A DNA stretch of 64,000 bases, from contig VFIW01000019.1 of NCBI GenBank assembly GCA_006386115.1, positions 310,001 through 374,000 on the forward strand, given 5' to 3'. The DNA is from Globisporangium splendens. Its lineage: Eukaryota; Oomycota; Peronosporomycetes; Pythiales; Pythiaceae. Of the stretch, positions 1-64,000 are shown piece by piece (position 1 is the first letter of the stretch; every line of letters starts with the position of its first letter). The notes beneath the pieces were generated by a model. The model was not told the DNA's origin. It made no database searches and was given only the letters and a program-made list of their open reading frames with translations. The position numbers and the translations under genes are program-made.

Positions 1-2750
1 CGCCTCCTGCAGCAGCTTGCGCTGCTCAACCAGCAATACCGGTACTTTGACTTGGAGGATGTGACGCAACTCGTCCATTGTGTCTTCGTCAATCACGTCC
101 GAGCTCGACAAATGATGGCCAAAGAGCACTTCGAAGCTCTTTTGGAGCTCCTTCAGCGTCTCCTGGATGTTGTTGCGCAGCAAACTCGTTGCACTCTCGG
201 GACATAGCGCGAGCTCCACCAGGATGAACAGAATGATACCCACGGACGTCTGCGCCAAGCTCGAGTACGACGAAATCGCGATACTCGCAGAACTGTCGGT
301 GCCTCCAGCCAGGCAAACATCTGACTGCTTCAAGAGAATGCCCGCGGCGATGAAAGCCGACACCAGACCGGCGTATGCTCCGTAGCCGCCCGAGAAGTTG
401 ACGTACATCGACACCGCTACCCAGATGAAGAGCGCGAGGTCCGACAGGACGACGTTCATGTACTTGGGGTTGCAGACCTGCGAGATGAAAAACTGGAAGA
501 CCGACGGCACGACACTCCCCGCGACAACGCCAGCCACACGGTTCACAGTCACGCTGAACGAACCACCAATGTGGTTGCCCATCACGTACGCGACGGCCGA
601 CGGCGTCGTAGCGCTGTACGCGTACACGTACACGGCGAGAAACGTACCCATGAGAATGGCCACGGTCACCTTGAACGCCGAGAGCAGCTTCAACCGCGTG
701 TAGTGGTGGCACACGAAGAAACCCTTGATGGACTTCATGATGAACGATCGCGCGCGGATGCCGTCGGCGTGCTCTTTCTCATTGTGGATGGCTTGGAACT
801 CGATCAGCGTGCTGCAGAACGAGTTGAGCGAGAACAGGAACAGGTTGAGCGGCACGTTGCCTTCGACATCCTTCGCAGTTGTCGACTTCTTGCGCAGCGT
901 TCGCTTGTGAGTAGATCGATAGCGGTGGAGCGTGCTCTCCATCTGCGTTTCCAACGTCTTGATCGACTTGAGCTCCAGATCTGTTAGCAGTAGCAACAGT
1001 ACAACCCACAAAGAACACATCAGTGGACGAGACTATACAGCCAACACGCCAAAATTCAAGTCAAACGTACGCTTGGAGGACATGTGCACTTCTTCCGAGA
1101 TCTCGTTCAGCAGATCGCCAGACCGCATTTGGATGATGTAGATCTCGCGTTGGAGCACCTTCATGTACTCGAGATGCAGGTGCTCGTACTTTTCCAGTTG
1201 CATGGCGCTGTTGAGCGACCGCAAGTCGGCGATCAGCGATCCGATGAGCCGCACGTAGTTCTTCATGACCGATCGGTTGAACTTGAGGTAGTAGTGGAAC
1301 CCGAGAAGTTGCTCCCACCACACATCGTCGAGCAGCTTGTTCATGCGCTGGTGACGAGCATTCGCGGCATCGAATTTGCGGCGCAGCTTGAGTTTGAGAA
1401 AGTTCATGTGATCCACGTTCTTGTTCTTGAAGCAGTACGAGTCGACGATGATATTGAGCAGGTCTAGGATGTCCTCGGACGCTTTTCTCGTCTCTGAACG
1501 AAGACGGTTGATCGCGCTGTTGAAGCATACAAACATGGAGTTTTCAGTTAGCTTCCCGTATGACTCAATGTACAGGAGGTAATATCAAACAAGGACTCAC
1601 AAGACTGGGTATGGAATGAACATGATGAAGAGCGAGATGAGGGTTCCGAGAAACCCAACGAGGAAGTACAGCTCCAGGTTGCGAAGGATGTTGGCGGTCT
1701 CGAAGGACGAGTCGCCCGTCGTCTTGAGCTTCGTGCCGTCCAATGGATTCGCCGGGTTGATGATCGTCAGCGCTGCGTTATGACCGACACACCAACAATG
1801 ATTAGACTCTCGAAAGACGTCAAAACTTACACAAAGGATTCGAATACTAGAGGGGAGACTCACCAAAGTACAGGTTGTTACCGAGTGCAAACTTCTTGGT
1901 GCTGTTCTCAAGCGGTAGCAGCAGGATCACGACGGTGAAGAGCATAATGAATGGCAGAATCACGTAAAAGTTGTGCGCGTTGACCCAGTAGGCGCTCGAG
2001 CTGAACGTCTTGGTGATCTTGTAGAACCCGTCGTACGGGTCCTCGGAGTTTGGGTCCGACGTGCGCACGTTGACGACAGCGAACAGGATCATGTTGTACA
2101 CGAGCGCCATGCCGACACCGTAGAACGCCTGGCACACCTGCTGGATTGTCGCGCCGACGTTCTTTTGTGCCGAAAAGATGACCGCGACGGCGCAGTAACT
2201 GAGACCGCCCAGGTAGTACCAGTCCGGGAACAGGAACCACTTCTTCGAGTCCTCGTTGTTCGGCTCGTAGTTGGAGTCGCGCGTCTGGATCGCCGACGCG
2301 ATGAGCACGCCAACGGCCACACGGATCGACATCTCGGCATTGAATAGGAACTCCGCTGCAGTGTCACACACGCAATCAAAACCACAGCTCGTAAGTTATT
2401 TGGATCCAACAGCAATGCACTGTGCAAGTGGGCAGACGTACGTGCAAAGCGCTCTTGCTTGAGGAAGCCCTTGCGGTGGTTGCCCATGTCGATGTTCATC
2501 TTGGCGTTCTTCTCGCCGAGGTCTTCGCTGCCGAACGTCATCTTGCGCACGCGCATGGCCATGGGGCTCTGCAAATCCGAGCCGCCCGCGACGCTGCCTC
2601 GACGTGCGCCGCCATCGTGCACATTCAGAGGCACCAATAAATCACTAGAGCACATGCATACACATCTAACCATGAGCCACTGAAATAAAACACACCCTAA
2701 TAATCGCATCGTACGTACTTTTGCGGACTCTTAAGGCCCCTGAAGCTCAT
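1..2750 (-). CDS. FUSC/ArAE-like multi-pass membrane protein, paralog A (3' end outside window)
   Basis: Six exons can be traced on the minus strand: 2719-2750, 2442-2644, 1864-2355, 1601-1772, 1071-1516 and 1-980, the last running off the window. Each intron (74, 86, 91, 84, 90 bp) starts GT and ends AG. The joined frame is open for 775 codons from an ATG at 2750 (MSFRGLKSPQ). The product matches the gene at 13135-17024 throughout, including the exon that begins with the LELKS motif and a late stretch reading RKLLQEA. Hydrophobic segments cluster in two halves, as in fusaric-acid-resistance/aromatic-acid-exporter-like proteins (family knowledge), so a plasma-membrane anion or organic acid transporter is inferred. 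The substrate cannot be told. The C-terminal EF-hands seen in the paralog would lie outside the window. Confidence 0.8.
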
Positions 2751-4510
2751 GGTGCTCGCTGTTTTGTGTCAATTCGCTTAGTTGCCGGATGCAGGAAGGA
2801 AGGGAAGGACGTCGTCACCAACAGAGTTGGTGCTTTCGAAAGGCTTGGAATGACCGCAAATGAGGCGTTTGACACCAATGCCCTTTGGTGGTGCTGTCTG
2901 TGGTTCAGGAATGACCACAAACTGTAAATGCGTGCGTCTCACTTGCGCAACTCGCAAACCAGAAAGCGGTTGGTGGCTCCTGACACCTCACGAGAGAGAC
3001 GTTGATTAGATTATGTGACGGAGAGCGAGTCGCACGTGACAACTGCTCGCAGAGAGCCGTGGGATACCAGCTGGAAACTCTCGCCGTGCGTTGCGTTGCG
3101 TTGCGTCCCCCTCGCGGACAAGAGCGAAACGCCTGCTGCACTGGATCGGAGGAGAAGCGGAAATGCGCGAGTGAGTGGCGACCATGAACCAGAGACCGAC
3201 GGACGCCATGAGGACTGCTTCCCTATGCCCTCTCAGATGGTAGTCAAGAAAACAGCCATCCAGGTCAGCTACGCCTCTGATTAGAGATGGCATCACAAAT
3301 GCGATCTGCTAGTCGATTAGGTATTTACAAAGGGTGTTTTCATGTAGTTTGAATGATTTTCCCATTTATTCGTCGGAAGAGTGCTTATTTATAGAGGTAG
3401 ACTGAAGTGAAGGATAACTGCGCCACAAAAGTTTTCGTCCTATCATCCAAAGGATCCATCCGGTACCTGCTTGTTTGAATCATCTTCTTTTTTTTGGAGG
3501 GTGCTGGGACAAGACGGGAGGGGTTTGGGGCAATTGGCAATTGCATCGGGTTCTCGAAAAGCAGGCAGCATCACCCAACTCGCATTACTATCGCAATACA
3601 TGATGCCAAATGTTTCCCTACACTGTGGACAGTGCAACGGGATGGCTTCATTTCCAAGTATGGGTTTTTGAAAATGCGAGTACTGCCATATATATTTGAG
3701 AACACGATGCAAAGAGCATTACAACGTGACGTTTGTATCCTACCCCAAAATGTTCTATGGAAGGATACGTACAATAAGCTTCGATTAAGGGAGCATGACA
3801 TCTGTCGTCGCACCTTCTTTGTGCTGCATCCCGTCACTAGTCCCAACACTCGCTAAATACGGAAATATACTGTTTTTTGTATCCAATTTTTGTCGACACC
3901 TCCCTTATTTATGGTATGCCACATGCATGTGCACGGCAGATAGCCTACGCCACCACAATTTGTGGCTTCTTCAAACGATGGCGCAAGTTGCTGGTGGATG
4001 GTGTGCGGCGCAGTTGCGATTGCTGCATGAGCACTCCGAGGTGTAGTTGCTGCGCATCCTCTGTTTAAACTTCGGACTCTCTGTCATTATTTTATCAGGA
4101 CACGAACGATGGAGATTCGAGTGCATTTCATGACCGATTCTCATCCAGGCACGTGTCAGCACTTTTGAGTAAATCCACATGATGAGTGTAATAGAACGGC
4201 TTTCGCTTTCGTTCACAATCGTGCTGAGAAAAGCGGCCGTGGATCAGTGTCAGTCAATGTGGCACTGGAGTCTGGATCTGCGTCCATTGCGTGTCGTTCT
4301 CAAAGACACGACCATCAGTATTTCCAGGCTCGAGCATGCACACTTGAATTCAAGTAACTGCAACCCTCTTGCCCGTTCATGAGCGATAAACAACAATGGA
4401 TGTGTCCATTGTGGATCAAAATACGCATTGATATACACTACTAGCACTCAAGAGTGCCTCACTTGCATTTGCGTCAAATTTAACCAGGTTTTGACTTACA
4501 GCATTATTGT
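2751..4510. other. intergenic, no gene supported
   Basis: This stretch holds only short overlapping frames on both strands without recognisable motifs or consistent splice sites. It separates the 5' end of the FUSC-like gene from the 3' end of the reductase fragment. I see nothing else in it. Confidence 0.6.
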
Positions 4511-5768
4511 TCAGTCATGGAAATCCATCCGATGGAAGTAGTACGTGGTCTGTCCATCCAGTTCTTTCGCAGCCTCCACAGCAGCCTCCGACATCGTCAC
4601 AAACGCTGGCGATCCACATGCGAACACGCCGACGGGCTCGGCCGCGTACGCGTAGTAGCATTTCGCGACGCTCGCCATGAACTTGTCCAGATCTGGATCG
4701 AGCGACACGATGTGGAGCTTCTCCAAGATGTCTGGCTCCGCCATCTCGGTGGTCCTCGCAGTGGATGGTGGCATTGCCAAAGGCTGAGGATTCGACCGAA
4801 GCGAGTTCATCTCCGTCCACGCCGTCCTCGTGCTCGTGGTCGGATCACTCAGCGTGCTGCTAGGTGCTTGCCGATCACACTCCAAGTCGTAGGTCTGCTG
4901 TCGTGGTCTGCTACTGGCATTTCGTTTGCGCTGCACCCAGCGACCCAGTTCCTCGTAGCCGATGACAACGCAGACGCTGAAGCAGCCTAGGAGGATCACG
5001 ACGACGCACGCGATCCGATGCAGCGGACGGAACATCCCGTCTTCTTCTTCTGCGTCGCCGCCAAAGATGCCGCTCCCGTGTACGTGGTCTTGCCATTCGA
5101 CGTGCACAGCGAACGCCACAGTCGTGGTGACCACAATGATCAGCCCAAGGACTTTCAACAGCGGGGTCGCAAGTGCCGCATGGAAAGGCTGCGACCGAAA
5201 ACCAAAGCAGCCACTTTTGTTCTGGGACGGCCATTGTTTCTTCTCCCCTGCTTCCATGTCGACCACGTGACCTTGACGGCCGCAGTCCTCGTCGTCTTTG
5301 TTCTTGCCTTTTCCACCTGAAAGCACAAAGTTGCAGGGCGGAGGACACGTGTACTTGATTTCCTGGAGCGTCGGCACTTTCGTCAAGAACAAGCGGAGGC
5401 GAAAGTGTTTCTCACTCGGATCCCACGCGCGGATCTCCATCAGCAGTGGCTCAAACTCATGAAACAGGCAAACGTCCTGGCAGACCCAGAGGAACCACAC
5501 TTGGGTGTGCGTGCCGTCGACGTCCGTGCCAGCAGAATAGCGCTTTGCGCTGAGGAAGAGCTCCTCGAGCATGGCGATGACTCCCGTGGCGCCGATGCCT
5601 TCCGCGAACAGCACGACGCAGCCGTACTGTTCGTAGTAACTTGAGTGCGATGGTCCATAGAACCCGTCGGCGTAGACTGCGGGGGCTTCCTGGGTCGCGT
5701 ACGCGAGCTTGCTCAGGTCGAAAAACGAGTCCGTCCAGTCCCCAGGACCAGCTTGAACCAAAACTGGG
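4511..5768 (-). pseudogene. ferric reductase / NADPH oxidase C-terminal NAD-binding fragment, 5' truncated
   Basis: The frame gives about 416 residues that match only the C-terminal half of the FRO/NOX superfamily. It begins with a GPGDWT strand from the end of the FAD-binding domain, then DGFYGPS near residue 32, AEGIGATG near 53 (the NADPH glycine loop), CGSP near 382 and an aromatic tail FHRMDFHD. Two hydrophobic helices (about 198-221 and 250-268) sit inside the NAD-binding part, a layout known from plant-type FRO ferric reductases. The haem-binding membrane domain and most of the FAD domain are missing. There is no in-frame ATG at the front; a possible splice acceptor (CCCAG) sits at about 5769-5773, but no upstream exon of the family is visible before the LINE that begins at 5889. 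Either the gene is a relic or its upstream exons were lost. Confidence 0.65.
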
Positions 5769-5874
5769 CACAGTCATGCTGTCCTTTCTTATGTGAGTGT
5801 TGGTTGTTCATGTGACGCGACGGTGCAGCAAGGTGGCACGAAGGAAGCTGTTGCCTTCAGCTCACTATCACGGC

Positions 5875-5888
5875 GACTCCTGCTGCTT
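5875..5888. repeat. LINE target-site duplication, 3' side of element
   Basis: GACTCCTGCTGCTT occurs here and again at 9168-9181, exactly bracketing the LINE. A 14-base perfect direct repeat at both element ends is the expected footprint of target-primed reverse transcription. Confidence 0.7.
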
Positions 5889-8723
5889 TATATCTTTATA
5901 AGGTGAGGTATATTTAGGTTCATCTTCGTGACCTACAATATCCATTCTCCTACCTAATCTTCATTGCGAATTTCATACAGGAGTGTAAATGTGTCTATAG
6001 CGCGGATTGCAATAGATCACTTCTGAATGCTAAATAATCTTTGACCAGGATGGCAGTTCTCTGGTCCAGTGGGCTGCTTGTGTTGCCAAGCCCTTGGGTT
6101 TTCGACTTCTCATAAGCCAATGCATGCGTCGTTGTCAAGATCCCGGGTGAGATGTGAAAGCAGCTCTTGAGTTGGGCACGTGAACCTGCGTGAGGTTCCG
6201 GTATCCCTGGCTAGGTTGGGAGGTGAGTCAGCCATCTGGTGAGGCAAGGAGTGATGGACCATCTAGATGTTCGATGCAATCACGCGAGTCGTCGACTGGT
6301 GGTATAAAACGTGCAAAGCGGTGCATGTCGGAGGGGGGGGACGATGCATCTCTGTGGGGAGATAAAGTGCACTGTCTCCAATCACGTACAAAGGTTGAAG
6401 TGACTGCGTTGGGATTTCGGAGTCATGTATGAGACCCCCGACGTACTCGGCAAAAGTTGGTGGTCGGTCCTTCATGCTATACGCCATGCGCGCGGCCCAA
6501 ATTAAACGGCTGTGTGCCGGTCATCATGGACACGCACGAAAGTGATCCAGTCCCTCCTGGTCCTGGATTGCCCGCGTGAGCCACAGCGAAAAAACAGGTA
6601 AACGACGCGGGATCACTGGGAGTACAAGGGGATGGCGTCGGTTTGGCTGAGAAAGCAGTCGACATATGCCTTGAGAACTGTCGCAACCGTGTGACCGTCC
6701 GAGTCTCCAGCTTGCGCTTCAGCGAGTCGTGTGAGGTTTCGCATTCCTGCCTCTAATCTGGTCATCATGATCGCCATCTCAGCAGTCAATTCGATTGGAT
6801 CCGAATCCATGCGTCGCAGATGCGCACACCAAATGGCATGTATGAGCGACGCGCTCATATATCGCCACAGCATGTGTGCGACGGAATAGAGGTGATCTTG
6901 ATGTTCATTGGAGAACCTGTGTCCGATAATGTGTCTCTTGATCGTGGTCCATGCACGCTTTGGAGTATCTGGTAGATCCAGACTGAAGATCCAGGTTGCG
7001 GGGTCGTGACCAGGAGTGATTCCGATCTTCGCCCATAGCGCATAAACGTAGTCCACACCAGTTTGGCTTTCGGACACTCCCAGAATAGATGTTGAACAGA
7101 AGAGTGGACAACTTGGGAGCATTCGGGATTCGAGCAGGATAGATCAGCTTTCTCATAGTTCCACATGGAGAGTCGGTTGGCTTTCAGCCGGAGAAGAGTC
7201 TGAGCCGTATAAACCGCAATCCCTGGGATGTTGTGTAATTCGCTCCACTGGATTAATTGCAGTCCTGGCCACAGAGATCCTGCTGTTTGGACAGCTTTGT
7301 TGACTGCTGCATCTCGAGTATCTTTGCCAATTTGTGTCCTCGCTGCTGCAACTTGTTGCCGATAGAAAGATCTGGTCGTATTGTATCGTCCGTTGCCACC
7401 CCATAGTTGCACGATTCTTGTGAAACGTGGATGTGCATGGAACGACACCTTCTGCCCGTTCAAGTCTCTTGTTGCCATGATGTCACAGTCCATTGCGGAG
7501 TGAACTGTATGCGTAGCTTTGACTAGGGTCGTGTCGACGTGGGTCAGAGTTGCTTCACTGGTGTGCAGATGCCATTCGTGGTTATAATGACGTTGCCCGT
7601 TGTACAGCCGAAGCACATTTGTTTGCTGTGGTCGATACAGAAGCTGTGGGAAGTTGGATACCAACGTAGCACATAACCGCTCGAGCGCTCGAATAGACGG
7701 CCGGGAGAATCCGGAGATTCCACATGTTGGGATGAAGTTAAGCACTCCTGGTCTTATCCACTCCCATCGAAGTATGTCACCCAGTTGTGCTGTTCCAACT
7801 GATAATGATGTGTGAGCAAGTTTGTAAGGGGAGCCGTTGGAATCAAGAAGCCACCCATCTGCAGTTGAGGTCATGTATGGCAGCCATTCTGCACAGAATG
7901 TCCCACGTAGCTTTCGTCCTTCAGCGATGATACCTGGAAGCCTGTCAGACATTTTAGAGCTGAGGTCGATCTGGAACACATCGCCTCCCATTGAGTCTGC
8001 ACAATTGTCGACTTGAAGTGCTCGTAACACCAACGTACATTATCACGTTCTCTGGGCTCATAGGGTCGAGAATGGAGCGACGCACACAATGCTGCGCCAG
8101 TTGTCCACATGTTATCACGAAGCTGGAGTGGCCGCCTTGGAATTGCATCGAGCGGCGTGATGTACGTCGAAGAAGCCCTTGTGTTGTGCAGCAAGATTTC
8201 CCAATGACCTGATCGATGTGAGAGGTTGTGATTGCCCATTTGGAGACTGCTGTGGCACTCATCGTCATCAGCTCAGTTCTGATGTTGGGTACTGACAAGC
8301 CTCCATTCATTTTTTTGAGTTCAGCTTGCTCTTCCTTCATCCACGGTTTCGCAGGCTTACCATTCCTTGAGCCCCAGACAAATTGTTTCACTAGGTCGTG
8401 TAGCTGATTGACAATAGCCGTAGAGGGCCAGGAGTGCCTGGCCACGTAAAGCACTTTGGGTATGATGACGGCACTGGCAATTGCTGCGCGTTGGGCGACA
8501 GAGTGAGTTTTGAGACGCGCAAGTCGAAGTCTGACACGTAAGGCTTGGATGCACTTGGACCAGTTACTTGCATTCGAAGGCGTTTGTCCGACTTGGATGC
8601 CGAGGTAGCGGCAATGTTCCTCACGTTGTAGCACATGAATGTCACTGACTGACTCTTCGGTGGAGCTATATTCCTTGTTCAGCGGTAATACTGCAGATTT
8701 GTGCCGATTGACTCGAAGCCCAG

Positions 8724-8738
8724 AAGCTGCTCCATATT
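8724..8738. repeat. target-site duplication of nested LINE tail (copy 1)
   Basis: AAGCTGCTCCATATT is repeated perfectly at 9059-9073. Removing one copy and the DNA between them restores a continuous RT reading frame (DKYG-AASGLRVN), which proves where the insertion happened. Confidence 0.85.
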
Positions 8739-9058
8739 ATCTTTATCTTTATAAGGTGAGGTATATTTAGGTTCATCTTCGTGACCTACAATATCCATTC
8801 TCCTAACTAATCTTCATTGCGAATTTCATCTAGGAGTGTAAATGTGTCTACAGCGAGGATTGCAATAGATCACTTCTGAATGCTAAATAATCTTTGACCA
8901 GGATGGCATGTTCTCTTGGTCCTATGTGAGGCTGCCTTGTGTTGTCCAATGACCTTGGGTCTTCCGAACTTCGCACAAGCCAATGCATTACGTCGTTGTC
9001 AAGATCCTGGGTGAGATTGTTGAAAGCAGCTCTATCCTGGACACAATATGGAGCAACT
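8739..9058 (-). mobile_element. nested LINE 3'-end fragment with inverted target scrap
   Basis: About 295 bp (8739-9033) is closely similar to the 3' terminus of the host LINE (5889-6172), in the same orientation, and ends in a comparable AAGATA-type tail. Similarity to the outer copy stops after AAAGCAGCTCT. The remaining 25 bases at the 5' junction (9034-9058) are instead an inverted copy of the neighbouring target sequence, so 9034-9055 can pair with 9063-9083. A 15-bp target duplication flanks the whole insertion. This is a severely 5'-truncated insertion of the same family, or a SINE sharing its tail, with a junction rearrangement. Confidence 0.75.
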
Positions 9059-9073
9059 AAGCTGCTCCATATT
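9059..9073. repeat. target-site duplication of nested LINE tail (copy 2)
   Basis: Second perfect copy of AAGCTGCTCCATATT (first at 8724-8738). Confidence 0.85.
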
Positions 9074-9167
9074 TGTCCAGGATTACAAACACGGCGTTAA
9101 TATCCTTGGGATCGCTAAGATAATGGTCGTGTCGTCTGCGTATCCTCCAAGTCTAACCTCAGTTGCG

Positions 9168-9181
9168 GACTCCTGCTGCTT
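9168..9181. repeat. LINE target-site duplication, 5' side of element
   Basis: Second perfect copy of GACTCCTGCTGCTT (first at 5875-5888). Confidence 0.7.
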
Positions 9182-9390
9182 GCTACATCGCGTATTCTTA
9201 CTCGAACAACGTTGTAATTGACAGCATGCTTACTGTCAATGAGTCGATTGTAGGAGGGTTTGTGGTCTGATGAAGCATCAAGCTCGATGGCAAGAACACG
9301 AGCAACTTCAATTTGTTGAGGAAGCGCACGTACCGGGTATTCATTGCAAGACGCCAGTCCAAGTCCAAGTTTAAACTTCAGAACCCACAC
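9182..9390 (-). other. open reading fragment interrupted by the LINE
   Basis: A minus-strand frame runs from about 9390 to the LINE insertion point without a stop (motifs RALPQQIEVA, LIDSKHAVNYNV). The same reading frame continues on the other side of the element at 5888 for roughly 30 codons (AGC AGG AGT is in phase on both sides). No family is recognised and there is no convincing ATG. It may be a piece of an older gene or element that the LINE entered, or simply an open stretch. Confidence 0.3.
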
Positions 9391-9694
9391 AGCATGCTTG
9401 TGGCGTTGTCACCATAGCAGTACTCCGCTGCCTTGTGTCTTTTCTTTTTTTCTTGCACTTAGCCGCGGTATCTAATTGTGGCAAGCAGTTGGGCACAAAG
9501 CTGCTTCACCGCCGAGTTGACAAACGGTTAAATAGGCATAAGAAACTCCAGATGGAGAAAAGAATTCACCAGTTGCTTAACAGGGATGAGTGGTGATGAC
9601 ATGGGCATGATGTGCGCGACACTACCTTAACCAGTGCATTTTTCATGTCGGAGATGATACCAAATGTTGTTGAAGTGTCGGAGAATGGGTCGAT
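9391..9694. other. intergenic, no gene supported
   Basis: Region 3' of the ACR3 gene. Nothing with coding character is seen. Confidence 0.5.
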
Positions 9695-10885
9695 CTACAC
9701 CGCGGTGTGGATCTGGTAGTGTCCTTGCGATTCCATATCAACGACGGGGCTCTTGTTACCTTCAAGCTCCCGCTCCGCATTTTGACTCTGGTCCGCGACG
9801 AAAAGCACTTTCTTGAACCAGAACGCCAAGTACACGAGCACGAGCATCGTCGGGATCTCAATGAGCGCTCCGACGACGCTCATCAGCGCCGAGTCCGACT
9901 TGAGTCCGAACGTCGCAACCGCGACGGCGAGCGCTAGCTCAAAGTTGTTGCTCGCAGCCGTGAAAGAGAGCGCGACGCTCTGTTCGTACGTGGCTCCGAA
10001 CTTGGCGCTCAGATAGAACGACGCGATGAACATGAAGAAAAAGTAGAGCAACAGCGGCACTGCCGCGTAGACCACTTTACTGATGTTGTCCGTGATGCGC
10101 GCGCTCTGGGACGAAAACAGCACAACGATCGTGAACAGCAGCGCGATGAGCGTGAGCACACCGATGCGTGGCGTAAAAGTGGAAAAGTACCACGTAGTCC
10201 CTTTGGTTTTCGTCAGCATGAACCACGTGAGCAATGCCAGCGTGAACGGCACGCCCATGTAAATGCCGACGTTCTTGGTGACTTCACCGATGGACACGTG
10301 CACTTCGGATGCTTCGATGCCCATGTGTCGCGGGAGCTCGTTGATAAAGAGACTCGCGTACGGTGAGTAGAGCGCGAGCGTGAGCACCGAGTTGACGCCG
10401 ACGATCGCGGCGCAGTACTCGCTGTCACCGCCCGCGAGCGCATTCCACACGACGACCATCGCGATACAGCGGGCACAGCCGACGAGACTGAGTCCCGTCA
10501 TGTACCCGACGTCGTCATTGAAGAACGCGGCCGAGAGTAGATACATTACCACAGGTCCGATAATCCAATTCTGCACACTCGTCAAGATCAGCAGCTTCCG
10601 GTTCGCAAACACGCGCCAGACCAAGTTCCAGCGCACTTTGCTTAGCGGCGGGTACATCATCACGATGAGCCCGATGGCGACGAACACGTTCGTGCTGCCG
10701 ACGGTCGTATCGTCGATGAAGTCCTGCACCGCCGAGATCTGACCGAGCCCCAGACCGAGCCCTGCAGCCAGGAGGATCCAGAGCGTCAGGAACCGGTCCA
10801 AGAACGAGAGCTTCATCAGCAGCCCCTTGTCGTCATCCGCCGAGACATCTTCGTGCTGGGCATCGTGGGGTTGCGAGTCGCGCAT
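9695..10885 (-). CDS. ACR3: ACR3-family arsenite efflux transporter
   Basis: The single-exon gene encodes 396 residues from an ATG at 10885. It is an ACR3-type member of the bile/arsenite/riboflavin transporter superfamily: about ten hydrophobic helices, the family motif GCARCIAMVVVWN (residues 136-148) with the conserved cysteine of the fourth helix, and a late SFTAASNNFELALAVA segment that in this family forms the discontinuous helix. ACR3 proteins export arsenite (and sometimes antimonite) across the plasma or vacuolar membrane. The N-terminal 20 residues and the C-terminal 30 are charged and presumably cytosolic. Length is normal for the family. An arsH relic lies about 24 kb away at 34576-34830, so the two arsenic genes are not adjacent. 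Single-exon structure and patchy eukaryotic distribution leave bacterial or fungal origin open. Confidence 0.9.
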   Translation of the reverse strand: MRDSQPHDAQHEDVSADDDKGLLMKLSFLDRFLTLWILLAAGLGLGLGQISAVQDFIDDTTVGSTNVFVAIGLIVMMYPPLSKVRWNLVWRVFANRKLLILTSVQNWIIGPVVMYLLSAAFFNDDVGYMTGLSLVGCARCIAMVVVWNALAGGDSEYCAAIVGVNSVLTLALYSPYASLFINELPRHMGIEASEVHVSIGEVTKNVGIYMGVPFTLALLTWFMLTKTKGTTWYFSTFTPRIGVLTLIALLFTIVVLFSSQSARITDNISKVVYAAVPLLLYFFFMFIASFYLSAKFGATYEQSVALSFTAASNNFELALAVAVATFGLKSDSALMSVVGALIEIPTMLVLVYLAFWFKKVLFVADQSQNAERELEGNKSPVVDMESQGHYQIHTAV

Positions 10886-11564
10886 GACTGGTTACGCTGG
10901 GCTGGGCAGGCGGATACCTGGGTGGAGGCTTGTCGTTGTCACGTGCAGCAGGTAGAGCGCGTAGACGCTGGCGAATTGCGGAATGAATGAAGAAAACGCC
11001 AGCGGCGGCTGGCGCATTTGGCGGCATGTTCGTGTGTGCGGTCAAGCAATGTCGTACCTCTCGAGATGTGGTAAGACACCCTTTCGGACAGGGGCTTCTA
11101 ATAAAGCTAGAGACTACTAATCGAGGCAAGTGAGCTGGATGGGTTCAGCAGAGTGAAGGTGCGGACCAAAATGACGATCATCACGTTGCCGCCCGAAAAT
11201 TGTACAAAAGAGATTGCGATGCGCTTGACGAAGCGCATGCGGTTGGACGCGCGCATGGTATTGTGCATACGCCACCACAGTGCGTAGGCCGAAGCTGGCA
11301 CGCGCTCTCTATTTACCTCTCTCTTCTATAAGATTGATGCCTAGATATTCACGGTTTCCATGCAACGCGCGACTCGACGAGGCGCAACAGGCCGTGAAAC
11401 GTGTGAGCTGCGCCTCTCTGCTTTACTTTATTCTACGCACATAGCGCACCGCCTATTTCAATGCGTCACCCTGTTTTCTTTATAGCATACTCAAAATAAC
11501 CAACGAAGAAAGCAATTTGTAGCAGAGAAATCGAGCAGCAACATCACTCATGCTGCACGCTGAT
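10886..11564. other. intergenic between ACR3 and PX-like gene
   Basis: The 5' flank of ACR3 and the 3' flank of the PX-like gene. A 64-codon minus-strand frame at 11107-11301 has no recognisable motif and is not called. Confidence 0.5.
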
Positions 11565-12245
11565 TCATGTCGCTCCTTCATGTGGTTCGCGGAAAAATCG
11601 CTCCATGAGCAGCAAAATCACTCGAAAGACGTCACACTGGCTGTGGGAATGGTGGTGAGACTGTTGATGTGGTGCTGGCGCTGTGATCTGTTCGTACTTG
11701 CCGCGGAGCACGAGGCGCACAAACTCGTTGCAGAACGTCGCGAGCAGCTTCTTGCGCATCTTGGTGTTCGTCGCGAGTTTGACCACGAGCCGCGGCTGCG
11801 ACATGCTGTGCACGATGAAGTCCATGAGCTCCTCGCAGTGGACACAGCACTCGCACGCGTCTTTCTTCTGCGCGGTCGACCACACCTGGTACCGAAGATC
11901 GGCAAAGTCCGCGAACCGCTTCTCGAGACGGTAATCTGGCGGCGCTGCATGGCATAATGCAGACTTATAATGATGGTGCTGTGGAGCTTTCTTCTGGGAC
12001 GCCCACACTGCGACCTGGGTGGTCGGAATGTTGCTCGTGCAGTGCTTGAGGTACACGTCCACGACAAAGTAGACGTCGCCGTCGCGCTTGACCGTGTCGT
12101 GGATCTCGATGTCGTCAATGGTCTCTAGGAACGCCAGCGCATCCACAGCGTGCGGATGGTCACAGGGCACAACGCGCATCGGACTTAAGCTTGGTGCACG
12201 GCTCAACACCGCGTGATTAGAAGCTGACGTTGTTGTTGTCGCCAT
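11565..12245 (-). CDS. PX-domain-like protein
   Basis: The frame gives 226 residues from the ATG at 12245 (MATTTTSASN). An in-frame extension upstream begins inside the likely core promoter, so the shorter start is preferred. A PX-like core is suggested by a beta-rich start (VYFVVDVYLKH, about 58-68), the membrane-lipid motif RLEKRFADFADLR (106-118) and a closing helix LLATFCNEFVRLV (167-179). PX domains bind phosphoinositides and place proteins on endosomes or vacuoles. A Cys/His cluster (CECCVHC, 131-137) interrupts the fold and could bind a metal. The C-terminus is His/Ser rich. No partner domain is present, so function beyond lipid binding is open. An initiator-like element lies at 12269-12284. 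Confidence 0.6.
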   Translation of the reverse strand: MATTTTSASNHAVLSRAPSLSPMRVVPCDHPHAVDALAFLETIDDIEIHDTVKRDGDVYFVVDVYLKHCTSNIPTTQVAVWASQKKAPQHHHYKSALCHAAPPDYRLEKRFADFADLRYQVWSTAQKKDACECCVHCEELMDFIVHSMSQPRLVVKLATNTKMRKKLLATFCNEFVRLVLRGKYEQITAPAPHQQSHHHSHSQCDVFRVILLLMERFFREPHEGAT

Positions 12246-12268
12246 TTTCGGAGTGTCGTGCTTGAGGC

Positions 12269-12284
12269 GAATTGCGAAATGCGA
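12269..12284 (-). promoter_or_regulatory. oomycete initiator-like element of the PX-like gene
   Basis: TCGCATTTCGCAATTC agrees with 13 of 16 positions of the oomycete Inr consensus GCTCATTYYNCAWTTT and lies about 25-40 bases upstream of the ATG at 12245. Confidence 0.5.
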
Positions 12285-12289
12285 CCCAA

Positions 12290-13134
12290 GCACAAGCGCA
12301 TATATGCGAGCGCTGAGCAGGGCGAGCGAGACACTCACGAAGACACAAAGACAAGAAGCGCTTGGGCACGTCTCCATGAGAAGGAAAAGAAGCGCGGCAG
12401 CCAATCCGAACGGATCCATTTACGCAAAACCGCTGCCATTGGCTGATGCATGAGAGACCTACACGCCCACGCAACCTGTGTTAGGTGCTCGCGAATCATT
12501 TCTGTCCGATTCAAATTTCAGCGCACTTATTATATTATGAAGGCTTCCATCATATTTTATTTAAGCGATACATTAAGACTATAATATGACAAATACAATT
12601 TTGTAAAGGCTGCAATGGAGGGAGGGGCTGCAGTACCTACTTCTCGAGAAGCATGCACTTTTCATGTGAACCCATCATGCGCAAAATGGAACCTGAGAAC
12701 AATCTTGTGTCGGCATGGCCTCCCTGGATCGGCATGAAGAATTCCCACCACTTGCGTCTCCTCAATGGACACTCACCACTGGAACGCCACCGTCGGTTAA
12801 ACTGCCTAGATGGCTGCATATCTTCCTGAAAAAGCTGCAGTTCTCTCGTCTCATTGCTTCCGCATGGCTCAATCTCCCCAGCACCAAGCCCGAAATGCTC
12901 GTACTCCAAGTTGAAAGCACAAGTGGACGCAGAAGCGGAGCGACCTGATGGATCTCTACGAGGTAGTAGCAGCCTTTGTCCCAAGACATAACGAGGAACT
13001 CAAGAGAGACAAAAACCAGTATTACAAAAGCAGAAAAAATGATACAAATGGCGCAAACCTACAAAAGGGAGGGTCAGCGTTGGGAACAGAGCCGTCTTGA
13101 TAAAAAGTGCCAAGGAGGTGGCTGAGAACCCCAT
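12290..13134. other. intergenic, no gene supported
   Basis: Upstream of the PX-like gene and downstream of the EF-hand FUSC gene. AT-rich around 12500-12600. Short frames only. Confidence 0.5.
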
Positions 13135-16100
13135 CTACGACGACACCGAAGCTTCTTGCAGTGCCGTCATGTTGATCGCGATGCCCTCGGCGCCACTGAC
13201 GAGGCAACTGAGCAGCAGCAATTCTTCCATCGACACCTTCTCGAAGCGGCTTTCTTCCATGAGCCACTCCACGTATGCCTCCTTCATGTTGCGAGCAATG
13301 TCATCGAGCGTGAAATCCTGCACATTGAGCACGTCGTGCTGACGACGCATTGGCGAGAGTTGTGTGAATCCGCCAGCAGTTCCGGTGGAGACGGCCGAGT
13401 ATTTGCGTAGAACCACTGCGTCGTTCTTTGGAGTGAGCTGCGCCGTGTAGTTGACTGTTGGCGTTCCTACTGCCGCAGCGTTCGATGGTGAGTTCAGGGC
13501 AATTCCAGCATCGTGGTGAGCAGCTGCACCTTCTTCTGCTTCTTCATTGATTCGAAGAAGCGTGCCTCCGAGGGATCCACGGTCCGTTGGTGCTTTTCCG
13601 GCAATGATCGGCGCCTTTGGTTTCATTTTCTGGTACACTTCGACTTCCAGCTTCAAGCCGTTCTCGAGAGCGTCCATGAACTCGTCAAACGACACCTTGC
13701 CGCTTCCATCTCGGTCGACAATGCCCATGAATTCGGCCGTGTACTTGTTAATTTCGTCTTCGTCCATCACGCCAGACTGTGCGAAAATGCTTTGCAGCAT
13801 CATCATCACTTCATCAGAATCGATTTCCCCACTGCAATCGCGATCAGCGAGACGGAACGCTTCCTTGATCTGCATGAAAATCGCCGTTTGCTCAGGCTCA
13901 GCGTACACGAACCCGTCGCCGAAAAGAGTGTTGAGTGTTGCAAACGTGTCCGTCATGGAAGTCTGGAACTGAGAGCTCGCCACAGCCCACTTCTGGTAGC
14001 ACGTCGCATCGCCATCATCGTACGTGTTGTCATCGCCGCCGTCTCGGATATCAACTGCATTCTTCAGGTTGACTTTGTTTTGCTTCACCCGGAAATTGAA
14101 CCAGCTCACCAACTTGAAGAGCAGGTTGTTGTTACTGAGCAACCGCTTCGAGAGTTTGAGCACCGCCTCGTACTTCTGGGACGAAAACGGAGGGCGCCAC
14201 AGACTTGGTTCCGCATTGGCCTCTCCAAGCAGTTTCTCTTGCTCCGCGAGCAGCTTTGGGATCTTCACAGTCAAGATCTCGCGCAAATCACTCAGCGTTT
14301 CTTCGTCGATCACATCGGAGCTCGACATGTGGTGGCCGAACAGAACGTCAAAGCTTTTCTGTAACTCTGCCAGCGTGTCTTGGATGTTTCGACGCAGCAT
14401 TCGGGTGGCGCTTTCAGGCAACAACGCGAGTTCGACCAACAGGAACAAGATGATACCGACCGACGTCTGCGCCAAACTGGAATACGACGAAATCGCGATA
14501 GATCCGAACGTGTCGGCACCCCCGGGCAAACAGACATCCGACTGTCGCAGCAAAATACCTGCGGCAATGAAAGCTGACACCATGCCAGCGTAGTTGCCGT
14601 AGCCGCCAGCAAAGCGAAAGTACATCGATGCAGCCACCCAGACGAACAGAACGAAGTTCGTCAGCACGACATTGACGTATCGCGGGTGGCAAACCTGCGA
14701 GATGAAGAACTGGAACACCGACGGCACGACACTCCCTGCAACCACGCCACCCACACGATTGACGGTGATACTGAACGAGCCGCCGATGTGGTTGCCCATG
14801 ACGTAGGCAACCGCACCTGGGGTCGTGTTGCTGAACGCGTACACGTACACGGATAAGAAAATGCCCATGGTGATGGCTGCGGTCGACTTGAACGTGGAGA
14901 CCAATTCCAAGCGCGTGTACGTGTGCCCAAAGAAGAACGACTTGACCGTGCTTGCAATGAATCTTTTGGCGCGCTCGCCGTCGTCGTATTCCTTTGCGTT
15001 GTGGCTGGCCTGGAATTCCACCAACGTAGTGCAGAACGAGTTGAGCGAAAACAGGAACAAGTTCAACGGCACGTTGCCAGCGATCTCTTGCACCGTGGCC
15101 TTCTTTGTGCGCAGCGTCCGGTTCTGGATCGATCGATAACGGTGCAAGGTGTTCTCCATCTGGATCTCAAGAGGGTGGAGTGACTTGAGCTCCAAGCCTG
15201 CCACAGAAAGAATGAAATTGGTCATGTGAGTCAGAGTCGTTCGAATTTGGAGGTGAGAACAAATATACAATCACTTACGCTCCACAGAGTTGTCGATCCC
15301 TTCGCAGATTTCGTTGAGCAGATCGCCTGATCGCAATTGGATGATGTAGATCTCGCGCTGCAGCGTCTTCATATATTGGATGTGCAGTTTCTCGTATTGC
15401 TCCAGTTTCATAGCGTGACTCAACGAGCGCAAATCGGCGGTCAGTGACGTGAGGAGACGAACTTGGTTCTTCACCATCGACCGGTTGAATTTCAGCAAGT
15501 AGTGAATGCCAAAGAGCTGCTCCCACCACACGTCTTCCACGAGTGTCGCCATGCGCAGGTTTCTGGCGTTCGCAGCCTCAAACTTGCGCTGCAGCGTGAC
15601 CCTCAAAAAGTCCATGTGCTCCACGTTCTTGTTCTTGAAACAGTACGAGTCCACGATGAGGTTGAGGACATCGAGGATCTCACTCGCCGACTTTTTCACG
15701 TCCGCCCGGAGGCGCTTGATGCCACTGCCAATACACAACAGCAGCAAAGATCAGCTGAAGGTCTTATTTCGAGCGAGGCGACAGAGAAACAGGCAGGATA
15801 ACCACAAACTACTTACAAGACTGGGTATGGGACGAACGTGATGAACACCGAAATCAGGGTGCCAAGAAAGCCCACGAGGAAGTACAGCCACAGGTTTTTC
15901 AAGATGTTGGCTTCTTCGTAGAACGTATCGCCCGTCTGTTTCAGCAGCTTACTGTTCAATGGATCCGTTGGATTGATGATCGTCAACGCTACACACATGA
16001 GCAATCCCCGCAGAATGACATGAGCAAAAGTCATTCTCTCATAGGGAGCAACCAGGATTCAGTATATGAACACACACATGCTCACCAAAGTACAAGTTGT

Positions 16101-17024
16101 TGCCGAGCGCGAACTTCTTGGTGTTGGTCTCGAACGGGAGCAGCAGGATCGCGACCGTGAACAGGATCATGAACGGCAGGATCACGTAAAAGTTGTGCAG
16201 ATTCACCCAGTACGCACTCGAGCTGAACGTTCTCGTGATGTGGATGAAGCCATCGGTCGGGTCCACAGCGTTCGGGTCCGACGTGCGCATGTTGAAGATG
16301 GAGAAGATGACGATGTTGTAGAGCAGCGCCATGCTGTTGCCGATGAAGCCCTGGCAGACCTCGCGGATCGTGGCGCCGATGTTGTCCTTGGTCGTGAAGA
16401 TCACGGCCGTCGCGCAATAGCTCAGGCCGCCCAAGTAGAACCAGTCGGGAAACAAAACCCACTTCTTCGAGTGCGGCGTCTGCGGGTCGTAGTCGGACTC
16501 GCGCGTCTGGATCGCCGACGCGATGAGCACGCCGAACGCCACGCGGATCGCCATCTCCGCATTGAACTTGAAGCCCGCTACAAAAACCAACACAACCATG
16601 TCAGCTTATATACAACAAAGAGACAAAGAGCGCCATTATGACCACAAAAACAAGCACTCTATGAACACCAACGTACGGGCAAGCGGGTTCTGTTTGAGCA
16701 TCCCTTTCTTGCGCTCGTCCATGTCGATCTTGAGCTTGGCATCGCGCTCCATCATCTCGCTGCCGACCGTGTACTTGCGCTGGCGCGGGGACTTGAGGCT
16801 CTGGAGCATGGCGCCAGTGGACGCACCTGCCGTCGCGGGCGTCGATGACGCGGCCGCAGAGGAAGCGGGGGCGGCGGTCTCATCACCCGCCGTACTCGTA
16901 TCGTTCAGCGGGACAGTTAAGTCACTGGCAAACAGGGACAAGCGACACTGTGAGCGGTGTGTTAGCAAGATACACAGAGCGAGAGATGCACGTACTTCTT
17001 GGGGCTTTTACCGCGGAAGCTCAT
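13135..17024 (-). CDS. FUSC/ArAE-like multi-pass membrane protein with two EF-hands, paralog B
   Basis: Six exons on the minus strand (16996-17024, 16677-16924, 16086-16577, 15817-15988, 15279-15724, 13135-15197) joined by GT-AG introns of 71, 99, 97, 92 and 81 bp give 1149 residues beginning MSFRGKSPKN. The N-terminal ~90 residues are polar. Two hydrophobic blocks follow, exons 3-4 (about 92-314) and early exon 6 (about 563-725), resembling the duplicated membrane half of FUSC/aromatic-acid-exporter proteins. Near the C-terminus are two canonical EF-hand loops, DRDCSGEIDSDE (914-925) and DRDGSGKVSFDE (957-968), so Ca2+ regulation of transport is likely. Substrate is unknown. Exons 3, 4 and 5 have exactly the same lengths (492, 172, 446) as in the gene at 1-2750, so the two are duplicates. 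Confidence 0.85.
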
Positions 17025-18486
17025 GGTCTTCCGCCTGATCTGTCGCGCGCGCGTCGCTCACAGCGGGTTTCTCTGTGTGTATACGCGCGTGAAAGTGGAG
17101 TCGAAGTGAGGGGTGCAGCGCAAATGAGCGAGTGCAGGCTGGGTGATTTATGGGTTCCAGCATCCTCCATGTGGTGGGAGCGCTTTTGTATGAGTTTCAG
17201 TATGGGGGAATGAGGAGCGCGCTTTGCGTGCGCACATCACTGTTCCCTTCTCGTTGCCCTTTCTGGTGTGAATACTGCAGCGCACAAAAGAGTTTACACA
17301 GTGAGGCGATCATGTGGAGCGTACATTGACTTGAGAGGTTCCGAGTAAATGCAGCCGTCTAATCGAATTTACTCTGTTTTCGCATGAACCTGTTCTAGTG
17401 CATATTCGAAACTGGACAGACACATCACAAGGCAACTCCTTTGGTCCTAGAATATTTGCAAGGGGAAACTCTTCCAATTGCATAGCCTTCTTCAATGCAC
17501 ACAGAATTGCTTGTAAACAACTGTTCACTTGCGATGACATTGTGGGAAGATATGTGTCGCTTCTAAACCCACGTTGCCATTTTCGAAAACCCGGTGGCTG
17601 CACTTTTTCGTGCTTGAAGATGCAACACGCGAAAAATGCGAGCATTTTTGCTCTGTACAGTGGGTGTATCTTGCAGTGTTCGATATGAATGCAGCTCGTC
17701 ACTTTGGCTCTCAACTGCGCGCCATACAACAGAGCATTTCACATAGAGCTAGTCATCATGCATGATGGCTCACAGACTGAGCGTCTGCATGCAAAGTGTG
17801 TGTTTGCTTGTTTATCTGTCCTGCTCGTATGTGTGTGATTGTGCCGGCACACAGACCTATCCTGAACAAGCGCGGAACGTTCTCGCATCGCCTTTTGCAA
17901 AGTGGCGTCTGCATGGGTTCGCGCTTTAGTTTGTGGAGCCATCCGTACTGTACGGACACAACGTGACTCATTTGCTGTCGCAGAGTCCCAGAATGCATCA
18001 ATTGCAAAATACTTATTTATGATAATAGAGACAACTGTCTTGAATACAGGACTCTTCTGTTCTTCTCCCCGACTCAAATACCGGTATATTACGGTACTGC
18101 TGTTGTTATCAGGTGGGGCTTGTATTAGTCATGACTGGGAGCCATCTTTTGAACGCCATGCTTGGGTGAGTTCAATCCACAGGCGAAGATCCATTGCGAG
18201 GCTGCATCGCTGCAGAAAGTGTATGCGCCACATACGATATGAAGGGATTTTAACATGTCGCTGCCATCCCAATAATGTCGTACTACTTCTCTCATATTTC
18301 GAACCACAAGTCTCTTCGGACACCTCGACAGTGAAGCTGCGCATGTCTTTCAAATGCAAAAACATAAGCGGGCAATAATGCGTTGTTGCGCATAGTGCCG
18401 CTATTTTATTAGGCAACTGACAACAACAACAAAAAAAGGTGCAAATTCAAATTACGACGCAAAGGTCCCCGTCACGAAGAAAATAC
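17025..18486. other. intergenic, no gene supported
   Basis: The upstream flank of the EF-hand FUSC gene and downstream flank of the Mpo1-like gene. Frames up to 158 codons exist but overlap on both strands, lack motifs and show no splice logic. Confidence 0.5.
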
Positions 18487-19185
18487 TTAGAGGGTCTTGT
18501 TGGCCGAGTGGAAGTTCTTGACGTTGATCTTGACTTGCTTCATCACGCGCTCGTAGAGCTTTGGGCGGTAGCCGAGTGGGAAGAGCGCCTCCAGCAGCAC
18601 AAACATGGGCGCCGTGATCAGCGCCTGGTCGAGACTGTCGAGGAGCGCAGGCTTGCGGCGCTCAAACACGCCATGACCGATGAACTGCAGGATCCAGGCC
18701 ACGACGTGGATGGGGAGCGCGATCTGCCACGCCGGCACGCCGTAGAGCTCTGGCGCCGCCTTCTCAAAGTAGTTGGCGAACACGTAGATGCAAAAGATCA
18801 TCGCCGCACCAATCGTACCCGCACTGTAGTAGCAAACAGAGACAGCAGTCATAGCATATAAGTCAGTGCACAGTATTGAGAAATAACTATACACGAAGCA
18901 AACAAAGCAGTTGGCTTACAATATGTCGAGCGCCATGTACCACACCATGTAGAGCACGGCCATGGCGGCCGAGTAGTTCATGACCATGTACTGACTGTAG
19001 GGCAAGCCCGCGAGGAACGCCGGCTGCTCCATGAACGGAGCCGTCTGCGCGAGGATCATCACGCCTGTGATGAAGATCGGCCAGATGCACGCGAAGTGGA
19101 TGAGCTGGTTGGTCTTGTTGTCGTGGTACGACATGTAGAACGTCACCTGCTTCTCCAGGTTGAAGCGGTCGGAGATGCGGCCCAT
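18487..19185 (-). CDS. Mpo1-like (DUF962) membrane protein, putative 2-hydroxy fatty acid dioxygenase
   Basis: Two exons (18920-19185 and 18487-18823) around a 96-bp GT-AG intron give 200 residues starting MGRISDRFNL. The family signature is clear: YHDNKTNQLIHF (residues 20-31) with two histidines, then in exon 2 PIHVVAWILQFIGHGVFERRKPAL, followed by the LLEALFPLGYRP tail. Yeast Mpo1 is an ER-membrane Fe2+-dependent dioxygenase that shortens 2-hydroxy fatty acids by one carbon in phytosphingosine breakdown, and the conserved histidines are its proposed metal ligands. Four or five hydrophobic helices fit that topology. Length is close to the fungal proteins. The in-frame region upstream of this ATG is low-complexity (Pro/Ala) and is not counted as coding. 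An initiator-like element lies at 19260-19275. Confidence 0.85.
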
Positions 19186-19259
19186 CACTGCTGCTACTGC
19201 TGCTGCTGGCGGGTGTGGCTGTGGACTCGGGAACTGCTGCTGCACGTGCTGAACGTGGA

Positions 19260-19275
19260 AGAAAGCGAAGTGAGC
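19260..19275 (-). promoter_or_regulatory. oomycete initiator-like element of the Mpo1-like gene
   Basis: GCTCACTTCGCTTTCT matches 13 of 16 Inr consensus positions and lies about 75-90 bases upstream of the ATG at 19185. Confidence 0.5.
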
Positions 19276-19904
19276 GCACGGAAGCCGAGACCGCGGCGAG
19301 GGAGTGCCAATTGCATTTGCGGCGTCATGCTGCCTTAGCAAATGCGTGGCAGTCTTGTTTGTTCCATCATCACTGGCATTTTGCCCAATCAAAGCGATAA
19401 CTGGTGCTGATGATGGTATTTAGAATCTTTTATTGGTGAAAAGCAGAGACCGAAAGAAAACGTGAACAGCTGCATTTTAGCCAACGGTTGGATTTCGGGT
19501 TGCTAAAGAGATGGGATTGGTGGAAATGATGTCCGCTTCGTAATCACGACGTCACCGGATTTTGCCATTCGACCCACATACGTAAGTTGAAGAACAAGTG
19601 CAAACTCAACCTGTTTAACACGAGGTCTCCATACTGAAATCAAGTGCATACTCAACATGTGCTTGCGAGTGTTGAGTCCAAAATGGCATCGAAAGCGTGT
19701 GCAGTAGCAGGAAGGATTGCATTGGCTGATTTGCTGGTTCCTATGCAGCCACCTTGTTCGCTGGCTGTTCAAATGCGATATCGTACACACAAGAGTCAAG
19801 TCACCACGGCGGATGCACGATTTCTTTTTCTTCATATAGATAGGGAGCTACTTTGCACTATTTACTTGATACAGATCACATGCATATTGTTTCCCTCCTC
19901 TTGG
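19276..19904. other. intergenic, no gene supported
   Basis: Short region between the Mpo1-like gene and the end of the FHA-CHAT-STAND gene. No coding signal seen. Confidence 0.5.
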
Positions 19905-22703
19905 TTAATCCATCATCATGCCACCATTCGCGCCGTTCGACTCGTCGACGGGGATGTCGTCCATGACGCACTCGTTCAGGCGACCGGCGAGGTCCGCCAC
20001 GCGCTTCGGGATGCCCAAAGTCGCCAGCAGTGCAGGATGCGATGCGATCAGCTCGACTTTGTCCACAGGCGGCGCCCCATTGCCTGCTGTTGGCGCTGCC
20101 GCTGGCACTGGCGGCCTCGCGCGCTTCAGCTCGTCGACGCGAATGGGGCGGCTCACGAGACTGAGCAGCATCTTCGCGGCCATCTTGGCCGAGAACCGCG
20201 AGAGCGTGTACACGCGTTCACCGTGGCCCGCAACAGCGCCGTCCGTGCTAATGGACGTGCGCGCCGTGAGCACGATCTTCAACGACGCGTTGTTCGTGAG
20301 CAAGTCTGAGAGGAACACGCGAAAGCGGTTGCGGCGCACGTCGCTCTGTAGCAAGTAGTCGCAGCCATCGAGCACCAGCAGCAGCTGCTGTGCATGGAAC
20401 TCGACGCGCGCCTTGTGCTGCGCCAAGTGGTCCTTGATCAGTGACTCGAGTTTGCCGAGCACGCGGCACTTGGCGCTCTTGATGTCGATGTGACGCCGCA
20501 CCATGCTCTGCTGATCGTCTTTCTCGTCCTGTGCGAGCTTCGTAATCGAGAAAATGCGCACGCCACCTTCGGATGTGATCCGCGGTCCGACGTAGTTGGC
20601 TACGGCGTGAGCCACGGCAGTCTTGCCGATGCCTTCCTCGCCGCAGATCGTCACGAGCCGCGTGATTCGTGACTGCGTCAGCATCAGCGCCAGGCAGATC
20701 TTGTACACCTCAATGGATCGATTGCAAAAGCCCTGGCAGATCGCCGGGAGGTCATCGAACCACAGCTTCGGGTACTTTTTCAGCTTCAATGGACCTAACT
20801 CCATCGTCTTCCCAGCTTCGACGGCCGCCAACGGGAAAATGATCTCCGAGTGATCGCCGCCTTCAGGCAGTAGCAGGAACTTCTCGGCCACTTCCATGGG
20901 ACCGCGGATGTTTGGCGATTTGGCGACAGCCTGCTGGGCGATCGTGAAGCTCGCGCCGACGGACTTGCCAGTGGCCAGCGCCAAGTAGAACGACCGCGTG
21001 AACTCGATGGCCGCGTAGTCCTCGATCTTCTGGTTCGTGCGTACCCCAATGACGTGCGGGATGCCACAAGCAACGAACGCGTACGCCAGTGGCGCCGACG
21101 AGCACGCCGAGACAAACGCCAGACGCAGTGTTGACTCTCCCGAGTCGCTGCCGCCAGCCGAGAACAGTTCCTGTAACGAACTGTGTGGAATGGGATGTAC
21201 AAGCCCCATGCCGTCTTCAAAGTACAGGTGCTTCTCGTCGCCATGGCCCGAGAAATGCAGCGCGCGACAGCCGATCGTGACGATTGTGCGGAAATTCTCC
21301 GTGTTGGCGAACTTGGCACACACATTGATCTGCCGAGGGTACTGGTACACCTTTGAACCTGTGATCGCCGTCATAGCGCCAGTCGAGCCAGCAGCAGGGC
21401 GTTTCGCGTACTTGGACGCCTCGATGAGGCTCTGCTTGAGGATCGAGTACTCACGCTTGACGTCCAGCTCGGCGATCGGATGGTACTTGCCCTGGATGTC
21501 TTTGCCCACGAGTGGCGACGAGAACAGCACGCCGAGCGTGTACTCCTGGAAATCACGGCCCTGCTGCGACTTGTCTTGCGAGTCCAGCATACTCAGTCTG
21601 CCGTGGCTCTTGCTGTTGTCGCGCTCTGCCGCGACCTGCGCGCCACGCACGTGCGGGTCCTCGACCACGTACCCGAGCAGCACGTTGCCCTGTCGCGACG
21701 ACAGCAGCGTGATCTTCTGTCCGTCCTGGAGCTTGTGCCTCTTCTCCTTCTGCAGCTGGATGCCGTCGATGCGGATCCCGTTCGTGCTCTTGTCCGTGAT
21801 GTACACGCCGACGGTATGCGTGAGCGGGTCCGTGATACACTCGACGACACAGTGCACGCGACTGAGCTTGATCGGGTCGATACCCGACGACTTTTTGTCG
21901 AAAATGTTGACGTAGCTGTCGCGTCCCAACTTGACGATCGATCGCTGCCGGTGGATCTCGATGCGGTACAGGTCGTGCTTCTCGAGGTCGTTCTTCTGGT
22001 ACGCCGTAATCGCGCGGTCAACCTCCGGATGCAGCACGAGCCGCATGACGCACATGTTCGGGCTCTCTTCCAGCGTCTGCGTGCACTCCTGCGTGTTCTG
22101 CTGCGAGATCGAGAGCACCTCCATGAGGTTCTGCGAGCCCTCTTTCATCGCCTGGTACTGCTCTTCGGGCGTCATGTAGTCCGGACCGAGCAGACCATCG
22201 CTGCTCTTGCCCTCGCGAAGCATGTTGCTGTTTCGCGCTGCGCTCATGAACAGCAGTGCGTCGCGGTTCCCACTCGCACTGCCATTCACTCCAACGGTCG
22301 GCGCAAACGGCGACGCACGCAATCGTTTCGCTGCGGTCGCGCCATCTCCCAGACCACCATCGTCGTCCGGATCGCGCGGCGTCTTGTTCGACGACGAAGA
22401 CGAAGACGCAAACGATGAGAATGACGCCGCGCCTGCAAACCCAGCAAACCCGTTCGTGGTCATTCTCGTCACAGGAGAGCCATACGCGGCGACCGCCGAC
22501 CATCGCTGCAGCACCACGGACGCATCCAACGCGTCGCCTTGTTCCTCGTGAGCGTAGCCGTCGTCGTCCGTCGCGACGAAGCGGCGCTTGCGCGTGTCTA
22601 GACCAGCAGGGCGAAGGCACGCGTCTGCAGCAAATGGCGAGAGCGGTGCGCCGCTGTTATTGTGGCGCGCGTCGCGCGGCGTGTGGAGCTGTTCGGCAAC
22701 CAT
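19905..22703 (-). CDS. FHA - CHAT (caspase-like) - STAND ATPase fusion protein
   Basis: The intronless gene encodes 932 residues from the first ATG at 22703; the frame is open 12 codons further up but only from a TTG. Order of parts: a low-complexity N-terminus (1-180, Ser/Asp/Ala rich, with basic KRR near 40 and AAKRLR near 125); an FHA domain (about 246-346) with the GRDS, SRVHC and TDKSTNG motifs that bind phosphothreonine; a CHAT caspase-like protease domain (about 385-630) with the catalytic His in HFSGHG (His487) and Cys in FVSACSS (Cys534); and a C-terminal P-loop NTPase resembling NB-ARC/NACHT, with Walker A GEEGIGKT (688-695), Walker B LLLVLDGCD (Asp779) and a KIVLTAR strand (809-815). 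Both protease residues and the P-loop lysine are intact, so an active, nucleotide-gated, phosphoprotein-sensing protease is inferred. No LRR, WD40 or TPR sensor follows the ATPase. The neighbours do not indicate a pathway. Confidence 0.85.
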   Translation of the reverse strand: MVAEQLHTPRDARHNNSGAPLSPFAADACLRPAGLDTRKRRFVATDDDGYAHEEQGDALDASVVLQRWSAVAAYGSPVTRMTTNGFAGFAGAASFSSFASSSSSSNKTPRDPDDDGGLGDGATAAKRLRASPFAPTVGVNGSASGNRDALLFMSAARNSNMLREGKSSDGLLGPDYMTPEEQYQAMKEGSQNLMEVLSISQQNTQECTQTLEESPNMCVMRLVLHPEVDRAITAYQKNDLEKHDLYRIEIHRQRSIVKLGRDSYVNIFDKKSSGIDPIKLSRVHCVVECITDPLTHTVGVYITDKSTNGIRIDGIQLQKEKRHKLQDGQKITLLSSRQGNVLLGYVVEDPHVRGAQVAAERDNSKSHGRLSMLDSQDKSQQGRDFQEYTLGVLFSSPLVGKDIQGKYHPIAELDVKREYSILKQSLIEASKYAKRPAAGSTGAMTAITGSKVYQYPRQINVCAKFANTENFRTIVTIGCRALHFSGHGDEKHLYFEDGMGLVHPIPHSSLQELFSAGGSDSGESTLRLAFVSACSSAPLAYAFVACGIPHVIGVRTNQKIEDYAAIEFTRSFYLALATGKSVGASFTIAQQAVAKSPNIRGPMEVAEKFLLLPEGGDHSEIIFPLAAVEAGKTMELGPLKLKKYPKLWFDDLPAICQGFCNRSIEVYKICLALMLTQSRITRLVTICGEEGIGKTAVAHAVANYVGPRITSEGGVRIFSITKLAQDEKDDQQSMVRRHIDIKSAKCRVLGKLESLIKDHLAQHKARVEFHAQQLLLVLDGCDYLLQSDVRRNRFRVFLSDLLTNNASLKIVLTARTSISTDGAVAGHGERVYTLSRFSAKMAAKMLLSLVSRPIRVDELKRARPPVPAAAPTAGNGAPPVDKVELIASHPALLATLGIPKRVADLAGRLNECVMDDIPVDESNGANGGMMMD

Positions 22704-22739
22704 TGCGTGTCTGCTCTTTGCTTCTGAAGTGCTGCACAA

Positions 22740-23401
22740 AAGAGAGAATAGCGCGGAAAAAATTGCATGCGTAATTTACGAGCACGAGGTGGGTAAGTTA
22801 CGTCGTGTAACTTACGCGGGTTACAGCGTAACCATGAGTGTTGGTCCACCAAAGTTGCTTTTTGATGAGCATCAAAAGCTGCACAGTGTGAAGGTCTGTG
22901 GTTGCATATGCCGCTATGTGAGTATGTAGTTGGCGCATCTTAGCCATTGCTGCTTTGGGTATTCTCTGCTTGGACTCGGTTTGGTTGTCACCTGCGCAAC
23001 AGTGTCCACATGTTTTGCAGCACCACATTTGCTATCTTGGATCTCGCCCAGAATCTATTCCGATGTGGATTGGATAAAAATCTTGTAAACTACATTTGCT
23101 TTCAGCCAATGGTAGGTTATTGAAGTTGGCAATACATTCTTCCAATGTCAATCAATGCCAATCCTGATGCTCGCCTTGATGCTGCAGCAGCTCCATGCAA
23201 TCCAAATGCTGGTAATAGCGCTTCAAGGCGATGGAGCCACCGCGTTGCATCGTCTGGTTTGCATAACGACGCAATAGATCTTGTGCGAACGTCCTAGGAT
23301 GACTCGACGTCTCTGACGGTAGTCCGTCCTCGTCTCACATCGAGAAAACGATCTGGTTCACACGCTGAGAGAGAAAAAAAAAGACACAAGAACAAAGCCG
23401 A
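22740..23401. other. intergenic between divergent genes
   Basis: The shared upstream region of the FHA-CHAT-STAND gene (minus) and the decayed leucine-rich gene (plus). No initiator-like match better than chance was found for the minus-strand gene. Confidence 0.5.
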
Positions 23402-25457
23402 ATGAGTGCGAGTTCGCCCCCACGAGCAGTTGTGCTGTAGGTCGACGATGTGGACGCAATCCTCCAGGAATGGTGCTCGTGTGTGCAGAATATGACACAG
23501 TTCGAAGAAGCCGCGCTGCATTCACAGCAACCGCGCTTTGTCCTCATTGTACGCGCATTGATTCCCCAGGACGAGCAACTGCACGATGCAAGTGTTACAG
23601 CTAATCGGAAACGCAAAGCGGCAGTGTTCAGAGATGACGACAGGCAGTCGCACGAGCGCTGGTGGACGCAGCTGCTAGATGCGATCCAAGTGCTGCACTT
23701 GCTGCTCCAGAGTGCCGATGAAGAGTTCGTGATGATGACACCAGACGCGAGGGAGAACTTGTTGCAGTTTCTGCACGAAGATATCGAGGTAGTTGTGCAT
23801 GTCGGCTGGAATGTGTGTGTCGTGAAGCGGAAAGACAATCCTGTCGATGCGCTTTTGCGGACGTTCAACCGCCGGACGACCGAGGACGCCATCACTACTC
23901 AATGCGACTCGGGCGTCGGCTTTGTTTTGGGTTTCTCTGGCTGCAAGCAGATCCCAGAGATTGCGATGGATTCGCTCCGCGACGTGTTGCAGCGACGTGA
24001 CGCCAACGCGCTGTACCAGACCAGCAGCGCGTCACTGCAAAAGCTGCTGCAAGCCTCTCGATACGACCAACAACACCCTGCTCCCGTTCGACTAGGATTG
24101 CGCTTCTGGAATTGTGCAGTCTCGCTTCAAACGCTGACTATGCTGCGCTCGTGTGTCAGCGGCTTCGACTCTTCTCTGCAGTTGGTCTCCGGCAACAAGA
24201 GCTCGTCCACAAATGTCAACAAGTGGACGCCAGCATTTCAGTTGAAGATGCTGGATCTGAGTGAAAACGTGCTGGGTGACGAGCTGCTCGACAATGCGGC
24301 ACGTTTGATTCAGTCGGTGCACACTGATGCGCTCTCATTGAATGGTATTTCTAATGGTCTCATCGCAAATGAAGCTCGGGAGGCGTTCCTTTGCGCGATC
24401 TTGATGCGTTCGTCGCCTTCTGCTCTGTCTGGTGATCATCACCAGCACATGAAGACCCTCTCACTCGCGGAAAATTCGTTTACTTGGCGCCAGCTCCAGC
24501 GATCGGGACACTTCTCCATGTTGGTGCCAGTCGGTTTAGGGAGACACTACCCAGCAACTGGAGTTTGTCGCTATCGAGCTTACTGCCGGTGCTGTCGATC
24601 GACAGGGATGTGCTGTGGCCGTGGCTCGCGTTCGGCATCTTCCGTTCGCTGGCGCGCTCGGGGGTCACAGAGCTCGATCTGTCGTACAATCGGTTCGATG
24701 AGCACGATGTCGAGGTCTTTGCGCGCGTCGTGGCGTCCTTGCAGCCGCCACAAAGGGTGTGGTACGACGAACCATTTCTATTCGATAAGGGTGAGGAGGA
24801 AGAGAAGGTGGACGATGGGCAAAATGCAGAAGAAAATAACGAGACGGTCGCAGAATGGATCTGCCTGGCCGCCGCCACGGAATACGCACAAGACCGCGAG
24901 AAGATGCCACTGCACTGGCGGAGCGTAATTGCGACGATGACGATAGCGAGAGCTGGTACGTTGTGGTGCAGTATTGGCAAGAGTGGGTGTGCATCGTCGT
25001 TCCTGGGCATGACTACGAATGGGTTCGTACCTCATCAATCACCACGAAGGTTCATGAGGTTGGTCCTGTGGACTCGAGCGCACGCGTGACGTCACTGATC
25101 ATGGACTGGCATCATGCTACAACGCCACGTGGAGACCCCGACCGGATCCAAGTCGTGAAGCAGCTGCTGAAGCACATTGGATCGCCATTGAAGTCGCTTC
25201 GACTTCGCAGCTCGACGCTCACGACGGCGGACGTGCACGAACCGCTGGCGCTCTGTCCGCGGTTGCAGCATTTGGATATCGAATCGTGTGTCCACAGAGA
25301 TATCGCGAGCCCCATGGACAGAGCCAACAGCGCATTCCTGAAGCTACAGTCGGTGAACCTGCGCCATAATCCACTCACATCAGAAGATCGCGAGACATTG
25401 GCGGAAGTCGATACCAAGTTTGGTATCAGCAGCACCATTTGGTACTTTTCGGAGTGA
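23402..25457 (+). pseudogene. decayed leucine-rich (RNase-inhibitor-type) repeat gene
   Basis: A leucine-rich protein similar along its length to the intact gene at 27975-30479. Shared landmarks are an N-terminal Cys-containing segment, a WPWLAFGIF / WAWLTFGVF block followed by an LDLS or LDIS repeat, a W(V/M)C(I/V)(V/L)VPG block, and C-terminal repeats of the LKSLRL / LQHLDIE type. The natural start is probably ATG 23402 (MSASSPPRAV), but an in-frame TAG at 23438 follows; the next in-frame ATG is 23492. The frame then shifts near 24480-24525, where a 53-bp GT-AG interval could alternatively be an intron, and again near 24895-24925, where no intron fits. Three disruptions argue for a pseudogene, although assembly errors cannot be excluded. 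Confidence 0.55.
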
Positions 25458-25764
25458 AGGTCGCTCCAAAAAGAACAGATTATCCGTTTTATCCCCGCTA
25501 ATTGTTATATGTGTTTCTATCCTGTTATTTGCTTTGAGTATGCGAGATTGCACCCTCAGTGAAGCAATACTGGAATGTGTGATACCCCTTGGTTTAACGA
25601 CATCTCAATGAAGCTCAGCATAACGTTTATAACAACAAACTTTAAAATGTTGTTACTCAAAGGGGAAAGACTTGCCATGGTTTGACGTTTCCTGACTCGA
25701 CCCCACACTTTCCGTGTCAGTCTTTCCATACAGTATCAAATACAAACAGGCTCGGAAGATAATA
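25458..25764. other. intergenic, AT-rich
   Basis: A short spacer between the decayed leucine-rich gene and the next gene on the same strand. No feature is recognised. Confidence 0.5.
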
Positions 25765-27681
25765 ATGGCGCGAATGGGCATGAGCGCGTCATCGCCGTGG
25801 CGCCCCGAGCGCAGCGGATCCGTGTCGCCGCATCTGGAGCCGCGCGCGGACGGCGCCGCCACAGCTGTGCAGACGTACAGCGACCGCGGTGGCAGCGGCA
25901 GCGTCCACTCCACCCGCCCAGCGTCCAACGGCGGCATTGTCACGCGCAGCCGAAAGCGCCGCCATTTCGACGCCAGCGCTCACAACAAGAGCGAGCGGCA
26001 TCTTCAGAGCGGCAAACCGGACGATCAACAGCAATGCAGTGAAGGCAAGACGGAGAGTAGCTCGCTGCGCAAGATGCAGAGCAGCCTGACAGCCGCGATG
26101 GAGCACATGGAGAAGGCGCAGATCGAGTTCTTCCATGTCGAGCGCGCGTTGAAGCGTGAGAAATCGCAGCATCTGGTGACTCCGGACGACGTGCCGTGGA
26201 GCGTCAAAGTGCATTTCTACTGCGAGTTCTGGGAGAAATTTAAGGAGCAGTTGCAGAAGATGCTTGGACATGATGCTATGGAGAGCGGACCTAGCGAGCA
26301 GCACCGTGTGGAGCACAACAAGCGCAGTCTGGACGCATTGGACTTGCTGGCAAAGAGCGTATGGGGCGAAACGAGGACATCGGCGCGCGAGGTGTTTAGA
26401 AGTGGACCGATTGTGCTGGCAGCAGCAGACAATGGGCCACATCGTCCGACGAGCAGTGCAGTAAATGGAAGACCGCCTATCCATAGCACTGGTTCATTAG
26501 CATTTGCAGCAGCAGGAAAGAAACGAGCAAAGACTGCTGCTGCGTCCCGTTCCACTACAACATCAACAGTACTATCGGGCATGAAAAAGAAGAGGTTGAT
26601 ACCGACAAGCGCACTTAACAACTCCAATCCCAAGGTGTCTGCTGCCGTCAGCTCTGTGATGACACAGCTACAAACATCGCCATCCGCAGATTTGATGCAC
26701 AACAACGAGGATGTGAGTGAGACCAGCAGTGTGCAACAAAGGCAACCCTCCGTTGAAGTACCTTTGAAAATGAAGCCACGTCGACGATCCAAGTATAACA
26801 AGTTTCCACTTTTGCAGCAGGAGCTTCATGCGAAACTGGACAGCGACGACGAGCGGATGGCTTGGCCGAAATTGAGACTTCCATTCCCTCGACACCATCT
26901 CGTTTTTGATCCAGAAAAGTACCCAGAGCTTACAAGCTACCACGAGAAGAACTGGTACAGCGGAATTGCGACGTACCTCGAGATGGTCTTTTGCCACCCA
27001 AGTAGTAGCGGTGATCGACGGCGGATAACTACTTCAAAGTACCAACTGATTAGTCGTCAAAGTGAGTTACTGAGCAAGTACATCGAGGCGCTGGGGGTGT
27101 ACGAGGTCGCTCGGAATTTCTTAGTGAACAAGGATGCAAGTTTTGCGTTCTTCTTTGTCAACCGGTTCATCGAACTCGAGTTTCTCAGCGAAAAGGAGTT
27201 GAAGCTGCACTTGAGGTATGTGAAGCAGCCGTGGAGATCGCCGATTACGCAGCAGTATCAACTCTCTTGGTGGGATATGCTGTCACGGAAGAAAAAAGTG
27301 GACGGTCTAGAAGGGTTGCAACAAATCGTTTTACTAAGCGAGGCAGCCAAGGAGCTACTGGCGAGCGCGCACTTTAATCAGTGGTTGGACTTTGACGCCA
27401 AGTGGATGCGAGTCGCAACGGAAGCACCCTGGAAAACGATGCTGGACGCATACTTTGTGCAAACCGAGACGCATCGCGCACAGCGACGGAAGCCAGCGAA
27501 GGTAAAGCCACGCATTAAACACGAAGAAGCGAATGCTCCCTCCTCGACGCAGCCAGCGGAGCGTCTCCGCTGGTTCCAGAACCTGGTGGACCACCTCTCC
27601 GACTCCACAGCCTCGGAGGATGACGACTCGAGAAGCGATCAACGGCCGAAGCTGGGCAAACGCCTGAGGACAAGCAAGTGA
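25765..27681 (+). CDS. unrecognised 638-residue protein, probably nuclear
   Basis: I do not recognise the family. The start is taken as ATG 25765 (MARMGMSASS); the frame is open further up only from a GTG. The N-terminal 110 residues are Ser/Arg/Gly rich with a basic cluster SRKRRHF near 75. A helical segment with heptad-like spacing (MEHMEKAQIEFFHVERALKR, about 115-134) is followed by an aromatic stretch VHFYCEFWEKFKEQL. A long Ser/Thr/Lys-rich linker follows (about 230-340), then an ordered C-terminal half rich in Trp and Tyr (WYSGIATYLEMVFC, YQLSWWDML, NQWLDFDAKWM). The tail is acidic then basic (SEDDDSRS...KLGKRLRTSK). The basic patches and disordered linker suggest a nuclear or DNA-associated protein, which is inference only. 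It sits between two leucine-rich paralogs on the same strand. Confidence 0.7.
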   Translation: MARMGMSASSPWRPERSGSVSPHLEPRADGAATAVQTYSDRGGSGSVHSTRPASNGGIVTRSRKRRHFDASAHNKSERHLQSGKPDDQQQCSEGKTESSSLRKMQSSLTAAMEHMEKAQIEFFHVERALKREKSQHLVTPDDVPWSVKVHFYCEFWEKFKEQLQKMLGHDAMESGPSEQHRVEHNKRSLDALDLLAKSVWGETRTSAREVFRSGPIVLAAADNGPHRPTSSAVNGRPPIHSTGSLAFAAAGKKRAKTAAASRSTTTSTVLSGMKKKRLIPTSALNNSNPKVSAAVSSVMTQLQTSPSADLMHNNEDVSETSSVQQRQPSVEVPLKMKPRRRSKYNKFPLLQQELHAKLDSDDERMAWPKLRLPFPRHHLVFDPEKYPELTSYHEKNWYSGIATYLEMVFCHPSSSGDRRRITTSKYQLISRQSELLSKYIEALGVYEVARNFLVNKDASFAFFFVNRFIELEFLSEKELKLHLRYVKQPWRSPITQQYQLSWWDMLSRKKKVDGLEGLQQIVLLSEAAKELLASAHFNQWLDFDAKWMRVATEAPWKTMLDAYFVQTETHRAQRRKPAKVKPRIKHEEANAPSSTQPAERLRWFQNLVDHLSDSTASEDDDSRSDQRPKLGKRLRTSK

Positions 27682-27974
27682 AACGTGAGGCTACAAGACT
27701 TGAGAAGACATCCACGAGTATGCCATTTAATCGATCGGTAAGTGGCATGCCATTTTACAATAAAGTGATCTTCTAGAGACCAAGTTGACCAATGTCTTCA
27801 TGCTCATGACACAAATGCACAGAACACTGAATTATAAAGATAGAGAGTGAAAGCCCTGTCACAGCGGCTGTTGTTCCCAGACGCATCAACGGTCGTATCA
27901 ACTTACAGAATGGAGTGGGACCGATTGGAGGATGTCGTAGCCCAACAGCTAGATACTCACAACCAAGTTGAAAG

Positions 27975-30479
27975 ATGGCGTGGTCTCCAGGTGGAAGCAG
28001 CAGCACGACGAGCGACGCGGAGCGCCTCGTGGCCAAGTTCTGCGCGTGTCTTGACGGTCACGTGCGACTCGAGCTTCCGCGGCGCGTCGTCGCCGACTCC
28101 TCGGTGTCTACGGACGTTGGTGGCGGCGATGGCGTGCCCTGGATCTGCATCCGCTTTGACGACGCAGCATCGAGCACGACGCGCCAAGGGAGTGATAGTG
28201 AGCAACAGCGGCGTTGCCAGAGCGTTAGAGCCAAGCTGGAGGCGCTCAGTATCTTGAGCGCAGTCGCGAGTCTGCGCGCATTCTCGTGGAACGGGAATCC
28301 GCGGTTCTGGCGGCAGTTCCTGGATGTCCATTGTCATGGCGCTGTGGGATCAACGAAGGAATCCGCTACGACTAAACCGCAGCATGGTGGTGAGATCGTG
28401 ATGCCAAAGTTCCTGCTCGACTTTTCGTATATGCACATCACATCGGACTTGATCGCGCTCTGCTGCGCGTTTCTCACGGGAAGAAAGCGCAAAGCGAGGA
28501 AAACGAGACCGCATGGCATGCGCAGCGGGTTTATCGCTGCAATGGACAAGTTGGACGTCATGGCGGCGCATAGCCTGCAGAAATCGTCGTACCATCGAAT
28601 CCAGATTGGATTCCTCTTGAACCGCTGTGAGCTGCAACAGCAGCTTGTCCATGTGCCGTCGATGGAGACGGAGACGGCAAGGTCCACGAAACAATCGACT
28701 ATGGCTACGACTGCTGATGCAGGGAAGAATGCGGTTAAGCTGCTCCAAGAGCTCATTGATGTGATCTCCACACGAGCAGCTTGGATGGCGCAGTTTACTC
28801 ACAAACCCACAGCCTTGAGTCCAAGCAACAACCCCAAGTGTCTGGATCCAGATCCAGCAGCATGGAACTTCTTTTATTACGATGTCGCCATCTTGGATCT
28901 GAGTGCGTCGCGGTTAGCGAAGAGCGACTTCGCGCGACTCGCGCAATTGGTCGCAGCACTGCCAGGGTCGCTACGTGAACTGGTGCTCAACAAAGTGATC
29001 AGTGAGACTGACGCGAAGGGGTACGCAGCGAGCTTCGGGACGCTCATGACCGAGTTGTTTGCGGTCGAGAATGACTCTGGGGACGAGTCAACGCCTTCGA
29101 AGTCCAGTGTAAGAGCTGATCTCCTAAGCCGCAACGCCAACTTTGTGGAGCGCTTTACGTTTGACTGGAATCTGCTGAACGTTGGCCGTGTCTCGTCGCT
29201 CTTTTCAGCGATCCACACGAGCTCAGGGACACGCAAATCAGTTAAAGAGCTCTCGCTGATAGGCGCCTTTCGTCGCTTCGATGGAGCTCAGTGTTTGCCC
29301 TGGGCTTGGCTCACGTTTGGCGTATTCCATCATGCATCAAAGTGTCGACTGCAGAGTCTGGACATCTCGTGCAATGTGTTGACGCACGACGCTGTGAACG
29401 CGATGATGCGGGTGCTGACGATGGCAAACTATGCAAACGAGCTTCTGGGCGTCCACACTCTATATACCGAGCACGACCGCATTCGCAACAATGCTGCGAG
29501 AACGACGCCAGATCGATGGTGCGGTGCGCGACTGAAGGAACATGCAACGCTGTGGCCCACAAAACAAGCCTCCGACACGGAGATCGCGCTGAAGTTGAAC
29601 GACGAGAGTGCGTGGTTTGAAGTGCTGCAGCATAGCAAGCGGTGGATGTGCGTGTTGGTGCCTGGATATGGAGCCTTATGGACACACAGCAAATCTGTCT
29701 TGGCAATTGAGACGCGGCACCAGCAAGTCCGACGTGGCGCTGCCTCGTCATTGAAGACGCTGCGACTGAATGCGTTGGTGCACAAAGACACGGAGCGGGT
29801 CAGCCACGTGCTTCGCGAGCTGTTCCCACTCATTGGAGCATCGTTGCAGCATCTCGAACTCCGAGATAATCTGTTGAGCAACGTCGCACTCACCGCGATC
29901 ATGAAGTGCTGTCCGCACCTGTTGCATCTCGATGTCAGTGACTGCGAATTGATCACGATCGCAGCGATTACTGATGCCTACGAGCACAACGAAACGCGGC
30001 TGAGGTCACTTGTGCTCACCGAAAACCACGTCAAAGACCGTGACATTCGGCGTCTCATGGCATTGCTGCGCTGCACAGAGAACAAGAGCGAGGACAACAA
30101 CAGTAGCCCAAGCAGCAACGAGGGTGCAACAACGCCAATTTGCTCAGGCGCGGCCATGCATCTGGCGTACCTGGATGTGGATCAAAACCCCATTGGAAGA
30201 TTAGGACTCATGGCAATCGGTAAAGCGCTGCAAGTCAACAAAACAGCGCTGAGCACGGTCATCCTGAGCAAAAAAGAAGACCCGGACGGTCTTTTGCGCG
30301 GCCGCTTTGCGATTTACGAGAACGAACCGCTCGCAGTGCAGCCTCTGGGGCTGCAAGAGCGACTCGCGGTGCTCAGTGTGGAGAAGCAATGCGGGACGCA
30401 GAGCCTCGACGCCGTCGTGCTGCAGCAGATCTTTGCGTTTGCGGCCCAGCAAGTGTATCGAACGCTCGTGTGGAAATGA
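27975..30479 (+). CDS. leucine-rich repeat protein (RNase-inhibitor type), intact paralog
   Basis: A single-exon gene of 834 residues from ATG 27975. The N-terminal third is not repetitive. The middle and end contain irregular leucine-rich units of the RNase-inhibitor kind, for example FYYDVAILDLSASRL, LQSLDISCNVL, LQHLELRDNLLSNVALTAI, LLHLDVSDCEL and LAYLDVDQNPIGRLGLMAIGKAL. There is no signal peptide or transmembrane segment, so an intracellular scaffold or recognition role is inferred; no enzymatic domain is seen. It is the intact partner of the disrupted gene at 23402-25457, and the pair is separated by one unrelated gene. What it binds cannot be told from sequence. Confidence 0.75.
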   Translation: MAWSPGGSSSTTSDAERLVAKFCACLDGHVRLELPRRVVADSSVSTDVGGGDGVPWICIRFDDAASSTTRQGSDSEQQRRCQSVRAKLEALSILSAVASLRAFSWNGNPRFWRQFLDVHCHGAVGSTKESATTKPQHGGEIVMPKFLLDFSYMHITSDLIALCCAFLTGRKRKARKTRPHGMRSGFIAAMDKLDVMAAHSLQKSSYHRIQIGFLLNRCELQQQLVHVPSMETETARSTKQSTMATTADAGKNAVKLLQELIDVISTRAAWMAQFTHKPTALSPSNNPKCLDPDPAAWNFFYYDVAILDLSASRLAKSDFARLAQLVAALPGSLRELVLNKVISETDAKGYAASFGTLMTELFAVENDSGDESTPSKSSVRADLLSRNANFVERFTFDWNLLNVGRVSSLFSAIHTSSGTRKSVKELSLIGAFRRFDGAQCLPWAWLTFGVFHHASKCRLQSLDISCNVLTHDAVNAMMRVLTMANYANELLGVHTLYTEHDRIRNNAARTTPDRWCGARLKEHATLWPTKQASDTEIALKLNDESAWFEVLQHSKRWMCVLVPGYGALWTHSKSVLAIETRHQQVRRGAASSLKTLRLNALVHKDTERVSHVLRELFPLIGASLQHLELRDNLLSNVALTAIMKCCPHLLHLDVSDCELITIAAITDAYEHNETRLRSLVLTENHVKDRDIRRLMALLRCTENKSEDNNSSPSSNEGATTPICSGAAMHLAYLDVDQNPIGRLGLMAIGKALQVNKTALSTVILSKKEDPDGLLRGRFAIYENEPLAVQPLGLQERLAVLSVEKQCGTQSLDAVVLQQIFAFAAQQVYRTLVWK

Positions 30480-30592
30480 GTGAAAAATAGCTAGGAATAT
30501 TGTGATGATATGTCATTTTTGTGTGCAAATAAGCAAAACACACCCAAACAGCGTACTATTTAATGGAAAGGACTTATCTGCTTTAAAGCTTA

Positions 30593-31162
30593 TTACCACA
30601 TCGATACCGCGAGCGCGACAGCCATAGCGCTGGACACTGCTGTCCCCACGACGTGAGCGGCTGCGCTAGTGGTGGTGCTGGGGGTTGGCGACGGCACAGT
30701 CGTCGTCGTCGTCGTGGCGTCGGCACTGGACGCCGCCGTGTCTGCTGTCTTGACGGTGCCCACAGAAGCATCACTGGTCGAAGACGAGCCGGAGGCGGAG
30801 CCCGCACTCGTGGCGTCGAAGCCCGAGACGCCGCTCTTTTTGCAGAATGCCACGGCCGGGTCCACGAGCTGGCTGCGCAGCGCGATGCCGACGCCCACGG
30901 GAAGCGTGCAGTCGGCCGGGTTGAGCGCCAGGATCGCCTTGAGCAGCGCCACGCACGAGTCGGCGGCGCACATGGCCGTGAGCTGCGCGTCCGTGGGCGT
31001 GTCCGTGAGCTCCGAGAACACGACGCCCGACGCCGAGATGCACGTCGGCAGGTTCGGGTTCTGCGTCAGCGCGCCGAGCCCGCCCACCTGGCACTCGGGG
31101 AGCGTGGCCGCCGACGTGGCGCCTGCCAGCAGCAGCATGGAGATCGACGCAAGGAGCTTCAT
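30593..31162 (-). CDS. elicitin-like secreted protein with Ser/Thr-rich stalk and GPI-type tail (1)
   Basis: The frame encodes 189 residues from ATG 31162. A signal peptide (about 1-19, cleavage after ATSA) precedes an elicitin domain with six cysteines at 24, 41, 65, 70, 85 and 107. The spacing 17-24-5-15-22 is the family pattern that forms three disulfides around a sterol-binding pocket. After residue 115 the chain is almost all Ser, Thr, Ala and Pro, an O-glycosylated stalk, and it ends in a hydrophobic tail suited to GPI anchoring. Elicitins carry sterols for these sterol-auxotrophic organisms and are recognised by plants as defence elicitors. This is an elicitin-like class rather than the short secreted class. 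A related gene follows 0.7 kb downstream in map order at 31905-32648. Confidence 0.9.
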   Translation of the reverse strand: MKLLASISMLLLAGATSAATLPECQVGGLGALTQNPNLPTCISASGVVFSELTDTPTDAQLTAMCAADSCVALLKAILALNPADCTLPVGVGIALRSQLVDPAVAFCKKSGVSGFDATSAGSASGSSSTSDASVGTVKTADTAASSADATTTTTTVPSPTPSTTTSAAAHVVGTAVSSAMAVALAVSMW

Positions 31163-31230
31163 ATTAACACTGTGGAGCTGCTGGTGATGGTGGTGATGAG
31201 GGCGAGAGCGGCACGACTGCGGAGATGGCG

Positions 31231-31246
31231 GAATGGGGAAACGAGC
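31231..31246 (-). promoter_or_regulatory. oomycete initiator-like element of elicitin-like gene 1
   Basis: GCTCGTTTCCCCATTC matches 13 of 16 Inr consensus positions and lies about 70-85 bases upstream of the ATG at 31162. Confidence 0.45.
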
Positions 31247-31904
31247 TGCTCGTCCACATGATCATGCAACGCAGGACGTGCAGCTTCAGGAAAATGATGG
31301 TCATTGTGTGGTCGTAAACTGGGGTATGGATGGTGCAGACGGTGTAGTTCCTTTCGCAACAGCTAGGGCACTGTACGATCGCGTTTACTCGTAGTAGAAA
31401 GGTTGACTGTACTAGAGAAGCGTATCTTTATATACTAATATTATGAGTATGCATTATACAAAGGATAATTGTATTTAGGAGGGGAGTTTTGTTTTGTTGA
31501 ATTGAATGACCTTTTGCAAGGGTTGCACACTTGCTGGCTCTTTTAGCAAATTCGTGAAACATAGAAGATCTAGCATATAGATAGAGGTAAACCTGCATAT
31601 AAGGATTAAAGGAAGTACACAAATTATATGCAGTCACCTACCTAAATAACTCTTTATCTATGATCTACTTTACAACTAACCGTTACCAAAGGTGTAGGAG
31701 CAACCAAAGGTCGCCATCGTTTTCGTTCGGAACAACAACACAAAGCAGAAAGATAATAGCGATTCGTTCAGCAAGCATAATGGCGATTAAGAGTTGCCGA
31801 TACATCCATGACCACTTAGCAACAAACAAAATCAACAAGCAGTCATTGACAACAGGTAGAACTGCGAAGTGGAGACACACATGCTTCCTAATAGCACACT
31901 TCCC
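31247..31904. other. intergenic between the two elicitin-like genes
   Basis: AT-rich spacer containing the upstream region of elicitin-like gene 1 and the 3' flank of gene 2. No gene seen. Confidence 0.5.
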
Positions 31905-32648
31905 TTACGCCACCACTGCCAGCGCAGCAGAGACACTGAGCATGGCCCAAATTGACGCCCGACCCAAACTCGTTGCAGCGTCGCTCTTCGTCGCCGTTGG
32001 CGCGGGGCTCGGCCTCTCCGTCGTCTGTTTCTCTGCAGACGGTGGCTTGGTGGAGCTGGACGAGTCGCCGGCATTCACGCCTTCATCAATGCCCGAGTGT
32101 GTCGTGTTCGTGGGCTTGACCGAGCCTACCACCGCGCTCGAACCCGAGCCGCTCCTGTCTCCGCCACTGGAGCCATCCGCTTCCTTACCGACGGTGTTGA
32201 CGGCAGTAGTCGCAGGCTTTGGGACTTCGCTGCTGCTACTGCTTGACGCCGAGGCTTTGCTGCCGCTGCTGCTCATGCTGCTACTGGACGTGGTCGAGTC
32301 GGAGCCAGTGCCGGTCGCGCAGAACGATCGAATGGGCTCGAGAAGCCCCGAGACAAACGTGAGGCCACCGACCGGCAACAGACAATCCACAGGGTTCTTC
32401 GCCAATACTTCCTTCACGAGCTGGTTGCACGCTTCAGTCTGGCAGAGACTCGTGAGCTGAGAATTCGTGGGGGAGCCTGTGAGTTTCGTGAAATCCAGAC
32501 CAGACTGCGCCATGCACGTCTTGGTGTACGGCGTCGTCATGTACGACATGAGCTGCTCGATCGTGCATGGGGTGGTCGTGGCGGCCATCGTCGTTGCCGT
32601 TGACAGCAGCACACTGGAGACAACGAGCAGTTTTGTCATCATCATCAT
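31905..32648 (-). CDS. elicitin-like secreted protein with long Ser-rich stalk (2)
   Basis: The frame encodes 247 residues from the first of four tandem ATG codons at 32648 (MMMMTKLLVV). The signal peptide ends near residue 22. Six cysteines at 28, 45, 69, 74, 89 and 110 have spacing 17-24-5-15-21, almost the same as the neighbour at 30593-31162, so the two are tandem duplicates of the same elicitin-like class although their sequences differ widely. The stalk after residue 112 is longer, Ser/Gly/Thr/Pro rich, and contains NTT as a possible N-glycosylation site. The C-terminal 20 residues are hydrophobic (a GPI-type signal). The reading frame extends upstream to 32828, but that part would begin before the likely transcription start. 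Confidence 0.88.
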   Translation of the reverse strand: MMMMTKLLVVSSVLLSTATTMAATTTPCTIEQLMSYMTTPYTKTCMAQSGLDFTKLTGSPTNSQLTSLCQTEACNQLVKEVLAKNPVDCLLPVGGLTFVSGLLEPIRSFCATGTGSDSTTSSSSMSSSGSKASASSSSSSEVPKPATTAVNTVGKEADGSSGGDRSGSGSSAVVGSVKPTNTTHSGIDEGVNAGDSSSSTKPPSAEKQTTERPSPAPTATKSDAATSLGRASIWAMLSVSAALAVVA

Positions 32649-32716
32649 GGCTTTGCAACGAGGAAAGTGTTCCGCGTTTCGTCGAGTGGGAAGTTGGGAA
32701 TTTACTGGTTGCCAGC

Positions 32717-32732
32717 AAATTTGAGAATGAAA
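32717..32732 (-). promoter_or_regulatory. oomycete initiator-like element of elicitin-like gene 2
   Basis: TTTCATTCTCAAATTT matches 13 of 16 Inr consensus positions (12 of 13 in the CATTYYNCAWTTT core) about 70-85 bases upstream of the ATG at 32648. Confidence 0.55.
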
Positions 32733-34575
32733 GGAAGCATACCCCTGGAGAAACATGTTTTGCCTAGTCGCTCCTGCATGGAGCTCTGCCAGTTCGATCG
32801 GTGAAGGGAGAGCTCTGCGTGAATCCATTGCGTCGCAGTTCCGCCTCTTTCTAACGTTTCAGTCACAATATAGTGAGGCGTTTCGTTCGTTATAATCTCC
32901 TTAAGAAAAGAAGGCACTGCACAGCAGTTCATGGAAAGTGTCAAGCCTCAGCTGCTCATGTATCTCGGCACAAGATCCCAAACGTGCCTGGGTCGGAGGT
33001 AATTCTGGAAAGAAAAAAATGAGTAGAAACAGAAAGAAACCCCGCTGGCGTGCCATTTCCCATTTCTAACGTTTCCTGAACATTGAGTGCCTGAGTGGTG
33101 TGCATGAACCCAAACGCACTGATGTTTGGCTCATGCACGAGAATTCGTTAGCGAAAGGCAGAAAGCAGATTGCAAACTGGCCTCGGCAGAAAGCGAAGAC
33201 TCAGCAACGGTCTCGTCAACGAAAGCATGGTGATCTCGATGCTCTCCAATATGTTGTTGCTCACTCCAGACTGCACGTCTTCTTTGGTGAGTCAAGCCGC
33301 GGTTCGCAATGCGACACAGATATTCCTGACACGCTTGAGCAGGAAACACTTGGCGATTTGACTTTAACAAATAGAAATGATTTTCCCATTCCCAGTTGAG
33401 CTCCGCAAGTACTGATTCGCGTTGCTTCGCAGAAGATGTCAGGTGTGGCGAGAAAGCTCTGGAATAGCCACCCAGACTTGTGCCACACGCGGCACATGCC
33501 CAGCGATTGCACCTCTTGAAAAAGGCACCAGGTGCTTCAGGTGTCCCTCCTCCTGACACCAACACGGAGCTCGAATGCTAACAAGCTGTTTTTCGTGATG
33601 GGCTTTGAGATTGAAGCTGCTTCAACGGGATAAAACGGCGGGAGAAACCGGGACATTTAATGTGGGGCAATGGGTCGACCGTGTCTTGGAGTTGATTTTG
33701 CCAAAATGGGAGTATTTGGAGCCTTGTGCCAAAGTAGGGTAAACATGGATCTGATTTTTTGGTTTCTCAAGGAGACAGTGTTCCAGATTTGGTCAGCTCT
33801 GGACGACTCGTTTTATGTGGAGAGCAATTTAGCGTGTGATTGACTGAGACGACGGAGGAATCTTGGGATGGGATCGTTGCGAGTCATGCTGGTGGCGAGA
33901 TGCAGCAACCATTCAGAAAGTCCGAAGTCTTGCAAGCTGTGTGAACGGGAACGTCATCGATAACAGCGACGTGCTCGGGACGGACAAGCAGTCAATACCT
34001 GTAACTTGTTGTGCATCTTGCGACTCGCTCAAAGACAAGCAAAACAGAGTTGAACCAGTGTTGACGGCGCCTGTATCAGATTTGATCCATTGCGGAATCT
34101 CGCGCACATTCGTCGCATGCAGCCAGAGTTGTCCGCTTTCGAAGTAGAAAGCTTTTGTATGATGGTGCTTGTAAGAGGGCGCTGTTCACAACAGTCCCTC
34201 AAACACGGCACACACGCTTGTGCCAGAGGAAGTGATCTCCCGACTTGGAGGGAGGAAGAAGACTTGAGGGCTCGGAGGAAAATTTGCAACTGAATTGAAA
34301 TGGTTGTGGTTCCTGTCGCTACTTGTAAATGAACCTCAACGGATCACACAGGTTTTATAACTAAAACCTAAACATGCAGAAATAAAACCTACGAATCTGA
34401 TATATAAAACCTTGGGCACATTGAGGTTGAACCTACGGGATCTTCTAGAAACTTGATCTTGAAGCCCTGTGGAAGATTCCCTGCAAAGTGAGTGGCGGAG
34501 CCAATCACTTCAGATGGCAGAGACACATCGGTCTCGTCACCAGTGTTGTTTCCCCAAGTAGGAACCATCATTCAC
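32733..34575. other. long intergenic stretch
   Basis: No supported gene. A minus-strand frame at 34389-34571 (about 60 codons, with NLPQGFKIKFLEDP) looks less random than its surroundings but has no identifiable family. Plus-strand frame 33863-34147 is Cys-rich without a signal peptide. Neither is called. Confidence 0.4.
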
Positions 34576-34830
34576 ATGTCTCGAGTACTGTTGTGCGTAA
34601 ACACGCCGATGATCTGGAAAGAGTTTGACGAGAGCGGACGTATGAAGTCATGCGACTTCTGTGACCGCATCGTCGATGTCATGGAAGACTTTTTCAAATT
34701 CACGCTTTTGATGCGCGAACACACCGAGTTTCTCGTCGACCGGTACAGTGAACGCAAGGAAAAGGACAGGGATGGCCGCTTGCACACGCAACTTGAAAAG
34801 GAAGTGGCCAAGACGAATGCTATCGTGTAG
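34576..34830 (+). pseudogene. arsH: arsH relic (NADPH-dependent FMN reductase, C-terminal third)
   Basis: The 84 codons from ATG 34576 match the C-terminal end of ArsH flavoproteins. The diagnostic runs are EFDESGRMK, DRIVDVMEDFFKFTLL and FLVDRYSERKE, in the family order and spacing. ArsH is an NADPH:FMN oxidoreductase that oxidises trivalent organoarsenicals and usually has about 230 residues. The FMN-binding flavodoxin core (N-terminal two thirds) is absent upstream, and the segment just before the match (VLLCVNTPMIWK) is poorly conserved. I therefore read it as a truncated copy rather than a working gene. An ACR3 arsenite exporter lies in the same window at 9695-10885. Confidence 0.65.
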
Positions 34831-35671
34831 AGAGAACAGCAGGCTACTACATTTGAAAGTAAATAGCAGAAATATAGAAATAAAACTATAAGCTGAAATG
34901 CTCTCCCTTGAAGCGAGCATTTGAAGTTGCCGAAAGCGAAAATGCGCCAGTCTATTGTTTGGTTCCGAAATTTACCTAGTTATGTGATGTTGCTAACGAG
35001 CAGTCCTCAGCAATGCATGTATCGTTTCTCTCTGCAGTGTGCTTTTCTATTACCGCATGCCTGTCAAAGTGGCAAATCCGAAGGGTCCACAAGGTTCTCA
35101 TTACTTCCGTATTGCTATTTTACAGATCCACACACGAGCCAAGAAGCGTCAATCCAAACGCATGCAAACTCCCAAATAAATGATACACAGACAACTTACC
35201 TCGGAGAAACCTTGAAGCCGCCCTTGATCTTGTTTTCTGGTGACTGGAGCTTCTTGAGAGAGCGTGCTAGGCAATGAGCACCGTCAATGGCGGCAATCTT
35301 TCTTTTGGGTTGTGTCAAACCTTCCAGACTGAGCCACGACAAAGCTCTCTGGAGGGGATACTAATAAGGTCTCTTGCAAAAGGCGGTGATCGTTGCTATT
35401 TTTAGCCAATCACATGATTGTTCAAACAATCATATACTGTAAACCTTAAAAGACTATGTCCATTGGTTCAAAACACACACGCACACACACTGACGCAATG
35501 GTGAATACTTTTGTTGGCTCTCAGTGCGACCGACAAAGACTGAGGTAATCACTGATCATCAGATGCCTTGCACTTTTAACACGTCTGGCGTGGCGAGGGG
35601 GTAAGATGGGCGGCACTCGCAGCCTCCACTTTTAAACTCGCCATCGTGCGCTGCCGTTGATCGTTCTCCTA
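34831..35671. other. intergenic, no gene supported
   Basis: Contains a possible isolated minus-strand exon ending in a good donor (CCGAG before GTAAGT, about 35205-35215), but no partner exon could be placed. Confidence 0.35.
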
Positions 35672-36655
35672 ATGCAAGGTCGCGTGCTGCAGAACGCGAT
35701 GTCCTCGTCATTGCTGCGCGAGTGCGGAGCCGAAGTGCTGGGCACGTGGCTCCTGGTGTTCGTGGGCACAGCCACGGGTGCTGCAAGTGTGACCACGGGC
35801 ATGCAAGTCGGGATCTGGCAAGTCGCGGTCGTCTGGGGCTTCCTCGTCGCGCTCTCGACGTTCCTGACCATGCACATCTCCGGCGCGCACCTGAACCCGG
35901 CCGTGACGATCGCGCTCGCGTGGTCTCGTGAGAAAACGGGCTTCCCAGTGCACAAAGTGCTCCCGTATATCGCTGCGCAAGTTTTTGGCGCGATGCTGAG
36001 CGCTGTCTGCCTGTTGAGTATCTATGGGAATGCGATTGCACGCTTTGAGAAGCTCCATTCGATCGCGCGTGGAGAAGCGAATAGCACGCTCTCGGCGATG
36101 ATCTTCTGCGACTATTTCCCGAATCCTCAGCTTGTCCACAGCGGCGTGCTGGAGCAAGAAGATGTGTCGCCATTCGGTGCGCTGGTTGTTGAAGTGGTCG
36201 GGACGATGATCTTGATGCTGCTTGTACGGTCGCTGACGGATGAGACGAACCACGCGCGGCCGTCGGCGAAGCAAGCGCCGTTTTTTATCGGGTTCACGGT
36301 GTCGAGTTTGGTCGGCGCGATCGCGCCGTTATCGCAAGCTGGCTTCAACCCGGCTCGCGATTTCGGTCCGAGATTGGTGGTGGCAATGGCGGGGTGGTCG
36401 TCGATTGGGATCCCAGGTCCCCAGAATGGCTTCTGGGTGTACATTGTCGGCCCCATTATTGGCGCGCTTATCGGCGGGCACCTGTTCGATGTCGTTGTAC
36501 AACCAGCGTATGTGGCAACAACTGTGGAGCAAGAAGAGAGCAAAGCAAAGCTTCTGGATGACGACGAGCTTCAGCACCCAAAGGCTAGAACGGGTCCATA
36601 TGGAACAACATTGTCGTATCAAGTCTTGCCTGGGAGCGTCCAGGATGATGCATAG
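35672..36655 (+). CDS. aquaglyceroporin (MIP family)
   Basis: A single-exon gene of 327 residues from ATG 35672; the frame is open 15 bases further up only from a TTG. Both pore half-helices are present: HLNPAVT (NPA at 75-77) and FNPARDFGPR (NPA at 226-228). Asp230 directly after NPAR is the mark of glycerol facilitators as opposed to strict water channels. Six hydrophobic helices are arranged in the usual two inverted halves, with an Ala/Gly-rich HISGAHLNPAV entry loop. A polar C-terminal tail of about 45 residues is probably cytosolic. The expected role is passive transport of glycerol, water and other small solutes. This class of channel can also pass arsenite, which is noted only because other arsenic genes occur in the window. 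Confidence 0.92.
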   Translation: MQGRVLQNAMSSSLLRECGAEVLGTWLLVFVGTATGAASVTTGMQVGIWQVAVVWGFLVALSTFLTMHISGAHLNPAVTIALAWSREKTGFPVHKVLPYIAAQVFGAMLSAVCLLSIYGNAIARFEKLHSIARGEANSTLSAMIFCDYFPNPQLVHSGVLEQEDVSPFGALVVEVVGTMILMLLVRSLTDETNHARPSAKQAPFFIGFTVSSLVGAIAPLSQAGFNPARDFGPRLVVAMAGWSSIGIPGPQNGFWVYIVGPIIGALIGGHLFDVVVQPAYVATTVEQEESKAKLLDDDELQHPKARTGPYGTTLSYQVLPGSVQDDA

Positions 36656-36756
36656 GCATAGAGTATTTGCATTTTTGTATCCAAGTCAACAAAAATCGAA
36701 ATGCTTAACAGGCTTCCGCGCTTTCACATCATTGCTGTGTGTAGCTCCAATTGAAC

Positions 36757-38463
36757 TCACTGGTGTGAGCTCCATATACAATTTTGGTTGCCATGCATGA
36801 CTTCTCTCAATTTTGGTCGTTCTGTTCCATACTGGGCAGCAAGTGCCTTGCAATCAGCACAATCTGGGAGCACGATCCGCTCTAGACTTGGCAGCTCGAG
36901 AAGCGCGCTCGCATCTGTCACTAAAGTGCGCGCAAAATCGATCTGCTCCAATGCTCGTAGACGTTGTACAGGAGAGATACTATCGAGCAGACTGGACTCC
37001 ACGGTAAGAATCTTCAGGAACTTCATTCTTTCTAACAGCGACAAATCCTCGATGCTAGAGTTTAAAATCCGCAACTGTCGTAGCAGAGTCAAGTTCTTCA
37101 AAAACGAGTAATCTTGGCCCTCCTCCGGGACACTGGAATATCTGATCGTCAACTTTCTGAGCTGCTTGAGCTGCGCCACCGCCGACAAATCCAATGTTTC
37201 TGTGATAAACAGCTCGAGCTGCCGCAAAGTAGGCACAGACTGAGTCACAACTTGCAAATCCAACTTTCCAGAGAGTGACAACGAACGCAAGAATGGAAGA
37301 GCAGCGAGACGGAACGTAAAACTGTCGTCCGAGAAACAAAAGCTCACTTCCTGGAGCCGACCAGTCTTGGGGAGGCGAGGTAACGTTCCATAGCCTTTGA
37401 AGTATTCCAGCTCTGGTAGAAACTCGACCGATTTAAGCTGCTTCCCCTGGGCATCCAATCGCTTGAGCTTCTGCAGAGATCGAAGCACTGTGAAATCGTA
37501 CGCATTCGACCATCCAAGCACCAGCGTCTCGAGGTCTTGCAGCGTGTGCAGCGGTGCAAGGATATCCACCCGGCATGCTTGGACGTTCAGGTATTTGAGC
37601 TTCGTGAGTTGCGACAACGGCGCAAGCGATGTTAGCTGCTTCACTCCCAACATGTTGAGATGGTCGAGTTCAGTTAGCTTGGAGAACAACATGCGCCACT
37701 CGTCCATGATGTCGTCGTCGAACTGAGTCCACACGAGCTGCAACAAAGTGAGTGTCGATGCTGACACCAGCAAAGGCGTCAGCGTCGCGATGTGCTTCTT
37801 GCTCAGGTACACGGATCGCAGTCGAGTCAGATAGCTGATTGGATGGAGATCGACTAATTGCTTTGTGGCATTCAGATTCAGTTCGCGGAGATTTGGCGTA
37901 GCGCGGAGGAATTCAATGTCGGTCACTTGGGTTTGCTGAAGGTTCAGGTACTCGAGTGTCGTCAACGTTTCCAGGACGGTAAAGTCTCTCGCAAGCGTGC
38001 CTGATAAGTTAAGTATCTTGAGTTGTGGAGCTCCATGCAAACCGCTGATATCATCGACACTGGAGTTCGATAGGTCCAGTCGGGTCAAGTTCGTTCGTAG
38101 CGTTCCCACTTCATGGAGCACCGTTGGATTCAGCGCAAACGAAGTATGCGAGACACCGCCACGAACTCGCAGTCGCTTCACTGCTGGTAAACAAGCCAAG
38201 CATCGTATTGACTCGGCGTCTGCAATATCAATGGACCGGATTGTATTCCGCACCTGCGAGTGCAGGCTCAACACAAATGCAGACACAAATGCCGCCGACG
38301 GCGGGAGATGGATGCACGATTTGCGCACCAAGCGCCGCCGGAACGTGGACTCGTAGACGCTGCGGGAGATCCACGACGCATCGCGGACCTCGTTCCACGT
38401 CAAGAAGGCCGCGAGAAGCGTCGAGATGTCGTCGTAGTCGTGCAGCAACGTCGCCAACTGCAT
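36757..38463 (-). CDS. SDS22/internalin-like leucine-rich repeat protein
   Basis: The frame encodes 568 residues from ATG 38463 without introns. The first 50 residues (LLAAFLTWNEVRDASWISRS) resemble a degenerate F-box-type helical start, though this is weak. From about residue 85 to the end there are regular 20-23-residue leucine-rich units of the SDS22 type, such as LTRLDLSNSSVDDISGL, LKILNLSGT, LEYLNLQQTQVTDIEFL, LRELNLNAT, LKYLNVQACRVDILAPL and LRKLTIRYSSV. There is no signal peptide or membrane helix, so a cytosolic protein-binding scaffold is inferred. The gene is unrelated in repeat type to the leucine-rich pair at 23402-30479. Its end lies about 100 bp from the aquaglyceroporin stop, so the two are convergent. 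Confidence 0.8.
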   Translation of the reverse strand: MQLATLLHDYDDISTLLAAFLTWNEVRDASWISRSVYESTFRRRLVRKSCIHLPPSAAFVSAFVLSLHSQVRNTIRSIDIADAESIRCLACLPAVKRLRVRGGVSHTSFALNPTVLHEVGTLRTNLTRLDLSNSSVDDISGLHGAPQLKILNLSGTLARDFTVLETLTTLEYLNLQQTQVTDIEFLRATPNLRELNLNATKQLVDLHPISYLTRLRSVYLSKKHIATLTPLLVSASTLTLLQLVWTQFDDDIMDEWRMLFSKLTELDHLNMLGVKQLTSLAPLSQLTKLKYLNVQACRVDILAPLHTLQDLETLVLGWSNAYDFTVLRSLQKLKRLDAQGKQLKSVEFLPELEYFKGYGTLPRLPKTGRLQEVSFCFSDDSFTFRLAALPFLRSLSLSGKLDLQVVTQSVPTLRQLELFITETLDLSAVAQLKQLRKLTIRYSSVPEEGQDYSFLKNLTLLRQLRILNSSIEDLSLLERMKFLKILTVESSLLDSISPVQRLRALEQIDFARTLVTDASALLELPSLERIVLPDCADCKALAAQYGTERPKLREVMHGNQNCIWSSHQ

Positions 38464-39406
38464 TGTCGTTGTTCTTTGGTCAGATGTGATTGCGTCATGA
38501 TTGACAAGGAGACAAGGTCCACTATAAAATGCGCCTTGTCATCATGATGGGAATGTTGGTCGGAGGAGATCAAGGATGTGAAGTAACGAAATGGTGACAG
38601 TTCAAGTTACTTCAGTTAATCTTGCGAGACCGGATGGCTGCATTTGATCATACTGTGGTGGTTGGCAAGACAGGAGAACGCGCGATTGATGAGTGAACGC
38701 AGCGTATGCATCTGGTATTAGTGATGCGTTGGGACCATACGAATCCGGTCCGACTTCGATTGGTGCCCGAGTCATTTGCTGGTGATCTCTGAGATCAGCT
38801 CGAAGCTCGCTAGTGAAAGAACGGAGAATCTGGTTTGGCTTTGCTACCGTCAACGTGATCGACGATCGTGAGACTGGTCTGGAGGTCATCGGAGATTTCA
38901 AAGTCTTTGGTGCGTTGAGTTTCGGTCTTTGAATGTTGGCGCAGGCACCGTACAAGTTCGAAATCTGGTCAAGCAAATGTTAATGGAAAATTTGGCAACG
39001 CAATTTGTCTGGCACCTCTCGCAAGGGCTTTAGGCAAGCACTTGCAATTAGCTGAGCAATTGGACGTATCGTCTTTGCTGTGGCAGTTCGAAATCTTTGC
39101 TGGTTTTGCACGCTAGTTGAATGAGCATCACTGAACTGATCATTCTGTGCTACTGCATTGGTTGGCACACACACACAGTAAAGAGTTTCCTTGCAGGTTC
39201 TTCAGGCAAATTAATGAACTGTCAAGCAACTGCGCTCCATGAATTCACCCAATGACGAGGTTGAATACGGGAAAGCTTGCGTCCGATCGGCAGGTTGAAG
39301 CTTGCGCCATAAATCTCATAATAGACTCAACCACTTGACTTTTTCAGTTTTGGTTGATGCAAATGTCGTCTAAATTCGAACATGTTAGGCAAACAGCATC
39401 CACAAC
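38464..39406. other. intergenic with a possible decayed reading frame
   Basis: A minus-strand frame is continuous from about 39174 to 38602 except for one stop at 38980-38982 (about 190 codons in all, with motifs such as KPLREVPDKLR). No family is recognised. It could be an old mobile-element or gene remnant, or chance. Confidence 0.3.
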
Positions 39407-42400
39407 TTATCTCTTTTGGTGGTTGATGTAACGCAGTGAGAGCGCCGCGAGCACACGGAAGAGCACAATGAACGCAATGATGACGAAGAAGTCGCGCCAG
39501 ATGTCAGAGTGCTTCATGAGAAACACGCTCTCGATGTACTGCTTCACGGTCATTCCCGCTGGCATCGTTGGAGGGGTGTTCAGCATCGCTTGGCAGCCGA
39601 TCTCACTGGTGTCATCGCCGCAGTCACCAAAGACGATCGACGTCAAGATCGAGAGCGTGTACTTCTGAGGCGTGATGTAGTACAGCCACTTGTATCCCGT
39701 AGGAATCGCATCACCAGGCGGGTTGAACCCCATGAACAAGAAGAAGATCGAGTTCAAGAGCACACCGATGATCGCAGCCACTTCGACACTCGGCAACGCG
39801 TACGACAGGAACTGCCCAATGTACGTTTGCAAGAGCACGTGCAAGGACGTGTTGAGCCAGTAGAAGAAGAAGCGGCTCACGCCAGTGAAGCCAACCATCG
39901 GGAAAAACACGGCCGTGAACAAGAACGAGCTGATAAACACGTACGGGATCTCCGCCACGGTCGAACCCACAAAGTACCACAGAGCGTTGTACGTCTGCGA
40001 AGCGCGCTCCCGGTAGAACGAAGCACGCTCCTCCGAAGCGATCGGAAGCACACTGTTGAACGAGATGAGACCGATAAACACGGTAGTCATGAACACCATA
40101 CCAGCCCCCGCGTTGATGCCTTGGTATGTCTTGTACTCAGCGTCAATGAAGACGAGACCGAACAGCAACGCCAAAATCAGGGAAATGATGAATCGAGTCA
40201 GGTTGTACGACGGAGTGCGCCAGTACATGTCCAGGAAACGCTTCACCAAGAACTTCATCTGGGTCGCTTCCGTCGCAGCACGCTTTGAACCAAACTCAAG
40301 AGCTGGAATCAATGGCGAAGGACGAGACACACCCTCCTTCTCCAACTCGGCATCCAACAGCACCTTGTTCTCGCTGGCCTTAAAAAGAGCAACAAAGTCT
40401 GTTTCTTGGCCACTCGTGTTCCCCACACCTGCGCCGATCACTTCGAGCATCCACGTCGCAGGGTTGTATCCGTCTTCCAACGGAGCCACACTCTCCACAC
40501 GCTCAAAGTACTTGATCAACTCGCTCGCGTTCTTGCCGAGGTCACCGAAGAAGACGGTCTCACCGCCACGCTTCAGCAACAACAAACTGTCGAACAACAT
40601 GAACACTTCCGTCGAAGGCTGGTGAATCGTGCACACAATCGTACGGCCAGTGTTCGCCACCTTGCGAACACCGTCCATGATCACCTTGGCCGAGCGAGCA
40701 TCCAGACCACTCGTTGGTTCATCCAAGAAAATCACACTAGGCTGGGCAGCCAGCTCCACACCGATGGTCAGACGCTTCATTTGCTCCACGGAGCTGCCGC
40801 GGATAATCTGGTCGGCGATCGGGTTCAGGTCCAGCAAGTCCAGACACTCGTTCACGGAATCGAACTTCTTGCTGTCTGGCACGTCGGCGCTTTGGCGCAA
40901 GAACGCACTGAACGTCAGCGCTTCGCGGATTGTAGACGCCTCCGAGTGGATGTCCATTTGCTCACAGTAGCCGGTGCAACGACGAATCGCGAGGTCAGTG
41001 GCTTCGTAGCCGTTCAACAGGATCTGGCCGCGGATCTGACCGCCAGTCTTGCGTCCAGCAATCACGTCCATCAGTGTCGTCTTGCCAGCACCGGAGGATC
41101 CCATCAACGCAGTCATCGTACCTGGATGCGCGAAGCCACTGATTCCCTTCAGCAAGTCGATCGTTTCCTTCGCGTTCGCTGGGTCTGGCACCGAGTACCA
41201 CAAATCCTTGAATGCCACGGTCACAGGGATGAAGTTCTTCTCACGCTGTTCATTCACTTCCAAGATCACAGTGCTGCCAGACGGCGAACCCTTTGGTGTC
41301 TGCATGATACCGTACTCATCCGTAACAGCGTCATCGTCACTGCCACCGATCGTGATGTTTTCTGGGCTCTCGAATCGGTGGTACTCCAACGCGAGGAACG
41401 ACAAGAACATGAAGAAGACGTACGAGAACACCATGAACGCGGCACCATACCAAACCCACTCCTTCTCCGATGGCACGTCGAACAAGCTCAAGGAGTACTC
41501 GCCCATTTTCTTGCCGAAAGGACCACAGTAGTCCACTCCCTCGTAGATACACTCTTCGAAGCGCTCGTTGCGGTATTGGTTTACAGCAAGACTGCGCACA
41601 CACCACGCGATCGGGTTGATCCAGTAGATCCAGATGAAATAGTCTGGGATCTGGTCCTTTGCAATAACGAAACCAGCAAACAGAATGTAGAATAACACAG
41701 AGACCATCGAGATCGGCTTCGCCACGTGAAGATCTGGCGACATGGAGGAGAGGAAGAAGAACCAGGCAGCAAACGCCAAGTTTGTCAGGAACAGCATCAG
41801 CTCGTAGATCAGGTAAGCACCCGCCGTTGGAACGAAGCCGCACATCCAGTACACCAGCGTGCCGAACAGCACACTCTCCATCAGCGCCAGAGGCAATTGA
41901 CTCACGGAACTCGACAGCACGTACGACGCCGTTCGGAAGAAGTTGGCGCCTCGCTGTTTGTAGAACACCTCACGCGCAGCCAGGAACGTTGGGATCTGCG
42001 ACGCCTGACCCAGTGCCAAGAAAAGCACCGCAGCGAAGATGATACCCATCACGACTTGCGCGTCCTTGACGTCGAACTGGTAGAACACACTCGCATACAA
42101 GAGCCCCATGATGATCACCATCAGCGCTCGACCTTTCAAAAATGCAGTGTTACGCATCGTCACCTTGGTCTGGCGGGCCATGAGCGTGCGCGTGCTCTCC
42201 CAGAACCCCTGGTGGAACTGAGGAAGAGGGTCCACGTGCTTCTCCTTGTCATGCAGCAGGACCGGGTCGTAAGGACCATGAAGGTCTGCGAGCATGGCGT
42301 CGTGAACCGACGAGCGCATAAACACGTCGGCAAAGTCGCTGGCGCGGCGCGGGATCACCTTTCCTGGCATCTCCACTTGGTATTGATACTGCTGCTCCGT

Positions 42401-43468
42401 ACCGAGATCAAGCAAGAAATCAGCCACGTCGCGACGAGGAGGGCACACGAAGCCCAGGTCGCGGAAGTACCCCACGATCTGTTCGCGAGGACCGTGGTAC
42501 ATCACGTGACCTTCGTTCAGAATCATCACGTCGTCGAACAACGCAAACACTTCAGGCGAAGGCTGCAGGAGAGCGATCACGATCGTCTTGCGGAACTTCT
42601 TGGCGATGCTGCGCTGGGTCGTGATGATGTCGAACGTCGCCGCACTGTCCAGACCCGTACTGATCTCGTCCATGAACGTCACGTACTTGTTGCCGAACTG
42701 CATCTCGCCCGTCGTCACACGCTTGCGCTCGCCGCCCGAGACACCACGAAGCATCGCATCACCGACAATGGTGTCCTGACAGTTGTCGAGACCCAGTTGC
42801 TGGATGACGATGTCAGGGTAGTGCTTGTACAGCGCACGAGCAGCTTCAATGGCGATCTTGTTTTCTTCAGGAGTGCCGTTGGCCAAGTGGCTCTCGGCAC
42901 GCTCCGAGAGCTCTCCACCGCAACACGCATGTGCGAACTCGAGGGTCTCCTTCACGGTCAGCGTTGGGAAGTGCTTGTCACGCTGGGTCACGTACGACAC
43001 GAACTGAGGGAGGCGCTTGAGGAGCTCGTTCTGGGTCGTGCCGTTGTACGTCATCTCGCCTTCCACGTGCACGTTCTTTCCTTGTGGGAAACGACCGCTG
43101 AGGATCTTCATGAGCGACGACTTGCCCGAGCCAGGTTGGCCCAAGAGCAACGTGATGGTACCGGGCTTGAACACGCTGTTGACGTTGCTGAGGATCTGCT
43201 TCTTGACGACGCGTTTCTTGGCACCCACCTTGCTGAAGCTCTTCTTGAGGTGGTTCGCGATCGTCGGGAGCTCCGACTTGGCGTCGCCATCATCCACAAC
43301 CGTGACATCGGCGTGGATGGACAAGTTCTTGACGCGCACTTCCATCTGCGGCAGGGACTTGCCGAGCGCCACCTCGACCTTGCTCGAGATGTGGTCGTGG
43401 AGCGCTTCAGAACCGTGCGCCATCAACGCCATGACACCAGTGCCCGAAGTGTTGGTCCCGCCGGTCAT
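39407..43468 (-). CDS. PDR-type ABC transporter (ABCG, full size), copy 1
   Basis: An intronless gene of 1353 residues from ATG 43468, with the reverse order NBD-TMD-NBD-TMD typical of pleiotropic drug resistance transporters. NBD1: Walker A GQPGSGKSS (110-118), signature VSGGERKR (243-250), Walker B VTFMDEIS (263-270). TMD1 spans about 445-695 and contains the large last loop (ECIYEGVDYCGPFG). NBD2: Walker A GSSGAGKTT (790-798), a PDR-type degenerate signature SVEQMKR (893-899), Walker B VIFLDEP (912-918). TMD2 runs from about 1110 to the end. PDR proteins use ATP to expel lipophilic toxins and lipids at the plasma membrane. It is nearly identical to the copies at 47571-51648 and 54941-59011 and divergent to the former. 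A 15/16 initiator match is at 43548-43563. Confidence 0.95.
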   Translation of the reverse strand: MTGGTNTSGTGVMALMAHGSEALHDHISSKVEVALGKSLPQMEVRVKNLSIHADVTVVDDGDAKSELPTIANHLKKSFSKVGAKKRVVKKQILSNVNSVFKPGTITLLLGQPGSGKSSLMKILSGRFPQGKNVHVEGEMTYNGTTQNELLKRLPQFVSYVTQRDKHFPTLTVKETLEFAHACCGGELSERAESHLANGTPEENKIAIEAARALYKHYPDIVIQQLGLDNCQDTIVGDAMLRGVSGGERKRVTTGEMQFGNKYVTFMDEISTGLDSAATFDIITTQRSIAKKFRKTIVIALLQPSPEVFALFDDVMILNEGHVMYHGPREQIVGYFRDLGFVCPPRRDVADFLLDLGTEQQYQYQVEMPGKVIPRRASDFADVFMRSSVHDAMLADLHGPYDPVLLHDKEKHVDPLPQFHQGFWESTRTLMARQTKVTMRNTAFLKGRALMVIIMGLLYASVFYQFDVKDAQVVMGIIFAAVLFLALGQASQIPTFLAAREVFYKQRGANFFRTASYVLSSSVSQLPLALMESVLFGTLVYWMCGFVPTAGAYLIYELMLFLTNLAFAAWFFFLSSMSPDLHVAKPISMVSVLFYILFAGFVIAKDQIPDYFIWIYWINPIAWCVRSLAVNQYRNERFEECIYEGVDYCGPFGKKMGEYSLSLFDVPSEKEWVWYGAAFMVFSYVFFMFLSFLALEYHRFESPENITIGGSDDDAVTDEYGIMQTPKGSPSGSTVILEVNEQREKNFIPVTVAFKDLWYSVPDPANAKETIDLLKGISGFAHPGTMTALMGSSGAGKTTLMDVIAGRKTGGQIRGQILLNGYEATDLAIRRCTGYCEQMDIHSEASTIREALTFSAFLRQSADVPDSKKFDSVNECLDLLDLNPIADQIIRGSSVEQMKRLTIGVELAAQPSVIFLDEPTSGLDARSAKVIMDGVRKVANTGRTIVCTIHQPSTEVFMLFDSLLLLKRGGETVFFGDLGKNASELIKYFERVESVAPLEDGYNPATWMLEVIGAGVGNTSGQETDFVALFKASENKVLLDAELEKEGVSRPSPLIPALEFGSKRAATEATQMKFLVKRFLDMYWRTPSYNLTRFIISLILALLFGLVFIDAEYKTYQGINAGAGMVFMTTVFIGLISFNSVLPIASEERASFYRERASQTYNALWYFVGSTVAEIPYVFISSFLFTAVFFPMVGFTGVSRFFFYWLNTSLHVLLQTYIGQFLSYALPSVEVAAIIGVLLNSIFFLFMGFNPPGDAIPTGYKWLYYITPQKYTLSILTSIVFGDCGDDTSEIGCQAMLNTPPTMPAGMTVKQYIESVFLMKHSDIWRDFFVIIAFIVLFRVLAALSLRYINHQKR

Positions 43469-43547
43469 TGCGAACAGATGACGGTTCCAATTTCGAGCGA
43501 GGTGCTGCTGAAGCTGTTTACACCCGCGGTGTTGCTCAGGTCAAAGA

Positions 43548-43563
43548 AACTTGTGGAATGAGC
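43548..43563 (-). promoter_or_regulatory. oomycete initiator element of ABC copy 1
   Basis: GCTCATTCCACAAGTT matches 15 of 16 positions of the Inr consensus and lies about 80-95 bases upstream of the ATG at 43468. A TCCAATGGCTCG block sits just upstream (43569-43580) and is shared with ABC copy 2. Confidence 0.75.
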
Positions 43564-43580
43564 ACTCTCGAGCCATTGGA

Positions 43581-44705
43581 ACGAGCACATCTGCGCGTAC
43601 GCGTAGGGAGCTGAGAGAAGGTGACGTGTCTTGGAAGAAGTCGATAAATTTCAGTTAGTGTCATGGCTGCCGAACTGTGATCCAACTGAAGGAAAAGCGG
43701 TGCTCATCAACATGCAGGACGCTTATTCGACCCAACACCTCCGATCTCAAAACGTCTGGGCGTCACTTGGGCACACGCTCATCAACATGCTCGCTGATGA
43801 CGCCCGTACCACCACAAGCATCTGTTGATTTATCAGTTTGGAGAGGGCACTGTGACGTTTCGTCTCACTGGGTGAAGCTACAAATATGTTGTCATTAGCC
43901 AACCAGAAGTGCCGTAGTGGCATCTGTGGTTCAGAAACGTTGAAGTTGCGGGGACAGGAGTAATCCATCGGTTCGTTCGGTGATTACAGCCAAAGAGCCC
44001 AACAACAACAGCTCCGCTGTTGCTGACTTCTTGGCTGCAATGACGAACTTCTTCATTTCTTCAAACGATCTCTCTAAGCATACTCTCGAGCTGGAGTCCA
44101 GCAGCAACACGCGCGTTCGGCTCAGTAGGTAGATGACAGATTGTCAGCGTCCGCACCACATGCAACTTTGGTCAGGCAAAATCACCACACGCACGCATGA
44201 CCGTAGAGGTATCCAGCAGGCATGTTGAGCCGTGGTACCGAGCAGAGCGCCATGCACGCATGGATGCGTACTTCTCATCTCGGTACCAGCCGCACTCGGG
44301 CGGTTGTCACAGATCCGTCCATGCTTGTCGCTCCAAACGACCAGTGGTGCGATTGATGGATCCAGTCATTCAGAAAATGCTTGATGGATGATCGATGGAT
44401 GGATCCGTGCACGAACCAACGAAATCCAAATCCAAATCGAAGACCCAACCACGCGCCAGTCACAATCGAGCACACGCATCAGCAAACACAGATCACACAC
44501 ATCAGACACTTCCTCATCCCGCACACAGAAACTTCGCCACAAACGACGACCACTTTTTCCAGCGCCAGCCAGCAGTCTTCTTTGCTTCGTCTTGTCTCGT
44601 GCGTGCGTGAGAACGCGCGCCACCAATGTAAGCTCACAATTGAACTCGCTCGCCACTGCACCAACAGCGAGTACCTAAAGAACACCAGAAACACCGCCCG
44701 TCACA
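43581..44705. other. intergenic between ABC copy 1 and the Gly-rich secreted gene
   Basis: No coding signal. A GATGGATG-type simple sequence occurs around 44380-44405. Confidence 0.5.
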
Positions 44706-45376
44706 ATGAAATTCGCCACCGCACTCGTCCTCGCAGCCATCATCGTCATCAACGGTCCCGCTGTCGCCGACAGCGCTGCTCTTGCGTCTGGTACTCGGAC
44801 TGATACTGGTGCTGCCATGCCAGAAGCAGCCATCATTTCCACCGCCACCAATGCCAACGCCGCTATCATCTCGCCACAAGAAGCCTTCGTGGCCGTCAAA
44901 GACACCGACTTGCCTGATGGCGTCACGCTCACCGGCACCGCCGAGCCACTCAAACAACCAGCTGCTGACGCCCTCACCACCACCGATCACCACGGCGAGA
45001 TTGGCGACCACCAAAGTGGTTCAGAGGGGGCTCAGGAGGCTGGGGCGGATTCGGACCATACCACTTCGGATTCTCCTGCGGCAGTATCGGCGGACGGGCC
45101 TACCCGCTAGGATACTGGAACGCCTTCGGCACAGGCTTGCTCGGTGGAGCTTGTGGACTCGGCATCCCTTCGGCGGACTCTTCTGTTGCTAACCCCACAC
45201 AAAAACGTCACCACATAACAAACAACACCATCAAAGCCACGACATTCTCTCGTCGCGCTTCGCACGCTGAACGTTACACCCGCAGCCAGCAATCACCATC
45301 TCGTCGCAGTCGTTCTCGCTCGCGATCAGTTTTTGACGTAGTGCGCAGGTTGCTAGTTGACAGAGATGACTGGTAA
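44706..45376 (+). pseudogene. Gly-rich secreted protein, frameshifted
   Basis: ATG 44706 begins a clear signal peptide (MKFATALVLAAIIVINGPAVA, cleavage near 21-22), followed by an Ala/Thr-rich acidic stretch to about codon 95. The frame then runs into a Pro/Ala/Asp stretch of poor character and stops at 45110. In another frame, starting at 45017, the DNA reads WFRGGSGGWGGFGPYHFGF, then repeated Gly/aromatic motifs (LGYWNAFG, LLGGACGLG), and continues through a basic SRSRSR tail to a stop at 45374. The aromatic Gly-rich part looks like the true continuation, so a 1-base loss or 2-base gain near 44985-45015 separates the two. Small secreted Gly-rich proteins are common in oomycetes (cell wall or effector candidates). 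It could be a real pseudogene or an assembly error. Confidence 0.5.
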
Positions 45377-47443
45377 TTGGAAGTCAAAAGTCGCTCGTGC
45401 AGCAACTCGCAGTGTCGGTGTCTCTTGCTTGCTGGCCAGCTTGACTTCTCTTTGCTGCATGTAGGAGCTACCCGCCACTTGCTTGCTCGACTTCTCTGTA
45501 CTGTGGAAGTTGCTGTTCCGCTTTTTTGCGTGTGTTGCGGCCTGCCACTGTTAAATGTCATTCGTGTTGCGCGTTGTGCTTTACTCACTCGTTGTCATAC
45601 CGGAGAACAGCGAACATCACGCCTGTTTGTACTGCCAATGCCGCACACAGAGTCAATTGCGCTTGCGGCATCATGTACTGTAGCCACAGCAGGAGAATAC
45701 GTGAACGCTGCAGCACTGCGCGGAGACATCGTCCTGCTAGGCACGCGCAGCTCTCTGAGCCATCGTCGTCGTTGTTCCTCTTTGTCCTGTGATTTGTGCA
45801 CAGCAAACAGAAACGTACCTACCGAAAGTACGTGGCGTCAACGTGATATTTCTAAATTGTTGAACACTAAGTACGCTTTTCTAAATTTGTACAGACTGAC
45901 ATGGATGTTCCACGTCAGTCTGCAGTCTCGAGCGGAGTGACGGTCATTTTTACTGAGCGGAACAACACCTGTGGTTCTTGAGAATCGACTCGGTCGCGTC
46001 GCATGCGTGGTGCTGGACAGTGGTAATTTCTCTCAAAAACCACCCAAACAGTGACCACCATGATGTTGATGCTCCACAGTGGCGCATCAACAGGTTCTCG
46101 GATGACGCGGTGCTGACTGGGATTTGAATCTGGCGCCAGTGGTGACGAGGCACGACGTGCGCCGAGAGCAAGAAGGAGCTCACTTGGCGTTTGAGGATCG
46201 ATTCGCTCCGCAGAATGCAGAAAATCCCAAGAGACAAAGAGTTTGTCGTCTGCTCTTCTTTTGTATCAGCAATCGGACGACGAGGACAGACAAATGAAGC
46301 CATCCGGGCTGGGCAAAACACGCCGCTCCTGCAGTTCCTCTGGCAGTGTACTGCGTACATTGTCCACTGCACGCGCTGCTGGAGCTTGCTGCGCAGACTC
46401 GACTTGGCACCTTCAGTCACCAGAATGCACATCCAGCCATTCATTCCTTTTGCTTATGAAATTACAGTATTTATCGTCTGTGATGCGAGGATGCTTCTAT
46501 TCCATCCTGCAGCTCAACGAGGTGTTCCACCAACGGGTGTTCGGATGCTGGGTACTGCGCTCTGAGAAGCTTCATTTGGCGTCAAGTGAGATGGCTTCGT
46601 GAGTGAGGACACTACAGTTGCACGGAACTTGAGCCGCGCGAGTGTAATCTTTCATGCTGTTGACGGATCGATCTGTCAAGCCCTGTAGCTTCACAACTGA
46701 CGCATCTGCGGTGTACGATGCCGCTTCCAGCTGGATGAAGCATGTGGACGGCCCAATCGTTAACTCACGCCCCCTCCCTCAATTTCTCAACTTTGTTTGA
46801 CGTAAAACAAGACGAATCCATGTGCGCGTGGACCAAGGTACGTACAGTGGGTGCCATCGTGGCGGAGAGTTCCTGATCGACAACTGAGGTTTCTCCATCC
46901 TCCTTTTGAGGGAGATGCGGCAAACTTCAGTTTTGCGCTTTTGATTTCAGAAGGAGAACTTGGTTCGCGAAAAGAGGTAGTTTCAGGTACAATTAATCCC
47001 TATTTTAGTAGCGTTGTATTACCTCTATAAGCTGCATCAATAAATAAAAGACAATTTGTAGTCCCAAACCATAACATTTCGGATCTCGGATGTCGTGATC
47101 GTTTTTCTGTCTCCCACCACTCACAATCGTGTGATTTATGAGAAAAAAGTCCCGCACGCTTAATTGAATCCAATCCGCATCCGTTGAGCAATATTTCGTC
47201 CAATCATATACGAACAGACCTGCTCCCACATCGCCTTTTTCAGTGCATCTCTTTTGTCTGCGTATGCACTTTTGGCGAATAGCGCGTCAACATTTCGTTG
47301 TTGATGTGCCACGCGTTGTACTCGGAGTTTGTATGGAACACCGCTTACGAAAAACCACAGCCTATCGTGTCACCATGCCGCGAACTGAATGCCTGGGTGA
47401 AAAGTTGTCTATGTATGCACTTTTGTCGCCCTACGCCCAAGCT
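45377..47443. other. intergenic, no gene supported
   Basis: About 2 kb upstream of ABC copy 2. Frames to 187 codons exist on both strands but overlap and lack motifs or plausible starts. Confidence 0.45.
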
Positions 47444-47471
47444 TCCAGTGGCTCCAGCGGTCTGAGCTCTC

Positions 47472-47487
47472 TCTCATTCCACAATTC
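47472..47487 (+). promoter_or_regulatory. oomycete initiator element of ABC copy 2
   Basis: TCTCATTCCACAATTC matches 14 of 16 Inr consensus positions and lies about 85-100 bases upstream of the ATG at 47571. The upstream block TCCAGTGGCTCC (47444-47455) parallels the one upstream of copy 1. Confidence 0.7.
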
Positions 47488-47570
47488 ACCTTGGTCCGAG
47501 CACCTCTCAGCAGGAAGCTACAGTAGTTACCTCGCTCGACCTGGAGCCCACTGACCGTTGTTGATTCACA

Positions 47571-50500
47571 ATGGCTGACGAGACCAAGAAAGTGGAGATC
47601 CAGTACACCGACGCCAAGGCGTTGATGGCGCACGGTCCCCGCGAGCTGCACGACCACATCTCGAGCAAGGTCGAGGTGGCGCTCGGCAAGTCCCTGCCGC
47701 AGATGGAAGTGCGCGTCAAGAACTTGTCCATCCACGCCGATGTCACGGTTGTGGATGATGGCGACGCCAAGTCGGAGCTCCCGACGATCGCGAACCACCT
47801 CAAGAAGAGCTTCAGCAAGGTGGGTGCCAAGAAACGCGTCGTCAAGAAGCAGATCCTCAGCAACGTCAACAGCGTGTTCAAGCCCGGTACCATCACGTTG
47901 CTCTTGGGCCAACCTGGCTCGGGCAAGTCGTCGCTCATGAAGATCCTCAGCGGTCGTTTCCCACAAGGAAAGAACGTGCACGTGGAAGGCGAGATGACGT
48001 ACAACGGCACGACCCAGAACGAGCTCCTCAAGCGCCTCCCTCAGTTCGTGTCGTACGTGACCCAGCGTGACAAGCACTTCCCAACGCTGACCGTGAAGGA
48101 GACCCTCGAGTTCGCACATGCGTGTTGTGGTGGAGAGCTCTCGGAGCGTGCCGAGAGCCACTTGGCCAACGGCACTCCTGAAGAAAACAAGATCGCCATT
48201 GAAGCTGCTCGTGCGCTGTACAAGCACTACCCTGACATCGTCATCCAGCAACTGGGTCTCGACAACTGTCAGGACACCATTGTCGGTGATGCGATGCTTC
48301 GTGGTGTCTCGGGCGGCGAGCGCAAGCGTGTGACGACGGGCGAGATGCAGTTCGGCAACAAGTACGTGACGTTCATGGACGAGATCAGTACGGGTCTGGA
48401 CAGTGCGGCGACGTTCGACATCATCACGACCCAGCGCAGCATCGCCAAGAAGTTCCGCAAGACGATCGTGATCGCTCTCCTGCAGCCTTCGCCTGAAGTG
48501 TTTGCGTTGTTCGACGACGTGATGATTCTGAACGAAGGTCACGTGATGTACCACGGTCCTCGCGAACAGATCGTGGGGTACTTCCGCGACCTGGGCTTCG
48601 TGTGCCCTCCTCGTCGCGACGTGGCTGATTTCTTGCTTGATCTCGGTACGGAGCAGCAGTATCAATACCAAGTGGAGATGCCAGGAAAGGTGATCCCGCG
48701 CCGCGCCAGCGACTTTGCCGACGTGTTTATGCGCTCGTCGGTTCACGACGCCATGCTCGCAGACCTTCATGGTCCTTACGACCCGGTCCTGCTGCATGAC
48801 AAGGAGAAGCACGTGGACCCTCTTCCTCAGTTCCACCAGGGGTTCTGGGAGAGCACGCGCACGCTCATGGCCCGCCAGACCAAGGTGACGATGCGTAACA
48901 CTGCATTTTTGAAAGGTCGAGCGCTGATGGTGATCATCATGGGGCTCTTGTATGCGAGTGTGTTCTACCAGTTCGACGTCAAGGACGCGCAAGTCGTGAT
49001 GGGTATCATTTTCTCTGCGATACTGTTCCTGTCGCTGGGTCAGGCGTCGCAGATCCCAACGTTCCTGGCTGCGCGTGAGGTGTTCTACAAACAGCGAGGC
49101 GCCAACTTCTTTCGAACGGCGTCGTACGTGCTGTCGAGTTCCGTGAGTCAACTGCCTCTGGCGCTGATGGAGAGTGTGTTGTTCGGCACGCTGGTGTACT
49201 GGATGTGCGGCTTCGTTCCAACGGCGGGTGCTTACCTGATCTACGAGCTGATGCTGTTCCTGACAAACTTGGCGTTTGCTGCCTGGTTCTTCTTCCTTCT
49301 TCCTCTCCTCCATGTCGCCAGATCTTCACGTGGCGAAGCCGATCTCGATGGTCTCTGTGTTGTTCTACATTCTGTTTGCTGGTTTTGTTATTGCAAAGGA
49401 CCAGATCCCAGACTATTTCATCTGGATCTACTGGATCAACCCGATCGCGTGGTGTGTGCGCAGTCTTGCTGTGAACCAATACCGCAACGAGCGCTTCGAG
49501 GAGTGTACATATGAGGGAGTGGACTACTGTGGTCCTTTCGGCAAGAAAATGGGCGAGTACTCCTTGAGCTTGTTCGACGTGCCATCGGAGAAGGAGTGGG
49601 TTTGGTATGGCGCCGCGTTCATGGTGTTCTCGTACGTCTTCTTCATGTTCTTGTCGTTCCTCGCGTTGGAGTACCACCGATTCGAGAGTCCAGAAAACAT
49701 CACGATCGGCGGCAGCGACGAGGATGCTACTACGGATGAGTACGGCATCATGCAGACGCCAAAGGGTTCGCCGTCTGGTAGCACTGTGATCTTGGAAGTG
49801 AATGAACAGCGTGAGAAGAACTTCATCCCTGTGACCGTGGCATTCAAGGACTTGTGGTACTCGGTGCCAGACCCGTCGAATCCAAAGGAAACGATCGACT
49901 TGCTGAAGGGAATCAGTGGCTTCGCGCATCCAGGCACGATGACTGCGTTGATGGGATCCTCCGGTGCTGGCAAGACGACACTGATGGACGTGATTGCTGG
50001 ACGCAAGACTGGCGGTCAGATCCGCGGCCAGATCCTGTTGAACGGCTACGAAGCCACTGACCTCGCGATTCGCCGTTGCACCGGCTACTGTGAGCAAATG
50101 GACATCCACTCGGAGGCGTCTACAATCCGCGAAGCGCTGACGTTCAGTGCGTTCTTGCGCCAAAGCGCCGACGTGCCAGACAGCAAGAAGTTTGATTCCG
50201 TGAACGAGTGTCTGGACTTGCTGGACCTGAACCCGATCGCCGACCAGATTATCCGCGGCAGCTCCGTGGAGCAGATGAAGCGTCTGACCATCGGTGTGGA
50301 GCTGGCTGCCCAGCCTAGTGTGATTTTCTTGGATGAACCAACGAGTGGTCTGGATGCTCGCTCGGCCAAGGTGATCATGGACGGTGTTCGCAAGGTGGCG
50401 AACACTGGCCGTACGATTGTGTGCACGATTCACCAGCCTTCGACGGAAGTGTTCATGTTGTTCGACAGTTTGTTGTTGCTGAAGCGTGGCGGTGAGACCG

Positions 50501-51648
50501 TCTTCTTCGGTGACCTCGGCAAGAACGCGAGCGAGTTGATCAAGTACTTTGAGCGTGTGGAGAGTGTGGCTCCGTTGGAAGACGGATACAACCCTGCGAC
50601 GTGGATGCTCGAAGTGATCGGCGCAGGTGTGGGCAACACGAGCGGCCAAGAAACAGACTTTGTTGCTCTTTTTAAGGCCAGCGAGAACAAGGCGCTGTTG
50701 GATGCCGAGATGGAGAAGGAAGGCGTGTCTCGTCCTTCGCCATTGATTCCAGCTCTTGAGTTTGGTTCAAAGCGTGCTGCGACGGAAGCGACCCAGATGA
50801 AGTTCTTGGTGAAGCGTTTCCTGGACATGTACTGGCGCACTCCGTCGTACAACCTGACTCGATTCATCATTTCCCTGATTTTGGCGTTGCTGTTCGGTCT
50901 CGTCTTCATTGACGCTGAGTACAAGACATACCAAGGCATCAACGCGGGGGCTGGTATGGTGTTCATGACTACCGTGTTTATCGGTCTCATCTCGTTCAAC
51001 AGTGTGCTTCCGATCGCTTCGGAGGAGCGTGCTTCGTTCTACCGGGAGCGCGCTTCGCAGACGTACAACGCTCTGTGGTACTTTGTGGGTTCGACCGTGG
51101 CGGAGATCCCGTACGTGTTTATCAGCTCGTTCTTGTTCACGGCCGTGTTTTTCCCGATGGTTGGCTTCACTGGCGTGAGCCGCTTCTTCTTCTACTGGCT
51201 CAACACGTCCTTGCACGTGCTCTTGCAAACGTACATTGGGCAGTTCCTGTCGTACGCGTTGCCGAGTGTCGAAGTGGCTGCGATCATCGGTGTGCTCTTG
51301 AACTCGATCTTCTTCTTGTTCATGGGGTTCAACCCGCCTGGTGATGCGATTCCTACGGGATACAAGTGGCTGTACTACATCACGCCTCAGAAGTACACGC
51401 TCTCGATCTTGACGTCGATCGTCTTTGGTGACTGCGGCGATGACACCAGTGAGATCGGCTGCCAAGCGATGCTGAACACCCCTCCAACGATGCCAGCGGG
51501 AATGACCGTGAAGCAGTACATCGAGAGCGTGTTTCTCATGAAGCACTCTGACATCTGGCGCGACTTCTTCGTCATCATTGCGTTCATTGTGCTCTTCCGT
51601 GTGCTCGCGGCGCTCTCACTGCGTTACATCAACCACCAAAAGAGATAA
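47571..51648 (+). pseudogene. PDR-type ABC transporter, copy 2, broken by a 7-bp duplication
   Basis: The same NBD-TMD-NBD-TMD gene as the copies at 39407-43468 and 54941-59011, starting at ATG 47571 (MADETKKVEI). All Walker and signature motifs match the intact copies. In TMD1 the sequence TTCTTCC, present once in the other copies, is doubled (49290-49296 and 49297-49303), which shifts the frame after AAWFFF. Translation would run into a foreign frame and stop at 49512-49514, giving about 647 residues with one NBD and part of TMD1. The correct frame resumes after the duplication and stays open to 51648, so the break is young or an assembly error in a homopyrimidine tract. Divergent with copy 1, convergent with copy 3. 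Confidence 0.85.
49290..49303 (+). repeat. 7-bp tandem duplication causing the frameshift
   Basis: TTCTTCC occurs twice in tandem here and once at the equivalent place in ABC copies 1 and 3 (minus strand near 41755 and 57289). Confidence 0.9.
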
Positions 51649-52978
51649 ACTGTTTGGTTGAAAGAGAGGTATGTTTTTGATACGAGGTGTTAATCTACAA
51701 TATCTCGCCAAGCTGAAGAGAAGCAGCAAGTACTAATAAAATAGACAGTAATTGACAATCAAAATACACAGAATGCACAGACGCATTTGGAGTTGTTTGC
51801 CTGGCGATTGCTTCCAAATGGGGCTTGCAGATACCTTGGTTTCGTCGAAAAGCTCAATACTGGAGACTGTGAAGAGGTCCTGCAGTAGGACAAGACGCTG
51901 AGCATGCTCCACACCATCTCTTCAGCTTGCAAGACATTCTTCGACAGTATCTCATCTGCCATGTTGGGGTTAGTTGCCCAGTGCTTGGAGCGAATTCAAA
52001 GTGTAGCTTTGTCACAAAGAAGTGCACAAGAGTTGCAGAAAGTGTCGGCACGAAGAGAGCAAAAGCTCATTTCTTCATGCTTATCAAGCTACCTCTTATA
52101 AGTACTCATTCGCCAAGTACGCATATTTGTACAATTTTGCGGATTTTACTGGTGCGTACTTTATAGAGGGATCAAATGCATGGTCCTCTATAGGGAACAC
52201 TTTGCTGAATATATCCGGACTTGATGTGTGCGTATGTTACTGAGGCACCACTTCACCGAATCAGCACTCCTCAATCTCAGTTTACGCTCAGAGGAGTTCC
52301 TGCTAACATTGTACAGTACGATAGAATTAACATTAAAATCCTTGATGGGAGAAGAGCGTGAAGACTTCAACACTACCTCGGCATGTTATTTTGTCCGGCA
52401 CGAAGCCTGCCTCATTACAACGCCATGCTCTCTGATCCAGACTGCAGAGTCTGGAGCCCTCGAATGGCGGATTTATTGGAGGGAGCATAATGGGTGACAG
52501 CAGGCGCTGGTCTGGCTTTTCTTGTTGCTGCTCTTTAGTTCCCTCGTTCATCGTCTCTTGGTCTGTTGACGGTCTCCAGTTACTCCCTCCATTCGCACTC
52601 ATGCACCCAGTTGCTTGAGGCTGTGGAGCGAAAAAAGATCCACTTGATTATGGGGAGGGAATAGTTGCCAATGCTGGGCTGATGTCACACATACCAGAAT
52701 ATACAGGTTATTTTACTCTTAGAGTATGCATTAGCACTCAATAAACGATTCGAAAGCAAATATGCAAAGGAGCGCAATAGAAAGGGTACCGCGTACGCCT
52801 GTGTCCAGCCGGTTTTGCGTCAACGAAAGCCGCACGATGTGGTGACATCAACGCTCATGTCACGATTTGCTGACGCCTTTCAACACTGCAAAGACAGTCG
52901 TGCGTGTCTGTGGACGTGAATGAACAGTGAGCGAGGGCGTCAAGGTGCTGCTGGATCAACACGACTCCTCGTTGCTGG
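51649..52978. other. intergenic, no gene supported
   Basis: A 1.3 kb stretch between ABC copy 2 and the nuclease gene. Only short frames. Confidence 0.5.
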
Positions 52979-52994
52979 CTTCAGTTCTCAATTC
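52979..52994 (+). promoter_or_regulatory. possible initiator-like element of the nuclease gene
   Basis: CTTCAGTTCTCAATTC matches 12 of 16 Inr consensus positions about 35-50 bases upstream of the ATG at 53030. A weak match. Confidence 0.3.
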
Positions 52995-53029
52995 GCCAGG
53001 TACGACGCAGAGCTACACTCAAGCACAGC

Positions 53030-54040
53030 ATGAAGACTTTCGCTGTCATTGCCGTGGCAGCAGCCGCCGCGGTCAACACTGTCGATGCTTTCTGGGACAA
53101 CGGCCACATGCTCGTCGGCGAAATTGCGTCGCAGTTGCTGACGTCGCCTGACCGCTCCACGATCCAGTACGTGCTGAACAAGTGGGAAGACGATTTCCCA
53201 AACACGAACACGACCGCCACAGCCGCGATCTGGCCAGACTTGATCAAGTGCTCCAAGATGTCTGCGTCGTGCACGACTCCAGTGCTGCCATCGTTTACGC
53301 AAATGGAGAAGTGGCACTTTGTGAACCTGCCGCTGAATGTCAACGGGACCAAGTGGGGCGGCCAAGAACCAGATCTCACCCTTTTCGCGTTGTCGTTTGG
53401 CGGTGAAGCCGTTGATGTTCTCGAAAAGTCGATGACGACGTTTGCCACCACCAAATCCAACTGGGCGGCGAACCTTGTCTTGCGTAATCTCATTCACATT
53501 GTGGGTGATCTTCACCAACCTTTGCATGTCGTCGCTGCCGTCAGCAAAACAAACCCAGCCGGCGACCAAGGTGGCAATTTGTACAAATTCACCACGCCAT
53601 GCGCGAACGCCAACTTGCACGCGTTGTGGGATGCGTCGGGCGGCGAATACTTGAATAACTGGAGCCCAAACACGTCAGCGATCCAGAGTGCTCTGACGGC
53701 CAACGCCACAGCCCTCCTCGAGGCGCTCCCAGCCAACGCAGACACGCTCAACTTTGAGGATTACAAGAACCTGTCGTACAGCGATTTCGTGAGCAATGTG
53801 ACTGGCAAGTCTCTTTTCCGTCACATGATTCTCGAATCCTACAAGCTCTCGACGGCTGAAGTGTACCCAAGGTTGAACTTGACTTACAACGCCGAGGGGT
53901 TCGTCGCGTGCCCATCGCAAGAGTACTTTGACTTTGCCAAGACCACCATGAAGACGCGTATTGCGATCGCTGGCAAGCGACTCTCCGTCGTGCTCACGCA
54001 ACTCGCGCGCCAGTTGCGCGTCCTCGGTTTGGCAAACTAA
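53030..54040 (+). CDS. secreted S1/P1-type zinc nuclease
   Basis: An intronless gene of 336 residues from ATG 53030. The signal peptide (1-20) ends ...NTVDA, giving a mature protein beginning FWDNGHML. All metal ligands of the S1/P1 family can be assigned: the mature N-terminus, His26 (NGH), Asp70 (WPD), His96 (KWHFVN), His156, Asp160 and His166 (HIVGDLHQPLH), and His197 and Asp201 (NLHALWD). A GDQGGN motif (178-183) completes the active site. These enzymes need three Zn2+ and cut single-stranded DNA and RNA, also removing 3'-phosphates, often outside the cell to scavenge phosphate and nucleosides. Several N-x-T/S sequons suggest glycosylation. The mature first residue is Phe rather than the fungal Trp, as the trypanosomatid-like arrangement also tolerates. 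It stands alone between two convergent ABC genes. Confidence 0.93.
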   Translation: MKTFAVIAVAAAAAVNTVDAFWDNGHMLVGEIASQLLTSPDRSTIQYVLNKWEDDFPNTNTTATAAIWPDLIKCSKMSASCTTPVLPSFTQMEKWHFVNLPLNVNGTKWGGQEPDLTLFALSFGGEAVDVLEKSMTTFATTKSNWAANLVLRNLIHIVGDLHQPLHVVAAVSKTNPAGDQGGNLYKFTTPCANANLHALWDASGGEYLNNWSPNTSAIQSALTANATALLEALPANADTLNFEDYKNLSYSDFVSNVTGKSLFRHMILESYKLSTAEVYPRLNLTYNAEGFVACPSQEYFDFAKTTMKTRIAIAGKRLSVVLTQLARQLRVLGLAN

Positions 54041-54940
54041 ACGCTCTTTAACCCAATGTAAGATCACCTGATCAACGAGTACGAAAGAGAGGAAGAATGC
54101 TCTGAAGCGCATATTAACCAACTGATAGATCCACATCCGCTGTACACATGGCGTGCAATCGATATCCGATACCATTTCGTTTGCTGTCGCTTGAGTGTCA
54201 ATTTGTGCAGGCGCTTCCGACATACCATCTGCTTCGGAATGGAGTGGAGGAAAAAGGTTCGTTCTGATCGCCATTCCCTACCAGAAGTCTTCAAAGTGAA
54301 GCAATTCAGCATTTGAATCAACAGCACTCCACTGCGGTTTATGGAAATGTTAAAGTACAAATGGCATTGACATATTCTCCGCAGCGGCATGCGAGCCTGG
54401 ATGGATGCGTCCAGCACGCCATTATATTGGCCTGATGAATACTTATTCTCGAAGCTTCAACCATTTTGGGGTTCGATGTACTGATGAACTGGCTATAGGA
54501 CCATGATCTCCATAAGTCGTAATCTCGACCTCAGATTCTGGAGCTCCCAGTTCCATTTTGGAATCAGTCCCGACGATGCCGACAGATAGCTGCCGTGCCG
54601 TGGCCGCTTGAGCGTGCGATCAGCTGTGCACTCGTAAGTCCCTATCGCGCGGTCGCTTTGTTTTGCGTCACTTTGCGATCAGCCCTGTCGTTGAGCAAAC
54701 TCCGCTGACTGTGTCGCTTTCGCACTTGAGCAAACTTCTCCCATCTCGCACATCTCCGCACATGTGACCTCGACCAGAATATGCTTCACATATGAAGCAC
54801 CAAAATCTCCAGGACCAAGCCATTAATGAAGACAAGAACGCACAGCGCATGAAAAGATGAAAGTGCGCATTATGCAAGTTATGGCCATTATGAAATGTGT
54901 ACGTGTATTGAAGTGTATGCTGCCAACCCAACACAGCTTC
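54041..54940. other. intergenic, no gene supported
   Basis: Spacer between the convergent nuclease gene and ABC copy 3. Nothing recognised. Confidence 0.5.
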
Positions 54941-57900
54941 CTACCTCTTTTGGTGGTTGATGTAACGCAGCGAGAGCGCCGCGAGCACACGGAAGAACAC
55001 AATGAACACAATGATGATGGAGAAGTCGCGCCAGATGTCAGAGTGCTTCATGAGAAACACGCTCTCGATGTACTGCTTCACGGTCATTCCCGCTGGCATC
55101 GTTGGAGGGAGATTCTGCATCACTTGGCACCCCAGTTCGCTGGTGTCATCACCACAGTGACCAAACATAGTCGATGTCAAGATCGAGAGCGTGTACTTCT
55201 GAGGCGTGATGCTGTACAGCCACTTGTATCCCGTAGGAATCGCATCTCCAGGCGGGTTGAACCCCATGAACAAAATGAAGATCGAGTTCAAGAGCACACC
55301 GATAATCGCAGCCACTTCGACACTCGGCAACGCGTACGACAGGAACTGCCCAATGTACGTTTGCAAGAGCACGTGCAAGGACGTGTTGAGCCAGTAGAAG
55401 AAGAAGCGGCTCACGCCAGTGAAGCCAACCATCGGGAAAAACACGGCCGTGAACAAGAACGAGCTGGAGAAGACGTACGGGATCTCCGCCACGGTCGAAC
55501 CCACAAAGTACCACAGAGCGTTGTACGTCTGCGAAGCGCGCTCCCGGTAGAACGAAGCACGCTCCTCCGAAGCGATCGGAAGCACACTGTTGAACGAGAT
55601 GAGACCAATGAAAAGTGTCGTCAAAAAGACCATACCAGCCCCCGCGTTGATGCCTTGGTATGTCTTGTACTCTACCTCAAGGAACACGAGTCCAAGAAGT
55701 AAGGCCAAGATCAGTGACACAAAATAACGAGTCAGGTTGTACGACGGAGTGCGCCAGTACATGTCCAGGAAACGCTTCACCAAGAACTTCATCTGGGTCG
55801 CTTCCGTCGCAGCACGCTTTGAACCAAACTCAAGAGCTGGAATCAATGGCGAAGGACGAGACACACCCTCCTTCTCCAACTCGGCATCCAACAGCACCTT
55901 GTTCTCGCTGGCCTTAAAAAGAGCAACAAAGTCTGTTTCTTGGCCACTCGTGTTCCCCACACCTGCGCCGATCACTTCGAGCATCCACGTCGCAGGGTTG
56001 TATCCGTCTTCCAACGGAGCCACACTCTCCACACGCTCAAAGTACTTGATCAACTCGCTCGCGTTCTTGCCGAGGTCACCGAAGAAGACGGTCTCACCGC
56101 CACGCTTCAGCAACAACAAACTGTCGAACAACATGAACACTTCCGTCGAAGGCTGGTGAATCGTGCACACAATCGTACGGCCAGTGTTCGCCACCTTGCG
56201 AACACCGTCCATGATCACCTTGGCCGAGCGAGCATCCAGACCACTCGTTGGTTCATCCAAGAAAATCACACTAGGCTGGGCAGCCAGCTCCACACCGATG
56301 GTCAGACGCTTCATTTGCTCCACGGAGCTGCCGCGGATAATCTGGTCGGCGATCGGGTTCAGGTCCAGCAAGTCCAGACACTCGTTCACGGAATCAAACT
56401 TCTTGCTGTCTGGCACGTCGGCGCTTTGGCGCAAGAACGCACTGAACGTCAGCGCTTCGCGGATTGTAGACGCCTCCGAGTGGATGTCCATTTGCTCACA
56501 GTAGCCGGTGCAACGACGAATCGCGAGGTCAGTGGCTTCGTAGCCGTTCAACAGGATCTGGCCGCGGATCTGACCGCCAGTCTTGCGTCCAGCAATCACG
56601 TCCATCAGTGTCGTCTTGCCAGCACCGGAGGATCCCATCAACGCAGTCATCGTACCTGGATGCGCGAAGCCACTGATTCCCTTCAGCAAGTCGATCGTTT
56701 CCTTCGCGTTCGCTGGGTCTGGCACCGAGTACCACAAATCCTTGAATGCCACGGTCACAGGGATGAAGTTCTTCTCACGCTGTTCATTCACTTCCAAGAT
56801 CACAGTGCTGCCAGACGGCGAACCCTTTGGTGTCTGCATGATACCGTACTCATCCGTAACAGCGTCATCGTCACTGCCACCGATCGTGATGTTTTCTGGG
56901 CTCTCGAATCGGTGGTACTCCAACGCGAGGAACGACAAGAACATGAAGAAGACGTACGAGAACACCATGAACGCGGCACCATACCAAACCCACTCCTTCT
57001 CCGATGGCACGTCGAACAAGCTCAAGGAGTACTCGCCCATTTTCTTGCCGAAAGGACCACAGTAGTCCACTCCCTCGTAGATACACTCTTCGAAGCGCTC
57101 GTTGCGGTATTGGTTTACAGCAAGACTGCGCACACACCACGCGATCGGGTTGATCCAGTAGATCCAGATGAAGTAATTTGGGATCTGGTCTCTGACGATC
57201 CCAAAACCTGAGAACAAGATGAAAAACAGCACTGAAACCATTGAGATCGGCTTCGCCACGTGAAGATCTGGCGACATGGAGGAGAGGAAGAAGAACCAGG
57301 CAGCAAACGCCAAGTTTGTCAGGAACAGCATCAGCTCGTAGATCAGGTAAGCACCCGCCGTTGGAACGAAGCCGCACATCCAGTACACCAGCGTGCCGAA
57401 CAGCACACTCTCCATCAGCGCCAGAGGCAATTGACTCACGGAACTCGACAGCACGTACGACGCCGTTCGGAAGAAGTTGGCGCCTCGCTGTTTGTAGAAC
57501 ACCTCACGCGCAGCCAGGAACGTTGGGATCTGCGACGCCTGACCCAGTGCCAAGAAAAGCACCGCAGCGAAGATGATACCCATCACGACTTGCGCGTCCT
57601 TGACGTCGAACTGGTAGAACACACTCGCATACAAGAGCCCCATGATGATCACCATCAGCGCTCGACCTTTCAAAAATGCAGTGTTACGCATCGTCACCTT
57701 GGTCTGGCGGGCCATGAGCGTGCGCGTGCTCTCCCAGAACCCCTGGTGGAACTGAGGAAGAGGGTCCACGTGCTTCTCCTTGTCATGCAGCAGGACCGGG
57801 TCGTAAGGACCATGAAGGTCTGCGAGCATGGCGTCGTGAACCGACGAGCGCATAAACACGTCGGCAAAGTCGCTGGCGCGGCGCGGGATCACCTTTCCTG

Positions 57901-59011
57901 GCATCTCCACTTGGTATTGATACTGCTGCTCCGTACCGAGATCAAGCAAGAAATCAGCCACGTCGCGACGAGGAGGGCACACGAAGCCCAGGTCGCGGAA
58001 GTACCCCACGATCTGTTCGCGAGGACCGTGGTACATCACGTGACCTTCGTTCAGAATCATCACGTCGTCGAACAACGCAAACACTTCAGGCGAAGGCTGC
58101 AGGAGAGCGATCACGATCGTCTTGCGGAACTTCTTGGCGATGCTGCGCTGGGTCGTGATGATGTCGAACGTCGCCGCACTGTCCAGACCCGTACTGATCT
58201 CGTCCATGAACGTCACGTACTTGTTGCCGAACTGCATCTCACCCGTCGTCACACGCTTGCGCTCGCCGCCCGAGACACCACGAAGCATCGCATCACCGAC
58301 AATGGTGTCCTGGCAGTTGTCGAGACCCAGTTGCTGGATGACGATGTCAGGGTAGTGCTTGTACAGCGCACGAGCAGCTTCAATGGCGATCTTGTTTTCT
58401 TCAGGAGTGCCGTTGGCCAAGTGGCTCTCGGCACGCTCCGAGAGCTCTCCACCACAACACGCATGTGCGAACTCGAGGGTCTCCTTCACGGTCAGCGTTG
58501 GGAAGTGCTTGTCACGCTGGGTCACGTACGACACGAACTGAGGGAGGCGCTTGAGGAGCTCGTTCTGGGTCGTGCCGTTGTACGTCATCTCGCCTTCCAC
58601 GTGCACGTTCTTTCCTTGTGGGAAACGACCGCTGAGGATCTTCATGAGCGACGACTTGCCCGAGCCAGGTTGGCCCAAGAGCAACGTGATGGTACCGGGC
58701 TTGAACACGCTGTTGACGTTGCTGAGGATCTGCTTCTTGACGACGCGTTTCTTGGCACCCACCTTGCTGAAGCTCTTCTTGAGGTGGTTCGCGATCGTCG
58801 GGAGCTCCGACTTGGCGTCGCCATCATCCACAACCGTGACACCGGCGTGGATGGACAAGTTCTTGACGCGCACTTCCATCTGCGGCAGGGACTTGCCGAG
58901 CGCCACCTCGACCTTGCTCGAGATGTGGTCGTGGAGCGCTTCAGAACCGTGTGCCATCAACGCCGTGGCATCAGTGTAGATAAACTCCAATTGCTTGGCT
59001 TTGACAGTCAT
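54941..59011 (-). CDS. PDR-type ABC transporter (ABCG, full size), copy 3
   Basis: An intronless gene of 1356 residues. The start is set at ATG 59011 (MTVKAKQLEF); the frame is open 14 codons further up, but copies 1 and 2 have no such extension and only the ATG at 59011 gives a comparable N-terminus. Domain order and motifs are those of copy 1: GQPGSGKSS, VSGGERKR, VTFMDEIS, GSSGAGKTT, SVEQMKR, VIFLDEP. It differs from copies 1 and 2 mainly in patches of the membrane domains: FSGFGIVRDQIPNYF in TMD1, TRYFVSLILALLLGLVFLEVEY in TMD2, and the last extracellular loop (MFGHCGDDTSELGC). Those patches could alter substrate range while the ATP sites are unchanged. The probable role is plasma-membrane export of xenobiotics. 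Confidence 0.95.
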   Translation of the reverse strand: MTVKAKQLEFIYTDATALMAHGSEALHDHISSKVEVALGKSLPQMEVRVKNLSIHAGVTVVDDGDAKSELPTIANHLKKSFSKVGAKKRVVKKQILSNVNSVFKPGTITLLLGQPGSGKSSLMKILSGRFPQGKNVHVEGEMTYNGTTQNELLKRLPQFVSYVTQRDKHFPTLTVKETLEFAHACCGGELSERAESHLANGTPEENKIAIEAARALYKHYPDIVIQQLGLDNCQDTIVGDAMLRGVSGGERKRVTTGEMQFGNKYVTFMDEISTGLDSAATFDIITTQRSIAKKFRKTIVIALLQPSPEVFALFDDVMILNEGHVMYHGPREQIVGYFRDLGFVCPPRRDVADFLLDLGTEQQYQYQVEMPGKVIPRRASDFADVFMRSSVHDAMLADLHGPYDPVLLHDKEKHVDPLPQFHQGFWESTRTLMARQTKVTMRNTAFLKGRALMVIIMGLLYASVFYQFDVKDAQVVMGIIFAAVLFLALGQASQIPTFLAAREVFYKQRGANFFRTASYVLSSSVSQLPLALMESVLFGTLVYWMCGFVPTAGAYLIYELMLFLTNLAFAAWFFFLSSMSPDLHVAKPISMVSVLFFILFSGFGIVRDQIPNYFIWIYWINPIAWCVRSLAVNQYRNERFEECIYEGVDYCGPFGKKMGEYSLSLFDVPSEKEWVWYGAAFMVFSYVFFMFLSFLALEYHRFESPENITIGGSDDDAVTDEYGIMQTPKGSPSGSTVILEVNEQREKNFIPVTVAFKDLWYSVPDPANAKETIDLLKGISGFAHPGTMTALMGSSGAGKTTLMDVIAGRKTGGQIRGQILLNGYEATDLAIRRCTGYCEQMDIHSEASTIREALTFSAFLRQSADVPDSKKFDSVNECLDLLDLNPIADQIIRGSSVEQMKRLTIGVELAAQPSVIFLDEPTSGLDARSAKVIMDGVRKVANTGRTIVCTIHQPSTEVFMLFDSLLLLKRGGETVFFGDLGKNASELIKYFERVESVAPLEDGYNPATWMLEVIGAGVGNTSGQETDFVALFKASENKVLLDAELEKEGVSRPSPLIPALEFGSKRAATEATQMKFLVKRFLDMYWRTPSYNLTRYFVSLILALLLGLVFLEVEYKTYQGINAGAGMVFLTTLFIGLISFNSVLPIASEERASFYRERASQTYNALWYFVGSTVAEIPYVFSSSFLFTAVFFPMVGFTGVSRFFFYWLNTSLHVLLQTYIGQFLSYALPSVEVAAIIGVLLNSIFILFMGFNPPGDAIPTGYKWLYSITPQKYTLSILTSTMFGHCGDDTSELGCQVMQNLPPTMPAGMTVKQYIESVFLMKHSDIWRDFSIIIVFIVFFRVLAALSLRYINHQKR

Positions 59012-59916
59012 TGCAAATGCTGGCCGTTCTGCTGATGCTGAGATGTGCCGCACTCGGTTGTCTGGCTCGGATGAAATTCTGAAATGAAGTCTTTGAAAGC
59101 GAAGGGGGCTATTGACGAGATGCGCCGCCGCCGCTTGCCTGAATCAAAGGATTCTGAAATGACATCATCTGAGGGCGAAGCGTGCTGCGCAGCGATGGAC
59201 GACGATTCGACGGAGTTCAGAGGCGACATACACGAAAGAGAGCAAGTCGTTGCGCGTCAACCCTTGCAGGTGCTGACGGTGGGTCCAAGACTCGTCATTG
59301 ATTGGCTAATTGGGAGCGGTACTGCTCACTCGATTACGGAAAGCAGTAATCACTCAGGATTATTCGTTAAGTGCGGAAACGAATGTAGCACGTACTTACA
59401 ATTTTATCTGCAAGTACGCGTTCCACTCGATTTTCAAAAATCGAGGTGAGTGTGACAAACCACGTATCCTATCTACATATAACAAATGCGTTCAATAGAT
59501 TCTATGTTGAAATGACCACACATGTCTTTGATGATATCTATTATACAATGGTCTGCTTCAAATAGCGCTTGGATGTAAGGACATGCATCAGAAGTTGTCC
59601 GCATTTGAATGAGCCAGTTGCAAGTTCGACCCTTTTGCAGTTAGTGTACCATGTTGCTGGGCTCAAAGAAAGCTCAAAAGCTCGCGTTTACAGAGCTGCA
59701 AAAGGCAGCAGCAGCCATATAACAATTTGTTCAATTTCTACACCTCATTGATTCTCAATTGCAAGAAGTGTCCATCTAAAGCAACCATTACTGGTGCGAT
59801 CTGATGTCGAGCTCACGAAAGCGGAATAACGAAGTGAGTAGATCAAGAATTCAATATATGATCGAAAATACAAGCCGTATGCAGCAATGAAAACTGGACG
59901 CTACAATGTCAACAAC
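59012..59916. other. intergenic between ABC copy 3 and sugar transporter
   Basis: Holds the upstream region of ABC copy 3 and the 3' flank of the sugar transporter. A 121-codon plus-strand frame at 59084-59449 overlaps a minus-strand frame and has no motif. No gene is called. Confidence 0.5.
59074..59089 (-). promoter_or_regulatory. oomycete initiator-like element of ABC copy 3
   Basis: CTTCATTTCAGAATTT matches 13 of 16 Inr consensus positions about 65-80 bases upstream of the ATG at 59011. The upstream TCCARTGGCTC block seen for copies 1 and 2 is not present here. Confidence 0.5.
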
Positions 59917-61458
59917 CTAAGCCTGATGAACTGGGGTCTCGACCGACACGTACTTTGGCGACGCGCCAGCCTTCGCAGACCCACCAGAGTGGAACAGCTT
60001 CTCGATGTCCTCCAACAACATGCCCTTCGTCTCCGGACACATGTAGTACACGAACACGATGTTGATGCCACAGAACGCCGCAAAGATGAAGAAGACGCCG
60101 TTGATGTTGAGCACTGGGAAGACCTTGACGACGAATGTCATGATGACGCCCATGACCCAGTTGGCCATGGTCGTCAGCGACACGGCCTTGGCACGTACGT
60201 TGAGTGGGAAGATCTCGGCCGCGTACACCCACGGGATGGGACCCCACGCCATGGCGAAGTTGAACACGAAGAACGCCGTGCCGACCACGATGATGTAGCC
60301 CGCCGTCTTGGAGCACCCCGCGTCGTCCACGTTGCCGTCACAACCCACCGTGAACGTGATCGCAGACACGACGTGGCCCAGGAACATCCCGACGGCACCG
60401 ATGATGAGCAACTGGCGACGGCCCTTGGTGTCCACCCAGCGCATGCCCGGAATCGTACTGATAAAGTTGACGCCCGAGAGCATGAGCACCGACAAGTCGC
60501 CCGCGCCAGTCACGTCCTTGAAGATGAGACCGCCGTACGTGAAGATCGGGTTGATGCCGGTCATTTGCTGGAGCAGCTGCAGCGCCATGCCGATGCCCAC
60601 GCGCTTGAGAATGGATGGCTCGAGCAAGTCCTTCCAGCTCGTGGCTTGACCTTCTTCGGCCAGTTGGTCCTCGATGGCCCTGAGCTCCACGTGCACGTTC
60701 TCGGTCTGACGCAGACGCTTGAGCGTGGCTTCGGCAGCCTCCTTGCCCTTGTGCTGGAACACCCATCGAGGACTCTCCGGCACGCAGAAGATGCCACACA
60801 GCACGACGATCGGAGGGATCATGGCGAGACTGTTGGTGATGCGCCAGCCGTGGTTGGCGTCGCCGATGATGATGTTGCAGATGTTGGCGATGAAGAGACC
60901 CGTGACGACAGTCATCTGCATGAAGCCGGAGAAGAAGCCGCGGAGCTCTTTGGGGGCCATCTCGGCGCCGAACAGCGGCAGCGAGAACGACGAGTTGCCC
61001 ACGCCCAGACCTTGGATGAAGCGTGCAATCAGCAAGATGCCGTGTTTCCCCGCAGGGTTCAGGCACACCCAGATCGTGCCGATGCAGAACAGGAAACCCG
61101 CCGAGAACACTGTCATGCGACGACCAAACTTGTCGGCAATGTACCCGCCGAACAACGCACCGAACACACACCCGAGGTAGTACGTCATGCTGTACCAGAC
61201 CGTGAAGTCGGTCCACTCGCCAGGCAAGTTGCTCGAGCTCGCCGTGCACTGTTCGTACGTGAAGTTCTTCCAGCCGACACAGAAGTCGTTGATGAACGAG
61301 TCCATGATGAGCACGCCACTGGTCACACCCTGGTCGTAGCCGAAGAAGATGCCGCCGAGCGACGCGAAGAGGCAGACGATGATGGCGTACGTGCGGCTTC
61401 CCTCGGTGGGGGTGTTGTCTCCATTGTCATGGACGTTCACAACGACTGCACCCGCCAT
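59917..61458 (-). CDS. MFS sugar transporter, copy 1
   Basis: An intronless gene of 513 residues from ATG 61458. It is a sugar porter of the major facilitator superfamily: GYDQGVTSG in helix 1 (40-48), DKFGRR in the loop between helices 2 and 3 (109-114), RFIQGLGVG (146-154), PESPRW at the end of the first half (227-232), QQMTGIN in helix 7 (297-303), DTKGRR in the loop between helices 8 and 9, and PETKG after helix 12. Twelve hydrophobic helices can be placed. These proteins move hexoses across the plasma membrane, usually with protons. The QQMTGIN motif contributes to the sugar site in relatives, which supports hexose uptake. The C-terminal 160 codons are repeated without visible change at 63508 to the window edge. 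An initiator match lies at 61536-61551. Confidence 0.93.
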   Translation of the reverse strand: MAGAVVVNVHDNGDNTPTEGSRTYAIIVCLFASLGGIFFGYDQGVTSGVLIMDSFINDFCVGWKNFTYEQCTASSSNLPGEWTDFTVWYSMTYYLGCVFGALFGGYIADKFGRRMTVFSAGFLFCIGTIWVCLNPAGKHGILLIARFIQGLGVGNSSFSLPLFGAEMAPKELRGFFSGFMQMTVVTGLFIANICNIIIGDANHGWRITNSLAMIPPIVVLCGIFCVPESPRWVFQHKGKEAAEATLKRLRQTENVHVELRAIEDQLAEEGQATSWKDLLEPSILKRVGIGMALQLLQQMTGINPIFTYGGLIFKDVTGAGDLSVLMLSGVNFISTIPGMRWVDTKGRRQLLIIGAVGMFLGHVVSAITFTVGCDGNVDDAGCSKTAGYIIVVGTAFFVFNFAMAWGPIPWVYAAEIFPLNVRAKAVSLTTMANWVMGVIMTFVVKVFPVLNINGVFFIFAAFCGINIVFVYYMCPETKGMLLEDIEKLFHSGGSAKAGASPKYVSVETPVHQA

Positions 61459-61535
61459 GTTCTTGATTCGAAGCTTGCTTGAGTGAGGTACTAGACGAAG
61501 AAGATAGGAAGGTAGGCGCTTGTGAGGTGGAAAGG

Positions 61536-61551
61536 AGATTGAGAAGTGAGC
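61536..61551 (-). promoter_or_regulatory. oomycete initiator element of sugar transporter copy 1
   Basis: GCTCACTTCTCAATCT matches 14 of 16 Inr consensus positions about 80-95 bases upstream of the ATG at 61458. Confidence 0.65.
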
Positions 61552-63507
61552 CCTTCTTGTGTGACGACTGAAGGCTGGCGTTGGTAAAGCAAAGAAGAGG
61601 CAAGGCGTGCAAGAGAATGTTCAACCACGTGATGTCTTGGATATAGAGGATGATGAATCAAGTTTAGCCGTTGGTGTGTGTACGAGTTTGTTCGTCGCGT
61701 TTCTGAAGTTGAACTTTGTGGGACGTTTAGTTCTGCAGTACAAGAGGCTGGGAATATTCATACGCGTTGTTGTAGGTGGTAAGGAACAGTATGTTTGCCA
61801 CCTTTCGAAACAAGTGTGCTTGTCAAATGCGTGCGATTCCTTTGATCTTCACACGTTGTTGACTGCCTCCAACAATTAACAGTATAATACGATACCACCC
61901 AAAACGTGAGCCTTATGAAGCAGGGAACTCGGCTCACCATCGCGAGGGAGCGTGTCTGATCGCTCTTTCTTGATTTATGCGTTCGTTTCAACTTGTGCTA
62001 GCCTGCCTTTGCCTCTTCGTGCGAGATCACAAGCAGTCATTTGTCGAGGTATTTCACAACTGTACCAGAAAAGTCTTGATATGAAGGATCTGCAGGATTT
62101 CTTTCTAATCTTATCGTCCGTTGGACACTTTTCCTACATTCATACATCATATTGATTGATTGGCACATCTTCAAGGCGTTTGACTTCATGAACAACAATC
62201 TCGTTGTGGGACTCGTCTCTCTTCAAGACTGGCCAATACTCCTAGAAACGTTTGCTGCTCACTCATAGGAGTGACATCGGTGACAATGCCCAATATGTGA
62301 CCTACGGTTTTATTCTCGATGCGGCTGCGGCCATGATTCAAGGAAGAGTTCGAGGAAGAGAGAGTCGTCTTTCCACTACTTGCTCTATTATCTAACCCTG
62401 CTGCCCGCCATTGCAAACCAATCGCCTCGAATGCTCGGTAGTTGCAGCGAAGCAAACTTAATCAAAGCAACCAGATTCATTACAGAGCAATGAAGTAACG
62501 CAAAAGATACAAGGTGAGATGATGAAGGCGATCTTTTCTTTCCTGTAGGGATCTTTGCTTTCCTGTTGGGATCTTGATGGATGGCATATCACCAATCGTC
62601 ACATGATCTTTATTAGCTCCTCTGGTGTGCAAGTGGGCAGAGTCGAATGCAGCGACATAGCGAACAATAAGCAACTCACCAAGATACGCATTATACCTGT
62701 CGGATATGTCGCCAAGTGGTCACGTACCGTTGCAAACGGAGAGATCGGGGTGCACTTGCGGTACAACAACTGTAGAGAGCCCAAATGGGATGGGGATAAA
62801 TCAAGTCTCAGCGACATGCGGTATTGTCGTCACTGTAGCACTTCATTACCTTTCACAAAACATGCAATCTAAAATACGATGCGCTTGCATAAGTGTGTTG
62901 CGCTGGCATGTGCTGGCAGACGCTTTTAACATTTTATTAATGAGACATGTCACTATTGTCCACCCAAAGACAACGAGCGACAGACGTAGGGATGGGGGAC
63001 AACGTGGACTTACGGTACCATACGGTTGTGGACAACTTTCACCAAGTGTCCCGACTTTTTCCCGCAGCCAACGTGGCTACGAAAATAATCGACGCATCCC
63101 GCACGGATCGGAAGAATTCAAGTTGCTCGTTGCGATATCTTGAGAATATCCTTTGGATATCATGCGAGCATGTGTATTGGGAGCACTGAGGTCACTGATA
63201 CACGCGCGCACGAGGAGGGTTATATCATGGTGAGGGACGATGCATCTGACTTCGACGTTTGTGCTCGAAGAGTGTTGCGCGCAACATACAGTCACTAAGT
63301 TTTGTGCAAATGTAAAAAGTTGTATCAATAATGTGCTCCAAGGCGCCAAGTTTCTGAAAAGAGGCAAGACAATAGATGACATCCAAGTGAATCATACGCC
63401 AAACATTTAGGAAAGAAACAGCAATCCCTCAAGCTTTCAAGCACACATTCGATTCAATTTATAAAGGCACATTATACAAACACTAGCTGCAAAGGTAGAG
63501 AAACGTC
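61552..63507. other. intergenic between the two sugar transporter copies
   Basis: About 2 kb with no supported gene. Minus frame 62186-62455 (89 codons) is unassigned and probably chance. Confidence 0.5.
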
Positions 63508-64000
63508 TCAAGCCTGATGAACTGGGGTCTCGACCGACACGTACTTTGGCGACGCGCCAGCCTTCGCAGACCCACCAGAGTGGAACAGCTTCTCGATGTC
63601 CTCCAACAACATGCCCTTCGTCTCCGGACACATGTAGTACACGAACACGATGTTGATGCCACAGAACGCCGCAAAGATGAAGAAGACGCCGTTGATGTTG
63701 AGCACTGGGAAGACCTTGACGACGAATGTCATGATGACGCCCATGACCCAGTTGGCCATGGTCGTCAGCGACACGGCCTTGGCACGTACGTTGAGTGGGA
63801 AGATCTCGGCCGCGTACACCCACGGGATGGGACCCCACGCCATGGCGAAGTTGAACACGAAGAACGCCGTGCCGACCACGATGATGTAGCCCGCCGTCTT
63901 GGAGCACCCCGCGTCGTCCACGTTGCCGTCACAACCCACCGTGAACGTGATCGCAGACACGACGTGGCCCAGGAACATCCCGACGGCACCGATGATGAGC
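63508..64000 (-). CDS. MFS sugar transporter, copy 2 (5' part outside window)
   Basis: The visible 163 codons plus stop encode the last four or so helices of the same sugar porter as at 59917-61458, including GPIPWVYAAEIFPL, the NINGVFFIF helix and PETKG. By eye the DNA is the same as copy 1 from the right window edge to the last sense codons, and the flanks differ at once after that: the stop is TGA here and TAG in copy 1. Both copies lie on the minus strand, so this is a tandem duplicate with about 2 kb between. The start and promoter are beyond the window. Confidence 0.9.
   Translation of the reverse strand, partial: LIIGAVGMFLGHVVSAITFTVGCDGNVDDAGCSKTAGYIIVVGTAFFVFNFAMAWGPIPWVYAAEIFPLNVRAKAVSLTTMANWVMGVIMTFVVKVFPVLNINGVFFIFAAFCGINIVFVYYMCPETKGMLLEDIEKLFHSGGSAKAGASPKYVSVETPVHQA

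Follow-up and report, generated by a model that had tools for sequence, protein, structure and literature searches.

Caspase-like CHAT proteases, FHA domains and NACHT ATPases are each already known singly, as are CHAT-bearing NLRs in fungi. In animals, the CED-4/CED-3 apoptosome and the PIDDosome are built from separate proteins that are joined by death-fold adaptors. To our knowledge, the SAVED-CHAT protease has neither an FHA domain nor an ATPase; its SAVED domain is described as reading cyclic oligoadenylates in type III CRISPR (PMC11417357). The kinase Chk2 is described in the cited account as an SQ/TQ cluster followed by an FHA domain (PMC4296918), and a survey of bacterial STAND proteins lists FHA among their attached domains (PMC8195603). 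We found no description of an FHA-CHAT protein in the open-licence PMC literature. Here we analyse a gene of the oomycete Globisporangium splendens, located in a 64,000-nucleotide stretch of DNA (the window), that encodes FHA, CHAT and NACHT domains in one chain.

Gene structure and domain organization

The minus-strand frame runs without stops from ATG 22703 to TAA 19905 and encodes 932 residues, with an in-frame stop codon upstream of the ATG. The closest known protein in the protein search, that of Globisporangium ultimum, is 92% identical and has the same N-terminal residues. These features bear out the intact gene of the preliminary description, and the co-linearity of the orthologues agrees with its apparently intronless structure. 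The presence of FHA, CHAT and a P-loop NTPase in one chain also holds, as all three Pfam matches exceed their curated cut-offs: FHA (E 3.4e-8, 34.2 bits against 20.7), CHAT (PF12770, residues 466-600, E 5.7e-8, 33 bits against 24) and NACHT (PF05729, E 9.4e-8, 32.5 bits against 26.7). The motifs first quoted, including His487, Cys534 and both Walker motifs, were confirmed against the DNA (Table 1).

Directly downstream of the gene, at 18916-19392 on the minus strand, lies an Mpo1-like (2-hydroxy-palmitic acid dioxygenase) ORF. Elsewhere in the window, two long minus-strand ORFs (39410-43540 and 54944-59143) carry PDR-type ABC transporter domains.

Table 1. Features of the FHA-CHAT-NACHT gene, in window coordinates
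Feature	Residues	Position	Strand	Remarks
Complete ORF		19905..22703	-	single exon, 932 codons + stop; orthologues co-linear
Basic motif RKRR	38-41	22581..22592	-	putative NLS, from sequence
Basic motif KRLR	126-129	22317..22328	-	sequence motif
SQ/TQ cluster	190-211	22071..22136	-	S190, S200, T204, T208, each followed by Q
FHA domain with flanks	215-352 (Pfam core 258-333)	21648..22061	-	profile and fold matches
Second SQ pair	S375, S379	21564..21581	-	FHA-CHAT linker; conservation lower
CHAT caspase-like protease domain	388-625	20829..21542	-	profile, fold
Predicted catalytic His	His487	21243..21245	-	46/46 orthologue rows with column
Predicted catalytic Cys	Cys534	21102..21104	-	45/46 rows; Val in P0047
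NACHT NTPase core	682-848	20160..20660	-	profile, fold
Walker A GEEGIGKT	688-695	20619..20642	-	K694 in 45/45 rows with column
Walker B LLLVLDGCD	774-782	20358..20384	-	D779 and D782 in 43/43 rows with column
Helical subdomain with HPxL...GxP motif	880-912	19968..20066	-	alignments, model

Distribution and conservation of orthologues

Three protein searches, in each of which about 8000 candidates sharing the most words were scored, yielded 47 orthologue rows including the query; seven additional matches that belong to different CHAT or STAND proteins were excluded. All 32 organism-named rows among the 46 besides the query are oomycetes. They span Globisporangium, Pythium, Phytophthora, Nothophytophthora, Peronospora, Hyaloperonospora, Peronosclerospora, Albugo, Saprolegnia, Achlya, Thraustotheca and Aphanomyces. 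One of the Pythium rows (P0023) is from the mycoparasite Pythium oligandrum. Their source names are “FHA domain-containing”, “hypothetical”, “unnamed”, “uncharacterized” or a bare locus name. In many rows, the precomputed Pfam columns lack one of the three domains, yet the motifs are present. The preliminary description had proposed looking for the same architecture in oomycete and stramenopile proteomes, and it indeed recurs in oomycetes across independent genome projects.

Identity to the window protein is 52-94% for 22 aligned orthologues and 33-36% for eight Saprolegniales rows, indicating that the ORF is a real gene rather than a chance frame. A pseudogene or artefact was rejected on account of the orthologues from many genome projects. 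Albugo, Peronospora and Hyaloperonospora are obligate parasites, and the presence of the gene in them fits a core role.

The N-terminal region and the FHA domain

A basic motif precedes the FHA domain in 42 of 44 orthologues, compared to 15.4 expected from shuffles. Closer to the FHA domain, four SQ/TQ sites fall within 19 residues and thus make up an SQ/TQ cluster domain, which is defined by at least three such sites within 100 residues. At least three sites occur in the 60 residues preceding the FHA domain in 40 of 45 rows, whereas the total N-terminal SQ/TQ count shows no clear excess over shuffles. The cluster lies inside a low-confidence part of the structure model. In an alignment of 23 rows, it forms a conserved island that adjoins the FHA domain in an otherwise poorly aligned N-terminus. 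T204 is absent from all nine Saprolegniales rows, and the Ser-Pro site S214 right beside the cluster is Ser or Thr in 96% of the 23 rows.

The phosphothreonine pocket of FHA domains is marked by GR, SxxH and NG, and all three motifs are present. R261 is kept in all 45 rows with the column; S281, H284 and N308 are each found in 45 of 46 rows; the exceptions are P0036 and P0042, both of which are truncated. Six of 45 rows, among them five from Aphanomyces, have another residue in place of G260. By fold and profile, the FHA domains of Chk2, Rad53 and Mek1 are the best FHA matches, yet tied with other FHAs; Mek1 and Chk2 are tied with each other, and kinesin FHAs are also among the matches.

A genome-wide Pfam search for FHA gave 19 matches, a few of which apparently lie on duplicate contigs, but did not recover the window gene. 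One FHA protein (C138/C37) occurs on two contigs, which may be two haplotypes (L019 3037-3729, minus strand; L020 2319-3011, plus strand), and resembles the window gene in the FHA domain and its flank with 28% identity. At 13 FHA loci and three further loci, no kinase motif of a Chk2-like FHA-kinase was found by a crude motif search that is blind to exon-split genes, had no positive control and drew on an incomplete FHA list.

The CHAT protease domain

The whole-protein model has a low mean confidence of 55.3 and was used for the FHA and CHAT parts only, and the main fold evidence comes from a separate 545-residue model with a mean confidence of 84.3. As the preliminary description had anticipated, the CHAT region is predicted to adopt a caspase-like fold that carries the His and Cys motifs. 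A PDB sequence search with the CHAT part alone gave no credible match. The His487/Cys534 dyad is intact in every row with both columns except P0047, a second, diverged copy of Achlya hypogyna that has one SQ/TQ site, a Val in place of the catalytic Cys and lacks the beginning of the CHAT domain. Degenerate versions of the protease therefore exist.

The NACHT ATPase and the C-terminal end

In the viral fold library, the matches are AAA+-type ATPases and unnamed proteins, with one named after an NLR. Beyond the proline of the GxP motif, 33 residues run to the protein end, and at most 54 in any of the 47 rows, which are too few for a winged-helix domain. The winged-helix-like stretch of the CHAT-NACHT-TPR protein P0038 has no counterpart here. 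No C-terminal sensor repeats were detected in the Pfam scan of the 932-residue protein, which also has no room for them after the helical subdomain, and the precomputed Pfam columns of the 46 other rows list no repeat domains. The earlier remark that no LRR, WD40 or TPR array follows the ATPase is thus correct for this protein. The STAND label fits in part: the protein has the NACHT core and the first helical subdomain but no winged helix. With neither winged helix nor repeats, a canonical STAND/NLR protein is ruled out.

CHAT relatives in the same genome

A similarity search of this genome found one full-length FHA-CHAT-NACHT copy and three other CHAT genes, two of which were also detected by Pfam family search. 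C35 (L021 2089-6453, plus strand) is an open frame of 1455 codons with CHAT, NACHT and TPR above cut-off. C153 (L022 1578-4409, minus strand) has a CHAT and P-loop ORF whose NACHT match reaches 19.2 bits and so misses the 26.7-bit cut-off; an 87-base phase 0 intron with GTAAGT/TTTCTAG ends apparently joins this ORF to an SH2 domain (E 7.9e-8). Read from the DNA in this way, C153 is apparently a phosphotyrosine-reader version of the CHAT-NACHT engine. C129 (L023 600-3610, minus strand) has a SAM domain and then, across probable introns, a CHAT match that, at 20.3 bits, falls short of the 24-bit cut-off; the neighbouring frames hold NACHT-like motifs picked by eye (GAPGIGKS, LLVLDKVEE and LPLAIRV). 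On the same kind of gene reading, C129 is a probable SAM version. The pairing of CHAT with TPR, SH2 and SAM in these genes suggests that CHAT-NACHT is one engine with exchangeable readers.

Proposed activation mechanism

We tentatively propose that the protein is a phosphorylation-gated, probably nuclear caspase-like protease that uses the activation logic of Chk2/Rad53. At rest, the NTPase part of the chain would keep the protease inactive. The SQ/TQ cluster would be phosphorylated by a PI3K-like kinase, among which the strongest candidate in the genome is ATR, and the phosphothreonine would be bound by the FHA domain of another copy of the protein, bringing two or more chains together. In its ATP state, the NACHT ATPase may then stabilise this assembly, in which the CHAT domains, activated by proximity, would cleave a target, leading to cell-cycle arrest or cell death.

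An ATR-type kinase gene is present, in which a single open frame holds both FAT and UME; the search for ATM by its TAN domain gave no match in this genome and carries no weight on ATM absence. The 932-residue protein itself has no Pfam match to a protein kinase domain and hence is no member of the Chk2/Rad53 kinase family. The kinase-triggered proteolytic switch first suggested is supported in part: our analysis shows the domains, fold, conservation, SQ/TQ cluster and the presence of an ATR-type gene, whereas we infer the kinase identity, the binding of FHA to the cluster, oligomerisation, proteolysis, nuclear location, target and outcome. A fuller version, which we hold a little less firmly, is a single-chain DNA-damage-activated protease in oomycetes, in which the Chk2 device drives CHAT assembly via an apoptosome-type NACHT and turns an ATR/ATM signal into proteolysis. 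It would be one of a family with swapped readers: FHA for phosphothreonine, SH2 for phosphotyrosine, and SAM and TPR for assembly. Altogether, the data suggest that oomycetes may couple kinase signals directly to proteolysis.

Alternative explanations

FHA domains commonly bind partners in trans, and the protease might instead be scaffolded on a partner's phosphothreonine that was placed by any kinase (cell cycle, stress or casein kinase), leaving the cluster to other readers or to turnover. The other FHA proteins of the genome, including the C138/C37 relative, the conserved S214, which could be the real trigger, and the loss of T204 in Saprolegniales all speak for it. However, the cluster directly adjoins the FHA domain as a conserved island, as in Chk2, and we consider this explanation somewhat unlikely.

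Since the protease and ATPase are of the same kinds, the protein might also be an immune or allorecognition death switch, resembling bacterial CHAT defence proteases or the fungal CHAT-bearing NLRs that the cited accounts place in gasdermin death pathways (PMC12881547, PMC10197012). The sister gene C153 weakly matches the PADLOC SAVED_CHAT model (E 2.7e-4), but the window protein (P0001), P0043 and the C35 frame have no PADLOC match, and a bacterial defence protein was rejected as identity. NCBIfam gave nothing but weak matches far under cut-off, and in a prokaryote genome collection queried with P0038 for close relatives only, 22 stretches fit a pattern and none was confirmed. The absence of sensor repeats, the single full-length copy and the 52-94% identity over the 22 orthologues all argue against an immune switch. 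So does the lack of a gasdermin match in the genome, though the positive control of that search also gave none. Overall, we regard such a role as improbable.

About equally improbable is a chromosome-segregation or meiotic protease, which would assist separase or serve in a meiotic checkpoint. Separase-type C50 matches lie at other genome sites (C149, E 8.5e-34), which rules out separase as the identity, and the 932-residue protein has no Peptidase_C50 match up to E 10 (HMMER, filters on). In the fold comparison, SAVED-CHAT scored 18.5, well above separase at 11.6. On the meiotic side, Mek1 is tied with Chk2, and PCH-2 is one among many AAA+ matches. The Achlya paralogue P0047 might hint at a catalytically idle scaffold or a gene-prediction artefact, but the dyad retained in all other rows with both columns and the architecture repeated in independent genome projects make this very improbable.

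Comparison with known systems

If the proposal is true, it would assign a role to a CHAT protease in oomycetes, a eukaryotic lineage in which we know of none. It would also show how a checkpoint switch could arise from a type of protease that is familiar chiefly from bacterial defence. Compared to the SAVED-CHAT protease (PDB 8tl0), the front end is FHA instead of SAVED. The CHAT-NACHT-TPR proteins (P0038 and C35) share a CHAT-NACHT core 28-34% identical to that of the window protein; however, they have no FHA domain and continue into TPR repeats. In P0038, by our reading, a winged-helix-like segment separates NACHT from TPR. The fungal gasdermin-controlling CHAT NLRs likewise combine CHAT and an NLR-type ATPase in one chain, but in the cited descriptions they often have repeat sensors and gasdermin neighbours (PMC12881547, PMC10197012), whereas the window protein is repeat-free. 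Separase differs in having its own match in this genome.

Similar to Chk2, Rad53 and Mek1, the window protein carries an SQ/TQ cluster ahead of its FHA domain; their effector is a kinase, whereas here it is a caspase-like protease with a NACHT ATPase. Under the proposal, a lineage whose members include major parasites of plants and animals would have fused a Chk2-type front half with both a caspase-like protease and an ATPase of the apoptosome type, and the origin of damage-triggered proteolysis would become testable outside animals. Unlike the CED-4/CED-3 apoptosome and the PIDDosome, the window protein holds sensor, protease and ATPase in one chain; in animals, the path from DNA damage to caspases runs over several proteins, and in oomycetes it would lie in one polypeptide.
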